From assembly GCA_902768805.1 (NCBI GenBank), contig CACXMX010000014.1, positions 1 through 45,541 on the forward strand: a DNA stretch of 45,541 nt, read 5' to 3'. The stretch comes from Oscillospiraceae bacterium. GTDB taxonomy: Bacteria; Bacillota; Clostridia; Oscillospirales; Oscillospiraceae. Positions 1 to 45,541 of the stretch are shown here, piece by piece. The notes below the pieces were generated by a model. That model searched no databases, had not been told where the DNA came from, and saw nothing but the letters and a program-made list of their open reading frames with translations. How positions within the stretch are numbered: position 1 is the stretch's first letter; each line of letters begins with the position of its first letter. The translations under genes were made by a program, and so were the position numbers.

Positions 1-184
1 TCTTAACATCGATGCCGGAGACTGTTTTGGCCACGGCCGCGGCGTATTCCATGCTGCTTTTGTCGCCCACGACCAGCGGGCGGCAGCGCTCGTACACACT
101 CTTGTCGCTCAGCGCCTTGACGGTGATCTCCGGCCCATTGCCGAAGGGATCGCCCATGGAGATACCCAGGATCGGTTTGAACAT
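1..184 (-). CDS. PdxA-family 4-phosphate dehydrogenase, N-terminal part (cut by window edge)
   Basis: Only the first 61 residues lie in the window. They open with FKPILGISMGDPFGNGPEI, which matches the PdxA signature (MGDPAGIGPEI), with F and N at positions where classical PdxA usually has A and I. Start chosen at 184 because AAGGAGG lies just upstream on this strand. PdxA enzymes oxidise and decarboxylate 4-phosphorylated hydroxy acids with NAD. The vitamin B6 enzyme uses 4-phosphohydroxythreonine, while PdxA2 relatives use D-threonate or D-erythronate 4-phosphate and yield dihydroxyacetone phosphate. The DUF1537 kinase at the head of the same operon makes the PdxA2 role much more likely (inference from the established DUF1537-PdxA2 pairing). 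Confidence 0.85.
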   Translation of the reverse strand, partial: MFKPILGISMGDPFGNGPEITVKALSDKSVYERCRPLVVGDKSSMEYAAAVAKTVSGIDVK

Positions 185-242
185 TTCGTATCCTCCTTGA
201 TAAACAGCCGCCTCGGAGCGGCCCTTTTTGTATAAGCAGCTC

Positions 243-590
243 TCAGCGACGAAGAATATGGATGGCAAAGCCTCCGAATTCCCCGTCGAGGTAGATGTTT
301 TTCAGTTTTCCTTCCTCATCATACTGGGCGGTATCCTCCCTGAAGGAGAACCCTTTTTCCTTCAGCTCCGCCACAGCGGCTTCAAGATCCGTGGTGCCCA
401 TGGCAATGTGCCCCATGGTCCCCAGATACGGTGAGCGCATGCATTCGAAATAATCCCCGGCAAAGATGGATTTATTGCCGGCACGGACGTTGAGATTGAA
501 AGCGGCAGCCAGTAATTCCGCTGTCTTTTTCGCCTCTTCCTCGCTGTTTTGATTGATGCCGACATGCACAAGCTGAAATATGTTTTCCAT
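243..590 (-). CDS. VOC-fold protein resembling the C-terminal domain of clostridial KDPG aldolases
   Basis: A 115-residue protein starting at 590, preceded by GAGGAG; an upstream extension in frame has no ribosome-binding site and is rejected. The sequence (HVGINQNSEEEA near residue 8, GNKSIFAGDYFECM in the middle, GTMGHIAMGTTDLEAAV, GGFAIHI at the end) resembles the vicinal-oxygen-chelate domain that I recall as a C-terminal extension of some clostridial KDPG/KHG aldolases. Here it stands alone, with no aldolase domain. Its role is unknown; in the context of acid-sugar catabolism it may bind or isomerise a 2-keto-3-deoxy or oxo-acid phosphate intermediate (inference). It lies between the TRAP permease and the PdxA homologue in one operon. 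Confidence 0.75.
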   Translation of the reverse strand: MENIFQLVHVGINQNSEEEAKKTAELLAAAFNLNVRAGNKSIFAGDYFECMRSPYLGTMGHIAMGTTDLEAAVAELKEKGFSFREDTAQYDEEGKLKNIYLDGEFGGFAIHILRR

Positions 591-610
591 TATTTCTCCT
601 CTATAAATCG

Positions 611-641
611 GCGGGCTGCAGGATGATACCCTGCAGCCCGC
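611..641 (-). other. Intercistronic stem-loop between TRAP permease and VOC gene
   Basis: Arms 611-622 and 630-641 are perfect 12-bp complements around a 7-base loop. No U-run follows on the transcribed (minus) strand, so it is not a canonical terminator. It more likely stabilises the 3' end of the upstream mRNA or dampens expression of the last two genes (inference). Confidence 0.6.
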
Positions 642-652
642 AAAAGGCAGCC

Positions 653-2647
653 TCAGGGAGTGACCGGGGTCTGCTTCGTTTTGCGCCCGGACACGACGCA
701 CCAGGCGATAAGAGCAAAGCCCAGAACAATAGCGGCAATGTCAGACCATACCGCAGGAGCCAGGAACATGATCGCAGCCACAAAGAACAGCGCCCGTTCC
801 ACCATGGAGAGCGTCTTCTGCATGTAGCCCGCTACACTGCAGGCCAGGAAGAAGGTGGCGCAGGCGGTCATGGCGCATGCCAGAGCGATTTCCCAGGGGG
901 TGCCCAGCAGCAGCATAGCCGGGCGGAATACGAACAGGAAAGGCGCGATGAACGCCACAATGGCAAAGGAGAAGGCTTTCCACCCGGTCTTCCATGCGCT
1001 GGCGTTGGCAATGCCGGCAGCGGTGAAGGAGGCCAGACACACGGGAGGCGTGATCTGAGCGATGACGCCGAAGTAGAAAATGAACATGTTGGCGACCAGC
1101 GTCTGGACACCCAGCCCCATGATAGAAGAGCAGAACAGAGTGTTGGCGATCAGGTAAGCCGCCACCGTGGGCAGCGCCATGCCCAGAAGCAGACAGCCGA
1201 TAGCTGCCACTACCAGGGCCAGAAGGAGACTCTGACCGCCGGTCTGGCCGATGAGCTTGGCTATTTTGACGGCAATGCCGGAACGGACCACGATGCCGAT
1301 CATGATGCCGCAGGCGCCGGTGGGGATGGCTATGTTGGCGGACTGCCGTACGCCCTCGATCAGGGTGTTCAGGATCTTCTTCGGGGACGGACGGGTATCA
1401 CTGTGCACCATGCTCAGCACCAGGGCCAGCAGCGTGCAGTACAGCGCCGCGCGGGGCATGGACATACCGATGCAGATAAACACCACCAGCAGCACGATGG
1501 GCAGAAGTCGGTACAGCCGGGGCAGCACGGGATCTCCCACATATTTCTCGCCCTGGCCGATACCGTATTTTTTGGCCAGCAGATGTACCAGAACGAACAC
1601 GGCTCCGTAGTAGGCCATTGCCGGGATGATGGCAGTGGTCGCGATCTTGATATAGGGAACACCGATCATTTCCGCCATGATGAAGGCGCCGGTGCCCATG
1701 ATGGGGGGCATGATCTGACCGCCGGTAGACGCCACGGACTCAATGGCGCCGGCCTCCTCCGGCTTGTAACCTGCCTTTTTCATCAGGGGAATGGTGAATA
1801 CGCCGGTAGTGGAAACGTTTGCCTGAGCGGAGCCGGAAATCATGCCGATCAGTCCGGAGGAGAGTACAGCCGCTTTGGCCGGGCCGCCCACGGATTTGTC
1901 ACTGAGCTTCAGACCCATGTTGATCAGAACGTCTCCGCCGCCGCAGTTGGCAAAAAAGGCTCCGAAGATCATGAAATAGAACAGCGTATTCAGCGAGGCG
2001 GACAGAGGAGAACCGAAGATACCGTTTTGGCTATAGAGAAGAGTTTCACAGAACTGGGGGAAGGACATGCCCGCGAACCGGAAAAGGCCGGGAATGTACT
2101 GTCCGAACCAGGAATATGCCATAAAAAACGCCAGAACAAAGAACAGAGCCAGCGATACCACTCGGCGGACGGCTTCCATCATGATGGCGAGGAGCATGAC
2201 GGATACGATAATATCCTGGGTGGTCATCCTGTCTACGTTATAGATGCGCAGATTCAGCGCATTGGCCTGAGTGAGGAAGTGGTAGGCGATGAACACTATG
2301 CAGACCATAATAATGCCGTCGTAGATCCACCACAGGTTCTTAAACTTGCTTTCCTGATTTTTGCACTTTTCCGCCATGGGGTTGAACAAAACGACTACCA
2401 TCAGGGCAAAGCAAAGGTGGAGCGGCAGCTGCGCCCATGGCTGCATGGGCTTCACAAGCTTGATGTAGAGCTGAAACGCCGTCATGGCGACAGAAAGGAG
2501 CGCCAAAGCCCAGTATCTCCACTTGGGCATCTTCTTCAGAAGCCGGGCAACCTTTGAATCCTCGTCTTCTTCTTTGGCTAACTCGGCAGCCCGTTCGTCC
2601 ATGGTCTTGGACCCGGCCGCTTTATCTTTTTTATCAATAGTACTCAT
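653..2647 (-). CDS. TRAP transporter fused permease (DctQ-DctM, TAXI type)
   Basis: 664 residues. A charged cytoplasmic N-terminus (about 1-45) is followed by many hydrophobic segments. The first few form the small DctQ-like subunit and the rest the large DctM subunit, with the glycine-rich stretches typical of DctM (GLIGMISGSAQANVSTTG, GGQIMPPIMGTGAFIMAE, LLGMALPTVAAYL). Fused QM permeases of this size usually pair with TAXI binding proteins, and the gene just upstream in the operon is one. It takes up an organic acid using a sodium or proton gradient; the substrate is not visible from sequence, but the neighbours suggest a short-chain sugar acid. Start at 2647 has GGGAGG upstream. Length is normal and the frame intact. 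Confidence 0.92.
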   Translation of the reverse strand: MSTIDKKDKAAGSKTMDERAAELAKEEDEDSKVARLLKKMPKWRYWALALLSVAMTAFQLYIKLVKPMQPWAQLPLHLCFALMVVVLFNPMAEKCKNQESKFKNLWWIYDGIIMVCIVFIAYHFLTQANALNLRIYNVDRMTTQDIIVSVMLLAIMMEAVRRVVSLALFFVLAFFMAYSWFGQYIPGLFRFAGMSFPQFCETLLYSQNGIFGSPLSASLNTLFYFMIFGAFFANCGGGDVLINMGLKLSDKSVGGPAKAAVLSSGLIGMISGSAQANVSTTGVFTIPLMKKAGYKPEEAGAIESVASTGGQIMPPIMGTGAFIMAEMIGVPYIKIATTAIIPAMAYYGAVFVLVHLLAKKYGIGQGEKYVGDPVLPRLYRLLPIVLLVVFICIGMSMPRAALYCTLLALVLSMVHSDTRPSPKKILNTLIEGVRQSANIAIPTGACGIMIGIVVRSGIAVKIAKLIGQTGGQSLLLALVVAAIGCLLLGMALPTVAAYLIANTLFCSSIMGLGVQTLVANMFIFYFGVIAQITPPVCLASFTAAGIANASAWKTGWKAFSFAIVAFIAPFLFVFRPAMLLLGTPWEIALACAMTACATFFLACSVAGYMQKTLSMVERALFFVAAIMFLAPAVWSDIAAIVLGFALIAWCVVSGRKTKQTPVTP

Positions 2648-2663
2648 AAAAACCTCCCGGAAA

Positions 2664-2691
2664 GGAGACAGATCCTGCCGGATCTGCCTCC
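2664..2691 (-). other. Intercistronic stem-loop after TAXI binding-protein gene
   Basis: Arms 2664-2675 and 2680-2691 form a 12-bp stem (one G-U pair in RNA) with a four-base loop. It sits between the binding-protein stop (2727) and the permease ribosome-binding site. Such hairpins commonly let the binding protein be made in excess over the permease by protecting or partly terminating the mRNA (inference). Confidence 0.6.
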
Positions 2692-2726
2692 TCTTCTGTT
2701 AAATGGAGTTTCTGACGGGAGCCGGA

Positions 2727-3836
2727 TCAGGCGATCAGGCCGGCCTCCTTGTAGTAGCGGAGAGCGCCGGGATGGAAGTCGACGCCGCCGACCAGCTCGG
2801 GATCCGCGCTGCCTTCCACAGTCCAGCAGCTCAGAGCCGGGTAGACCTGCAGAATGGCGTCGTGGTTCTCGATGAGGGTCTTGGTGATCATATAGACGAC
2901 GTTCTCGTCCAGATCCTCACGGCAGAAGATGCCGTCGGGGCTGCCGGGGAGAATCAGCTCTGCGGTCTGGCCCTTGAAGGAGTTAGCGGGCACGCTCACG
3001 CGGGCAAAGCCCTTCTCGGTCACAAACCAGTCGATCAGCTTGTCGCCCCACTGCAGGAAGGTCACGTCGCAGGTGTTGGCGATCTCGTTCATGGTGGAGG
3101 AAGCGGAGGAGGTGTGGTCGATGTAGAAGTCGATCTGTCCGTCCTGGATGGCCGCCTTGTTGGCGTCGCCGCCCTGGTTGGTGATCCCGCCGCCCCAGCT
3201 CTTGAGCTCCTCTTCGGTCACGCCGAAGTACTCAAGCAGCTTGTAGGCGCCTTCCGCGTCCATAGAGCCCACGGGGGAGCAGCCGATGCGCAGAGGCAGC
3301 TTCTGCTCGAAGATCTCCTCGATGGTGGAGACGTTGTATTTCTGGAGGAAGTCGTTGCGGATGCAGTTGATGTAGCAGGAAGCGGTCAGGCCGCCGAGAA
3401 TGGCCTTATAGCCGCCGGTGGGCTCTTTGCCCAGGGTGCCGGTCTCCATGGCCCACTTGGCCGGAGCGCCGTTGATGAAGGCCAGGTCCACGCCGCTGCC
3501 GGCGAACAGATAGGGGGCGCCCATGCCGCCGGGGTTGGTGGGCTGAACGTCGATCAGGCCGAAGCCGCCGTCCTGCTCGAGATGCTTGGCCAGCTCTACA
3601 ATGTAGTTGTAGGAGGCGGAGCCGACAGCATCGGAGGAGAACACCAGCGTCGTGCCGGAGAAGTCGGCCGGTTCCGCGGCCGCAGGGGCGGGAGCCGCCG
3701 CTTCGGTGCCTGCGGGAGCGGCATCGGCAGCCGGAGCAGCCTCCGCGGGAGCGGAACTCTCCGAAGACGAACCGCCGCAGGCTGCCAGACCGATGACCAT
3801 CACGATGGCCAGGATCAGTGCCAGGGTCTTTTTCAT
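2727..3836 (-). CDS. TAXI-family TRAP transporter solute-binding lipoprotein
   Basis: 369 residues with a lipoprotein signal (MKKTLALILAIVMVIGLAAC, lipidated Cys20). A low-complexity Ala/Ser/Glu/Pro linker of about 35 residues follows, then the TAXI binding fold (TLVFSSDAVGSASYNYI, YLFAGSGVDLAFINGAP). It is anchored outside the membrane and hands substrate to the fused permease encoded next. The residues that would give substrate identity cannot be assigned by eye. Start at 3836 has AAGGAAAG upstream. It lies 87 bp downstream of the broken DapA-like gene in the same direction. Confidence 0.92.
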   Translation of the reverse strand: MKKTLALILAIVMVIGLAACGGSSSESSAPAEAAPAADAAPAGTEAAAPAPAAAEPADFSGTTLVFSSDAVGSASYNYIVELAKHLEQDGGFGLIDVQPTNPGGMGAPYLFAGSGVDLAFINGAPAKWAMETGTLGKEPTGGYKAILGGLTASCYINCIRNDFLQKYNVSTIEEIFEQKLPLRIGCSPVGSMDAEGAYKLLEYFGVTEEELKSWGGGITNQGGDANKAAIQDGQIDFYIDHTSSASSTMNEIANTCDVTFLQWGDKLIDWFVTEKGFARVSVPANSFKGQTAELILPGSPDGIFCREDLDENVVYMITKTLIENHDAILQVYPALSCWTVEGSADPELVGGVDFHPGALRYYKEAGLIA

Positions 3837-3923
3837 GTTTCATCTTTCCTTTCTGATAATCTGCTGTTTTCTATTTCTTTTCCGGGTGTCCCGGTGAAAG
3901 ACGGAAATGAAGGGCTCGATCGA

Positions 3924-4806
3924 TCAGCAAAGTCCCTTTTCTTCGTTTTCGCGGAGCACGGCCTTGAGTTCCTCAATGCCCTCTTCGCACAGATAGTTGA
4001 AGGGCCTGCGGCAGTCGCCGACGGGATAGCCCATCAGGGCCACAGCCTTCTTGATGATCGTGTTCGGGTTGCCGAGCTTGATCACGTCGCCCAGGGACAT
4101 CACGCTGTCCTGCCAGTGCTGCGCGCCCTCAAGGTCGCCCGCCGCGAAGCAGTTGTAGATGCTGGCCATCGTGTGGGGATAGATGTTCGCGCGTCCCGCG
4201 ATGCCGCCGGCGCCGCCCGCCATCAGGCATTTCCGCCGGCCTTCAGGCACTTGAGGATGTTGCCGTCGTTGCCGGCCAGGACCGCAAAGTTTTTGCCCAC
4301 GTCGCGGGTGCGCTCGATATAGGCCATCAGGTTCTCCAGATCGCCGCTGGAGTCCTTGGCGCCGACGATCACGTCCACATCGCGGGCCAGCTGTTCCACG
4401 GTCTCGGGCAGGATCTTGTTCCCGGTGCGCGGAGGAATGTTGTAGAGGATGATGGGGATGCTTACGTGCTTTGCCACCTCGACGTAATGATCGTAGAGCT
4501 CCTTCTGGCTGGCCAGCGCGAAGCTGGGAGTGATGATCGAAAGCGCGTCGGCGCCCAGCTCCTCTGCCCGCTTGCTCATATATACGGTGTCGCGGGTGGA
4601 GATGCAGCCGGAGCCCGCGTAGACGGGAACGCGGCCTTTCACCTGGTCAACGGCGGCCTCAAGCAGCTCTTCCTTCTCCTTCAGGCTCAGAATATAGCCC
4701 TCGCCGTTGGTGCCGAAGGGGAAAATGCCGTGCACGCCGCCGGCGATCTGACGCTCGATCTGGTTGCGGAATTGACGATAATGCCTTTGATAGCCAGCTC
4801 TTTCAT
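3924..4806 (-). pseudogene. DapA/NanA-family class I aldolase, disrupted by two lesions
   Basis: A DHDPS-family (beta/alpha)8 aldolase is recognisable across two frames: FGTNGEGY (substrate loop), YNIPPRTG (catalytic Tyr region), IVGAKDSSGD (Schiff-base Lys) and a C-terminal half ending EEKGLC. It cannot be read through. First, the natural start at 4806 (AAGGAGGCAG upstream) gives MKELAIKGIIV and then drops directly, out of frame, into FRNQIERQIAGG near 4771. About 16 residues that carry the conserved TP motif region are missing, roughly 50 bp. Second, near 4210-4249 a 20-bp imperfect tandem duplication shifts the frame; removing one copy restores GNILKCLMAGGAGGIAG. Relatives cleave or form 2-keto-3-deoxy acids. 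An assembly error is possible. Confidence 0.85.
4210..4249 (-). repeat. 20-bp imperfect tandem duplication that shifts the dapA-like frame
   Basis: Two adjacent 20-base units, 4210-4229 and 4230-4249, agree at 15 of 20 positions (each begins TGCCTGA on the minus strand). Because 20 is not a multiple of three, the second copy puts the 3' third of the gene out of frame. Deleting one unit gives a clean in-frame family match. Confidence 0.8.
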
Positions 4807-4841
4807 TTAACTGCCTCCTTATGAGATCGGGTAACGGACGC

Positions 4842-5999
4842 TCAGAGGATCTGTTTGTAGATATTGCGGGCATCCTCAGCGGTGACTTCGCGCATATTGT
4901 TCACGAGCAGCCGGGTCACCTGCATGCCGGCCTCCACCAGGGATTCCAGATCGTCGGGGGAGACGTTGAACTCTTTCAGGCTGGTGGGGATGTCCAGATG
5001 CTTCACGATCTCGCCCATGCGGCGGACGACCCAGGCGCTCTTCTCCTCAACGGTGGTGCAGGTCTTCTCACCGTGGACCACACGGTCATAAGCGACGGCC
5101 AGACGGTCGCGGATGGCGGGCTCATTGAACTCCATTACCGGCACGAGCAGGATCGCGTTGGATACGCCGTGGGCGATGTGGTACTTGCCGCCGAGGGGAT
5201 AGCTCAGCGCGTGAACGGCCGTGGTGCCCGAGCAGGCGATGGCGGCTCCGCCGTAGAAGGCGGCGATCTGCATTTTGTTCTTGGCGTCCATGGCGGTGGG
5301 ATCGTCGCAGGCCCGCTCAATGTTGTTGATGATCAGGTCAAAGGCCTCCAGGGCGAAGGTATCGCTGAAGGGATTGGCCTTATTGCTGGTGAAGCACTCA
5401 ATGGCATGGGCCATGGCGTCAATGCCGGTGGCGGCGCCGATGCTGCGGGGCAGATTGCGGATCATCTCCGCGTCCAGGATCACATAGTCGGGGATCATGC
5501 TGGGGTTTACGATCCCGATCTTGAGCTCTTTCTCGGGTACGCCCACGATGGCGTTCTGGGTGGCCTCGGACCCGGTGCCGGCAGTGGTGGGAACCAGGCA
5601 GGTCGGAACGGTCTTCACGGCCAGAAGAGGATCGTCCAGCAGGTCCTTGATGGTGTATTTGTCGGTGACGAGAAGGCTGGCAAGCTTGGCCGTGTCCATG
5701 GCGCTGCCTCCGCCGACAGCCACGATGAAGTCGGCGCCGCTCACGCGGAACTCATCCACCAGCTTCTGGGCCTGCATATAGGTGGGCTCGGCGGGGAGAT
5801 CGGAGAAAACGACGACTTCCTTGCCGGCCTCTTTGATCTTCGCTATGGGAAGGTCCACCAGTCCGCTGGCCAGGAGCCCGCGATCGGTGAAAACGGCAAC
5901 CTTTGTGGCGCCGCTGACGACGGTTTTCAGGTTTTCCAGCGAGTTGACGCCGCTGTAGACGGAGCGGGGCATGTTCATAACGTACTTTTCCAGGGACAT
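4842..5999 (-). CDS. Iron-containing (group III) alcohol dehydrogenase
   Basis: 385 residues, the usual length. NAD-binding motif GGGSAMDTAK near residue 97, PTTAGTGSEAT near 139, and the metal-binding set GIDAMAHAIE, TAVHALSYPLGG and YHIAHG, which supply the Asp and three His ligands. Group III enzymes reduce or oxidise short-chain alcohols, aldehydes or hydroxy acids. In this operon it could oxidise the imported hydroxy acid or reduce an aldehyde released by the aldolase (inference). Start at 5999 with GGAGG 11 nt upstream; 36 bp separate it from the kinase gene before it and 35 bp from the DapA-like gene after it. No lesions seen. Confidence 0.92.
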   Translation of the reverse strand: MSLEKYVMNMPRSVYSGVNSLENLKTVVSGATKVAVFTDRGLLASGLVDLPIAKIKEAGKEVVVFSDLPAEPTYMQAQKLVDEFRVSGADFIVAVGGGSAMDTAKLASLLVTDKYTIKDLLDDPLLAVKTVPTCLVPTTAGTGSEATQNAIVGVPEKELKIGIVNPSMIPDYVILDAEMIRNLPRSIGAATGIDAMAHAIECFTSNKANPFSDTFALEAFDLIINNIERACDDPTAMDAKNKMQIAAFYGGAAIACSGTTAVHALSYPLGGKYHIAHGVSNAILLVPVMEFNEPAIRDRLAVAYDRVVHGEKTCTTVEEKSAWVVRRMGEIVKHLDIPTSLKEFNVSPDDLESLVEAGMQVTRLLVNNMREVTAEDARNIYKQIL

Positions 6000-6035
6000 G
6001 ATGACATAACCTCCAGATATGGTTTTTAATTCGAT

Positions 6036-7238
6036 TTACAGTCTTGTGAGCAGATCTTCAGAGCCGAATCCTCCGGACTTGGACATGATGCGGCGGGTCT
6101 CTCCCGCGTATTCGAGCTCAAAAAGCACCACGCCGCGGTCCGGCTCACACAAGGGCGTGACCGATGCGCAGTCCAGCTCGTCCATCAGCGCCAGCAGTGT
6201 GTCGCCGCCGATGATCAGGATCCGCCGGTGAACGCCGCAGTTCATAAGCTCCTTGATCAGCCTGCCCAGCCTCTGCGAGATCCGCTGCCGGCGTTCCTCC
6301 AGCTCCTCCGGGGAGATGTTGGCCGAGGCCTCTTCCGCGGTGGTGAAGGTGTCCAGCATCAGAGGAAGGGGAGCGGCGCATTTCTCGGCAATGGTTCCAA
6401 GGATCGGATCGTCGCCCTCTCCGAGCAGAAACTCCATCGGCAGATGGATACGCCCGAAACCCCGGCTTTCGGCATAATCGAGCTGACGGGCGGATACGCC
6501 GTTGACGCTGCCGCAGACTACCAGCAGAGGGCCGCGCTCATCCCGCTTATCCGAGACGGAGGACGTATCGGACAGCTCGCGTGCCAAGGCCTGCGCAAGC
6601 CCGGCGCAGCCGGCCAGAAGATGGGTCTGCCCTTCGGAGAGGACCCGTGACACGGTCCGGCGCATATCCTCGGGGGTCTCCGCATCGTAGATCCGGATGA
6701 CAGGGCCGTCGCTGTCCCGGAGGGCGGATCCCGCCTTTTCCCGGGAGATCACCCGGGTCGGAACGGAACACTGACGGCTCAGAAGAACGGAAATATCGTC
6801 GTCGAGCACCGGCTCGAAGGGATCGCTTCCGAAAACGCTTTTGCTTACCGGCACGCCGTCGATATACTGCACGCCGCCGCGGGTGACGCGGCGCATTTCC
6901 GGCAGAGCGGGAAGAAACGCGAGCGTGCTCTCTCCTGTGCCGTCAAGAAATGCCTGAAGCTCGGCGCCGATGTTTCCTCTCAGCCCGGAGTCGGTTTTTT
7001 TCATGAGAAGCGGGAAACGATCCCGATTCGTTTCCACGATGGAGCGGATCGCCCGATAGGCTTCCTCGCCGGACAGATGCCGCGTATCGGCGCACAGCAC
7101 TGCCACATCGGACGAGGTATCGGCAAGACAGCTCTCGCAGCGGGTGGAGACAGCGGTTTTCAGACCCGCCTCGGCGAATTTCACGCCGGTATCCAGCGCG
7201 CCGGTCAGATCGTCGGCGATGATCAGCAGTTTCGGCAT
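6036..7238 (-). CDS. DUF1537 four-carbon acid sugar kinase
   Basis: 400 residues from the start at 7238 (AGGAGA upstream); a longer in-frame upstream extension lacks a ribosome-binding site. Family hallmarks: IADDLTGALDTG at the N-terminus (substrate domain), KKTDSGLRGNIG near 90, LVVCGSVNG near 238, and the C-terminal nucleotide-binding motifs IIGGDTLLAL and SKSGGFGSEDLL. This family (OtnK, DtnK, DenK) phosphorylates threonate, erythronate or 3-oxo-tetronate at C4 with ATP. With the PdxA-type dehydrogenase at the end of the operon this gives a kinase-plus-oxidative-decarboxylation route to dihydroxyacetone phosphate. The exact stereoisomer cannot be told. First gene of the operon, driven by the promoter at 7302-7330. 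Confidence 0.93.
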   Translation of the reverse strand: MPKLLIIADDLTGALDTGVKFAEAGLKTAVSTRCESCLADTSSDVAVLCADTRHLSGEEAYRAIRSIVETNRDRFPLLMKKTDSGLRGNIGAELQAFLDGTGESTLAFLPALPEMRRVTRGGVQYIDGVPVSKSVFGSDPFEPVLDDDISVLLSRQCSVPTRVISREKAGSALRDSDGPVIRIYDAETPEDMRRTVSRVLSEGQTHLLAGCAGLAQALARELSDTSSVSDKRDERGPLLVVCGSVNGVSARQLDYAESRGFGRIHLPMEFLLGEGDDPILGTIAEKCAAPLPLMLDTFTTAEEASANISPEELEERRQRISQRLGRLIKELMNCGVHRRILIIGGDTLLALMDELDCASVTPLCEPDRGVVLFELEYAGETRRIMSKSGGFGSEDLLTRL

Positions 7239-7301
7239 ACGCGCGTCTCCTTTCCCGTGTATCCCGGAAATGTATAAGAAAGACTTTTCCGAGTTAAGTT
7301 C

Positions 7302-7330
7302 ATTATATCGGTTCTGTTTTTGATACAAAA
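7302..7330 (-). promoter_or_regulatory. Promoter of the acid-sugar operon
   Basis: On the minus strand a perfect -10 TATAAT (7302-7307) is spaced 17 bp from a weak -35 TTTTGT (7325-7330). The leader to the kinase start is about 58 nt. A weak -35 fits an activator-dependent promoter. Confidence 0.65.
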
Positions 7331-7348
7331 GGAGCCGGACCCCGGCGA

Positions 7349-7367
7349 TTGTTTAAATTTCGAACAA
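7349..7367. promoter_or_regulatory. Candidate operator in the kinase/regulator intergenic region
   Basis: The 19-bp imperfect palindrome TTGTTTAAATTTCGAACAA is centred about 62 bp upstream of the predicted operon start point, just beyond the -35. Seven of nine arm positions pair. It is AT-rich in a GC-rich genome, and its position suits a class I activator site. The rest of the 373-bp gap (7239-7611) shows a second weaker palindrome around 7537-7554 near the regulator start, and no gene. Confidence 0.45.
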
Positions 7368-7611
7368 CTTAAATAGATGAGCGTTTAAAAATGAAACATA
7401 CGCCGATTCTTCCCGCTTCTCTTTAGTGATAATTTACAAATCCCCCACGGAAGCCCGGCAAAAGGCGGACAAGGGCAGGCTAACCGTTTTCTCTGGAAAC
7501 GATCCGTTACGACGATAGAGATGACTGTTGTTATTTTGAACACTTTTGTTGAATCGGGTCACTGTTGGTGGTATGCTTGAGCCGAAGACATCACGAAACG
7601 AGGGAGCGACC

Positions 7612-9396
7612 GTGCGAAGGATCAGACTGCTGGGAATTGCACCTTATGAGGGACTGTACCACCTGATGGCGAACCTGGCCGCGCAGAGAGACGATGTGAA
7701 GCTGACCGTGCGCATGGGCAACCTGCAGGAAGCGCTGGCATCTGTACGGCAGGGGGAGAACGGGCATATTGACGCGATCATCTCCCGCGGCGGGACAGGA
7801 GAGCTGCTGCGCGAGAATGTGGACGTCCCGGTCTATGACGTAACGCCTTCGGTATATGATATCCTGCGCACGATCCGTCTGGCCCAGGAGATGGGGGAGC
7901 CCTTTGCCATTGTGGGATTTCCGACCATTACAGAGCGCGCCCGCACCCTTTGCGAAATCATGAATTACCGCTGTGAGGTGCGCACGATCCACAGCGAGGC
8001 CGACTGCGGCGCAGTTCTCGCCGAACTCCGCGACAAGGGCATCGGGCTGATTGTGGGGGATACGATCAGCGTTCAGTCCTGCAGGGAATTCGATATGCAC
8101 GGACTGCTGATCGTTTCGGGACTGGAGAGCGTGGAGGACGCTATCGACAGCGCGGTTGAGATGTTTCGGCATTTTGATGCGCTGGCGCAGCGCGCCGCTC
8201 TGCTTTCGGATGTGCTCGCCACCGGCCTGAACCGTGTGCTGATTTTTTCCTCGGACGGGAAAGAGGTTTACCGCAGCTCCGAGGAGATCCCGGAGGAACT
8301 GACGCTGCGTCTGCACGGCGAGATAGCTCATGTCATCGTTCAGAAGTCGGTAAAGCTTTCCGTACGCGTTGGGCAGGTGTTCTATTCGATCCTCGGGAGG
8401 CGGATCGTTTCCACGGAAGAGGAATACTGCGCTTTTTCCGTCACCCCGCGGCAGACCGACGCAGTGGCGATGGACAAATACCATATACGGATCCTCACGG
8501 CGGAAACCGATCTGCCGGGAAGCTATCCTATGGAGTTCTACATAGGAAGCGGCAGCTACGGAGAGGAGCTGCGCAGTCTGTGCGAGCGCTGCGCTTCCGT
8601 GGACACTCCGGTCCTGCTGCTGGGACCAAGGGGAACAGGGAAGGGCCGGATCGCCCACTATATTTACTCCCGCAGCCAATACAGGCACAGCTCTCTGGTA
8701 TGGATCGACATCGCGGAGCTCACCGAAAAGGGCTGGGACTACCTGATGGACAGCGAGTATTCTCCGCTGCTGGACTCCGGACTGACGATCTTTTTCAGGA
8801 ACATCAACCGGCTCGACAGCGGCCGGGCAAAGGTTCTGCTGACCTATCTGCGCAGCAGCGGCGCCGCGAAAGCCAACCGCCTTATGTTTTCATACGATTC
8901 CGACGACCCGGCTTCCGGAGGAGACGATCTGTATTTCTTCCTTACGGAGGAGCTCCGCTGCGCCCGGCTGCATACGGCGGCGCTTTCCGAACGGGTGAAG
9001 GACATCCAGCCGCTGGTGGGGCTGTGCATTAACACGTTCAATGTGCAGTACGGCACCCAGCTGATCGGGCTCAGCCGGGACGCGATGCTGGCGGTGCAGA
9101 ACCATCACTGGCCGCACAATGTGGACCAGCTGGTCCAGTTCATTTCGCGCCTTGTGGCCGGATCAAATTCCGCCTATGTATCGGAGGAGAATGTGCGAAG
9201 ACAGCTTGCGGGGGAAAAAAGACCCGCGGCCCCCGGGAGAGAGGGGACCGCGGGACTGGATCTCACGAGGCCGCTCAGCGAGATCGAACGGGACATCGTG
9301 CGTGCGGTGTATCGCGAGGAGGGCATGAATCAGACCCGTACGGCCGAGCGTCTGGGCATCAGCCGCAGCACGGTGTGGCGTATACTGAAGGACTGA
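7612..9396 (+). CDS. PrpR_N / Fis-type transcriptional regulator with degenerate AAA+ domain
   Basis: 594 residues from the GTG at 7612 (AGGGAG upstream). An upstream in-frame TTG has no ribosome-binding site. Residues about 1-190 match PrpR_N, the ligand-binding domain of propionate-type activators (IDAIISRGGTGELL). A PAS-like segment (200-285) follows, then an AAA+ region with Walker A GPRGTGKG at 338, and a C-terminal Fis helix-turn-helix (TRTAERLGISRSTVWRIL). The GAFTGA loop is absent, and the Walker B position reads IFFRNI instead of LFLDEI, so it should not drive sigma-54 open-complex formation. It is divergent from the acid-sugar operon and its likely local activator or repressor; the ligand is probably the substrate or an intermediate (inference). 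Confidence 0.85.
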   Translation: MRRIRLLGIAPYEGLYHLMANLAAQRDDVKLTVRMGNLQEALASVRQGENGHIDAIISRGGTGELLRENVDVPVYDVTPSVYDILRTIRLAQEMGEPFAIVGFPTITERARTLCEIMNYRCEVRTIHSEADCGAVLAELRDKGIGLIVGDTISVQSCREFDMHGLLIVSGLESVEDAIDSAVEMFRHFDALAQRAALLSDVLATGLNRVLIFSSDGKEVYRSSEEIPEELTLRLHGEIAHVIVQKSVKLSVRVGQVFYSILGRRIVSTEEEYCAFSVTPRQTDAVAMDKYHIRILTAETDLPGSYPMEFYIGSGSYGEELRSLCERCASVDTPVLLLGPRGTGKGRIAHYIYSRSQYRHSSLVWIDIAELTEKGWDYLMDSEYSPLLDSGLTIFFRNINRLDSGRAKVLLTYLRSSGAAKANRLMFSYDSDDPASGGDDLYFFLTEELRCARLHTAALSERVKDIQPLVGLCINTFNVQYGTQLIGLSRDAMLAVQNHHWPHNVDQLVQFISRLVAGSNSAYVSEENVRRQLAGEKRPAAPGREGTAGLDLTRPLSEIERDIVRAVYREEGMNQTRTAERLGISRSTVWRILKD

Positions 9397-9411
9397 CCGC
9401 ATCCCCGCGGA

Positions 9412-9448
9412 AAAAAGCGGAGCGGGACGCGTTACGCGTCCCGCTCCG
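9412..9448 (-). terminator. Terminator of the TSCPD gene
   Basis: A perfect 14-bp stem (9418-9431 with 9435-9448, loop TTA) is followed on the minus strand by a run of six T at 9411-9416. It also lies 22 bp after the convergent regulator gene and may serve both. Confidence 0.85.
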
Positions 9449-9465
9449 TAAACGTATTCTGCCTG

Positions 9466-9732
9466 TCAGGCGGTCTGTGCCTCTTTGGCCAGCGCCTGCT
9501 CCAGCGCGATGGCGAGCTGGTCGGCGCAGGAGGTCCCGCGCTTTCCGCACGGATTGCCCTTGAGGATAGCCGCGATCTCGGCGGCGTCCTTGCCCTCGAT
9601 CAGCTTGGGAATGGCCTGCAGATTGCCGGGGCATCCGCCGTCGAACACGACGTCGTGCACCTTGCCGTTCTCGATCCCGAACGTGATCTCGCGGGAGCAG
9701 GTCCCGGTAGTTTTGTAAGCGTATCTTGTCAT
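9466..9732 (-). CDS. TIGR03905-type TSCPD domain protein
   Basis: 88 residues from 9732 (GGAGG upstream); a 14-residue upstream extension is rejected. The TSCPD fold is named after a motif seen here as TSCADQLA near 67. The protein carries four Cys (12, 34, 62, 69) in the spacing of the family: GTCSREI, DGGCPGNL, GNPCGKRGTSC. The fold also occurs at the C-terminus of B12-dependent ribonucleotide reductases. Function of the free-standing form is unknown; the conserved cysteines suggest metal or Fe-S binding, which fits its place next to nifU-nifS (inference). It has its own promoter and terminator. Confidence 0.85.
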   Translation of the reverse strand: MTRYAYKTTGTCSREITFGIENGKVHDVVFDGGCPGNLQAIPKLIEGKDAAEIAAILKGNPCGKRGTSCADQLAIALEQALAKEAQTA

Positions 9733-9765
9733 TGCGATCCCTCCGTAGGATATTGTTCTATAGGG

Positions 9766-9794
9766 ATAGTACACGCAAACCCGAAAAAACGCAA
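9766..9794 (-). promoter_or_regulatory. Promoter of the TSCPD gene
   Basis: Minus strand: -35 TTGCGT (9789-9794), 17-bp spacer, -10 TACTAT (9766-9771), leader of about 30 nt. Confidence 0.55.
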
Positions 9795-9799
9795 GAACA

Positions 9800-9838
9800 A
9801 AAGTATCGGGCGTGGCCTTTATGGAAAGGACGCGCCCG
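9800..9838 (-). terminator. Terminator of nifS-nifU
   Basis: Hairpin 9807-9838, with arms CGGGCG and CGCCCG extended by a CCTTT/AAAGG pairing. A T-rich stretch follows on the minus strand. It lies directly after the nifU stop. Confidence 0.7.
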
Positions 9839-9845
9839 AAATCGT

Positions 9846-10232
9846 TCAGTCGATGTGGATACCTGTCCGTTTTTCGTAATCATCCAGCGCAAGCTTGATG
9901 GCTTCCTCGGCCAGCACGCTGCAGGGCATCTTGTAATCGGGCAAACCGTCCAGAGCCTCCGCCACCGCCTTGTTGGTGAGCTTGCGCACCTCGCTCACGG
10001 GCTGCCCCATGATCAGCTCCGTCGCCATGGAGCTGGACGCGATGGCGCTGCCGCAGCCGAAGGTCTCAAACTTCACATCCGCCACGATGCCGTTCTCGAT
10101 CTTCAGGTACATCTTCATGATGTCGCCGCACTTGGCGTTGCCGACCTCGCCGATGGCGTTGGCGTCCTCGATGACGCCCACGTTGCGCGGATTGCGGAAA
10201 TGATCCATTACCTTTTCACTGTATAAAGCCAT
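9846..10232 (-). CDS. nifU: NifU/IscU-type Fe-S cluster scaffold
   Basis: 128 residues, single-domain IscU type. The three cluster-ligand cysteines are C35 (GNAKCGD), C60 (FETFGCGSAIASSS) and C104 (MPCSVLAEEAIK), with the assisting Asp37 and the N-terminal YSEKVMDHFRNPRNVG. It receives sulfur from the cysteine desulfurase encoded 12 bp upstream and assembles [2Fe-2S] or [4Fe-4S] clusters in the cytoplasm. The GAGGAGG ribosome-binding site lies at the very end of nifS, so the two are one transcript. In clostridia this two-gene set with an Rrf2 regulator is the ISC-like machinery. Confidence 0.95.
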   Translation of the reverse strand: MALYSEKVMDHFRNPRNVGVIEDANAIGEVGNAKCGDIMKMYLKIENGIVADVKFETFGCGSAIASSSMATELIMGQPVSEVRKLTNKAVAEALDGLPDYKMPCSVLAEEAIKLALDDYEKRTGIHID

Positions 10233-10244
10233 TGCGCTGCCTCC

Positions 10245-11429
10245 TCACAGAATGAATTCTTTTTTCCCGGCTGTCAGGTCCCGCCAGATGGGCGAGAACC
10301 CGCGCAGGTATTCCACTACCTCGCGCACCGATTTGATGATATAGTCCGTCTGCTCCTCGGTGATATCCTCACCCAGGGTCAGCCTGAGAGAACCGTGGGC
10401 CACGTCGTGCACTCTGCCGATGGCGAGCAGCACGTGGCTGGGATCCAGGGAACCGGATGTGCACGCGCTCCCCGAGGAGGCGCAGATCCCCTTGTCGTCC
10501 AGCAGGAGCAGCAGGGATTCGCCCTCGATGCCCTCAAAGCAGAAGTTCACGTTTCCCGGGAGCCTTTTGACGGGATCCCCGTTGAGAGCCGAGTGGGGGA
10601 TCCGGCTGAGCCCTTCGATCAGCCTGTCGCGCATCGCGCTCTGCCGCGCGGCATTCACGGCCATCGCCCCGGCGGTCTCCTTCAAAGCCTCCGCCATGGC
10701 GGCGATCCCGGGGACATTCTCGGTACCGGCCCGCTTGCCGCGCTCCTGCGCGCCGCCGTCGATCAGATTCGTGAGACGCACGCCCTTTTTAGCGTACAGG
10801 AACCCCACGCCCTTGGGCCCGTGAAATTTGTGGGCGGAGGCGGAGAGAAGATCGATGTTGTCCGCTTTTACGTCGATGGGCAGGTGCCCGACGGCCTGCA
10901 CGGCGTCGGTGTGGAAGAGAACGCCCTTTGCCCGGCAGACCGCGCCGATCTCCCGGATGGGCTGGATCGTGCCGATCTCGTTGTTGGCAAACATGACCGT
11001 CACAAGGCAGGTGTCGTCCCGGATGGCCGCTTCAACCTCCTCGGGAACGATCAGGCCGTTCTCATGCACATCCAGAAGAGTGATTTCAAAGCCCTCTTTT
11101 TTGAGCCGCTCGAGCGTGTGCAGCACGGCATGGTGCTCGAACGCGGTGGAGATGATATGCGTTTTTCCCTTCTGACGGCCGAGCTCCGCCGCGGAGCGGA
11201 TCGCCTGGTTGTCCGCCTCGCTTCCGCCGGAGGTGAACAGGATCTCCCTCGGCTCGGCGCCGATCACGGCGGCTACGTCCGCGCGCGCCTTTTCCAGGAC
11301 CTCCTTGGCCTTCTGTCCGTGTACGTAAAGACTCGAGGCGTTGCCCCAGGCCTCTCCGAGAAGGGCCGTCATGGTACGGACGGCCGCGTCGCTCATTTTT
11401 GTTGTGGCGGCATTATCGGCATAGATCAT
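10245..11429 (-). CDS. nifS: Cysteine desulfurase (NifS/IscS class)
   Basis: 394 residues from 11429 (AAAGGAGG upstream); an 11-residue upstream extension in frame is ignored. PLP fold with IYADNAATTK at the N-terminus, TSGGSEADNQAI near 67, catalytic His in EHHAVLH near 99, the PLP-binding Lys201 in SAHKFHGPKG, and the persulfide Cys in CASSGSACTSG near 320. It removes sulfur from cysteine for cluster assembly on NifU. Promoter at 11461-11489 overlaps an Rrf2-type operator, and the regulator gene is divergent. Confidence 0.96.
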   Translation of the reverse strand: MIYADNAATTKMSDAAVRTMTALLGEAWGNASSLYVHGQKAKEVLEKARADVAAVIGAEPREILFTSGGSEADNQAIRSAAELGRQKGKTHIISTAFEHHAVLHTLERLKKEGFEITLLDVHENGLIVPEEVEAAIRDDTCLVTVMFANNEIGTIQPIREIGAVCRAKGVLFHTDAVQAVGHLPIDVKADNIDLLSASAHKFHGPKGVGFLYAKKGVRLTNLIDGGAQERGKRAGTENVPGIAAMAEALKETAGAMAVNAARQSAMRDRLIEGLSRIPHSALNGDPVKRLPGNVNFCFEGIEGESLLLLLDDKGICASSGSACTSGSLDPSHVLLAIGRVHDVAHGSLRLTLGEDITEEQTDYIIKSVREVVEYLRGFSPIWRDLTAGKKEFIL

Positions 11430-11460
11430 GTCTGAAGCCTCCTTTTCTGTTCTCGTCCGC

Positions 11461-11489
11461 ATTATAATCCTATTCGCCTACTATGTCAA
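11461..11489 (-). promoter_or_regulatory. nifS promoter
   Basis: Minus strand: consensus -35 TTGACA (11484-11489), 17-bp spacer, consensus -10 TATAAT (11461-11466). Such a strong promoter expects repression, and the operator at 11469-11493 covers its -35. Confidence 0.85.
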
Positions 11490-11493
11490 TAGG
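11469..11493. promoter_or_regulatory. Rrf2 operator, copy 1
   Basis: Shares the pattern CCTATT, two bases, CCTACT, five bases, AATAGG with copy 2 (which has a four-base gap). The inner half-sites CCTACT and AATAGG form an imperfect dyad. It overlaps the -35 of nifS. Confidence 0.75.
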
Positions 11494-11523
11494 TAAAAGT
11501 TTCGCGCAAAACCCCTTTGGGTC

Positions 11524-11552
11524 TTGATTTGCCTATTTACCTACTGTATAAT
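11524..11552 (+). promoter_or_regulatory. Rrf2 regulator promoter
   Basis: -35 TTGATT (11524-11529), 17-bp spacer, -10 TATAAT (11547-11552). The leader to the regulator start at 11581 is about 22 nt. Confidence 0.85.
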
Positions 11553-11555
11553 AGG
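11532..11555. promoter_or_regulatory. Rrf2 operator, copy 2
   Basis: Core CCTACTGTATAATAGG is a 16-bp imperfect palindrome, preceded by CCTATTTA as in copy 1. It overlaps the -10 of the regulator's own promoter, which predicts autorepression. Confidence 0.75.
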
Positions 11556-11580
11556 AAAAAACAACGGGGAGGGATCCCGC

Positions 11581-11988
11581 ATGATCTCCACGAAAGGCAG
11601 ATACGCAATCCGCGTCATGATTGATCTCGCCGAGAACGACACCGGCGCATACATTCCTTTGAAGGATATCGCGGCCAGGCAGAACATATCCAAAAAGTAT
11701 CTCGAGATCATTGTGAAGGATATGGTCGCCGGCGGGCTGCTTGTCGGCGCCAGCGGCAAAGGCGGCGGCTACAAACTGCGCCGAAAGCCCGGGGAGTATC
11801 CGGTGGGGGAGATCCTCGAGCTTATGGAGGGGCCGCTCTCCTCCGTCGCCTGCCTCGCGGACGGCGCGGAGCCGTGCCCGAGAGCCGCGGAGTGCGAAAC
11901 GCTCCCCCTCTGGACGGAGTACGACAGGCTCACCCACGATTTCTTCTACAGCCGATATCTGAGCGACCTTATAAAAAAAGACAATTGA
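11581..11988 (+). CDS. Rrf2-family regulator (IscR-like), likely Fe-S responsive
   Basis: 135 residues from the ATG at 11581, behind GGGGAGGG. N-terminal winged helix MISTKGRYAIRVMIDLA, recognition region ISKKYLEIIVKDMVAGG, wing GKGGGYKL. Three cysteines C91, C99 and C105 lie where IscR holds its cluster (IscR spacing is C-x5-C-x5-C; here C-x7-C-x5-C), so [2Fe-2S] sensing is plausible. CymR-type members lack these cysteines. It is divergent from nifS-nifU, and both promoters carry the same operator: the likely target of this protein. Confidence 0.9.
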   Translation: MISTKGRYAIRVMIDLAENDTGAYIPLKDIAARQNISKKYLEIIVKDMVAGGLLVGASGKGGGYKLRRKPGEYPVGEILELMEGPLSSVACLADGAEPCPRAAECETLPLWTEYDRLTHDFFYSRYLSDLIKKDN

Positions 11989-12017
11989 CAGGGGGACGGT
12001 TCTCCTGTCAACTTTTT
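11985..12017 (+). terminator. Terminator after the Rrf2 gene; REP-like sequence
   Basis: Stem TTGACAGG (11985-11992) with CCTGTCAA (12004-12011), followed by five T. It overlaps the stop codon of the regulator. The loop GGGACGGTTCT resembles a short motif I recall as recurring in many bacterial genomes, so it may belong to a dispersed repeat family. Confidence 0.75.
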
Positions 12018-12034
12018 CTGCGGAGGGAGACAAA

Positions 12035-13474
12035 ATGAAAAAAACGCTGTGCGCCCTTCTGATCAGCTGTCTGGTGCTCGGAACATACAGCGGATGTTTC
12101 GGCGGAGGGGATTCTTCCGCCGCCCGGATGGATCCGCCTGACGAGGAGGTCATCTTTCCTGCTGCAGCCGCGGAAGAGGATACCGCCGGTCAACCCGACG
12201 CAGGGGAGGAGGCATTTCCCGACGCGGCGGAGGGGCAGGCATTCGCCGCGGCCATGGCCGTGTGGATGGGCGGAACGGAATTGCTGACCGATCCGGACCC
12301 GATGATGCTGTACTGGGAGATGGCGGGATGGTACGCTGCCCGGATATATCGCATCAACGGGTATGATCTGATCCCCGCTGACCGGATCGAAGATTTCCTG
12401 CGGTCCGTGGGAAGCGTGAATATCGACCCGCCCGAGGACTGGCTCGAATACGGAGCGGTCGAACGGCACACGGCGGCGTATGGAGAAAGATACTATGCTT
12501 TTCCCCGGCACTGCCGGGAGATCGACGCCATACTGGGTGTGACGGCGGAGGTTTCCCTTACGCCGCTGGATGACTGGAAGGTCCGGAGCACCGTGACCGT
12601 CCACTACGAAAACGGGCTTACCGAGAGCCATACCTACACACTGACCTTTGAAAAGAACGAGGATAAGGACAGCGCATTTCCCTATAGGCTGACGGAGATC
12701 GTCCCCCCCGACGGCCCGAACATCGTGGGGGACCTCACCTTTACCTGGGGGGAACTGATCGAGGCCAATCGCCTGAGCCGTGTGCTGTCTCTCTATCCGG
12801 CGATCCGCCATTTTAACCGGGAATTCAGCCCGGAAAGCGTAACATGGGTATACCCGCGCGGAGATGGGCTGACGATCCTGACGCTGGCGGATGATTACAG
12901 CTTCGGCTGTTATAACGGAGCGTTTTTCTCCCTGCAGAAACGTGAAAACGGACGGCTTTTGGCCAGCATCGAGGACTTTGACCCGGACTACACGGACCCG
13001 GAGGCACGGGACGGATACCTTACGGACTATCTGAACGGGATCACCGAGATGCGCTTTGAGAAGATCGAGGGAGACCTGATTTGGACCGAGTGCACAGCCG
13101 CGGGCGGACTGCGCGAGCGTGTGGCGGTGGACAGGGGAACGCTGGTACTCAGGGAAGTACATGTATTCTATTCCGAAGAGCTCCCGCCGTCCGTGACCTG
13201 TTTCCTGTACGACTCGACCGGCCCGGCACTGGAGTATCTTGACAGCTGGGACGGGCCCATGCGCACGGTAACGGTCCACTGGGAGGAATTTCCCGACGGC
13301 GTGAGGGTGACCAGGGACGAGAAGGTTCGGATCCCTGCGGACTGGGAGTATCTTCCCAGACAGGGACGATGGGGCGACTATACGGTCTGGATGAACGAGG
13401 ATTATACCAAGCTTTACGAATACCCCGGAGATGGCATGGATTATACGCTCTATCTGACCACGGCCAAGGGGTAA
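12035..13474 (+). CDS. Predicted lipoprotein of unknown function
   Basis: 479 residues behind GGAGGGAG. The signal MKKTLCALLISCLVLGTYSGC ends in a lipobox-like YSGC (Cys21; Cys6 and Cys12 lie inside the hydrophobic core). An acidic, Pro/Ala/Glu-rich linker (about 25-75) follows. The body is rich in aromatic and beta-type segments such as ATVTVHYENGLTESHTYTL-like stretches (near 190) and repeated Asp/Glu-Tyr patterns, suggesting an exported beta-rich protein. I recognise no domain. It is flanked by terminators on both sides, so it is probably monocistronic. From 13475 to 13677 I see no convincing gene. Confidence 0.75.
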   Translation: MKKTLCALLISCLVLGTYSGCFGGGDSSAARMDPPDEEVIFPAAAAEEDTAGQPDAGEEAFPDAAEGQAFAAAMAVWMGGTELLTDPDPMMLYWEMAGWYAARIYRINGYDLIPADRIEDFLRSVGSVNIDPPEDWLEYGAVERHTAAYGERYYAFPRHCREIDAILGVTAEVSLTPLDDWKVRSTVTVHYENGLTESHTYTLTFEKNEDKDSAFPYRLTEIVPPDGPNIVGDLTFTWGELIEANRLSRVLSLYPAIRHFNREFSPESVTWVYPRGDGLTILTLADDYSFGCYNGAFFSLQKRENGRLLASIEDFDPDYTDPEARDGYLTDYLNGITEMRFEKIEGDLIWTECTAAGGLRERVAVDRGTLVLREVHVFYSEELPPSVTCFLYDSTGPALEYLDSWDGPMRTVTVHWEEFPDGVRVTRDEKVRIPADWEYLPRQGRWGDYTVWMNEDYTKLYEYPGDGMDYTLYLTTAKG

Positions 13475-13677
13475 CGGGAGCTCTTTCCCAATATGGGCTC
13501 GGATATGACGGGCCCCGGGACAGGATCATCAGTTTCAGTGAGAACTGCAGCGGGAGACACTTCGGGTATTTCAGGCATTATAAGGTGGAAGATCTGCGCA
13601 GGAAGCGCTCCACGGCAGCAGACTTGCCGACGAAGAACGGAATCTGTACGGACCGGGCTGACAGGCCTCATTGTCAG

Positions 13678-13735
13678 AAATACAGGCGGACGGCCGGAGC
13701 TTTGTGAAGCTCCGGCCGTCCGCCTGTATTTGTTT
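13678..13735. terminator. Strong bidirectional terminator
   Basis: A 25-bp perfect stem (arms ending at 13702 and starting at 13707, loop TGTG) with T-rich sequence (ATTTGTTTTGT) on the plus side and ATTTCTGAC on the minus side. It separates the lipoprotein gene from the convergent amidohydrolase. Confidence 0.9.
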
Positions 13736-13737
13736 TG

Positions 13738-15354
13738 TCAGATCGGTTCTCCGAAGACCCGCTCGCCGGCCACATAGGCGGCCACGACAGGAATGTCCTT
13801 CAGCGCGAAGGGGTCGGTCTCGAACGGATCGGATCCCAGCACGACGAAATCGGCCAAATACCCCGGGGCGATACGGCCTTTGACGTTCTCCTCGAAGCTT
13901 GAATAGGCTCCGGCGGAGGTGTAGGAGTCCAGTGCCTCCCGAACGGTGAACGCCTCATCGGGCAGATAGGGCCCCATCCGGTCGCGCAGAGTGGTGCGTG
14001 TCACGGCGCACTGGATGCCGGCCATGGCGTTGGGCAGCTCCACGGGGCAGTCCGTGCCGTTGGAAACGGTACAGCCGCCGCGCAGCAGGGTCTTCCAGCT
14101 GTAGCTGCTCGCGGCCCGCTCGCTCCCCACCAGACGCTCCACAATGTGGATGTCGTAGTCGAGAAAGATCGTCTGGGCGTAGATGTGCATACCCATGGCG
14201 ATCAGCCGCTCGAGCTGGTCGGGACGGGTGATCTGGCAGTGGACCACACCGTGGCGGGCGTCGGAGCGGGGATGCTCCGCCTGCGCCTTCTCCACCGCGT
14301 TCAGGATGAGATCCATCGTGGCGTCTCCGATGGTGTGCACCGCTACCTGCATGCCGTTGGCATGGGCGAGGCCGATCATCTCGTTCATCTGTTCCTGCGT
14401 GAAGATCGGGATGCCGCGCGTAGACGGGTCGTCGGCGTAGGGCTCGCTCAGATACGCCGTGCGCGCCCCCAAAGAGCCGTCTCCCAGCATTTTCAGCGGG
14501 CCGATGCGGAAGCGGTCAGTGCCGGCTCCGGTGACGCAGCCCGCTTCCATAAAGCTCCGCAGCCCGTCGGGATCGGTGAAATTGCTCTGCTCGTACACGC
14601 GCACGGTCAGCTCGCCGCTCTCCTCCAGCTCACGGTAGGCCTCGTTCACGGTCTGCCAGGGCACGGATCGGAATACGCAGTAGTCGTCGCTCTGAACGCT
14701 GGTCACACCGTAGCTGTTCAGCGCCCGGCAGGCCAGGCGGATCATGTCCATGATCTCGTCCTTGCCCGGCACGGGGAGATGCTCATAGACCAGCGTCATG
14801 GCGTCGTCGTAGAACAGGCCGTCCGGTTCTCCGGCGCGCAGGCCGATGCGTCCGCCCTCCGGGGAGAGAGTGTCCGCGGTCACGCCGCACAGCTCCAGCG
14901 CTTTGGAGTTCACGGCCATGCAGTGACCGCAGCAGCGCACGATCACCACGGGGACGTCCCGGGAGACCCGGTCCAGATCCCACCGGTCGGGCATGCGCTC
15001 GGCGTCGGAGAAATAGTCCTGATTCCAGCCGCGTCCGCGGATCCACCGGCCCTCGCCGCCGGGCTGCGCCGCGGCGTATTCGCGAAGGTATTCCAGCATG
15101 CCGGCAAGACTGTCGGTATGGGCGGCCAGCTCCGCCTGAGCCAGCGACTGGCCGAAATTCAGAAGGTGCATATGGCTGTCGTTGAATCCGGCGCAGACGA
15201 AGGCACCGTTGAGATCCACCGCCTCGGCGCAGCCCAGAGCGGCGCCGTCGGCATCCGAGCCCGTGAAAAGGAAGCGTCCGTCCTCCACGGCAAAAGCGCT
15301 CACAAGGGGCAGCTCGCCGGTATACACCCGTCCGTTGTAATAAAGAGTACTCAT
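13738..15354 (-). CDS. YtcJ-type amidohydrolase (amidohydrolase_3 family)
   Basis: 538 residues, normal family length. The beta-sandwich part (YYNGRVYTG at the start, KGRIAPGYLADFVVLGSDPF near the end) encloses a metal-dependent TIM barrel with FNDSHMHL (first His pair), the second metal site around LKMLGDGSLGARTA, HTIGDATMD, HCQI and NGTDCPVE (Asp ligand). Members such as N-substituted formamide deformylase hydrolyse amide bonds; specificity cannot be read from sequence. Its ATG overlaps the stop of the symporter gene by four bases (ATGA), so the two are translationally coupled and share the lysine riboswitch. That suggests its substrate enters through the symporter (inference). Confidence 0.9.
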   Translation of the reverse strand: MSTLYYNGRVYTGELPLVSAFAVEDGRFLFTGSDADGAALGCAEAVDLNGAFVCAGFNDSHMHLLNFGQSLAQAELAAHTDSLAGMLEYLREYAAAQPGGEGRWIRGRGWNQDYFSDAERMPDRWDLDRVSRDVPVVIVRCCGHCMAVNSKALELCGVTADTLSPEGGRIGLRAGEPDGLFYDDAMTLVYEHLPVPGKDEIMDMIRLACRALNSYGVTSVQSDDYCVFRSVPWQTVNEAYRELEESGELTVRVYEQSNFTDPDGLRSFMEAGCVTGAGTDRFRIGPLKMLGDGSLGARTAYLSEPYADDPSTRGIPIFTQEQMNEMIGLAHANGMQVAVHTIGDATMDLILNAVEKAQAEHPRSDARHGVVHCQITRPDQLERLIAMGMHIYAQTIFLDYDIHIVERLVGSERAASSYSWKTLLRGGCTVSNGTDCPVELPNAMAGIQCAVTRTTLRDRMGPYLPDEAFTVREALDSYTSAGAYSSFEENVKGRIAPGYLADFVVLGSDPFETDPFALKDIPVVAAYVAGERVFGEPI

Positions 15355-16862
15355 GCGGCGTTTTCTTCCTCGATCTGAACGTCGTCTTCATAGAAGAGAC
15401 GTTCGCCTTCCCGCACCGTGCCGATGCCCATGTAGCGCGCCTTGTAGTCGCGCAGCAGGCGGAAATACTCGCCCGAGAGGATCAGGATCACGAATACGTT
15501 CACAAAGGTGGGGATCGCCGAGGTGATGTCCACCACGGTCCAGATGAAGCCCTGATTGTTGGTCTGCACCAGGTAGATGGTCCACAGGATGCCGGGCAGG
15601 CCGCGCAGAGCGTAGAATACCTTCATCAGCACCGCGACGAAGCGGTTGCCGCTCTGCCCCATGTGGTTGAGGATGGCGATGTAGTAGGTGAACCATCCGC
15701 CGGATGTGGTGACGGTGAAGATCACCATGATCACGGCCAGCAGCACCGAGCCGATCACGCCGAAGCCGGAGGCGAAAGAGTTGAGCGCCAGCGTGCCGCC
15801 GGTCTCACCGCCGGTCCAGCAGCCGGAGAGAACAACGGCCAGACCGGTGATCGTGCACACCACGATCGTGTCGAAGAAGACCTCGAAGGAGCCCCACAGG
15901 CCCTGCTCCACGGGATGGGGAGTGTCGGCGGAGGCGTGGACCATGGGGGAGGTGCCCCAGCCGGCCTCGTTGGAGTAAACGCTCCGGGCCACGCCGGTGC
16001 GGACGATGGAGGCGACGGTGGCGCCGGCGAAGCCGCCGATCACGGCCGTGCCGGTAAAGGCGTCGTGGAAGATCTGCACGAAAGCGGAAGGCACGCGGGT
16101 GATATTGACGGCGATCATTACCAGCCCCATGAGCAGGTAGGCCACGCTCATAAAGGGGACCAGACGGGAGAACTTCTGCGCGATGCCTCTTGTGCCGCCG
16201 GTGGTGGCGATGTAGGTGAGCACGGTGATGACAAAGCCCATCAGGATGATCATGTCGACGTTCATTCCGCCGATGCTCACGCTGCTCACTCCGGTGGCGC
16301 CGGCCAGAACCTGGGCGGCGGTCAGGTTGGAGGAGGTGACGAAGAAGGTGGAGAAGATGCCCGCGCCGAAGATCACTCCGAGGATCTTCCAGGCTCCGCC
16401 CCAGCGGCGCTGGACGCCCAGGCCCTTCTGCATGTAATAGGTCGGGCCGCCGAAGTACTCGCCGTTCTCGTTGCGGCCGCGGTAGTAAACGCCGAGGGTG
16501 ACTTCGACCTGCTTGAGGATCATCCCCAGCAAGGCGCAGATCCACATCCACATCAGGGCGCCGGGGCCGCCGGCCGCCACGGCGGTGGCCACGCCGGCGA
16601 TGTTGCCGAAGCCGACCGTGCCGCCCACGGCGGTGCAGACGGCCTCAAAGGCGCTCAGCTTGCCGGCGCGGTGGGCGTCGGCGCTGTCCTGCACGTCCTT
16701 GTGGAACAGGCTTCCGGCGGTGTGCCGCCAGATCCAGCCGAAGTGGCGGAACTGGAAGAATCCGGAACGGATGGTGAAATACAGGCCCGTGCCGAACATG
16801 AGCACGAGCAGGGGAAGGCCCCAGAGCACGGTGTAGGCCAGCCAGTTTACGAAGTCGATCAT
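15351..16862 (-). CDS. AGCS-family sodium/amino-acid symporter
   Basis: 503 residues from 16862 (GAGAGG upstream); a long upstream in-frame extension crosses the riboswitch terminator and is not coding. About eleven membrane segments; family signatures GGTVGFGNIAGVATAVAAGGPGA (near 84), GPTYYMQKGLG, ARSVYSNEAGWGTSPMVHA and FTVTTSGGWFTYY-like stretches. Known members move alanine or glycine with Na+. Here the leader is a lysine riboswitch, which argues for lysine or a lysine-linked compound, although specificity switching inside this family is not something I can prove from residues. Confidence 0.93.
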   Translation of the reverse strand: MIDFVNWLAYTVLWGLPLLVLMFGTGLYFTIRSGFFQFRHFGWIWRHTAGSLFHKDVQDSADAHRAGKLSAFEAVCTAVGGTVGFGNIAGVATAVAAGGPGALMWMWICALLGMILKQVEVTLGVYYRGRNENGEYFGGPTYYMQKGLGVQRRWGGAWKILGVIFGAGIFSTFFVTSSNLTAAQVLAGATGVSSVSIGGMNVDMIILMGFVITVLTYIATTGGTRGIAQKFSRLVPFMSVAYLLMGLVMIAVNITRVPSAFVQIFHDAFTGTAVIGGFAGATVASIVRTGVARSVYSNEAGWGTSPMVHASADTPHPVEQGLWGSFEVFFDTIVVCTITGLAVVLSGCWTGGETGGTLALNSFASGFGVIGSVLLAVIMVIFTVTTSGGWFTYYIAILNHMGQSGNRFVAVLMKVFYALRGLPGILWTIYLVQTNNQGFIWTVVDITSAIPTFVNVFVILILSGEYFRLLRDYKARYMGIGTVREGERLFYEDDVQIEEENAA

Positions 16863-16961
16863 TTCTTTTCCTCTCTTTCTTTCCCGGCGATTGCCGGTCT
16901 GCGGGTTTCCCGGACCGACCATAAGATTTCGGACCGGACGTTCTCGGCAATGCATCCTTTC

Positions 16962-17002
16962 AGGAAAAGAAAAGAGGAGCAACGACTCGATGCCATTGCT
17001 CC
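16962..17002 (-). terminator. Riboswitch-controlled terminator
   Basis: Minus-strand stem GGAGCAA/TTGCTCC (16976-17002) followed by TCTTTTCTTTTCC. The 5' arm region GGAGCAATGGC overlaps the partner of an alternative antiterminator: GCTATTG near 17019-17025 can pair with CAATGGC. CTATTG also closes the riboswitch P1 with CAATAG near 17181, so the two are exclusive. Confidence 0.8.
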
Positions 17003-17017
17003 CATGATCTCTCATGA

Positions 17018-17190
17018 AACAATAGCTCCTCCGCTTATCCCCGATAAGCGGGAGTGCACCGCCTGTTCGACGGTACCCCAACTCGACAGCCTGCGAAGCC
17101 GCCGGTTTCGGCGAACTTGCCTTTCTCTGTCCTTCACAGCCCTCGCCGGCTCCGGACAGGTACTCATCGCGTTCGCGCCTCTATTGCCGA
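17018..17190 (-). ncRNA. Lysine riboswitch (L box) upstream of AGCS symporter
   Basis: Read on the minus strand the aptamer contains AGAGGCGCG then GATGAGTA (P1-P2 loop E region), CTGTCC pairing with GGACAG, GAAAGGCAAGTTCGCCGAA (junction and P3), TTGGGG, GGTGCACT, and a 9-bp P5 hairpin CCGCTTATC/GATAAGCGG. P1 is closed by CAATAG with CTATTG. These match the L-box core I know from lysC and the Thermotoga maritima element. Lysine binding should stabilise P1, free the downstream terminator and switch the symporter and amidohydrolase off. Confidence 0.85.
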
Positions 17191-17199
17191 TTTTTCTGC

Positions 17200-17229
17200 A
17201 TAATAACGGCCGCGAGGGCCGCTTGTCAA
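17200..17229 (-). promoter_or_regulatory. Promoter of the riboswitch transcript
   Basis: Minus strand: -35 TTGACA (17224-17229), 18-bp spacer, -10 TATTAT (17200-17205). The start point would lie just before the aptamer. Confidence 0.75.
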
Positions 17230-17310
17230 CAGGTTCTTTTCATATTATCGATAATTTATGAATAAATACAAATCTATCGGACGCCGCTGCCCGATATTTC
17301 GGTGGATTAA

Positions 17311-17369
17311 ATAAAACAAAAGCGCTCTCCGGAGATCGCGAAGAAATACCGGTCTTCGCCGCGGCGCTT
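17311..17369 (-). terminator. Terminator of the MarR gene
   Basis: Outer arms AAGCGC/GCGCTT (17320-17325, 17364-17369) and inner CGAAGA/TCTTCG pairing, followed on the minus strand by TTTTGTTTTAT. It overlaps the stop codon. Confidence 0.75.
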
Positions 17370-17790
17370 ATTCCACGTGCTTCGAGAGCGAACGCAGCAT
17401 CCGTTCCATGAGCTCCAGCTCCTCGGGGGTGTATTCGGCCTGCAGGGCTTCCACGGCTCTGTCGGCAAAATGGTCCAGATCGCCGTAGTATTTATAAAAG
17501 CGGTCGCTCACGCACACGCGGGTCTCCCGCTTGTCGCCGCTGGAGGGCAGTCTCATCACATAGCCCTTGGCGGCCAGGTTGTTTACTTTATAGGTGGCGT
17601 TGGGCTGAGATATGCCCAGCGTCTCGGCCAGCTTCGTGATCGTGGGATCGCCCAGGAGAAAGATCACGTCCACGGTATAGGCCTCCGTGGCGGAGAGAGA
17701 ACCGTCCCGCTCGCGGATACGGCCGAACAGGATCCTGTAGTTCATCAGCCGAAACCGCTTGTATAGATCCGTTATCGCGCCAGTCAGCAT
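17368..17790 (-). CDS. MarR-family transcriptional regulator
   Basis: 140 residues, standard size. Winged helix: FLLGDPTITKLAETLGISQPNATYKVNNLAAKGYVMRLP (about 44-82), with wing residues SSGDKRETRVCVSD. An N-terminal helix (TDLYKRFRLMNYRILFGR) and a C-terminal helix (EELELMERMLRSL) would make the dimer interface. It starts at 17790 behind GAAGGTGA. Its neighbours give no clear target; the symporter-amidohydrolase transcript begins about 170 bp downstream in the same direction. Ligand unknown. Confidence 0.88.
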   Translation of the reverse strand: MLTGAITDLYKRFRLMNYRILFGRIRERDGSLSATEAYTVDVIFLLGDPTITKLAETLGISQPNATYKVNNLAAKGYVMRLPSSGDKRETRVCVSDRFYKYYGDLDHFADRAVEALQAEYTPEELELMERMLRSLSKHVE

Positions 17791-17842
17791 AGCTTCACCT
17801 TCCGATGCTTCATCCTCGAAGGACCGTTGGTCCTCCGCATAA

Positions 17843-17878
17843 CAACGCGCCTTCCCCTGACGGACGGAAGGCGCGTTG
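17843..17878 (-). terminator. Hairpin between ireB and the MarR gene
   Basis: Arms 17843-17855 and 17866-17878 (CAACGCGCCTTCC and its complement) form a 13-bp GC-rich stem. Only a short TTAT follows on the minus strand, so termination may be partial and MarR could be transcribed by read-through; I see no clear promoter for MarR. Confidence 0.6.
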
Positions 17879-17894
17879 CGTCGTTTGAGGGGCG

Positions 17895-18140
17895 TCAGTC
17901 CTTTTCCAGGTAGCTCCGGACCAGCTCCTCAAGCAGCTCGTCCCGGTCGATCCGGCAGATCAGGGAACGGGCGTTGTTGTAATTGGTGATATAGGTGGGG
18001 TCTTCGGACAGAATGTAGCCCACCAACTGGTTCACCGGGTTATAACCCTTGAGTACCAGCGAGTCGTAGACCGAAGAGAGGATCTCCCGGATCTGCATGC
18101 GGTTGGATACGGTATCGAACTTTCTGGTTTTGTCGCTCAT
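17895..18140 (-). CDS. IreB-family regulatory phosphoprotein (UPF0297)
   Basis: 81 residues, full family length. The conserved core [28 protein letters not shown] and the C-terminal [15 protein letters not shown] identify it. IreB is a small cytoplasmic protein phosphorylated by the PASTA kinase IreK on N-terminal threonines, and in enterococci it dampens cephalosporin resistance. Threonines 5 and 10 are the candidates here. In most Firmicutes it sits with ruvX and a DUF1292 gene; here it follows pheT alone, with its own promoter and hairpin. Confidence 0.92.
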
Positions 18141-18187
18141 GTCCGCAACCCTCCTTTTATATGATCAGTCGATTTTCCGCTAATGTT

Positions 18188-18217
18188 ACAATACCACACT
18201 CAGCATTGTGTTTGCAA
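18188..18217 (-). promoter_or_regulatory. ireB promoter
   Basis: Minus strand: -35 TTGCAA (18212-18217), 18-bp spacer, -10 TATTGT (18188-18193). Confidence 0.5.
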
Positions 18218-18245
18218 GAACGAATCCGCGGAGGGAGAAAGATTT

Positions 18246-20615
18246 TCAGCGGATCACGGCGCCGAGCTTTTCCTTCAGCGCGGTCAGGATCCTGTCCATG
18301 GCGTTCTGGGCGTGCTCGTCGGTCAGCGTCCCTTCGTCGGAGCGGAGCGTAAGAGAAAAAGCCACGCTCTTCTTTCCCTCGGGGATGCCCGGGCCGACGT
18401 AGACGTCGAAGAAGCGCACGTCCTTGAGCTCGGCGGCCTCCGCCCCGCGGATGCACGCGCTCAGCTCGCCTACGGTCACGCCGCGGTCGCACACCACAGC
18501 CAGGTCCCGGGTGATGGCCGGGAAGCGCGGCAGCGGGGCATACACGTTCTCCGCGCCGCGCAGCTCCCAGAGCAGAACGCTGTCCAGCTCGGCGCAGAAG
18601 GTCTCGTCCTCCAGCCCGAAGGCGCGGCAGACGTCCGGATGGATCTGTCCCACGCTGCCCAGCCGGGTGTCGCCGGACCACACGGAGGCGCAGCGGCCCG
18701 GGTGATAGGCGCTGTTGGCCCTGTCGGCCTCAAAGCGCACATCGGGCGTGCGCGCCGCGCGCAGCAATGCTTCCACAGTCCCCTTGACGGCGTAGAAGTC
18801 CGCGCCGTCGCCGTAGGCACCCAGGGTAAGGATCTGCCGCTCGTCAGCCAGCTCTCCGGCTTTGCGATACACCGTGGCCATCTCATAGAGGCGGGCGGAG
18901 GGATTGCGGCGGTTCAGGTTGGTGGAGAGCACCCCGAGCATGGAGGGCAGGGAGGTGGTGCGCATCACGCTGGTATCCTCGCCCAGCGGGTTGAGGATCG
19001 TGTAGGCGTCGCGCAGGGGAGAGTCGGCGCTCACGCGGATTTTGTCCCAGGCGGAGGGGCTGACGAACGAATAGGTGATGACCTCAGTGTATCCCGCGGC
19101 GCGGCAGATCTCTCCCAGCGATTTGCGGAAGATCTGGAGCGGAGAATAGCCGCCCTCCACCTCTACTCCGCGGATGTCGGAGTACTCGATGCGGTCATAG
19201 CCCCAGAAGCGGGCGACCTCCTCGGCGATGTCGGCCATGCGTTTGCAGTCCTCGCGCCAGGACGGCACGGTGATCGTGTCCCCCTCCACGGTGAAGCCAA
19301 GCTCCGTGAGCGTGCTCACCATGAACTCCCGGGGGATATCGGTGCCCAGCAGCGCGTTGATGCGCTCGGGCTCAAGGGCGATCCGCGTGGTCTCCGGAGC
19401 TTTTCCGATCACGTCGATGGTGCCGTCCATGACCTCGCCCGCGCCGAGCAGCTCCACCAGCTCGCAGGCCCGGTCCACCGCGGGGATCGTCCCGAGAATG
19501 TCCAGCCCCTTCTCAAAGCGGCTGGAGGCGTCGGTGCGCATGCCGAGGGAGATGGCCGTGTGGCGGATGCTCGGTCCGGAGAAGTTGGCCGACTCGAACA
19601 CGATCACGGAGGTGTCGTCGGTGATCTCGCTGTTGAAGCCGCCCATGACGCCGGCGATGCCCACCGGGCTCTCGGCGTCGGCGATCACCAGCATGTCCGG
19701 GGTCAGCGGCCGGTCGTTGCCGTCGAGGGTCTGCATGACCTCGCCCTCACGGGCGTTGCGCACGACGATCTTGCCCTCGTGCAGGCAGGAGTAGTCGAAC
19801 GCGTGCATCGGCTGGCCGTACTCGAGCATCACGTAGTTGGTGATGTCCACGATGTTGTTGATCGGCCGCACGCCCGAGGCGCGCAGACGGCGCCGCATCC
19901 ACTTGGGCGAGGGGGCGATGCGGATGTTTTTCACCATTTTGGCTGTGTAGCGGGGGCAGAGCTCGCCGTTTTGGATCTCAACGGAGAGCATGTCCCGAAT
20001 GTCGCCGGCGCCGCCCTTTACGGCGGGCTCGGGCAGAGTCAGGGGCGTGTGGAAGGTGGCGGCGCTCTCGCGGGCCAGACCGCGTACGCTCAGACAGTCG
20101 GGGCGGTTGTTGGTGATCTCGAATTCCACCACGCTGTCTCCGAAGCCGCAGACCCCCCGGATGTCGTCGCCGGGGGCGCAGTCTTCTTCAAGAATGAAGA
20201 TGCCGTCCTCAATGGCGTAGGGGAAATCGCGCTGCTCCAGGCCCAGCTCCTTCAAAGAGCACAGCATGCCCTCGCTGAGCTCGCCGCGGAGCTTCCCGGT
20301 GTGGATCTCCACGCCGCCGGGGAGCGTGCTGCCGTCCAGGGCCACGGGCACCAGGTCTCCGGCACGCACGTTCTGCGCGCCGGTCACGATCTGCACGCAG
20401 CGGCCGCCCACATCCACCCGGCAGACCCACATGTGATCGGAGTTGGTGTGGCGTTCTATGGAGTCCACGCGGCCCACGACCACGTTGGAGATCTCCGAAC
20501 CGGTGACCTCCCATCCCTCCACCTTGGAGCCGGACATGGTCATGGCGTCGCAGTAGTCTTTATCGGAAGCGTCGATGCGGGTGTATTCACCCAGCCATTC
20601 TCTGGAAAGTTTCAT
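18246..20615 (-). CDS. pheT: Phenylalanyl-tRNA synthetase beta subunit
   Basis: 789 residues, normal length. N-terminal MKLSREWLGEYTRID, then the EMAP/OB tRNA-binding domain (SNVVVGRVDSIERHTNSDHMWVCRVDVG, about 43-150), the B3/B4 editing domain (EFEITNNRPDCLSVRGLARE near 174), B5 (MRRRLRASGVRPINNIVDITNYVM), the synthetase-like core (NPLGEDTSVMRTTSLPSML) and the C-terminal anticodon-binding FDX-ACB domain (PLPRFPAITRDLAVVCD, KSVAFSLTLRSDEGTLTDEH). It pairs with PheS as an alpha2-beta2 enzyme charging tRNA-Phe. It lies 18 bp behind pheS and under the same T-box. Confidence 0.97.
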   Translation of the reverse strand: MKLSREWLGEYTRIDASDKDYCDAMTMSGSKVEGWEVTGSEISNVVVGRVDSIERHTNSDHMWVCRVDVGGRCVQIVTGAQNVRAGDLVPVALDGSTLPGGVEIHTGKLRGELSEGMLCSLKELGLEQRDFPYAIEDGIFILEEDCAPGDDIRGVCGFGDSVVEFEITNNRPDCLSVRGLARESAATFHTPLTLPEPAVKGGAGDIRDMLSVEIQNGELCPRYTAKMVKNIRIAPSPKWMRRRLRASGVRPINNIVDITNYVMLEYGQPMHAFDYSCLHEGKIVVRNAREGEVMQTLDGNDRPLTPDMLVIADAESPVGIAGVMGGFNSEITDDTSVIVFESANFSGPSIRHTAISLGMRTDASSRFEKGLDILGTIPAVDRACELVELLGAGEVMDGTIDVIGKAPETTRIALEPERINALLGTDIPREFMVSTLTELGFTVEGDTITVPSWREDCKRMADIAEEVARFWGYDRIEYSDIRGVEVEGGYSPLQIFRKSLGEICRAAGYTEVITYSFVSPSAWDKIRVSADSPLRDAYTILNPLGEDTSVMRTTSLPSMLGVLSTNLNRRNPSARLYEMATVYRKAGELADERQILTLGAYGDGADFYAVKGTVEALLRAARTPDVRFEADRANSAYHPGRCASVWSGDTRLGSVGQIHPDVCRAFGLEDETFCAELDSVLLWELRGAENVYAPLPRFPAITRDLAVVCDRGVTVGELSACIRGAEAAELKDVRFFDVYVGPGIPEGKKSVAFSLTLRSDEGTLTDEHAQNAMDRILTALKEKLGAVIR

Positions 20616-20633
20616 GTCGTGTCCTCCCTGCGC

Positions 20634-21659
20634 TCAGAATTGAGATAAGAAGCGGACGTCGTTTTCGTAGAGCAGCCGCATGTCGCTGATCTGGAACCGG
20701 CGCATGGCGAGCCGCTCCAGGCCCACGCCGAAGGCGAAGCCCGAATAGACGTCCGGGTCGATCCCGCTCATCTCCAGCACGTGCGGATGCACCATGCCGG
20801 CGCCGAGGATCTCGATCCAGCCCTCGCCCTTGCACACGCGGCAGCCCTTGCCGTGGCACTCGAAGCACTGCACGTCCATCTCGCAGCTCGGCTCGGTGAA
20901 CGGGAAGTGGTGCGGACGGAAGCGGGTCACGGTGTCGGGGCCGTAAATGCGCCGCATCAGCGTATTGAGAGTGCCCTTAAGGTCGCCCATGGTGATGCCC
21001 TTGTCGATCACGAGACCCTCGATCTGGTGGAACATGGGAGAATGGGTGGCGTCGACCTCATCCTTGCGGTAGACGCGGCCCGGAGCGAGGATGCGGATGG
21101 GCGGCTTCATGGCGTCCATCACGCGCACCTGCATGGGCGAGGTCTGACAGCGCAGATGTACCTTCTCGTCGCGGGTGATGTAAAAAGTATCCGTCCATTC
21201 GCGGACCGTGTGGTTCTCGGGGATGTTCAGGCGGTCAAAGTCGTACTCGGACAGCTCGATCTCCGGACCCTCCGCGATGGAGAAGCCCATGCCGATGAAA
21301 ATGTCGGTGACTTCGTCGAGTACGGTGTTGAGCACGTGTTTTTTTCCGAGGCGGAGCTCCCGGCCCGGGATCGTCACGTCCAGCGTCTCGGCCTCGAGCT
21401 TGAGCTCCTGAAGCCTAGCGGCCAGGGCGGCCTTGCGCCGGTCCAGCTCCGACTCCAGTTCGGCGCGCACGGCGTTGGCCAGCTGTCCCACCACGGGGCG
21501 CTCCTCGGCGCTGAGCCTGCCCATCTGCTTGAGTATGGCGGTCAGCTCGCCCTTCTTGCCCAGATACCGCACGCGGAGCGTATCCAGCGCGTCCATATCC
21601 TGGGCTTCCTCGATGGCCCGCCGGGACGCTTCCCGCAGGGCCTCCAGCATTTCTTTCAT
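20634..21659 (-). CDS. pheS: Phenylalanyl-tRNA synthetase alpha subunit
   Basis: 341 residues from 21659 (GGGAGG upstream); a 26-residue upstream extension would run into the T-box terminator and is not coding. An N-terminal coiled coil (about 1-85) contacts tRNA. Class II motifs: motif 2 around MKPPIRILAPGRVYRKDEVDATHSPMFHQIEG and motif 3 GFAFGVGLERLAMRRF. A zinc-ribbon-like CFECHGKGCRVCKG near 275 is typical of many bacterial PheS. Catalyses phenylalanyl-tRNA formation with PheT. Confidence 0.97.
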   Translation of the reverse strand: MKEMLEALREASRRAIEEAQDMDALDTLRVRYLGKKGELTAILKQMGRLSAEERPVVGQLANAVRAELESELDRRKAALAARLQELKLEAETLDVTIPGRELRLGKKHVLNTVLDEVTDIFIGMGFSIAEGPEIELSEYDFDRLNIPENHTVREWTDTFYITRDEKVHLRCQTSPMQVRVMDAMKPPIRILAPGRVYRKDEVDATHSPMFHQIEGLVIDKGITMGDLKGTLNTLMRRIYGPDTVTRFRPHHFPFTEPSCEMDVQCFECHGKGCRVCKGEGWIEILGAGMVHPHVLEMSGIDPDVYSGFAFGVGLERLAMRRFQISDMRLLYENDVRFLSQF

Positions 21660-21689
21660 GTTTTTCCTCCCGTATGTCAGAAAATGATC

Positions 21690-21930
21690 ACAAAAAAAGA
21701 AACCCTTCGCTCCCGATCGTATCGGGACGAAAGGCATGCTTCCGCGGTACCACCCGCATTCGGAACGTGTCGTTCCGCGCTTTTTCCGCGTTAACGGGCG
21801 GACCCGCCGGGGATTGGCCGGAGCTCACGGGCGAACGAAACCGTCCGATGCCGCAGGGCGCTTTCAGCCGCCGACGCCCCTCTCTGCTGCGGTGGATCCG
21901 GTTATTTTCCCGATCGACGCATTATCGGGA
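21690..21930 (-). ncRNA. T-box leader of pheST
   Basis: On the minus strand the leader ends with the T-box GGGTGGTACCGCGG (21742-21755) and an intrinsic terminator (arms about 21705-21717 and 21721-21733, then TTTCTTTTTTT). Upstream lies Stem I with AGAGAGGGGCG and GGCTGAAAGCGCC elements. Two TTC triplets (21833-21835 and 21837-21839) at the expected 3' side are candidate Phe specifiers. Uncharged tRNA-Phe should bind and allow read-through into pheST. Confidence 0.9.
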
Positions 21931-21933
21931 AAT

Positions 21934-21962
21934 AAGATATCACAGCGGTCCGGTTTGCGCAA
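21934..21962 (-). promoter_or_regulatory. pheST promoter
   Basis: Minus strand: -35 TTGCGC (21957-21962), 17-bp spacer, -10 TATCTT (21934-21939), directly before Stem I of the T-box. Confidence 0.55.
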
Positions 21963-21970
21963 GATGGAAA

Positions 21971-21999
21971 TTGACGAAAGATACCCCGCCGAATATAAT
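21971..21999 (+). promoter_or_regulatory. Alanine racemase promoter
   Basis: -35 TTGACG (21971-21976), 17-bp spacer, -10 TATAAT (21994-21999), leader of about 80 nt. It is divergent from the pheST promoter, whose -35 lies 9 bp away. Confidence 0.75.
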
Positions 22000-22084
22000 G
22001 GCCCTTGTATCGTTCGATGAACGAGAGAAAAACGGGAAACGGCCGGGGCCCGCCCTGCGGGACCGGCGGCGGAAGGAGATACAG

Positions 22085-23221
22085 ATGGAAACGAAAACCT
22101 CTCGTACCTGGGCGGAAATCTCCCTGAGCGCCTTGAGCGGCAACGCGTCCGCGCTGATCGCGGCCCTGCCCTCCGGCAGCTCCCTGCTGGGCGTGGTCAA
22201 GGCCGACGCTTACGGCCACGGCGCCGTCCGCTGTGCCGAAACGCTGCGAAAGGCCGGCTGCCGGTATCTGGCGGTGGCCTGCGCCGCCGAGGCGCTGGAA
22301 CTGCGCGCCGCGGGAGAGACGCTGCCCATCCTCATCCTGGGCGCCGCGGATCCCGACCGTGCCCGGGAGCTGGCCGAGGCGGACGTGACCCTGGCCGTGG
22401 AGAGCGAGGAGAAGGCGCGCGCCCTCAGCGCGGCGCTGCTTCCGGGCCGGAAGCTGAAGGTCCATCTCAAGCTCGATACCGGCATGGGACGGCTGGGGTT
22501 TCCCGCCGGTGATCCGTCCGCTCTTGTCTCCGCGGCGCGCTCCCTTTCTCTCCCCGGACTGGAACCGGAGGGGGTCTTCACCCATTTTGCCGTGTCGGAC
22601 ACCCGGGGCGGGGAGGAGTATACCCGCGAACAGTTCCGCCGCTTCACCGCCGCGGTGAACGCTGTGGAACAGAGGCTCGGCCGGCGTTTCGCTCTGCGGC
22701 ACTGCGCCAACTCCGGCGCCGTGCTTTTCTTCCGAGATGAGGGCATGTGCCTGGACATGGTGCGCCCCGGCCTGCTGACCTACGGCGTATACCCCGACGA
22801 CAGGACCGGCGGGATCGAACTCACGCCCGTTATGACGCTCAAAAGCCGCGTGGCCGCGCTCACGCGCCACAAAAAAGGCGACACGATCAGCTACGGCCGC
22901 ACCTGGACCGCGGAGCGCGACTGCACCCTGGCCGTACTTCCGATCGGCTATGCCGACGGGCTGCACCGCTGCCTTTCCGGAAAGCTGGAGGTCCTGCTGC
23001 GCGGCCGAAGGGCGCCTCAGGTTGGGCGCGTATGCATGGACATGTGCATGGTCGACGTCACGGATCTGCCCGAAGTGAGCGTGGGCGATGTCGCGGTCGT
23101 ATTCGGTCCGGGAACGGAAGGAGAGCCCACGGCCTCCGAGCTGGCGGAAAAGGCCGGCACGATACCCTATGAACTCCTGTGCGCCGTATCGCCCCGGGTG
23201 CCCAGGATATACACGCGGTGA
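22085..23221 (+). CDS. alr: Alanine racemase
   Basis: 378 residues from the ATG at 22085 (AAGGAG upstream); the open frame extends far upstream, but that part overlaps the T-box and promoter. Fold type III PLP enzyme: PLP-lysine in LLGVVKADAYGHGAVR (near 37), KLDTGMGRLGF near 127, HCANSGAVL near 198, catalytic Tyr in DTISYGRTW and GYADGLHR near 287. It interconverts L- and D-alanine for peptidoglycan, in the cytoplasm. It stands alone between the pheST leader and the MBL gene, with its own strong promoter. Confidence 0.96.
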   Translation: METKTSRTWAEISLSALSGNASALIAALPSGSSLLGVVKADAYGHGAVRCAETLRKAGCRYLAVACAAEALELRAAGETLPILILGAADPDRARELAEADVTLAVESEEKARALSAALLPGRKLKVHLKLDTGMGRLGFPAGDPSALVSAARSLSLPGLEPEGVFTHFAVSDTRGGEEYTREQFRRFTAAVNAVEQRLGRRFALRHCANSGAVLFFRDEGMCLDMVRPGLLTYGVYPDDRTGGIELTPVMTLKSRVAALTRHKKGDTISYGRTWTAERDCTLAVLPIGYADGLHRCLSGKLEVLLRGRRAPQVGRVCMDMCMVDVTDLPEVSVGDVAVVFGPGTEGEPTASELAEKAGTIPYELLCAVSPRVPRIYTR

Positions 23222-23281
23222 CCGGCCGGGATCCGGAGCGCGCTTTACCGTATTTTTCCAAAAGATAGACAAAACTGTAAC

Positions 23282-23311
23282 TTGTGAAATCCGCCTGCCC
23301 TCCCTTATACT
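23282..23311 (+). promoter_or_regulatory. Promoter of the MBL-fold gene
   Basis: -35 TTGTGA (23282-23287), 18-bp spacer, -10 TATACT (23306-23311). Confidence 0.6.
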
Positions 23312-23313
23312 GA

Positions 23314-23348
23314 ATTTACATAAGAGAGAAATCAGATTTTATGTAAAT
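23314..23348. promoter_or_regulatory. Perfect 10-bp inverted repeat at the MBL gene start point
   Basis: ATTTACATAA (23314-23323) and TTATGTAAAT (23339-23348) are exact complements separated by 15 bases. The repeat begins 3 bp after the -10 and covers the predicted start point, a typical place for a repressor site. Its AT-rich composition stands out from the surrounding GC-rich DNA. Confidence 0.55.
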
Positions 23349-23395
23349 CTTTTCCAGTTTCCGTACCGATCCTGGATACAACCGGAGGGAACCCC

Positions 23396-24103
23396 ATGCG
23401 GATCACATATATCGGACACAGCGGCTTTGCGGCGGAGTGGGAGGACATCGTCTGCCTGTTTGACTTCGCGGAGGGAGAGCTTCCCCGGATCGAAGCGGAC
23501 AGACGCCTGTTCGTATTTGTCAGCCATGTCCATTCCGACCATTTCTCACCGGAGATCTTTCATAGCTTTGACGGCGTGGCGCGCAAAACCTTCATCCTCT
23601 CGGATGATATTCCCGCCGACACGGAGCGGGAGAAGGGCCTCACGGTGCTGCGCATGGGCCCCGACCGCCGGCGCGTTCTGAACGGCGGCGCGGCCGGAGC
23701 GGTCTCGGTGTCCACGCTGGGCTCCACCGACTGCGGTGTGGCCTGGGTGGTCAGCTATGCCGGCAGGACGATCTACCACGCGGGAGATCTGCACTGGTGG
23801 GCCTGGCCCGGCGATACGCCCGCCGAGGAGCGGGAGATGAAGAACGAATTCTTCGCGCAGATCGCCAAGCTCAAGGGGCTGAAGCTGGACGCGGCGTTCC
23901 TTCCGCTGGACCCGAGGCTGAAGGGCAACTTCTGGATGGGCTTCGACGCGCTTATGCGCACCGCCCATATCGCCCGCGCCTTCCCCATGCACATGTGGGG
24001 GAAGTATGAGATCACGGACACGCTCGCCGGTATGGACGTTTCGGAGCCCTACCGTGAGCGGATCGCAAGGATCGAAGCGCCCGGTCAGGTATTCGAGCTG
24101 TAG
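23396..24103 (+). CDS. MBL-fold metallo-hydrolase
   Basis: 235 residues behind CGGAGGG. Metallo-beta-lactamase fold with the metal motif SHVHSDHFS (HxHxDH, about 42-50), further ligands in YHAGDLHWW (near 125) and FPMHMWGKY near 200. The lack of a long leader points to the cytoplasm. Members of this UlaG/YtnP-like small subgroup are poorly characterised, and the substrate is unknown. It is followed 56 bp later by a DUF3786 gene in the same direction, with a shared terminator at 24764-24803, so the two are probably co-transcribed. Confidence 0.9.
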   Translation: MRITYIGHSGFAAEWEDIVCLFDFAEGELPRIEADRRLFVFVSHVHSDHFSPEIFHSFDGVARKTFILSDDIPADTEREKGLTVLRMGPDRRRVLNGGAAGAVSVSTLGSTDCGVAWVVSYAGRTIYHAGDLHWWAWPGDTPAEEREMKNEFFAQIAKLKGLKLDAAFLPLDPRLKGNFWMGFDALMRTAHIARAFPMHMWGKYEITDTLAGMDVSEPYRERIARIEAPGQVFEL

Positions 24104-24159
24104 AAACGGCCGCATTCACCGCACGCGGCCCTGAATAAACGGACAGACGGGAGGACTCC

Positions 24160-24759
24160 ATGGCGGACAATTACGAGATGCTCTACGACCAGAGCCGCAG
24201 ACTGTTTCTCTCTTTCGATCAGCGGCCCATGATCGACCGGTTCGGCCTGGAGCACGACGAGAGACACCTGTATTTTCATATCCTAGGAGAGAAGGCGGCT
24301 CTCGACCGCGAAACCGGCGTCATCACCTGCGGCGGCCGCCGCGCGAGCTTCGGAGCGGCCTGCTCCGCTTACGACATCCTCTCCCGCGCGGAGAAGAATC
24401 CCGTGCTCGCCCATCGCTGGGTGGGTGTGGCGGATCTGGGCGGGACCACCGCCATCCAACACTCCGACAGCCTGAAATCCGATCTGAGCGCGGTGGAGGC
24501 GGACATGGAAGCGGCGCGGGAGCGCTGCCGTTCCTGGGGCGGTATCGAACAGAAACAGGGCGACGTGAGCTTTATCGTTCCGCTTTTTGACTTCTTCCCC
24601 GTGTGGCTCCAGTTCTGGGCCGGGGAGGAGGAGCTGGGCATCGGCGCGAAGCTCAACTGCCTTTGGGACGCGAACACGCTGGACTTCATGTTTTACGAGA
24701 CCACCTGGTACGCCCGGGGCTTCCTGCAGGCGCGCCTCCTCGGCCGAACCGCTGAATAA
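24160..24759 (+). CDS. DUF3786 domain protein
   Basis: 199 residues with an upstream GGGAGGA. The C-terminal signature VPLFDFFPVWLQFWAGEEELG and LNCLWDANTLDFMFYETTWYARGFL is that of DUF3786, a soluble family common in anaerobic Firmicutes, sometimes near corrinoid or Fe-S genes. Biochemical function is unknown. The mid part (AYDILSRAEKNPVLAHRWVGVADLGG) fits the family too. Co-directional with the MBL-fold gene. Confidence 0.75.
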   Translation: MADNYEMLYDQSRRLFLSFDQRPMIDRFGLEHDERHLYFHILGEKAALDRETGVITCGGRRASFGAACSAYDILSRAEKNPVLAHRWVGVADLGGTTAIQHSDSLKSDLSAVEADMEAARERCRSWGGIEQKQGDVSFIVPLFDFFPVWLQFWAGEEELGIGAKLNCLWDANTLDFMFYETTWYARGFLQARLLGRTAE

Positions 24760-24763
24760 CCTG

Positions 24764-24803
24764 AAAAACCGCCCTCCCGGATCCTTTCCGGGAGGGCGGT
24801 TTT
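24764..24803. terminator. Bidirectional terminator
   Basis: Arms of 17 bp (24765-24781 and 24787-24803) with AAAAA on the left and TTTT on the right, so it works for the DUF3786 gene and for the convergent secreted-protein gene. Confidence 0.9.
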
Positions 24804-24813
24804 CTGTTTGTTT

Positions 24814-25821
24814 TTATCCCTTGTCTCTGCTGTCGCCGGCGGGGACCTCCTCGGCGGCGGGGGCCTGCTCTTCCGCGGAGCTGTCCGCCAGAACACGCCG
24901 GAAGATCATGGAATTGCCGGCCGAGGACATCGTCAGCGTCCCGTTTTCATAGGTAAACGCCACGGGCGTTTCGTCGTCCTCGGAGGTGACGACCATTTTG
25001 TCAAAGTCGAAGCGCATTTCCACCTTCTGCCCGAGGATCTCGAGAGCGCCGGCACCGTCCTCGCCGATGGTCAGCGTGATGATGGACATCATGCCCATCG
25101 CGTCGGAGACGTCCTTTCCGTCGGCGTCGACCATCCCGGTCAGGATATAGGGACCGGCAAATCCGGGGTCGCCCAGACGGAAGCGGAGAATGTACTCTCC
25201 GTCGTCGATGGTGAGGACATCCTTCTCCAGCGTGAAGGTGCCGATCTTCCCGTCCTCGTCGTCGGAGATCTCGCCCCTGTCAAAGTCAAAGACCATCTCC
25301 ATCACGGTGGTGCCGGAGGTCAGCACGCCGGTGCCGTCCTCGCGGATCACCAGATTTACCAGCTCGGGCGGGATGTCGGATTTATTCCCGTCGGCGTCGA
25401 CCATGTCGATGAATTCGTAGTAGTCGAAGGGCTGCTTCTCGCCCGCGCCTGCGTCGGGCGACTGCTTCGAGAAAGTCATGCTCATCTCGTCGTCGCCGAA
25501 GGTGAGCAGGCCGTCCTTCAGCACGAAGGGGATCTCGCGGTCGTTGACCGTGAATGTGCCCTTGTCGAAATCCACCGTGAAGTCGTGGGTTTCCGTGAAC
25601 AGATCCACCGTCGCCGTGCCGTCTTCACGGATCACCAGCGTGCAGTGTATGCCCAGAGCGTTCATGGCGGCAAGCTTCTCGGCGTTGTCCTCGCCGGAGC
25701 CATCGTCCATATCCACCAGGTACCAGGTACCGCAGAGATCTTCCCCGGCGGCGAGAGCGCCGACACCGAGGAGCTGGCAGATCAGCAGGACTGCCAGAAG
25801 CCGGATCAGGGTCTTTTTCAT
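24814..25821 (-). CDS. Secreted protein with three degenerate lipocalin-like repeats
   Basis: 335 residues behind AAGGAGA. A Sec signal (MKKTLIRLLAVLLICQLLGV then GALA, cleavage near 25) with no lipobox. Three repeats of about 85-95 residues follow, each with a tryptophan/tyrosine start, an IREDG or IGEDG turn, a DFDKG-like turn, and an alternating T-x-GDDE/T-x-DDGE beta segment (starts near 31, 137 and 218). A charged Ala/Glu/Pro tail ends the protein. This repeated small beta domain, seen in clostridial exported proteins, has no known activity. The acidic Asp/Glu content suggests an extracellular, perhaps calcium-tolerant, protein. Confidence 0.8.
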   Translation of the reverse strand: MKKTLIRLLAVLLICQLLGVGALAAGEDLCGTWYLVDMDDGSGEDNAEKLAAMNALGIHCTLVIREDGTATVDLFTETHDFTVDFDKGTFTVNDREIPFVLKDGLLTFGDDEMSMTFSKQSPDAGAGEKQPFDYYEFIDMVDADGNKSDIPPELVNLVIREDGTGVLTSGTTVMEMVFDFDRGEISDDEDGKIGTFTLEKDVLTIDDGEYILRFRLGDPGFAGPYILTGMVDADGKDVSDAMGMMSIITLTIGEDGAGALEILGQKVEMRFDFDKMVVTSEDDETPVAFTYENGTLTMSSAGNSMIFRRVLADSSAEEQAPAAEEVPAGDSRDKG

Positions 25822-25871
25822 ATGTTTCTCCTTTCCAAAGTGAACAGTAATGATCGGTTTTCTGTTTTTGT

Positions 25872-25900
25872 ATTATAGGGAAACGCCGTGTCGTTGTCAA
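25872..25900 (-). promoter_or_regulatory. Consensus promoter of the secreted-repeat gene
   Basis: Minus strand: -35 TTGACA (25895-25900), exactly 17 bp, -10 TATAAT (25872-25877). It overlaps the last codons of the ydcF-like gene. Confidence 0.85.
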
Positions 25901-26709
25901 ACATGCGCAAGCCGGCGGACGGGATAAGGCGGCGGCAGCTCGCCCCGTATCCACGACACCGTGAGCGCGAAAAACTCGCGCATGGAATAGTGTACGAAGC
26001 CGGAAAGGGAGGAGCGCGCCGGCACCGGGCTGAGCAGGTAATTGCCGAGCTCGCGTCCCGTGCACAGAGCCCGGTAGATGTGAAAATCGTTGGTCACGAT
26101 CCCCACGGAAGAAATGCCGTCTCCCAGCAGCGCGAAGCTGTTGGAGAGGTTTTCCTGCGTTGAGGTCGACCGGTCCTCAATGAGGATCCGGTCCGCGCCG
26201 ATGCCCGCTGCGGTCAGACGCTCGAAGATGCACTGCGCCTCGCTCATGGGCTCGTCCTCTCCCCGGCCGCCGGATGCCACGGCCACCGTATCCGGATTGC
26301 GCCGCAGATATACCGCCGCGGCGTCGATGCGCTCGCGCAGGGATCCGCTGGGAGCGCCGTCCTCGTTCACACGGGCGCCCAGGATCACGATCGCGTCCAG
26401 CCCGTCCTTAGGCGCGGAAAAAGCGGCGGAGAAGACAAAATACTCCACAAAGCAGAAGAAAGCGAAACATACGATCAGCGCGCAGCGCGCCGCCGCCAGC
26501 AGCCATCCGGGAAAAGGGTGCGCCCGCCCGTTTTTCCACGCGCGGCGCCACAGCGCCCAACGGCAGACGCACGCCGCGCCGAGCAAGGCCCACATAAACA
26601 GCAGCGACTGCCCGAAGCGCACGGTGATCCCGCAGACAAGGTAGAAGAGTATGCACGCGATCCCGAAGGCCAGTATCAGGTTGTTGATCACGACGGAGGA
26701 GCGCTTCAT
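25897..26709 (-). CDS. YdcF/ElyC-like DUF218 membrane protein
   Basis: 270 residues behind GGAGA. Three hydrophobic segments (about 8-28, 33-52, 72-96) are followed by a DUF218 domain: AIVILGARVNEDGAPSGSLRERIDAAAVYL (near 108), VASGGRGEDEPMSEA, ILIEDRSTSTQENL and VGIVTNDFHIYRA. This matches SanA/ElyC/YdcF proteins, which act in envelope maintenance and are thought to handle lipid-linked or nucleotide-like substrates, though the reaction is unsettled. The acidic and Ser/Thr motifs of the active fold are present. The gene is divergent from the aro operon. Confidence 0.88.
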   Translation of the reverse strand: MKRSSVVINNLILAFGIACILFYLVCGITVRFGQSLLFMWALLGAACVCRWALWRRAWKNGRAHPFPGWLLAAARCALIVCFAFFCFVEYFVFSAAFSAPKDGLDAIVILGARVNEDGAPSGSLRERIDAAAVYLRRNPDTVAVASGGRGEDEPMSEAQCIFERLTAAGIGADRILIEDRSTSTQENLSNSFALLGDGISSVGIVTNDFHIYRALCTGRELGNYLLSPVPARSSLSGFVHYSMREFFALTVSWIRGELPPPYPVRRLAHV

Positions 26710-26767
26710 GCCCGGTTCTCCTCTCTCTTTTCGTTATGTTTTCCTAAAAAAGACGTCACGGGAACGG

Positions 26768-26798
26768 GGAAGGTTCACCCACTGCACAAAAACCTTCC
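26768..26798. promoter_or_regulatory. Inverted repeat upstream of the aro promoter
   Basis: Perfect 8-bp arms GGAAGGTT (26768-26775) and AACCTTCC (26791-26798), 15-base spacer, about 18 bp before the -35. Candidate binding site, function unknown. Confidence 0.4.
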
Positions 26799-26815
26799 GC
26801 GCGGCCGATCGGCGG

Positions 26816-26844
26816 TTGACAACGCTCCCCGGCGGGTTTATACT
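26816..26844 (+). promoter_or_regulatory. aro operon promoter
   Basis: -35 TTGACA (26816-26821), 17-bp spacer, -10 TATACT (26839-26844). The start point near 26851 leaves a leader of about 170 nt before aroF, occupied by the attenuator. Confidence 0.85.
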
Positions 26845-26874
26845 CCGTATAAAGTTTCATATAAGGTGAATACC

Positions 26875-26922
26875 ATGATTATTGCCCGCTTCTTTAGCTA
26901 TTACTATTACCGTACCGAATGA
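26875..26922 (+). CDS. Aromatic leader peptide controlling the aro operon
   Basis: A 15-codon frame MIIARFFSYYYYRTE, starting at 26875 with AAGGTG seven nt upstream and stopping at 26922. Two Phe codons (26890-26895) and four Tyr codons in a row (TAT TAC TAT TAC, 26899-26910) are far beyond chance and are the classic control codons of ribosome-mediated attenuation. The Tyr codons run into RNA segment 1 of the attenuator. When tyrosyl-tRNA is scarce the ribosome should stall there and allow transcription into aroF-aroQ. The peptide itself probably has no other role. Confidence 0.9.
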   Translation: MIIARFFSYYYYRTE

Positions 26923-27007
26923 CCGGTAGGGTGATTTGTGATGCGTAAAGAAGCCTCATAAAGGCTGTCAAAGACGACACAGATCGCTCTGTGCCGTCTC
27001 TTTTTTT
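26906..27007 (+). promoter_or_regulatory. Transcription attenuator of the aro operon
   Basis: Four mutually exclusive segments are visible. Segment 1 (26906-26916) pairs with segment 2a (26925-26935) over 11 positions with one mismatch. Segment 2 GGGTGATTTGTG (26929-26940) pairs with segment 3 CACAGATCGCTC (26978-26989) over 12 positions, allowing G-U. Segment 3 also forms the terminator with segment 4: AGACG/CGTCT and CACAGA/TCTGTG (26972-26999, loop TCGC, one A-C mismatch), followed by seven T. A ribosome stalled on the Tyr codons masks segment 1, freeing 2 to pair with 3 and preventing termination. Confidence 0.88.
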
Positions 27008-27022
27008 CGGGAGGGTATAAAA

Positions 27023-28024
27023 ATGATCGTAGTACTCAAGAACGGCGTTACCGAGGACAAGCGTGACAGGCTTATCGACTGGCTCAAGGGTCAGGGCCTG
27101 ACGATCCACATCTCCGAGGGACAGTTCCAGACCGTCCTCGGCCTGGTGGGCGACACCACCGCCGTGGACATGGACCTGATCGCCAGTCTGGCCATCGTGG
27201 ATTCGGTCAAGCGGGTGACCGAGCCGTTCAAATGCTGCAACCGCAAGTTCCACCCCGAGGACACCGTGGTGGATGTGAAGGGCGTAAAGATCGGCGCGGG
27301 CAATTTCGTGATGATCGCCGGCCCGTGCTCCGTGGAGTCCGAGGAGCAGATCGTTGGCATCGCCAAGGCCGTAAAGGCCTCCGGCGCGCATATGCTCCGG
27401 GGCGGGGCTTATAAGCCGCGTACCTCTCCCTACGATTTCCAGGGCCTGGCCGCTACGGGGCTCGAGCTGCTGAAGATCGCCCGCGCGGAGACCGGCCTTC
27501 CCATCGTCACGGAGATCATGGGCACCGGAGCCCTGGACCTGTTCATGGACGTGGACGTCATCCAGGTCGGCGCGCGCAACATGCAGAACTTCGATCTGCT
27601 CAAGCAGCTGGGAAAGCTGAACAAGCCCATCCTGCTCAAACGCGGACTGGCCGCCACGCTCAAGGAGCTGCTCATGAGCGCGGAGTACATCATGGCCGGC
27701 GGCAACGAGAACGTGATCCTCTGCGAGCGCGGCATCCGTACATTCGACGACTACACCCGCAACACGCTGGATCTGGCGGCCGTGCCCATGCTTCACGAGC
27801 TGACGCACCTGCCGGTGATCGTCGATCCCAGCCACTCCACGGGCCTTGCCCGAATGGTACGCCCGATGAGCCTCGCCTCCGCGGTGGTGGCCGACGGGCT
27901 GATCATCGAGGTGCACAACGATCCCATGAACGCCCTGTGTGACGGCGCGCAGTCCATCCGTCCCGAGGAATACGACAAACTCCTCAAGGATGTCTACAAA
28001 GTCCGGGAGGTGGCCGTGGGATGA
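27023..28024 (+). CDS. aroF: 3-deoxy-7-phosphoheptulonate (DAHP) synthase
   Basis: 333 residues behind GGGAGGG. An N-terminal ferredoxin-like regulatory domain (about 1-75) precedes the type I-beta TIM barrel: [14 protein letters not shown] (near 97), [74 protein letters not shown]. It condenses PEP and erythrose-4-phosphate, the first shikimate step, and the N-terminal domain is the usual site of Tyr or Phe feedback. First gene of the operon; its stop overlaps the tyrA start (ATGA). Confidence 0.97.
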
Positions 28025-28854
28025 TCGTGGGAGTTCTGGGCCTGGGCCTTATCGGCGGTTCCTTTGCCAAGGTCTATCACGCTGCCGGCCACACGGTGTA
28101 TGCCTGCGAGATCGACCGGTCCATCCTGGACTTCGCCATGATGGACGGCGTCGTCGCCGCCGAGCTCACCGAGGAGAACATCTCCGAATGTGACCTTGTT
28201 CTGCTTGTGGTGCCTCCGGCCGGGATCATCGATTTCGTGCGCCGGATGGCCCCGCATATCGGGCCGCACCCGCTGGTGCTCGACTGCTGCGGTGTCAAGC
28301 GGGAGGTCTGCTCCGCCTGTTTCCCGCTGGCGGAGGAATACGGCTTTACCTTCGTGGGCGGCCATCCCATGGCGGGCACTCAGTACGCCGGCTACCGTTA
28401 CTCGAAGGCGAACATGTTCCACAACGCCCCCATGGTCATCGTGCCCCCGGTCTACGACGACATCCTTTTGCTGGACCGGGTAAAGGAGCTGCTCGCCCCG
28501 GCGGGCTTCGCCCGGGTCTCGGTCACCACGGCGGAGGATCACGACGAGATGATCTGCTTCACCTCGCAGATGATCCACATCCTCTCCAACGCCTATATCA
28601 AAAGCCCCACGGCCCGCGGGCATAAGGGCTTTTCCGCCGGCAGCTACAAGGACATGACCCGCGTGGCGTGGCTGGATCCCAACATGTGGAGCGAGCTGCT
28701 GCTGGACAACCGCGACAATCTTCTTCGGGAGCTGGATTTTTATCTGAACTCCCTGTCTGAATACCGCGCCGCCCTCATCGACAACGACCGCGAGCGGATG
28801 CGCCGGCTCCTGGCCGACGGCCGCCGCTGCAAGGAGGAGGTGGACGGCCGGTGA
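28021..28854 (+). CDS. tyrA: Prephenate dehydrogenase
   Basis: 277 residues starting at 28021 inside the aroF stop (ATGA). Rossmann motif GVLGLGLIGGSFAK, then VPPAGIIDFV, DCCGVKREV, GGHPMAGTQYAGY (catalytic His) and an all-helical C-terminal dimerisation domain (HILSNAYIKSP, GSYKDMTRVAWLDPNMW). Converts prephenate to 4-hydroxyphenylpyruvate with NAD, the tyrosine branch. No ACT domain follows, so feedback would act at aroF or through attenuation. It overlaps aroB by four bases (GTGA). Confidence 0.96.
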   Translation: MIVGVLGLGLIGGSFAKVYHAAGHTVYACEIDRSILDFAMMDGVVAAELTEENISECDLVLLVVPPAGIIDFVRRMAPHIGPHPLVLDCCGVKREVCSACFPLAEEYGFTFVGGHPMAGTQYAGYRYSKANMFHNAPMVIVPPVYDDILLLDRVKELLAPAGFARVSVTTAEDHDEMICFTSQMIHILSNAYIKSPTARGHKGFSAGSYKDMTRVAWLDPNMWSELLLDNRDNLLRELDFYLNSLSEYRAALIDNDRERMRRLLADGRRCKEEVDGR

Positions 28855-29909
28855 GGACTGTCCGCGTCGAAGCGTCGTCCGCCTACGACGTGCTCATCGG
28901 TCCCGGCCTGCTCGGAGAATGCGGAGCGCGGATCGCGAAGGTGATCGCCCCGTGCACAGCCGCCCTGGTCTCGGACAGCAATGTGGCCCCTCTCTACGCC
29001 GCGCGCGTCCGTGAAAGCCTGGAGACGGCGGGCTTCCGTGTGGCTGAATTCCGCTTTCCCGCGGGCGAGCGCTCCAAGAACCTGGAAGTCTGGGCCGAGA
29101 CGGTTTCCTTCCTCGCCGAAAACCGGCTCGGCCGCGGCGATTTCGTCGCGGCGCTGGGCGGGGGCGTCACGGGGGATCTGGCCGGCTTCGCCGCCTCGGC
29201 CTATCAGAGGGGGATCCGCTGCGTGCAGCTGCCCACCACTCTGCTCTCGGCGGTGGATTCCTCCGTGGGCGGGAAAACGGCCGTGGATCTCCCGCAGGGG
29301 AAAAATCTGGTCGGCAGCTTCCACCAGCCCTCTCTGGTGCTGTGCGACACGGACACCCTCGCCACGCTGCCGGACGTACAGCTCCGCTCGGGCTGCGCCG
29401 AGGCGATCAAGTGCGCGGTGCTGTCTTCGGAAGAATTGTTCGCCCGCATGGAGACGGTGCCGATCCCGGATATGCTCGAGGATACGATCACCGCGTGCGT
29501 GGAGTATAAGCGCGGCGTGGTCGCCCGCGACGAGTTCGACACCGGAGAGCGCGCTTTTCTCAATCTGGGCCATACCGTCGGCCACGCCGTGGAAAAGTGC
29601 GGCGGCTATGCTCTCACCCACGGCGAGGCCGTGGCGGTCGGCCTGGCCGTCGTCACCCGGGCCGCCGCGGCGCGCGGGATCTGCTCTCCGCGAGCCGCGG
29701 AGCGGATCGTCGCTCTCCTGGAGAAGACAGGGCTCCCCGTGACGACAGACATCGGGGCGACGGAGCTTTTCGAGGCGGCGCTCTCGGACAAAAAGCGCCG
29801 CGGCGATTCGATCCGGCTGATCCTCCCGGAGGAGATCGGCCGCTGCCGTATAGAAACGGTCCCCGCAGCCGATCTGATCGGCTGGATGCGGGACGGAGGC
29901 GTCCGATGA
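28851..29909 (+). CDS. aroB: 3-dehydroquinate synthase
   Basis: 352 residues from a GTG start at 28851, behind AAGGAGGAGG, overlapping the tyrA stop. NAD site GDFVAALGGGVTGDLAGFAAS (near 98); metal and catalytic residues in SGCAEAIKCAV (Glu), FLNLGHTVGHAVE (His) and THGEAVAVGL (His), plus DKKRRGD. Cyclises DAHP to 3-dehydroquinate, second shikimate step. Full length with no lesion; its stop overlaps the aroA start (ATGA). Confidence 0.97.
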   Translation: MRTVRVEASSAYDVLIGPGLLGECGARIAKVIAPCTAALVSDSNVAPLYAARVRESLETAGFRVAEFRFPAGERSKNLEVWAETVSFLAENRLGRGDFVAALGGGVTGDLAGFAASAYQRGIRCVQLPTTLLSAVDSSVGGKTAVDLPQGKNLVGSFHQPSLVLCDTDTLATLPDVQLRSGCAEAIKCAVLSSEELFARMETVPIPDMLEDTITACVEYKRGVVARDEFDTGERAFLNLGHTVGHAVEKCGGYALTHGEAVAVGLAVVTRAAAARGICSPRAAERIVALLEKTGLPVTTDIGATELFEAALSDKKRRGDSIRLILPEEIGRCRIETVPAADLIGWMRDGGVR

Positions 29910-31102
29910 TCGCCCGGGCCGCGCCGGGGCCGAAAACCGGCCGCGTTCGTCCGCCCTGCTCCAAATCCCAGGCCCATCGGCTGCTGATCTGCGCCGCTTT
30001 GAGCTCCCGCGCGCTCGGCGCCGGCATCCGTCCCCTCGATAACGGAGGCTTCCGTGTGGAGCCTATCCGATCCGTACCCGCCGGAACAGCGCTGCTGCCC
30101 TGCGGCGAAAGCGGTTCCACATTGCGCTTCCTGCTGCCGGTGGTCGGCGTTTTGGGAGCGCGGGCCGTATTCCGCCGGGAAGGCCGTCTCCCCGAGCGGC
30201 CTCTCGCCCCGCTGGACGGGGAACTTTCCCGCCACGGGATGGAGCTCCGGTCCGAGGGAGCGGATCTCCTCTGCTCGGGGACGCTCCGCGCGGGAGCGTA
30301 CACGCTGCCGGGCGACGTCTCCTCGCAGTATATCTCGGGCCTTCTGATGGCCCTGCCCCGCGCCGAAGGAGACAGCACTCTTGCCGTAACCGGGAAGATC
30401 GAGTCCGCCGCCTATATCACCATGACCGAAAACGCCCTGGCTCTGTCGGGGCTCCGCCCGGAGAAAACGCCCGGGGGATACCGGATCGCCGGGGGCTGCG
30501 CCGGCACGCTTCCCGGGCGGCTGCGCGTGGAGGGCGACTGGTCCGGAGCGGCCTTCTTCCTGTGTATCGGGGCGCTGAGCCGTACCGGCGTCACGGTGGA
30601 GGGGATGGACCTCTCCTCCGCCCAGGGAGACCGGGCCGTGCTGGACATCCTGTCCGCTATGGGCGCCCGGATCGACCGGGAGGGAACGTGCGTGACCGTC
30701 CGCCGCGGCGAACTGCGCGGCACGGTCATCGACGCCGCCCCCGTACCGGATCTGATCCCCACGCTCGCCGCGGTCGCCGCGGCTGCGGAGGGAGAGACCC
30801 GCATCATCAACGCCGCGCGGCTGCGCCTCAAGGAGTCCGACCGGCTGTCCGCCACCGCGGAGCTGCTCAGAGCGCTGGGCGGCGAAGCGGAGGAACTGCC
30901 CGACGGGCTGATCATCCGCGGAGGGAAGCCGCTGCGCGGAGGAGCCGCGGATGCCCGCGGCGACCACCGCATCGCCATGGCCGCGGCTGTGGCGGCCTGC
31001 GCCGCCGATGGGGAAGTGACCGTCGGCGGAGGCGAGTGCGTGGCAAAGTCCTATCCGGCCTTCTGGGAGGATTACGCCGCGCTGAAAGGAGAGACCACAT
31101 GA
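29906..31102 (+). CDS. aroA: EPSP synthase with an internal in-frame deletion
   Basis: 398 residues from 29906 (ATGA overlap with aroB). Clear EPSPS motifs: KSQAHRLLICAAL (substrate Lys-Ser and Arg), CGESGSTLRFLLPV, LPGDVSSQYISGLLMALP, LRLKESDRLSATAELLRALGG and ARGDHRIAMAAAVAA. Between AALSS (residue 34) and RALGAGIR (residue 35) the stretch that normally carries the S-x-D-x-x-AT segment is absent. About 24-27 residues are missing, which also accounts for the short length (usually about 420-430). The frame is kept. The missing part forms a beta-alpha unit near the active-site cleft, so activity is doubtful unless this is an assembly error. Transfers enolpyruvyl from PEP to shikimate-3-phosphate. 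Confidence 0.93.
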   Translation: MIARAAPGPKTGRVRPPCSKSQAHRLLICAALSSRALGAGIRPLDNGGFRVEPIRSVPAGTALLPCGESGSTLRFLLPVVGVLGARAVFRREGRLPERPLAPLDGELSRHGMELRSEGADLLCSGTLRAGAYTLPGDVSSQYISGLLMALPRAEGDSTLAVTGKIESAAYITMTENALALSGLRPEKTPGGYRIAGGCAGTLPGRLRVEGDWSGAAFFLCIGALSRTGVTVEGMDLSSAQGDRAVLDILSAMGARIDREGTCVTVRRGELRGTVIDAAPVPDLIPTLAAVAAAAEGETRIINAARLRLKESDRLSATAELLRALGGEAEELPDGLIIRGGKPLRGGAADARGDHRIAMAAAVAACAADGEVTVGGGECVAKSYPAFWEDYAALKGETT

Positions 31103-32160
31103 GCAGCACATACGGCAGAGATCTGCGCATCACCATTTTCGGCCAGTCCCACGCGCCGGCCATCGGCGTCACGATCGAGGGACTCCGGTCCGGCCTGCGC
31201 GTCGATACGGAGGCGCTGGAGAGCTTCCTGGCCCGCCGGGCCCCGGGCCGTGCGGCCTACGCCACCGCGCGCCGGGAGACCGACAAACCGGAATTCCTCT
31301 GCGGGATCGTCAACGGCGTCACCACCGGCACGCCCGTCACCGCCGTCATACGAAACACCGACGCGCGCAGCGGAGATTACGCGGCCCTTCTGCACAAGCC
31401 CCGCCCCGGTCACGCGGACTACACCGGCTGGGTGAAATACGGCGACGCGGGGGATTTTGCCGGGGGAGGACACTTCTCCGGAAGAATGACGGCCCCGCTG
31501 TGCGTCGCGGGCGGCATCTGTCTGCAGCTCCTTGAGCGGGAGGGGATCCGGGTGTGGTCTCACATCGCCTCCATCGGCTCCGTTAAGGACGAGGGAGAAT
31601 GGCCGTCCGCCGGTGCAGCGGGAAAGGAATTTCCCACGCTGTCCGAGGAGCGGGAGGCGGAGATGCGCAAAGCCATCGCCGAGGCCCGCGCCGCGGGAGA
31701 CAGTCTCGGCGGCGTGATCGAGTGCGCCGTGGTCGGCGTTCCCGCCGGACTGGGAGACCCGATGTTCGACGGCATGGAAAACCGCCTGGCCGCCGTGCTT
31801 TTCGGCATCCCGGCCGTGAAGGGCGTGGAATTCGGAGCGGGCTTCGCGGCCGCTGCCATGAGAGGCAGCGAGAACAACGACGCCTTTGCCGTGGAGAACG
31901 GCCGTGTCGTCACCCGCACCAACCACAGCGGAGGGATCCTGGGCGGCATCACCACGGGCATGCCTCTGGAGTTCGCCGTGGCGGTAAAGCCCACGCCCTC
32001 CATAGCCAAAACGCAGGAGACCGTAGACCTGCGAACAATGGAGCCGGCCGAGATCACCGTGGGCGGCCGGCACGACCCCTGTATCGTACCCCGGGCGGTA
32101 CCCTGTGTGGAGGCGGCGGCCGCGCTGGCGGTATACGACGCCCTGCTGGCGGACCGCTGA
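31099..32160 (+). CDS. aroC: Chorismate synthase
   Basis: 353 residues from 31099 (GAAAGGAGAG upstream; ATGA overlap with aroA). Family signatures: STYGRDLRITIFGQSHAPAIGVTIEG at the start, GHADYTGWVKYGDAGDFAGGGHFSGRMTAP (near 97), RGSENNDAF and NHSGGILGGITTGMPL, and RHDPCIVPRAVPCVEAA near the end. Uses reduced FMN to convert EPSP to chorismate. Full length, no lesion. It ends 20 bp before pheA. Confidence 0.97.
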   Translation: MSSTYGRDLRITIFGQSHAPAIGVTIEGLRSGLRVDTEALESFLARRAPGRAAYATARRETDKPEFLCGIVNGVTTGTPVTAVIRNTDARSGDYAALLHKPRPGHADYTGWVKYGDAGDFAGGGHFSGRMTAPLCVAGGICLQLLEREGIRVWSHIASIGSVKDEGEWPSAGAAGKEFPTLSEEREAEMRKAIAEARAAGDSLGGVIECAVVGVPAGLGDPMFDGMENRLAAVLFGIPAVKGVEFGAGFAAAAMRGSENNDAFAVENGRVVTRTNHSGGILGGITTGMPLEFAVAVKPTPSIAKTQETVDLRTMEPAEITVGGRHDPCIVPRAVPCVEAAAALAVYDALLADR

Positions 32161-32180
32161 ACCGTAAGGAGGACTCATCC

Positions 32181-33074
32181 ATGGATCTGAACGATTACCG
32201 GCTGAAGATCGACGCCATCGACAAAGAGCTGCTGCGCCTGTTTTCCGAGCGGATGGACGTGGCGTCGGAGATCGCGCGCTTCAAGGCAGAGAACGGCCTG
32301 CCCGTGCTGGACTCCGCACGGGAGCGGGAGAAGCTGCTCGCCGTGGCGGACGCCGTCGCCCCGGAGCTGCGGGATTATGCCGTGAACCTGTACATGCTGC
32401 TTTTCGAGCTGAGCCGCTGCCATCAGAACCGCGCCCTGGGCAGACGGTCGGAGCTGCCCGAGAAGATCGCCAAGGCCCTCGAGGAGACGCCCCGGCTCTT
32501 TCCCGACCGGGCCGCGGTCGCCTGCTGCGGCGAGGAGGGCTCGCCCTCTCAGCTGGCCTGCGAGCGCCTCTTCAAACAGCCCAACGAGTTTTTCTTTGAC
32601 AGCTACGAGGCGGTGTTTTCCGCTATCGAGAAGGGTCTGTGCCGCTACGGCGTCCTCCCGCTGGAGAACACCGCTGCGGGCAGCGTCAACGCGGTGTACG
32701 ACCTGATGATGCGCTGCGATTTCAACATCGTCCGTTCCGTGCGCATGATGGACGAGGTCAACGGCGGCTTCACCCGCTATATCTGCATCGCCCGCGAACT
32801 GGAGATCTACCCCGGGGCGGACCGCACCAGCCTGATGATGGTGCTGCCCCACAAACCGGGCTCTCTGTACAAGGTCCTCTCGCGCATTTACGCTTTGGGC
32901 ATGAATCTGATCAAGCTGGAGAGCCGGCCGCTGCCCGAGCGGAATTTTGAGTTCATGTTCTATTTCGATGTGGACAATTCCGTATACTCTCCCTCGTTCC
33001 TGCAGCTGATGGGCGAACTGGAGGACATCTGCGAGGAGTACGACTACCTCGGCAGCTACAGCGAGGTGGTGTGA
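32181..33074 (+). CDS. pheA: Chorismate mutase / prephenate dehydratase lacking the central dehydratase segment
   Basis: 297 residues behind AAGGAGG. Residues 1-85 are an AroQ-type chorismate mutase (LNDYRLKIDAIDKELLRLFSERM). Residues 111-190 start a prephenate dehydratase (GVLPLENTAAGSVNAVYDLM). Residues 197-205 give the TRF-like FTRYICIAR, then an ACT domain (PHKPGSLYKVLSRIYALG, KLESRPLPERNFEFMFYFD). At residues 188-192 the protein jumps from IVRSVRM to DEVNGGFTRY. The normal 75-80 residues between them, including the H-x-x-A-L-x-Q-C motif and the LYGL region, are missing in frame. Mutase activity should survive; dehydratase activity should not. Usual P-protein length is 360-390. Confidence 0.93.
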   Translation: MDLNDYRLKIDAIDKELLRLFSERMDVASEIARFKAENGLPVLDSAREREKLLAVADAVAPELRDYAVNLYMLLFELSRCHQNRALGRRSELPEKIAKALEETPRLFPDRAAVACCGEEGSPSQLACERLFKQPNEFFFDSYEAVFSAIEKGLCRYGVLPLENTAAGSVNAVYDLMMRCDFNIVRSVRMMDEVNGGFTRYICIARELEIYPGADRTSLMMVLPHKPGSLYKVLSRIYALGMNLIKLESRPLPERNFEFMFYFDVDNSVYSPSFLQLMGELEDICEEYDYLGSYSEVV

Positions 33075-34297
33075 TGCTTCGCTGCGGTCTGCTGGGCGAA
33101 AAGCTCGGCCACAGCTACTCTCCGGCCATCCATGCCCTGCTGGGGGATTATGAGTACCGCCTGTACGAGAAGGCGCCCGGCGAGGTGGAGGAGTTCCTGC
33201 GCCGCGGGGATTTCGACGGCCTGAACGTCACGATCCCCTACAAAAAAACCGTTCTGCCCCTGTGCGCAGAGCTCTCCGCCGGAGCGCGCTCCATCGGCAG
33301 CGTGAACACCCTTGTCCGCCGTGCCGACGGTACGCTCTTCGGCGACAATACCGACGCCTTCGGTTTCCGGTACCTGCTTTCCTCCGCCGGGATCGATCCG
33401 AAAGGGGCGAAGGCGCTGGTGCTCGGCAGCGGAGGCGCCTCGGTCATGGCCGTATACGTGCTCAAAACACTCGGCGCCGCGAGCGTCACGGTGATCTCCC
33501 GGACGGGGGAGAACAACTACTCCAATCTCGGCCGCCACGCCGACGCGGACCTGATCGTCAACACCACGCCGGTGGGCATGTATCCGGACAACGGCGCCGC
33601 GGCGGTGGATCTCACGTGTTTTCCGCACTGCCGGGGCGTGGCCGACGTGGTGTACAACCCCGCGCGCACGGCACTTCTCCTGCAGGCGGAGGAGCTGGGC
33701 ATTCCCCGGGGCGGCGGCCTGGGCATGCTGACGGCTCAGGCCGTGCGGGCGAGCGAACTCTTTCAGGGCAGGACGATCGATCCGGCCCTCATCGGCAGCA
33801 TCACGGATAAGCTCCGCCGCGAGAGCGGGAACATCATCCTCATCGGCATGCCGGGCTGCGGCAAGACCACCGTCGCCGAACGCCTGAGCGCGCTCACCGG
33901 CCGGCCGGTGCTGGATGCCGACGCGCGCATCGCCGAAACGGCGGGAAAGACCATCCCGGAGATCTTTGCCGAGAGCGGGGAAGAGGGCTTCCGCGCTCTG
34001 GAGACGAAGGTCCTTGCCGAACTCGGAAAGCGGAGCGGAGCGATCATCGCCACCGGCGGCGGCTGCGTCACCCGTCCGGAGAACTATCCGCTGCTGCACC
34101 AGAACGGCACGCTTTTCTGGCTTCGGCGTGACACGGCGCTCCTGCCCCGCGACGGACGTCCACTGTCTCAAAACGCCGACCTTTCCGAGATGTACGAAAA
34201 AAGAGCGCCGCTCTACGCGCGCTTTGCCGACGCCGTTATCGAAAACGACCGCACGGCGGACGACGCGGCGCGGGACATTCTGGGGGCATATACATGA
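33074..34297 (+). CDS. aroE-aroK: Shikimate dehydrogenase - shikimate kinase fusion
   Basis: 407 residues from the ATG at 33074 (TGATG overlap with pheA); a GTG three bases earlier is the alternative. Residues 1-245 are AroE: LGHSYSPAIH, catalytic Lys57 in NVTIPYKK, Asp94 in GDNTDAFGF, NADP loop VLGSGGASVMAV. Residues 253-407 are AroK: P-loop GMPGCGKTT (258), DADARI (shikimate Asp), GFRALETKVL, ATGGGCV and the RPLSQ lid. Two consecutive shikimate steps, reduction of dehydroshikimate and 3-phosphorylation of shikimate, in one chain. Both active sites look intact. Confidence 0.95.
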   Translation: MLRCGLLGEKLGHSYSPAIHALLGDYEYRLYEKAPGEVEEFLRRGDFDGLNVTIPYKKTVLPLCAELSAGARSIGSVNTLVRRADGTLFGDNTDAFGFRYLLSSAGIDPKGAKALVLGSGGASVMAVYVLKTLGAASVTVISRTGENNYSNLGRHADADLIVNTTPVGMYPDNGAAAVDLTCFPHCRGVADVVYNPARTALLLQAEELGIPRGGGLGMLTAQAVRASELFQGRTIDPALIGSITDKLRRESGNIILIGMPGCGKTTVAERLSALTGRPVLDADARIAETAGKTIPEIFAESGEEGFRALETKVLAELGKRSGAIIATGGGCVTRPENYPLLHQNGTLFWLRRDTALLPRDGRPLSQNADLSEMYEKRAPLYARFADAVIENDRTADDAARDILGAYT

Positions 34298-34722
34298 AGC
34301 TTTTGATCATCAACGGACCCAATCTGAACCTGCTGGGCGTGCGGGAGCCGGATATCTACGGGAAAAAGGATTTCGCCGCTCTCGAGGCTTTTATCCGGGA
34401 GGTCTGCGCCGCGGAGGGGATAGACTGCGAGCTGTTCCAGTCGAATCACGAGGGGGCCATCGTGGACAAGATCCAGTCGGCCCTGGGCCGCTTCGACGGC
34501 ATCGTCATCAATCCCGCGGCCTATACCCACACCAGCGTGGCGATCCTCGACGCGCTCAAGGCCGTGGCGCTGCCGGCCGTGGAGGTGCATCTCTCGGACG
34601 TCAGCGCCCGGGAGGAGTTCCGGCACATCTCCTATGCGGGCTTGGCCTGCGAGAAGACCTTTATGGGCCTGGGCTTCGACGGCTACAAAGAAGCGATCCT
34701 GTATCTGAAGCGCCGCGATTGA
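34294..34722 (+). CDS. aroQ: Type II 3-dehydroquinate dehydratase
   Basis: 142 residues from 34294 (ATGA overlap with the aroE-aroK stop). Motifs: INGPNLNLLGVREPDIYG (catalytic Arg and Tyr), FQSNHEGAIVDKIQ, INPAAYTHTSVAI, VEVHLSDVSAREEFRH. A dodecameric enzyme that dehydrates 3-dehydroquinate to 3-dehydroshikimate, third shikimate step. Last gene of the operon; it completes the chorismate pathway encoded here. Confidence 0.97.
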   Translation: MKLLIINGPNLNLLGVREPDIYGKKDFAALEAFIREVCAAEGIDCELFQSNHEGAIVDKIQSALGRFDGIVINPAAYTHTSVAILDALKAVALPAVEVHLSDVSAREEFRHISYAGLACEKTFMGLGFDGYKEAILYLKRRD

Positions 34723-34828
34723 GACCCGCTTTAATCGCGCGGATCTCTGCGGAGATCCGGTTATCGCCCTTCGGGCGACGCGATTTCAGGGCGGGAACCA
34801 TGTTCCCCCCTGATGCCCCCTTCTTTTT
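34711..34828 (+). other. Highly structured RNA element downstream of aroQ
   Basis: A predicted three-way junction: closing stem AATCGCG (34733-34739) with CGCGATT (34779-34785), enclosing GGATCTC/GAGATCC and a CGCCC-TTC-GGGCG hairpin. A second hairpin TCAGG/CCTGA (34786-34813) and TTCTTTTT (34821-34828) follow. The end of aroQ (CGCGATT, 34714-34720) can compete for AATCGCG. It may be a complex terminator, a dispersed repeat or a small RNA. No coding capacity. Confidence 0.55.
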
Positions 34829-34833
34829 GGAAT

Positions 34834-34864
34834 ATGGTGTTTATGAGGCGGCAAAGCTGCCTCA
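34834..34864. other. Stem-loop in the aroQ / kinase convergent gap
   Basis: GTTTATGAGGC and GCCTCATAAAC form an 11-bp perfect stem around a nine-base loop. No U-run. Meaning unknown. The remaining gap (34865-34927) holds a CGCCGCT/AGCGGCG hairpin and no gene. Confidence 0.55.
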
Positions 34865-34927
34865 TAAACAGATCATGATCCTGTTCGCCGCTCAGCGGCG
34901 AGCTCTGCGAGGCTTTGTCTTATAGTT

Positions 34928-34962
34928 AACAGCGCCGCGGGAAACCGCGGCGCTGTTATTTT
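34928..34962. terminator. Intrinsic terminator with GAAA tetraloop
   Basis: Perfect 13-bp stem (34928-34940, 34945-34957) closed by GAAA and followed by ATTTTTA on the plus strand. It ends plus-strand transcription out of the aro operon; the minus side is less T-rich but may also act on the kinase operon. Confidence 0.85.
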
Positions 34963-35002
34963 TACCTTAATTATTCACTATTCTCTTTTCATCATTCTCT
35001 GT

Positions 35003-37777
35003 TCACTTTATCGTGTCTCTCAGCGCCTCGGCCAGCCCGGCGATGTCGATGGGTTTGGCGATATGCGCCTGCATCCCTGCGTCCATGGCCGCCTGCACGT
35101 CCTCCTGAAAGGCGTTCGCCGTCATGGCCAGGATAGGGATCTTTGAGAGCTCCGGGTCCTCCAGCGCGCGGATCGCCCGCGCGGCGGCGTAGCCGTCCAT
35201 CACCGGCATCTGGATATCCATCAGCACCGCGTCGTAATACCCGGGCTCGGAGGCTGCGACCATGTCGAGGGCGATCTGCCCGTTCTCCGCGGTCTCCACT
35301 TCAAAGCCCATCTGCTGCAGGAGCATCACGGCGATCTCACGGTTGATCATGTTGTCCTCGGCCAGCAGCAGCCGCCTGCCCGTAAAGTCCGCGGCGCTGT
35401 CTTCCTCGTCCGGTACGTCCGCCTTCGGAACGTCCTCCTCCTCGGCCAGCCGGTATTTCATGCGCAGCACGATCTGCGTGCCGCTGCCGGGAGCCGTGAG
35501 CACCTCGATGGTGCCGCCCATCATGTCCACGATGCTCTTCGTGATCGAAAGACCCAGCCCCGTGCCCTCGGTGCCGCTGTCGGTGGAGGTGCGCTCGCGC
35601 TCGAAGGCATTGAACATGCGTTCGGCGAACTCGCGGGACATGCCGATACCGGTGTCCTGTACGCGAATCTCGTAGGAACCGTAGCCGTTCCCGTCGGTGC
35701 CGGTCTCCAGCAGGGACACGCCGACGCTTCCGCCCGCGGGCGTGAACTTGTAGGCGTTGCTCACAAGATTGAGCAGCACGCGGGTCAGGCTGTTTTTGTC
35801 GCACCACACATAGCGGTCCTGCACCTGCGAGGCGTGGACGGAGAAGTCCATGCCTTTGCTCTTCATCTGTTCGGAGAACAGATCCCGCACGTCGTCGAAC
35901 ACGGCGCACAGGTCCATGGGGGAAAGCTCCAGCTCCGCCGCGCCGCTCTCGATGCGGCTCATCTCCAGAATGTCGTTGATCAGCGCGAGCAGGCTCTTTC
36001 CCGACAGGTCGATCTTCTCCAGATAGCCGCGGAGCGTATCGGAGGCGGCCTCCTTCAGCGCCAGATTCGTGTAGCCGATGATCGCGTTCATCGGGGTGCG
36101 GATGTCGTGGGACATGTTGAACAGGAACTGGCTTTTCGCCAGGCTGCCCTCCATCGCGCGGATCTTCTCACGCTCGGCGGCCTCGTGTTTTTTGCGTACC
36201 AGATTCTGCACATACAGCATCACGATGAGCCCCGCGAAAATGATCGCCGAGGCGACGGTACCGCCCCAGATCAGCGTTGTCCTCACTTCCTCAACGCTGT
36301 TTTTGGCCGCCAGCGTCTTGGCTATCCACATCAGGGAGGAGTAGATCACCAGCACGAAGAACACGATCCCGGAGGTGGACATCCCGCTGTACTCGGTGAG
36401 CGTGCTGTGGTTGACGGTACGCCAATAGAACACGAATCCCAGCAGGCACCAGAGCGCCAGCAGCAGGAAGGCCTCGCTGCCCATCGCGTCCAGGGCGGCC
36501 ACACGCGGGATCAGCTGTACGAGCACGAACACAAAGGAGATCACGGTCCCGATCAGGCCGGTCAGGAAGATCCGCCGGTTGCCCTCGGTCCTGGCGATCC
36601 TGCACGCCGCGGCGGAGGTGTAGCCGAAGGCGACGATCGCGCCGAAGGACGTCAGATCCACGAACCAGTTGAGAGAGTTCAGTCCCAGGAACGTGATCAC
36701 GATGGATATGACCATGATGAACAGGATGCTGTAGGTCGTGCGCGAGAACTTCTCGGAGAGGATCCTGTCCTCGGCCATCGTGGAGAGCACCCTTGTGGTG
36801 GCGCGGTAACCGCCGATGATGCCCGTCAGGATGGCTGAGACGGCGGTGACCCCCATCACGGCCAGTCCCGGCGTGCCCATGATGGCGCGGGCTGCGTGGA
36901 ACGTCGGCACGGAGTCGACGCCGCGGAGTCCTTTCAGCGCGGGGATGTACTCCTGCCAGGAGGCAAACCCGTCCGGCACGGAGGCCACGCTCACCAGCGC
37001 CATGGCCGCGTAGGCGAGAGCCGCCGCCACGATGGAACTCGCGATCAGGCCCCGCGACCTGCCGACAGGGAAGCGGAAATGCGCCGTGTCGAAACAGGTC
37101 ACCTCAAAGCCCACGAAGGCCCACGGCGCGAGGATGACGATGCTGAACACGGCGTAGCCCCGGCTCACCCCGGCGGTACCGAAGGAGGTCAGCGCCCCGT
37201 TGGCTATGGCGCGCGGAAGACAGAAGGCCGCCGTGATCATGATGCCCGCGAACATTATAACGGACAGAGCCGTATGCAGCCTCTGCAGCATAGGCTTGGC
37301 CGTGATGAACAGCAGGCCCACGCCGGCGAGCATCAGCACGGAGACCATCGTCTCGCCGAAATAGATGGTGTTTCCGGCGATCGTATAGCTGAGCCCCTGC
37401 CGCAGCGCGTCGCGGAACAAGGTCCGCACCACATAGAACAGGGCCGTCGCGTTCAGGAACACGATGGTGAGATAGGACAGGCACAAAAACCACGAGCTCA
37501 GGAACGCGTGGTCGCGCCCCAAGGCGTCCTTCGTGTAGGTATACACGCCGCCCGTGATCGGGGTCCGCGCCATCAGGTAGGAGAAGTTGGCGCCGATGAT
37601 CAGCATGATGACCATGCCGATCCCCATGGCGATCACCGTCCCGGCCGGCCCGGCCACCGGAAGAAAGGTGTTTCCGGGCATGGCGAACACGCCCCAGCCG
37701 ACCATGCAGCCGAAGGCCATCGCCCACACGTCCAGGGGCGACAGGTACCGGTCCAGAACCCTTTTTTCTTCCGTCAT
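35003..37777 (-). CDS. APC-family permease fused to hybrid histidine kinase
   Basis: 924 residues. Residues about 10-490 form an amino-acid/polyamine permease of the APC superfamily (AFGCMVGWGVFAMPGNTFLP, TPITGGVYTYTKDALGRDHAF, many membrane segments), and a further membrane segment lies at 500-523. After a linker, HisKA has the phospho-acceptor His557 ([14 protein letters not shown]). HATPase motifs are NLVSNAYKFTP, DTGIGM and GTGLGLSI, and a receiver domain (803-924) has Asp854. The layout recalls CbrA, where a transporter-like domain senses while the kinase signals, but with a different transporter family. Ligand probably an amino acid or amine. Third of three tandem kinases, 3 bp after the preceding gene. 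Confidence 0.92.
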   Translation of the reverse strand: MTEEKRVLDRYLSPLDVWAMAFGCMVGWGVFAMPGNTFLPVAGPAGTVIAMGIGMVIMLIIGANFSYLMARTPITGGVYTYTKDALGRDHAFLSSWFLCLSYLTIVFLNATALFYVVRTLFRDALRQGLSYTIAGNTIYFGETMVSVLMLAGVGLLFITAKPMLQRLHTALSVIMFAGIMITAAFCLPRAIANGALTSFGTAGVSRGYAVFSIVILAPWAFVGFEVTCFDTAHFRFPVGRSRGLIASSIVAAALAYAAMALVSVASVPDGFASWQEYIPALKGLRGVDSVPTFHAARAIMGTPGLAVMGVTAVSAILTGIIGGYRATTRVLSTMAEDRILSEKFSRTTYSILFIMVISIVITFLGLNSLNWFVDLTSFGAIVAFGYTSAAACRIARTEGNRRIFLTGLIGTVISFVFVLVQLIPRVAALDAMGSEAFLLLALWCLLGFVFYWRTVNHSTLTEYSGMSTSGIVFFVLVIYSSLMWIAKTLAAKNSVEEVRTTLIWGGTVASAIIFAGLIVMLYVQNLVRKKHEAAEREKIRAMEGSLAKSQFLFNMSHDIRTPMNAIIGYTNLALKEAASDTLRGYLEKIDLSGKSLLALINDILEMSRIESGAAELELSPMDLCAVFDDVRDLFSEQMKSKGMDFSVHASQVQDRYVWCDKNSLTRVLLNLVSNAYKFTPAGGSVGVSLLETGTDGNGYGSYEIRVQDTGIGMSREFAERMFNAFERERTSTDSGTEGTGLGLSITKSIVDMMGGTIEVLTAPGSGTQIVLRMKYRLAEEEDVPKADVPDEEDSAADFTGRRLLLAEDNMINREIAVMLLQQMGFEVETAENGQIALDMVAASEPGYYDAVLMDIQMPVMDGYAAARAIRALEDPELSKIPILAMTANAFQEDVQAAMDAGMQAHIAKPIDIAGLAEALRDTIK

Positions 37778-37780
37778 CCG

Positions 37781-40894
<3,114 letters not shown>

Positions 40895-40917
40895 TGGATC
40901 CGCCTCCCGATTCAGCT

Positions 40918-43770
40918 TCAAGACAGCATCCGTGCCAGTGTCTTCATGATCTCGGCGATGTCGTAGGGCTTTGCCAGATGCGCGTTCATCCCGGCCTCCT
41001 GCGCGTTTTTCCGGTCCTCCTCAAAGGCGTTGGCGGTCACGGCCACGATGGGGATGCCGGCCTTTACGGGATCGTCCATGGCGCGGATCTTTCCGGCGGC
41101 CGTGTACCCGTCCATGCGCGGCATCTGCACGTCCATGAGCACGATGTCGTAAGTTCCCGCCGGCGCATCGGCCATCTTTTCCACGGCCTCCGTTCCGTCC
41201 CGGGCCACCTCCACGGCAAAGCCCGCGTCCTCAAGGATCGCGGTGGCGATCATCTGGTTCATCTCATTGTCCTCGGCCAGCAGCACCCGCCTGCCCGTGA
41301 AATCCACGGCCGTCTCCGTCTCCGGCCCGGACTCGGCGCTCTTATCGCTGAGCAGGAACGGCAGCTCCACGGTGAACTCGCTGCCCCTGCCCTCTTCGGA
41401 ACTGACGGATATCGTGCCGCCCATCAGGTCCACGATATTCTTTGTGATCGCCATGCCCAGTCCGGTGCCCTGGATGCCGCTGACCGTGCTGTTCCGCTCA
41501 CGGGTGAAGGCATCGAAGATCGTCTTGCGGAATTCCTCGCTCATGCCGATCCCGGTGTCCGAGATCCGGAACTCGAACACAGCCCGGTTTTTGTCGGGGG
41601 AGGGCTTTTCCGTTACGGCAAAGCGGATCGACCCGCCTTCGGGCGTGAACTTGATCGCGTTGGACAGGATGTTGAGCAGGATCTGGTTCAGACGCAGCCT
41701 GTCGGCCACGATGTCCTCATGGATCACTCCCTGCGTATCGACGGTCAGATCCAGACGCTTGTCCGTCACACTCGACTGGACGATGGTCTTCAGGTCACGG
41801 ATGACCTCGGGAAGATGCACGTCGGAAGCCTCGATGGTGACGTTGCCGCTCTCAATGCGGCTCATGTCCAGAACGTCGTTGATCAGCGAGAGCAGGTGCT
41901 GGCTGGACACGGAGATCTTCCCCAGATAATCCTGCACGAGCTCCCGGTCGTCGATATGGGAGGAGGCCAGCGCCGTGAAGCCGACGACGGCGTTCATGGG
42001 CGTGCGGATGTCGTGGGACATATTGTTCAGAAACACGGTTTTGGCCCGGCTGGCTGCCTCGGCGGCGGCCAGCGCATCCGACAGGGCCTCCTGGCTTTCG
42101 GCGAGCTCGCGGTTCTTTTTTTCCAGTACGAGACGGGCGGCTTCCTTCTCCCGCGCTTCCTTCCGGGTCCGCCGGATATCCCGCGTCAGCAGGAAGATAA
42201 CCAGCGCTGCCACGGCGAGGATCACCGACCCGACGGCGGCCATGTGGTCGCGGAGAACGTCGACGATGCTGTAGGAGTAGAGCCCGCCGGTGTACCGGTA
42301 GGACAGATTCTGCGCGTAGTCGCTGCCGATCACGTTTACGCCCCGGTTGAGCAGCTTGAGCAGACCCTCGTTTCCGATCTCCACGCCGAAGCACCGGTCG
42401 TCGTTCCGGCCGGACTGATGCAGGGACAGGCCCTTGTAGCGGCGGTTCTTGAGCATATCGTTGGCGCGCAGGCCGTTGAGCGTCGTGCAGCCCGCCTTGC
42501 CGTCGAGCACCGCGGCCAGACACTCGTCGATGGAGGGGTAGAGAGTGATCTCGGCGTCGGGGAAGTAGGTGCGCACGTAGTAGTACTGCATCCGGTTGTT
42601 CTCGTTCACCGCGAAATGCGCCAGGGTGTCCTCGCTGTATGTGCCCCTGAAGACGATCTCCGTCGAGGCGGAGACGACGGGGTTGGACTGGTAGATCCCG
42701 TTTTCCTCGGAGTAGTACAGTCCGCCGCCCACCGGGAAGGCCACGTCGATTTCACCGGAAGCCATGTCCGCCACCATGTCGTCGTAGCTTCGGTAGCCTG
42801 CCCAGGTCACGGAGATGTCCGAAATGCCCAGCGTGCTCAGGATCTCGGGCACGAGGTCCTTCACGATCCCGGTGACCTGCCCGTCCGCGTCCGTATCGCT
42901 GTAGGGAAGGTAGTTTTCCAGATAACCGACATGCAGCGCGTCGTGGGTGTCCATCCACTCCCGCTCGGAGGAGGAGAATGCCCGTGCCGTCACGCTTAGG
43001 GAATAGTATTTGGCGCTCAGGGAGTTGAGATAGTTCGGCTCCTCGGCCGCGAGCATTATCTGCGCCGCGTTGAGCTCATCGAGCAGGTCCGGACGCCGGA
43101 TGTTCACGCACAGGTAGTAGTCCGAAGAGCCGAAGGCGTACATCACCTCGGCGTGCGGCCGCACATGTGAGCCCACGCCCTCGGCCACGAACACGTCCAG
43201 CTCGCCGGAATCAAAGGCGCCGAACAGCTGCGGATGGTCGGGATAGGCAACGACCGTCGCGTCTATGCGGTGGTCATCCAGCCAGGTCTCGAGCACGCCG
43301 ACCATGGCGCTGTCGAGCACGCCGATGGCCTTGCCTCTCAGCGTGGCGGGGTCCGCGGTGATGTCCGTCTGCGAGTCCTGCTTCACCAGGTAATAGGCCT
43401 CGCTGCCCATGATGGCGTCCGGGTAGCTCAGCACAGCCGTCCGTTCCTCGCGGAAGGCCAGTCCCGCCAGCAGGTCGATGTCGCCGTCGAGCAGCATCTG
43501 GTAGAGCTCGCCGTAGCCGCCGTAGACATATTCGTATTTCCAGCCCGTATACTCCGAGAGCTTGCGGTAATACTCGTAGGCATAGCCGGTCTTCACCGCG
43601 CCCTCCTCGGCGCCCTCCTGGAATACTTCGTTCTCATAATAGCCGACTCGGACGGGTGCCTCGTCGGACTGCGCCCGGGCTCCGGCGGGCCCGAACAGGC
43701 CCAGCGCCAGCACAAGGCACAGGGCGATCCTGCCGGCGGCTTTTATACGGTCATGCTGTTTTCCGCGCAT
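40918..43770 (-). CDS. Hybrid histidine kinase with tandem periplasmic-binding sensor domains
   Basis: 950 residues from 43770 (GGAGG upstream); the frame is open farther upstream but has no start signal there. A signal sequence (about 10-34, ending ARAQ) precedes two SBP_bac_3 (PBPb) domains (about 38-260 and 277-490; VGYYENEVFQE, GDIDLLAGLAF, VGYLENYLPYSDTDADGQ, GEIDVAFPVGG). A membrane segment (511-529), a coiled coil, HisKA with His586 (NNMSHDIRTPMNAV), HATPase (NILSNAIKFTP, DTGIGM, GTGLGMAITK) and one receiver (828-950) with Asp880 follow. BvgS/EvgS-like layout. The venus-flytrap domains should bind amino acids or similar solutes. First gene of the kinase operon. Confidence 0.94.
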   Translation of the reverse strand: MRGKQHDRIKAAGRIALCLVLALGLFGPAGARAQSDEAPVRVGYYENEVFQEGAEEGAVKTGYAYEYYRKLSEYTGWKYEYVYGGYGELYQMLLDGDIDLLAGLAFREERTAVLSYPDAIMGSEAYYLVKQDSQTDITADPATLRGKAIGVLDSAMVGVLETWLDDHRIDATVVAYPDHPQLFGAFDSGELDVFVAEGVGSHVRPHAEVMYAFGSSDYYLCVNIRRPDLLDELNAAQIMLAAEEPNYLNSLSAKYYSLSVTARAFSSSEREWMDTHDALHVGYLENYLPYSDTDADGQVTGIVKDLVPEILSTLGISDISVTWAGYRSYDDMVADMASGEIDVAFPVGGGLYYSEENGIYQSNPVVSASTEIVFRGTYSEDTLAHFAVNENNRMQYYYVRTYFPDAEITLYPSIDECLAAVLDGKAGCTTLNGLRANDMLKNRRYKGLSLHQSGRNDDRCFGVEIGNEGLLKLLNRGVNVIGSDYAQNLSYRYTGGLYSYSIVDVLRDHMAAVGSVILAVAALVIFLLTRDIRRTRKEAREKEAARLVLEKKNRELAESQEALSDALAAAEAASRAKTVFLNNMSHDIRTPMNAVVGFTALASSHIDDRELVQDYLGKISVSSQHLLSLINDVLDMSRIESGNVTIEASDVHLPEVIRDLKTIVQSSVTDKRLDLTVDTQGVIHEDIVADRLRLNQILLNILSNAIKFTPEGGSIRFAVTEKPSPDKNRAVFEFRISDTGIGMSEEFRKTIFDAFTRERNSTVSGIQGTGLGMAITKNIVDLMGGTISVSSEEGRGSEFTVELPFLLSDKSAESGPETETAVDFTGRRVLLAEDNEMNQMIATAILEDAGFAVEVARDGTEAVEKMADAPAGTYDIVLMDVQMPRMDGYTAAGKIRAMDDPVKAGIPIVAVTANAFEEDRKNAQEAGMNAHLAKPYDIAEIMKTLARMLS

Positions 43771-43837
43771 GGTCACAGCCTCCTGATCATCGAGTTTCAA
43801 ATGACCCACGGTCACGGCTTGATTCTCATTAAATTTA

Positions 43838-43866
43838 ATATTAACACAGGCCGTCTGCCGTTTCAA
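43838..43866 (-). promoter_or_regulatory. Promoter of the three-kinase operon
   Basis: Minus strand: -35 TTGAAA (43861-43866), 17-bp spacer, -10 TAATAT (43838-43843). Confidence 0.7.
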
Positions 43867-43907
43867 GGCCGCACCGGCCGGATAGGGAAGGCCCGGGAAT
43901 AAAACAG

Positions 43908-43936
43908 TTGAAAGCGGCGCGCGCGGTTGGTATAAT
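43908..43936 (+). promoter_or_regulatory. Promoter of the REC-GGDEF-EAL gene
   Basis: -35 TTGAAA (43908-43913), 17-bp spacer, -10 TATAAT (43931-43936). Same -35 hexamer and spacing as the divergent kinase promoter 41 bp away. A 7-bp hairpin CAGCGCC/GGCGCTG (43954-43970) lies in the leader just before the ribosome-binding site. Confidence 0.8.
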
Positions 43937-43989
43937 GAAACTGGAATATAGTATTCAGCGCCTTCGGCGCTGTCATGGAGGTAGCGGCG

Positions 43990-45541
43990 ATGCCGGACAA
44001 GAACCTGAAATTCCACTCCGCCGACGGGAAACGCAAGATCCTGCTCATAGAGGATGAACCGATCAACCGGGAGATCCTGTCCATGATGCTCTCGGACAGT
44101 TACGACGTGCTCTGCGCCGAGGACGGCGCGCGCTCGCTGGAGCTGCTGGACGCGCACTGCGAGACGCTGAGCCTGGTACTGCTGGACCTGAACCTGCCCG
44201 ACATGCGGGGCATCGACATCCTGCGGCGGATCAAGGCCTCCGAGCGTATGGGACTCCTGCCGGTCATCGTGATGACGGCGGACCAGGAGGCGGAGGTCGA
44301 GTGCCTGAGCCTCGGCGCCATCGACTTTATCCCCAAGCCCTACCCCAAGCAGGAGGTCGTGCGCGCGCGCATCCTGCGAACCATCGAGCTCTACGAGGAC
44401 CGCGACACCATCCGCTTCACCGAGCGGGATCACCTCACGGGCCTGTACAACCGCGAGTTCTTTTACCACTACGCCGACCAGTTCGACTCGTTCCATCCGA
44501 ATATACCCACGGACGCGATCGTTCTGAACATCAACCATTTCCATATGATCAACGAGCGCTACGGACGGGAGTTCGGCGATGAAGTCCTCCGCCATGTGGC
44601 CCGGAAGCTGCTCGACTCCGTGGAGGGCACCGACGGCATCGTCTGCCGCCGCGAGGACGACACCTTCCTGATCTACTGCCCCCACCGCGGCGACTATACC
44701 GAGATGCTCGATCTCGTCTGCGAGGACATCGGCGCGGATTACCACGTCCGCGCGAGGATGGGCGTGTATTCACACGCCGACCGGGGCATCGAGATCGAGC
44801 GGCGCTTCGACCGCGCCAAGCAGGCGGCGGACATGGTGAAGGGCCGCTACTCCCACGAGGTGGGCATCTACGACGACGCCATGCGCGAGAAGGAGCTCTA
44901 TAACGAGCAGCTCCTCGAGGATTTCCACACCGCGATACGGGAAAAGCATTTCACGGTGTTCTACCAGCCCAAGCTCGACGTCCGGGGCGACAGACCGGTC
45001 CTCAGCAGCGCCGAGGCGCTTATCCGCTGGCGGCATCCTCAGCTCGGCATGGTGAGCCCGGGGGTGTTCATCCCTCTGTTCGAGGCCAACGGCCTGGTCC
45101 GGGAGCTGGACGCCTATGTCTGGCGAGAGGCCGCCGAGCAGGCCGCCCGGTGGAAAGAGTCGCTCGGCCGGTCTATCCCGGTCTCGGTGAACGTCTCCCG
45201 CGTGGACATCGACCCGCGCCTGCCGGAGCTGATGTCCTCCATCGCCGACGAGGCCGGCCTTGAGCGCCGGAATCTGCTGCTGGAGATCACCGAGTCGGCC
45301 TATACCGACAACACGGAGCAGATCATCGCCATCGTGAAGGACCTGCAGGGCCGCGGCTTCCGCATCGAGATGGACGACTTCGGCACGGGCTACTCCTCGC
45401 TGAACATGATCGCCATGCTCCCCTTCAACGCGCTGAAGCTGGACATGAAGTTTATCCGCAACGCCTTCAGTCCCAGGAAGGACCTTCGGCTGCTCAACGC
45501 CGTCATCGGGCTGGCCAAGTCGCTGGACCTGCCCATCATCG
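43990..45541 (+). CDS. REC - degenerate GGDEF - EAL signalling protein (3' end beyond window)
   Basis: 517 residues are visible from the ATG at 43990 (GGAGG upstream). The receiver domain (about 15-130) has acidic pocket EDE (21-23), phospho-acceptor Asp66 (LLDLNLP) and Lys117. The GGDEF domain (about 140-295) has the signature replaced by EDDTF (222-226), so cyclase activity is not expected. The EAL domain (from about 305) keeps the signature E342-A-L, NVSRVDID, LEITESA and DDFGTGYSS, which favours active c-di-GMP phosphodiesterase. The gene is divergent from three hybrid kinases that lack any output domain, and it is the natural candidate for their phosphoryl acceptor (inference). Confidence 0.93.
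   Translation, partial: MPDKNLKFHSADGKRKILLIEDEPINREILSMMLSDSYDVLCAEDGARSLELLDAHCETLSLVLLDLNLPDMRGIDILRRIKASERMGLLPVIVMTADQEAEVECLSLGAIDFIPKPYPKQEVVRARILRTIELYEDRDTIRFTERDHLTGLYNREFFYHYADQFDSFHPNIPTDAIVLNINHFHMINERYGREFGDEVLRHVARKLLDSVEGTDGIVCRREDDTFLIYCPHRGDYTEMLDLVCEDIGADYHVRARMGVYSHADRGIEIERRFDRAKQAADMVKGRYSHEVGIYDDAMREKELYNEQLLEDFHTAIREKHFTVFYQPKLDVRGDRPVLSSAEALIRWRHPQLGMVSPGVFIPLFEANGLVRELDAYVWREAAEQAARWKESLGRSIPVSVNVSRVDIDPRLPELMSSIADEAGLERRNLLLEITESAYTDNTEQIIAIVKDLQGRGFRIEMDDFGTGYSSLNMIAMLPFNALKLDMKFIRNAFSPRKDLRLLNAVIGLAKSLDLPII

Follow-up and report, generated by a model that had tools for sequence, protein, structure and literature searches.

How is transcription of the main aromatic operon controlled in an Oscillospiraceae bacterium? 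In the usual account, leader-peptide attenuation belongs to the Proteobacteria, and the Firmicutes rely on T-boxes or TRAP. In the window, by which we mean the whole 45,541-nucleotide stretch analysed here (contig CACXMX010000014.1, assembly GCA_902768805.1), a first-pass annotation had described a complete trp-style attenuator with a leader peptide keyed to tyrosine in front of the aro operon, a regulatory choice that it considered odd. Based on the sequence and on comparison with relatives, which together offer a promoter, a leader ORF, conserved aromatic codons, three alternative pairings and a terminator, we believe that ribosome-mediated attenuation of the trp/pheA kind very probably governs transcription of the whole shikimate, tyrosine and phenylalanine operon. 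The parts of the locus are as follows.

26816-26844, forward strand: sigma-70-type promoter, TTGACA-17-TATACT, 11 of 12 consensus positions, spacer of 17.
26863-26869, forward strand: Shine-Dalgarno sequence AAGGTGA of the leader peptide, from the sequence.
26875-26922, forward strand: predicted leader peptide MIIARFFSYYYYRTE, ATG at 26875, 15 codons and TGA, from the sequence and homologous leaders.
26899-26910, forward strand: putative control codons TAT TAC TAT TAC (four Tyr), from the fold model with the ribosome on each codon.
26887-26916, forward strand: segment 1, containing the Phe and Tyr codons; partner 26924-26955, duplex -31.8 kcal/mol.
26926-26947, forward strand: segment 2, the antiterminator side; partner 26973-26991, duplex -20.9 kcal/mol, core conserved in an alignment of close leaders (A1).
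26973-26991, forward strand: segment 3, common to antiterminator and terminator, from the helix search, the 2:3 alignment and duplex folding.
26972-27007, forward strand: intrinsic terminator 3:4, stem about 26972-26999, seven T at 27001-27007, from sequence, covariation and folding.
27023-28024, forward strand: aroF, DAHP synthase with a ferredoxin-like domain, from family matches; Shine-Dalgarno sequence GGGAGGG.
28021-34722, forward strand: tyrA, aroB, aroA, aroC, pheA, aroE fused to shikimate kinase, and aroQ, from family matches; those for tyrA, pheA and aroE/K are clear yet fall under the curated cut-offs.

The leader sits between a divergent minus-strand gene, which starts at 26709, and the aroF ATG at 27023. 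Most of what the first-pass annotation had read here holds. The near-consensus promoter is present, just upstream of the point at which that annotation began the attenuator, and between it and the first gene lies a short ORF with a Shine-Dalgarno sequence, predicted to be translated, which reads M I I A R F F S Y Y Y Y R T E stop and so has the FF and YYYY described earlier. The terminator with its seven T is where it should be, ahead of the first gene, the Tyr codons fall within segment 1, and the pairings 1:2, 2:3 and 3:4 compete with one another; duplex folding places 3:4 at 26973-26998. For 1:2, the pairing itself stands but its extent does not, since the folded duplex is longer than the 11 positions first noted.

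None of the leader families among the covariance models of Rfam 15, the T-box RF00230 included, matched positions 26816-27022 up to E 5, and a known Rfam leader family was thereby ruled out as the identity of the window leader. This search also bears on the idea that the leader is a tRNA-sensing T-box of unusual form. T-boxes do occur in the neighbourhood: one precedes pheST, as the first-pass annotation had said (21720-21926, minus strand, 78.5 bits, E 1.9e-15, below the Rfam gathering score of 93; pheS and pheT were confirmed), and others were found at TrpB-like genes (9 of 15 sources) and at some aroF loci of the phylum (4 of 20). However, the search that detects the pheST T-box finds none at the leader, which is only about 170 nt long and contains an ORF, and we regard this idea as extremely improbable. 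Elsewhere in the window, a lysine riboswitch (17015-17191, minus strand, 99.2 bits) heads an ORF at 15354-17081, residues 87-546 of which match the AgcS amino-acid carrier family.

If the peptide matters, its aromatic codons should recur in relatives. We took the 110 best-scoring aroF loci (30 and 80, from two collections that overlap, for example in L005 and L040, whose contigs are equally long and which share an identical leader) and excluded L080, the start of which is cut off. By a simple rule, at least five Tyr or Phe per ten codons in a short upstream ORF, 88 of the remaining 109 loci have such a cluster, compared with 7.9% of dinucleotide shuffles, and FY ranks first among all 190 amino-acid pairs for clusters in these upstream regions. 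With inner starts permitted, a Tyr/Phe-rich leader is present at 94 of the 109 loci; 92 of these 94 have a terminator between leader and aroF, and the same number have a Shine-Dalgarno-like site, although the choice of start favoured such sites. Among the 15 loci that failed, L034, L037 and L067 look like weaker versions of the leader because a covariance model of the leader still matches them. Once leaders more than 85% alike had been removed, 82 of 92 were kept for counts, and 80 of these 82 clusters contain both Tyr and Phe (314 Tyr, 276 Phe and 4 Trp residues). Carriers include two cultured organisms, Sporobacter termitidis DSM 10068 (L097) and Eubacterium pyruvativorans i6 (L093), so the attenuator can be tested. 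The same kind of leader, with a close aroF, occurs in two metagenome-assembled genomes labelled Treponema and Bacteroidales (L056 and L060), which points either to doubtful labels or binning or to transfer.

Spread beyond the near relatives was judged without relying on the covariance model of the leader (R1). At E 0.01 or better R1 matches 61 of 98 sources, 24 of which had served to train it, and it matches 32 of 394 genomes of the order; it reaches mainly near relatives and therefore understates the spread, so ORF and duplex tests were used class-wide. Under a strict test (ATG, a Shine-Dalgarno-like site and at least six Tyr or Phe in ten codons), 29 of the 57 class loci with enough sequence pass, against 3 of 1140 shuffles; the underlying sample of 60 regions (59 aroF, one TrpB-like) was hand-picked across families among the matches listed, some families twice, and is not random. 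From the wider phylum, 40 similarly chosen regions gave seven passes against 1 of 800 shuffles. Thus what had been called an odd choice is not peculiar to one species: Tyr/Phe-rich leaders at aroF are common in the class. Of the 28 class loci that fail the strict test, 20 were scanned, and they contain no T-box and no match to any Rfam family at E 0.01; several of the other eight, such as L180, L203 and L205, resemble weaker leaders. In the phylum, where 33 loci fail, a T-box was found in four of the 20 scanned. In several distant leaders, L197, L205, L207 and L227 among them, the first Tyr/Phe cluster is followed by another (GFYFSAGYF-like), which suggests that control codons are arranged differently there.

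The leader is not confined to aroF. Of 30 R1 loci kept, 24 have aroF as the next gene and five a TrpB-like gene (G093, G117 and G152, of one genus, together with G132 and G159, making three genera); at L138 no ORF was found. The G159 protein matches NCBIfam trpB_rel, and the other four proteins are 83-87% identical to it. The leaders at this gene read AKYWRYFNFTF (G093 and G117), AKYWRYFSFTF (G152), FIWWRFT (G132) and AKYWYFYFT (G159), so that all five carry Trp codons, compared with five of the 94 aroF leaders. When the regions upstream of 15 TrpB-like genes were scanned for RNA families, a T-box was found in nine, including that of the window's own genome (L171), and in none of the five leader-bearing loci. 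Nine of the ten other loci are thus T-box loci, and the tenth, L150 (G162), has no T-box and no shown R1 match and holds FFGFWCGYWF. No aroF match was obtained in any of the six genomes concerned, the five with a leader at the TrpB-like gene and G162, four of which are at least 90% complete, whereas that query finds a match in 106 of 149 relatives. At two loci, L142 and L143, the leader is followed by another short ORF that contains two Trp (MRIILYWRWRVRAVNK), about 132-77 nt before the TrpB-like gene. In the window's genome, the T-box at the TrpB-like gene (G000:C26, L171:263-516, minus strand) scores 79.2 bits, again short of the gathering score (93).

The T-box and the attenuator seem to trade places on one gene, and the window's genome seems to rely on a leader peptide at aro but on T-boxes at pheST and the TrpB-like gene. 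A tentative reading, which we consider quite possible without favouring it, is that a single lineage of aromatic attenuators, old in the Clostridia, can be moved and re-coded: it would carry Tyr and Phe codons on aroF and, in genomes without aroF, would have gained Trp codons at the TrpB-like gene where relatives keep a T-box. If true, a tRNA-binding sensor would have been exchanged in nature for a ribosome-reading one, and specificity would have changed one codon at a time.

Attenuation of the trp/pheA kind further depends on exclusive pairings, and an alignment of homologous leaders had been set beforehand as the test of the first-pass annotation. In alignment A1, of 24 close leaders, the three longest helices found by a helix search are 3:4, 2:3 and 1:2. 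The terminator stem stands out: 94.6% of its cells are paired and seven of ten pairs show changes on both sides, a level reached by none of 500 shuffles. The 2:3 helix is 92.3% paired, as opposed to 27-54% when one strand is slid. Its share of paired cells is nevertheless reached by 20 of 500 shuffles, and that of 1:2 by 15 of 500; for pair types the figures are 403 and 112 of 500, respectively. With so little variation, covariation of 2:3 and 1:2 in the close group is not clearly above shuffles. Thus the alignment bore out the Tyr/Phe frame and the two-sided changes in 3:4, but 2:3 and 1:2 hardly covary there and their conservation shows mainly when each leader's own pairing is compared with swapped ones, the test that we used because the close alignment is too invariant.

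In that comparison, the own 2:3 duplex averages -18.1 kcal/mol against -13.1 kcal/mol for swapped partners and is better in 80 of 82 leaders, and the own 1:2 duplex averages -13.8 kcal/mol against -10.8 kcal/mol and is better in 70 of 82; none of 20,000 permutations equalled either result. An antiterminator exclusive with the terminator is hence supported by both the helix search and the swaps. The wider set comprised 34 leaders from the class and phylum (36 were found, two of them without a terminator). Here the segment sequences differ and the 2:3 pairing is retained, the own duplex being better in 33 of 34; 1:2 does not stand out in this set (17 of 34; 986 of 20,000 permutations), so that a 1:2 hairpin including or abutting the control codons was found among the 82 nearer leaders and is not significant class-wide. 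Within segment 2 of A1, a core like ATTTGTGNTGC is nearly fixed (columns 58-70), and TTTGTGNTGC is present upstream in 29 of the 82 leaders, or 49 in a looser form; this recurrence perhaps exceeds what pairing alone needs.

Such recurrence is what one would expect if the element were instead an RNA switch bound by a protein or ligand, with segment 2 and the terminator as the sensor and the Tyr/Phe frame as a by-product of a U-rich pairing strand. Codon-level evidence does little against this reading. We compared the last eight codons of the cluster in 35 independent leader pairs; 118 codons differ. In 32 of them the amino acid is unchanged, and among the remaining 86 there are 34 that exchange Tyr and Phe. 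In the leader frame 27% of the differences are synonymous, against 10% in frame +1 and 26% in frame +2, and changes do not concentrate at third codon positions (59 of 165, p 0.28). We consequently dropped the synonymous share as proof of the frame, as frame +2 is as high, and left the absence of stops uncounted, as it arises by construction; the substitutions fit a Tyr-or-Phe constraint, and on their own they argue only weakly for coding. Stronger support for a frame that is read comes from the clusters themselves, set against shuffles, and from the Trp codons at the TrpB-like gene. Given that about half of the class loci combine an ATG, a Shine-Dalgarno-like site and the aromatic cluster where shuffles almost never do, that Tyr-Phe exchanges make up so many of the non-synonymous changes, that all five leaders at the TrpB-like gene have Trp codons, that distant leaders differ in their segments but keep the 2:3 pairing, and that no Rfam family matches the leader up to E 5, we consider a protein- or ligand-bound switch unlikely and a translated leader peptide the better account.

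We propose the following model for the attenuator. When charged tRNA-Tyr is plentiful, or translation is absent, 1:2 would pair, or alternatively a ribosome at the stop codon would mask part of segment 2; in either case 3:4 would form and transcription would end near 27005. With uncharged tRNA-Tyr, the ribosome would instead pause at the four Tyr codons and cover segment 1, leaving segment 2 free to pair with segment 3, and the operon would be read. In most relatives the Tyr and Phe codons are interleaved, and therefore a shortage of either should open the operon. The stop codon is placed within or past segment 2 in 54 of the 82 leaders, and in 78 a ribosome that has reached the stop covers part of segment 2 or has already moved beyond it.

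Folding of the 82 leaders with a ribosome that covers RNA as far as 12 nt from the first base of the A-site codon is consistent with this model. Before segment 4 is made, upstream RNA holds segment 3 with a mean probability of 0.41 when no ribosome is present and 0.42 when one is at the stop, compared with 0.67 when it occupies the last Tyr/Phe codon; hold in this last state exceeds the no-ribosome state in 73 of 82 leaders and the stop state in 64. At full equilibrium with the complete hairpin and the 12-nt footprint, 17 of the 82 leaders switch, the window leader included, and when the last Tyr/Phe codon is occupied own terminators switch in 13 of 82 cases against 14 of 410 when swapped. Leaders that do not switch at equilibrium, among them those of Sporobacter termitidis and Eubacterium pyruvativorans, which keep the terminator form in this model, would need kinetic folding.

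For the window leader, the modelled terminator probability with the 12-nt footprint is 1.0 without a ribosome and 0.98-0.99 on the two Phe codons. It drops to at most 0.06 across the four Tyr codons, is about 0 on the Arg, Thr and Glu codons that follow, and reaches 0.93 at the stop. Readthrough is thus predicted beyond the Tyr run too, which means that folding by itself cannot distinguish Tyr as the signal, and stalling-dependent readthrough at the control codons is a prediction of the model. Even so, with the Phe codons leaving the terminator intact, we infer that the window leader senses Tyr and that its Phe pair lies outside the control stretch, in keeping with the keying first suggested for it. 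Would the switch respond, or might all the elements be present and yet set a mostly fixed level of readthrough with a weak amino-acid response? The stop state is borderline: before segment 4, segment 3 is still held there (0.85, no fall), and with a 10-nt footprint the terminator reaches only 0.39 at the stop, after 0.6 at the first Tyr and at most 0.01 at the other Tyr codons. However, terminator probability falls and recovers sharply with the 12-nt footprint and with one of 14 nt (0.0 at the first Tyr, 0.99 at the stop), and the leader is conserved in relatives. A fixed level is therefore very unlikely in our view, and a responsive attenuator remains the reading that we prefer.

The window's PheA (32178-33071, forward strand) lacks an inner portion of the prephenate dehydratase domain, the Pfam PDT model matching only positions 1-77 of 181. 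In relatives such as G003, G013 and G020 the PDT halves are about 80-85 codons further apart in a single open frame; the window protein reflects either a deletion or a collapse in the assembly. The window's own genome has another, weak PDT-like match at G000:C16:19317-20051. In this single case, the shortening may accompany Tyr-only control of the leader.

The first-pass annotation had also held that no counterpart is described, which is too strong. The figure legend of Stav et al., 2019 (PMC6429828) lists two short uORF candidates with Phe and Tyr at shikimate genes, drawn from five genomes, one of them Clostridium novyi; as far as the legend's description goes they are like the window leader in having a Phe/Tyr uORF at such genes, and they may overlap with the aro leader family. 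In the passages found in PMC8632094, uORFC-13-1 precedes aroF of Acholeplasma together with a terminator, contains one or more Phe codons, and is represented by 24 sequences from Acholeplasma and environmental sources; by that description it shares the aroF uORF and terminator with the window leader, and it names Phe with no mention of a Tyr run. Ribosome-mediated attenuation is described elsewhere in the Firmicutes too, in Bacilli and for other amino acids and genes: passages of PMC2965389 report His leader peptides at hisS and hisZ, and those of PMC5794164 a Leu-rich attenuator at ilv-leu of Staphylococcus aureus, with genetic support. As of 2005, the relevant passage of PMC1262725 placed classical attenuation at no aminoacyl-tRNA-synthetase gene of Firmicutes. 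Among the literature matches listed by our full-text search, none describes attenuation of aro genes in Clostridia. If many gut and rumen Clostridia control their main aromatic operon through a conserved Tyr/Phe attenuator, the annotation and prediction of these pathways would change, and the leaders provide about eighty different natural versions of a single switch to study.

The trp, pheA, pheST and his leaders of enterobacteria combine codons for the end product, the 1:2, 2:3 and 3:4 logic, and a terminator before the first gene. The window leader has the same logic of peptide and pairings, with Tyr and Phe as the end-product codons, but differs in belonging to another phylum, in matching no Rfam leader family and in heading a whole shikimate operon; the Clostridia leaders also differ in that the stop codon so often lies inside or beyond segment 2. 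With the T-boxes at pheST and TrpB-like genes of the same order the leader would share its task, sensing an aromatic amino acid through tRNA, although a T-box senses the tRNA directly and has no leader peptide. Judged from comparative sequence analysis and modelling, the aro leader is very probably a widespread and new representative of classical ribosome-mediated attenuation.
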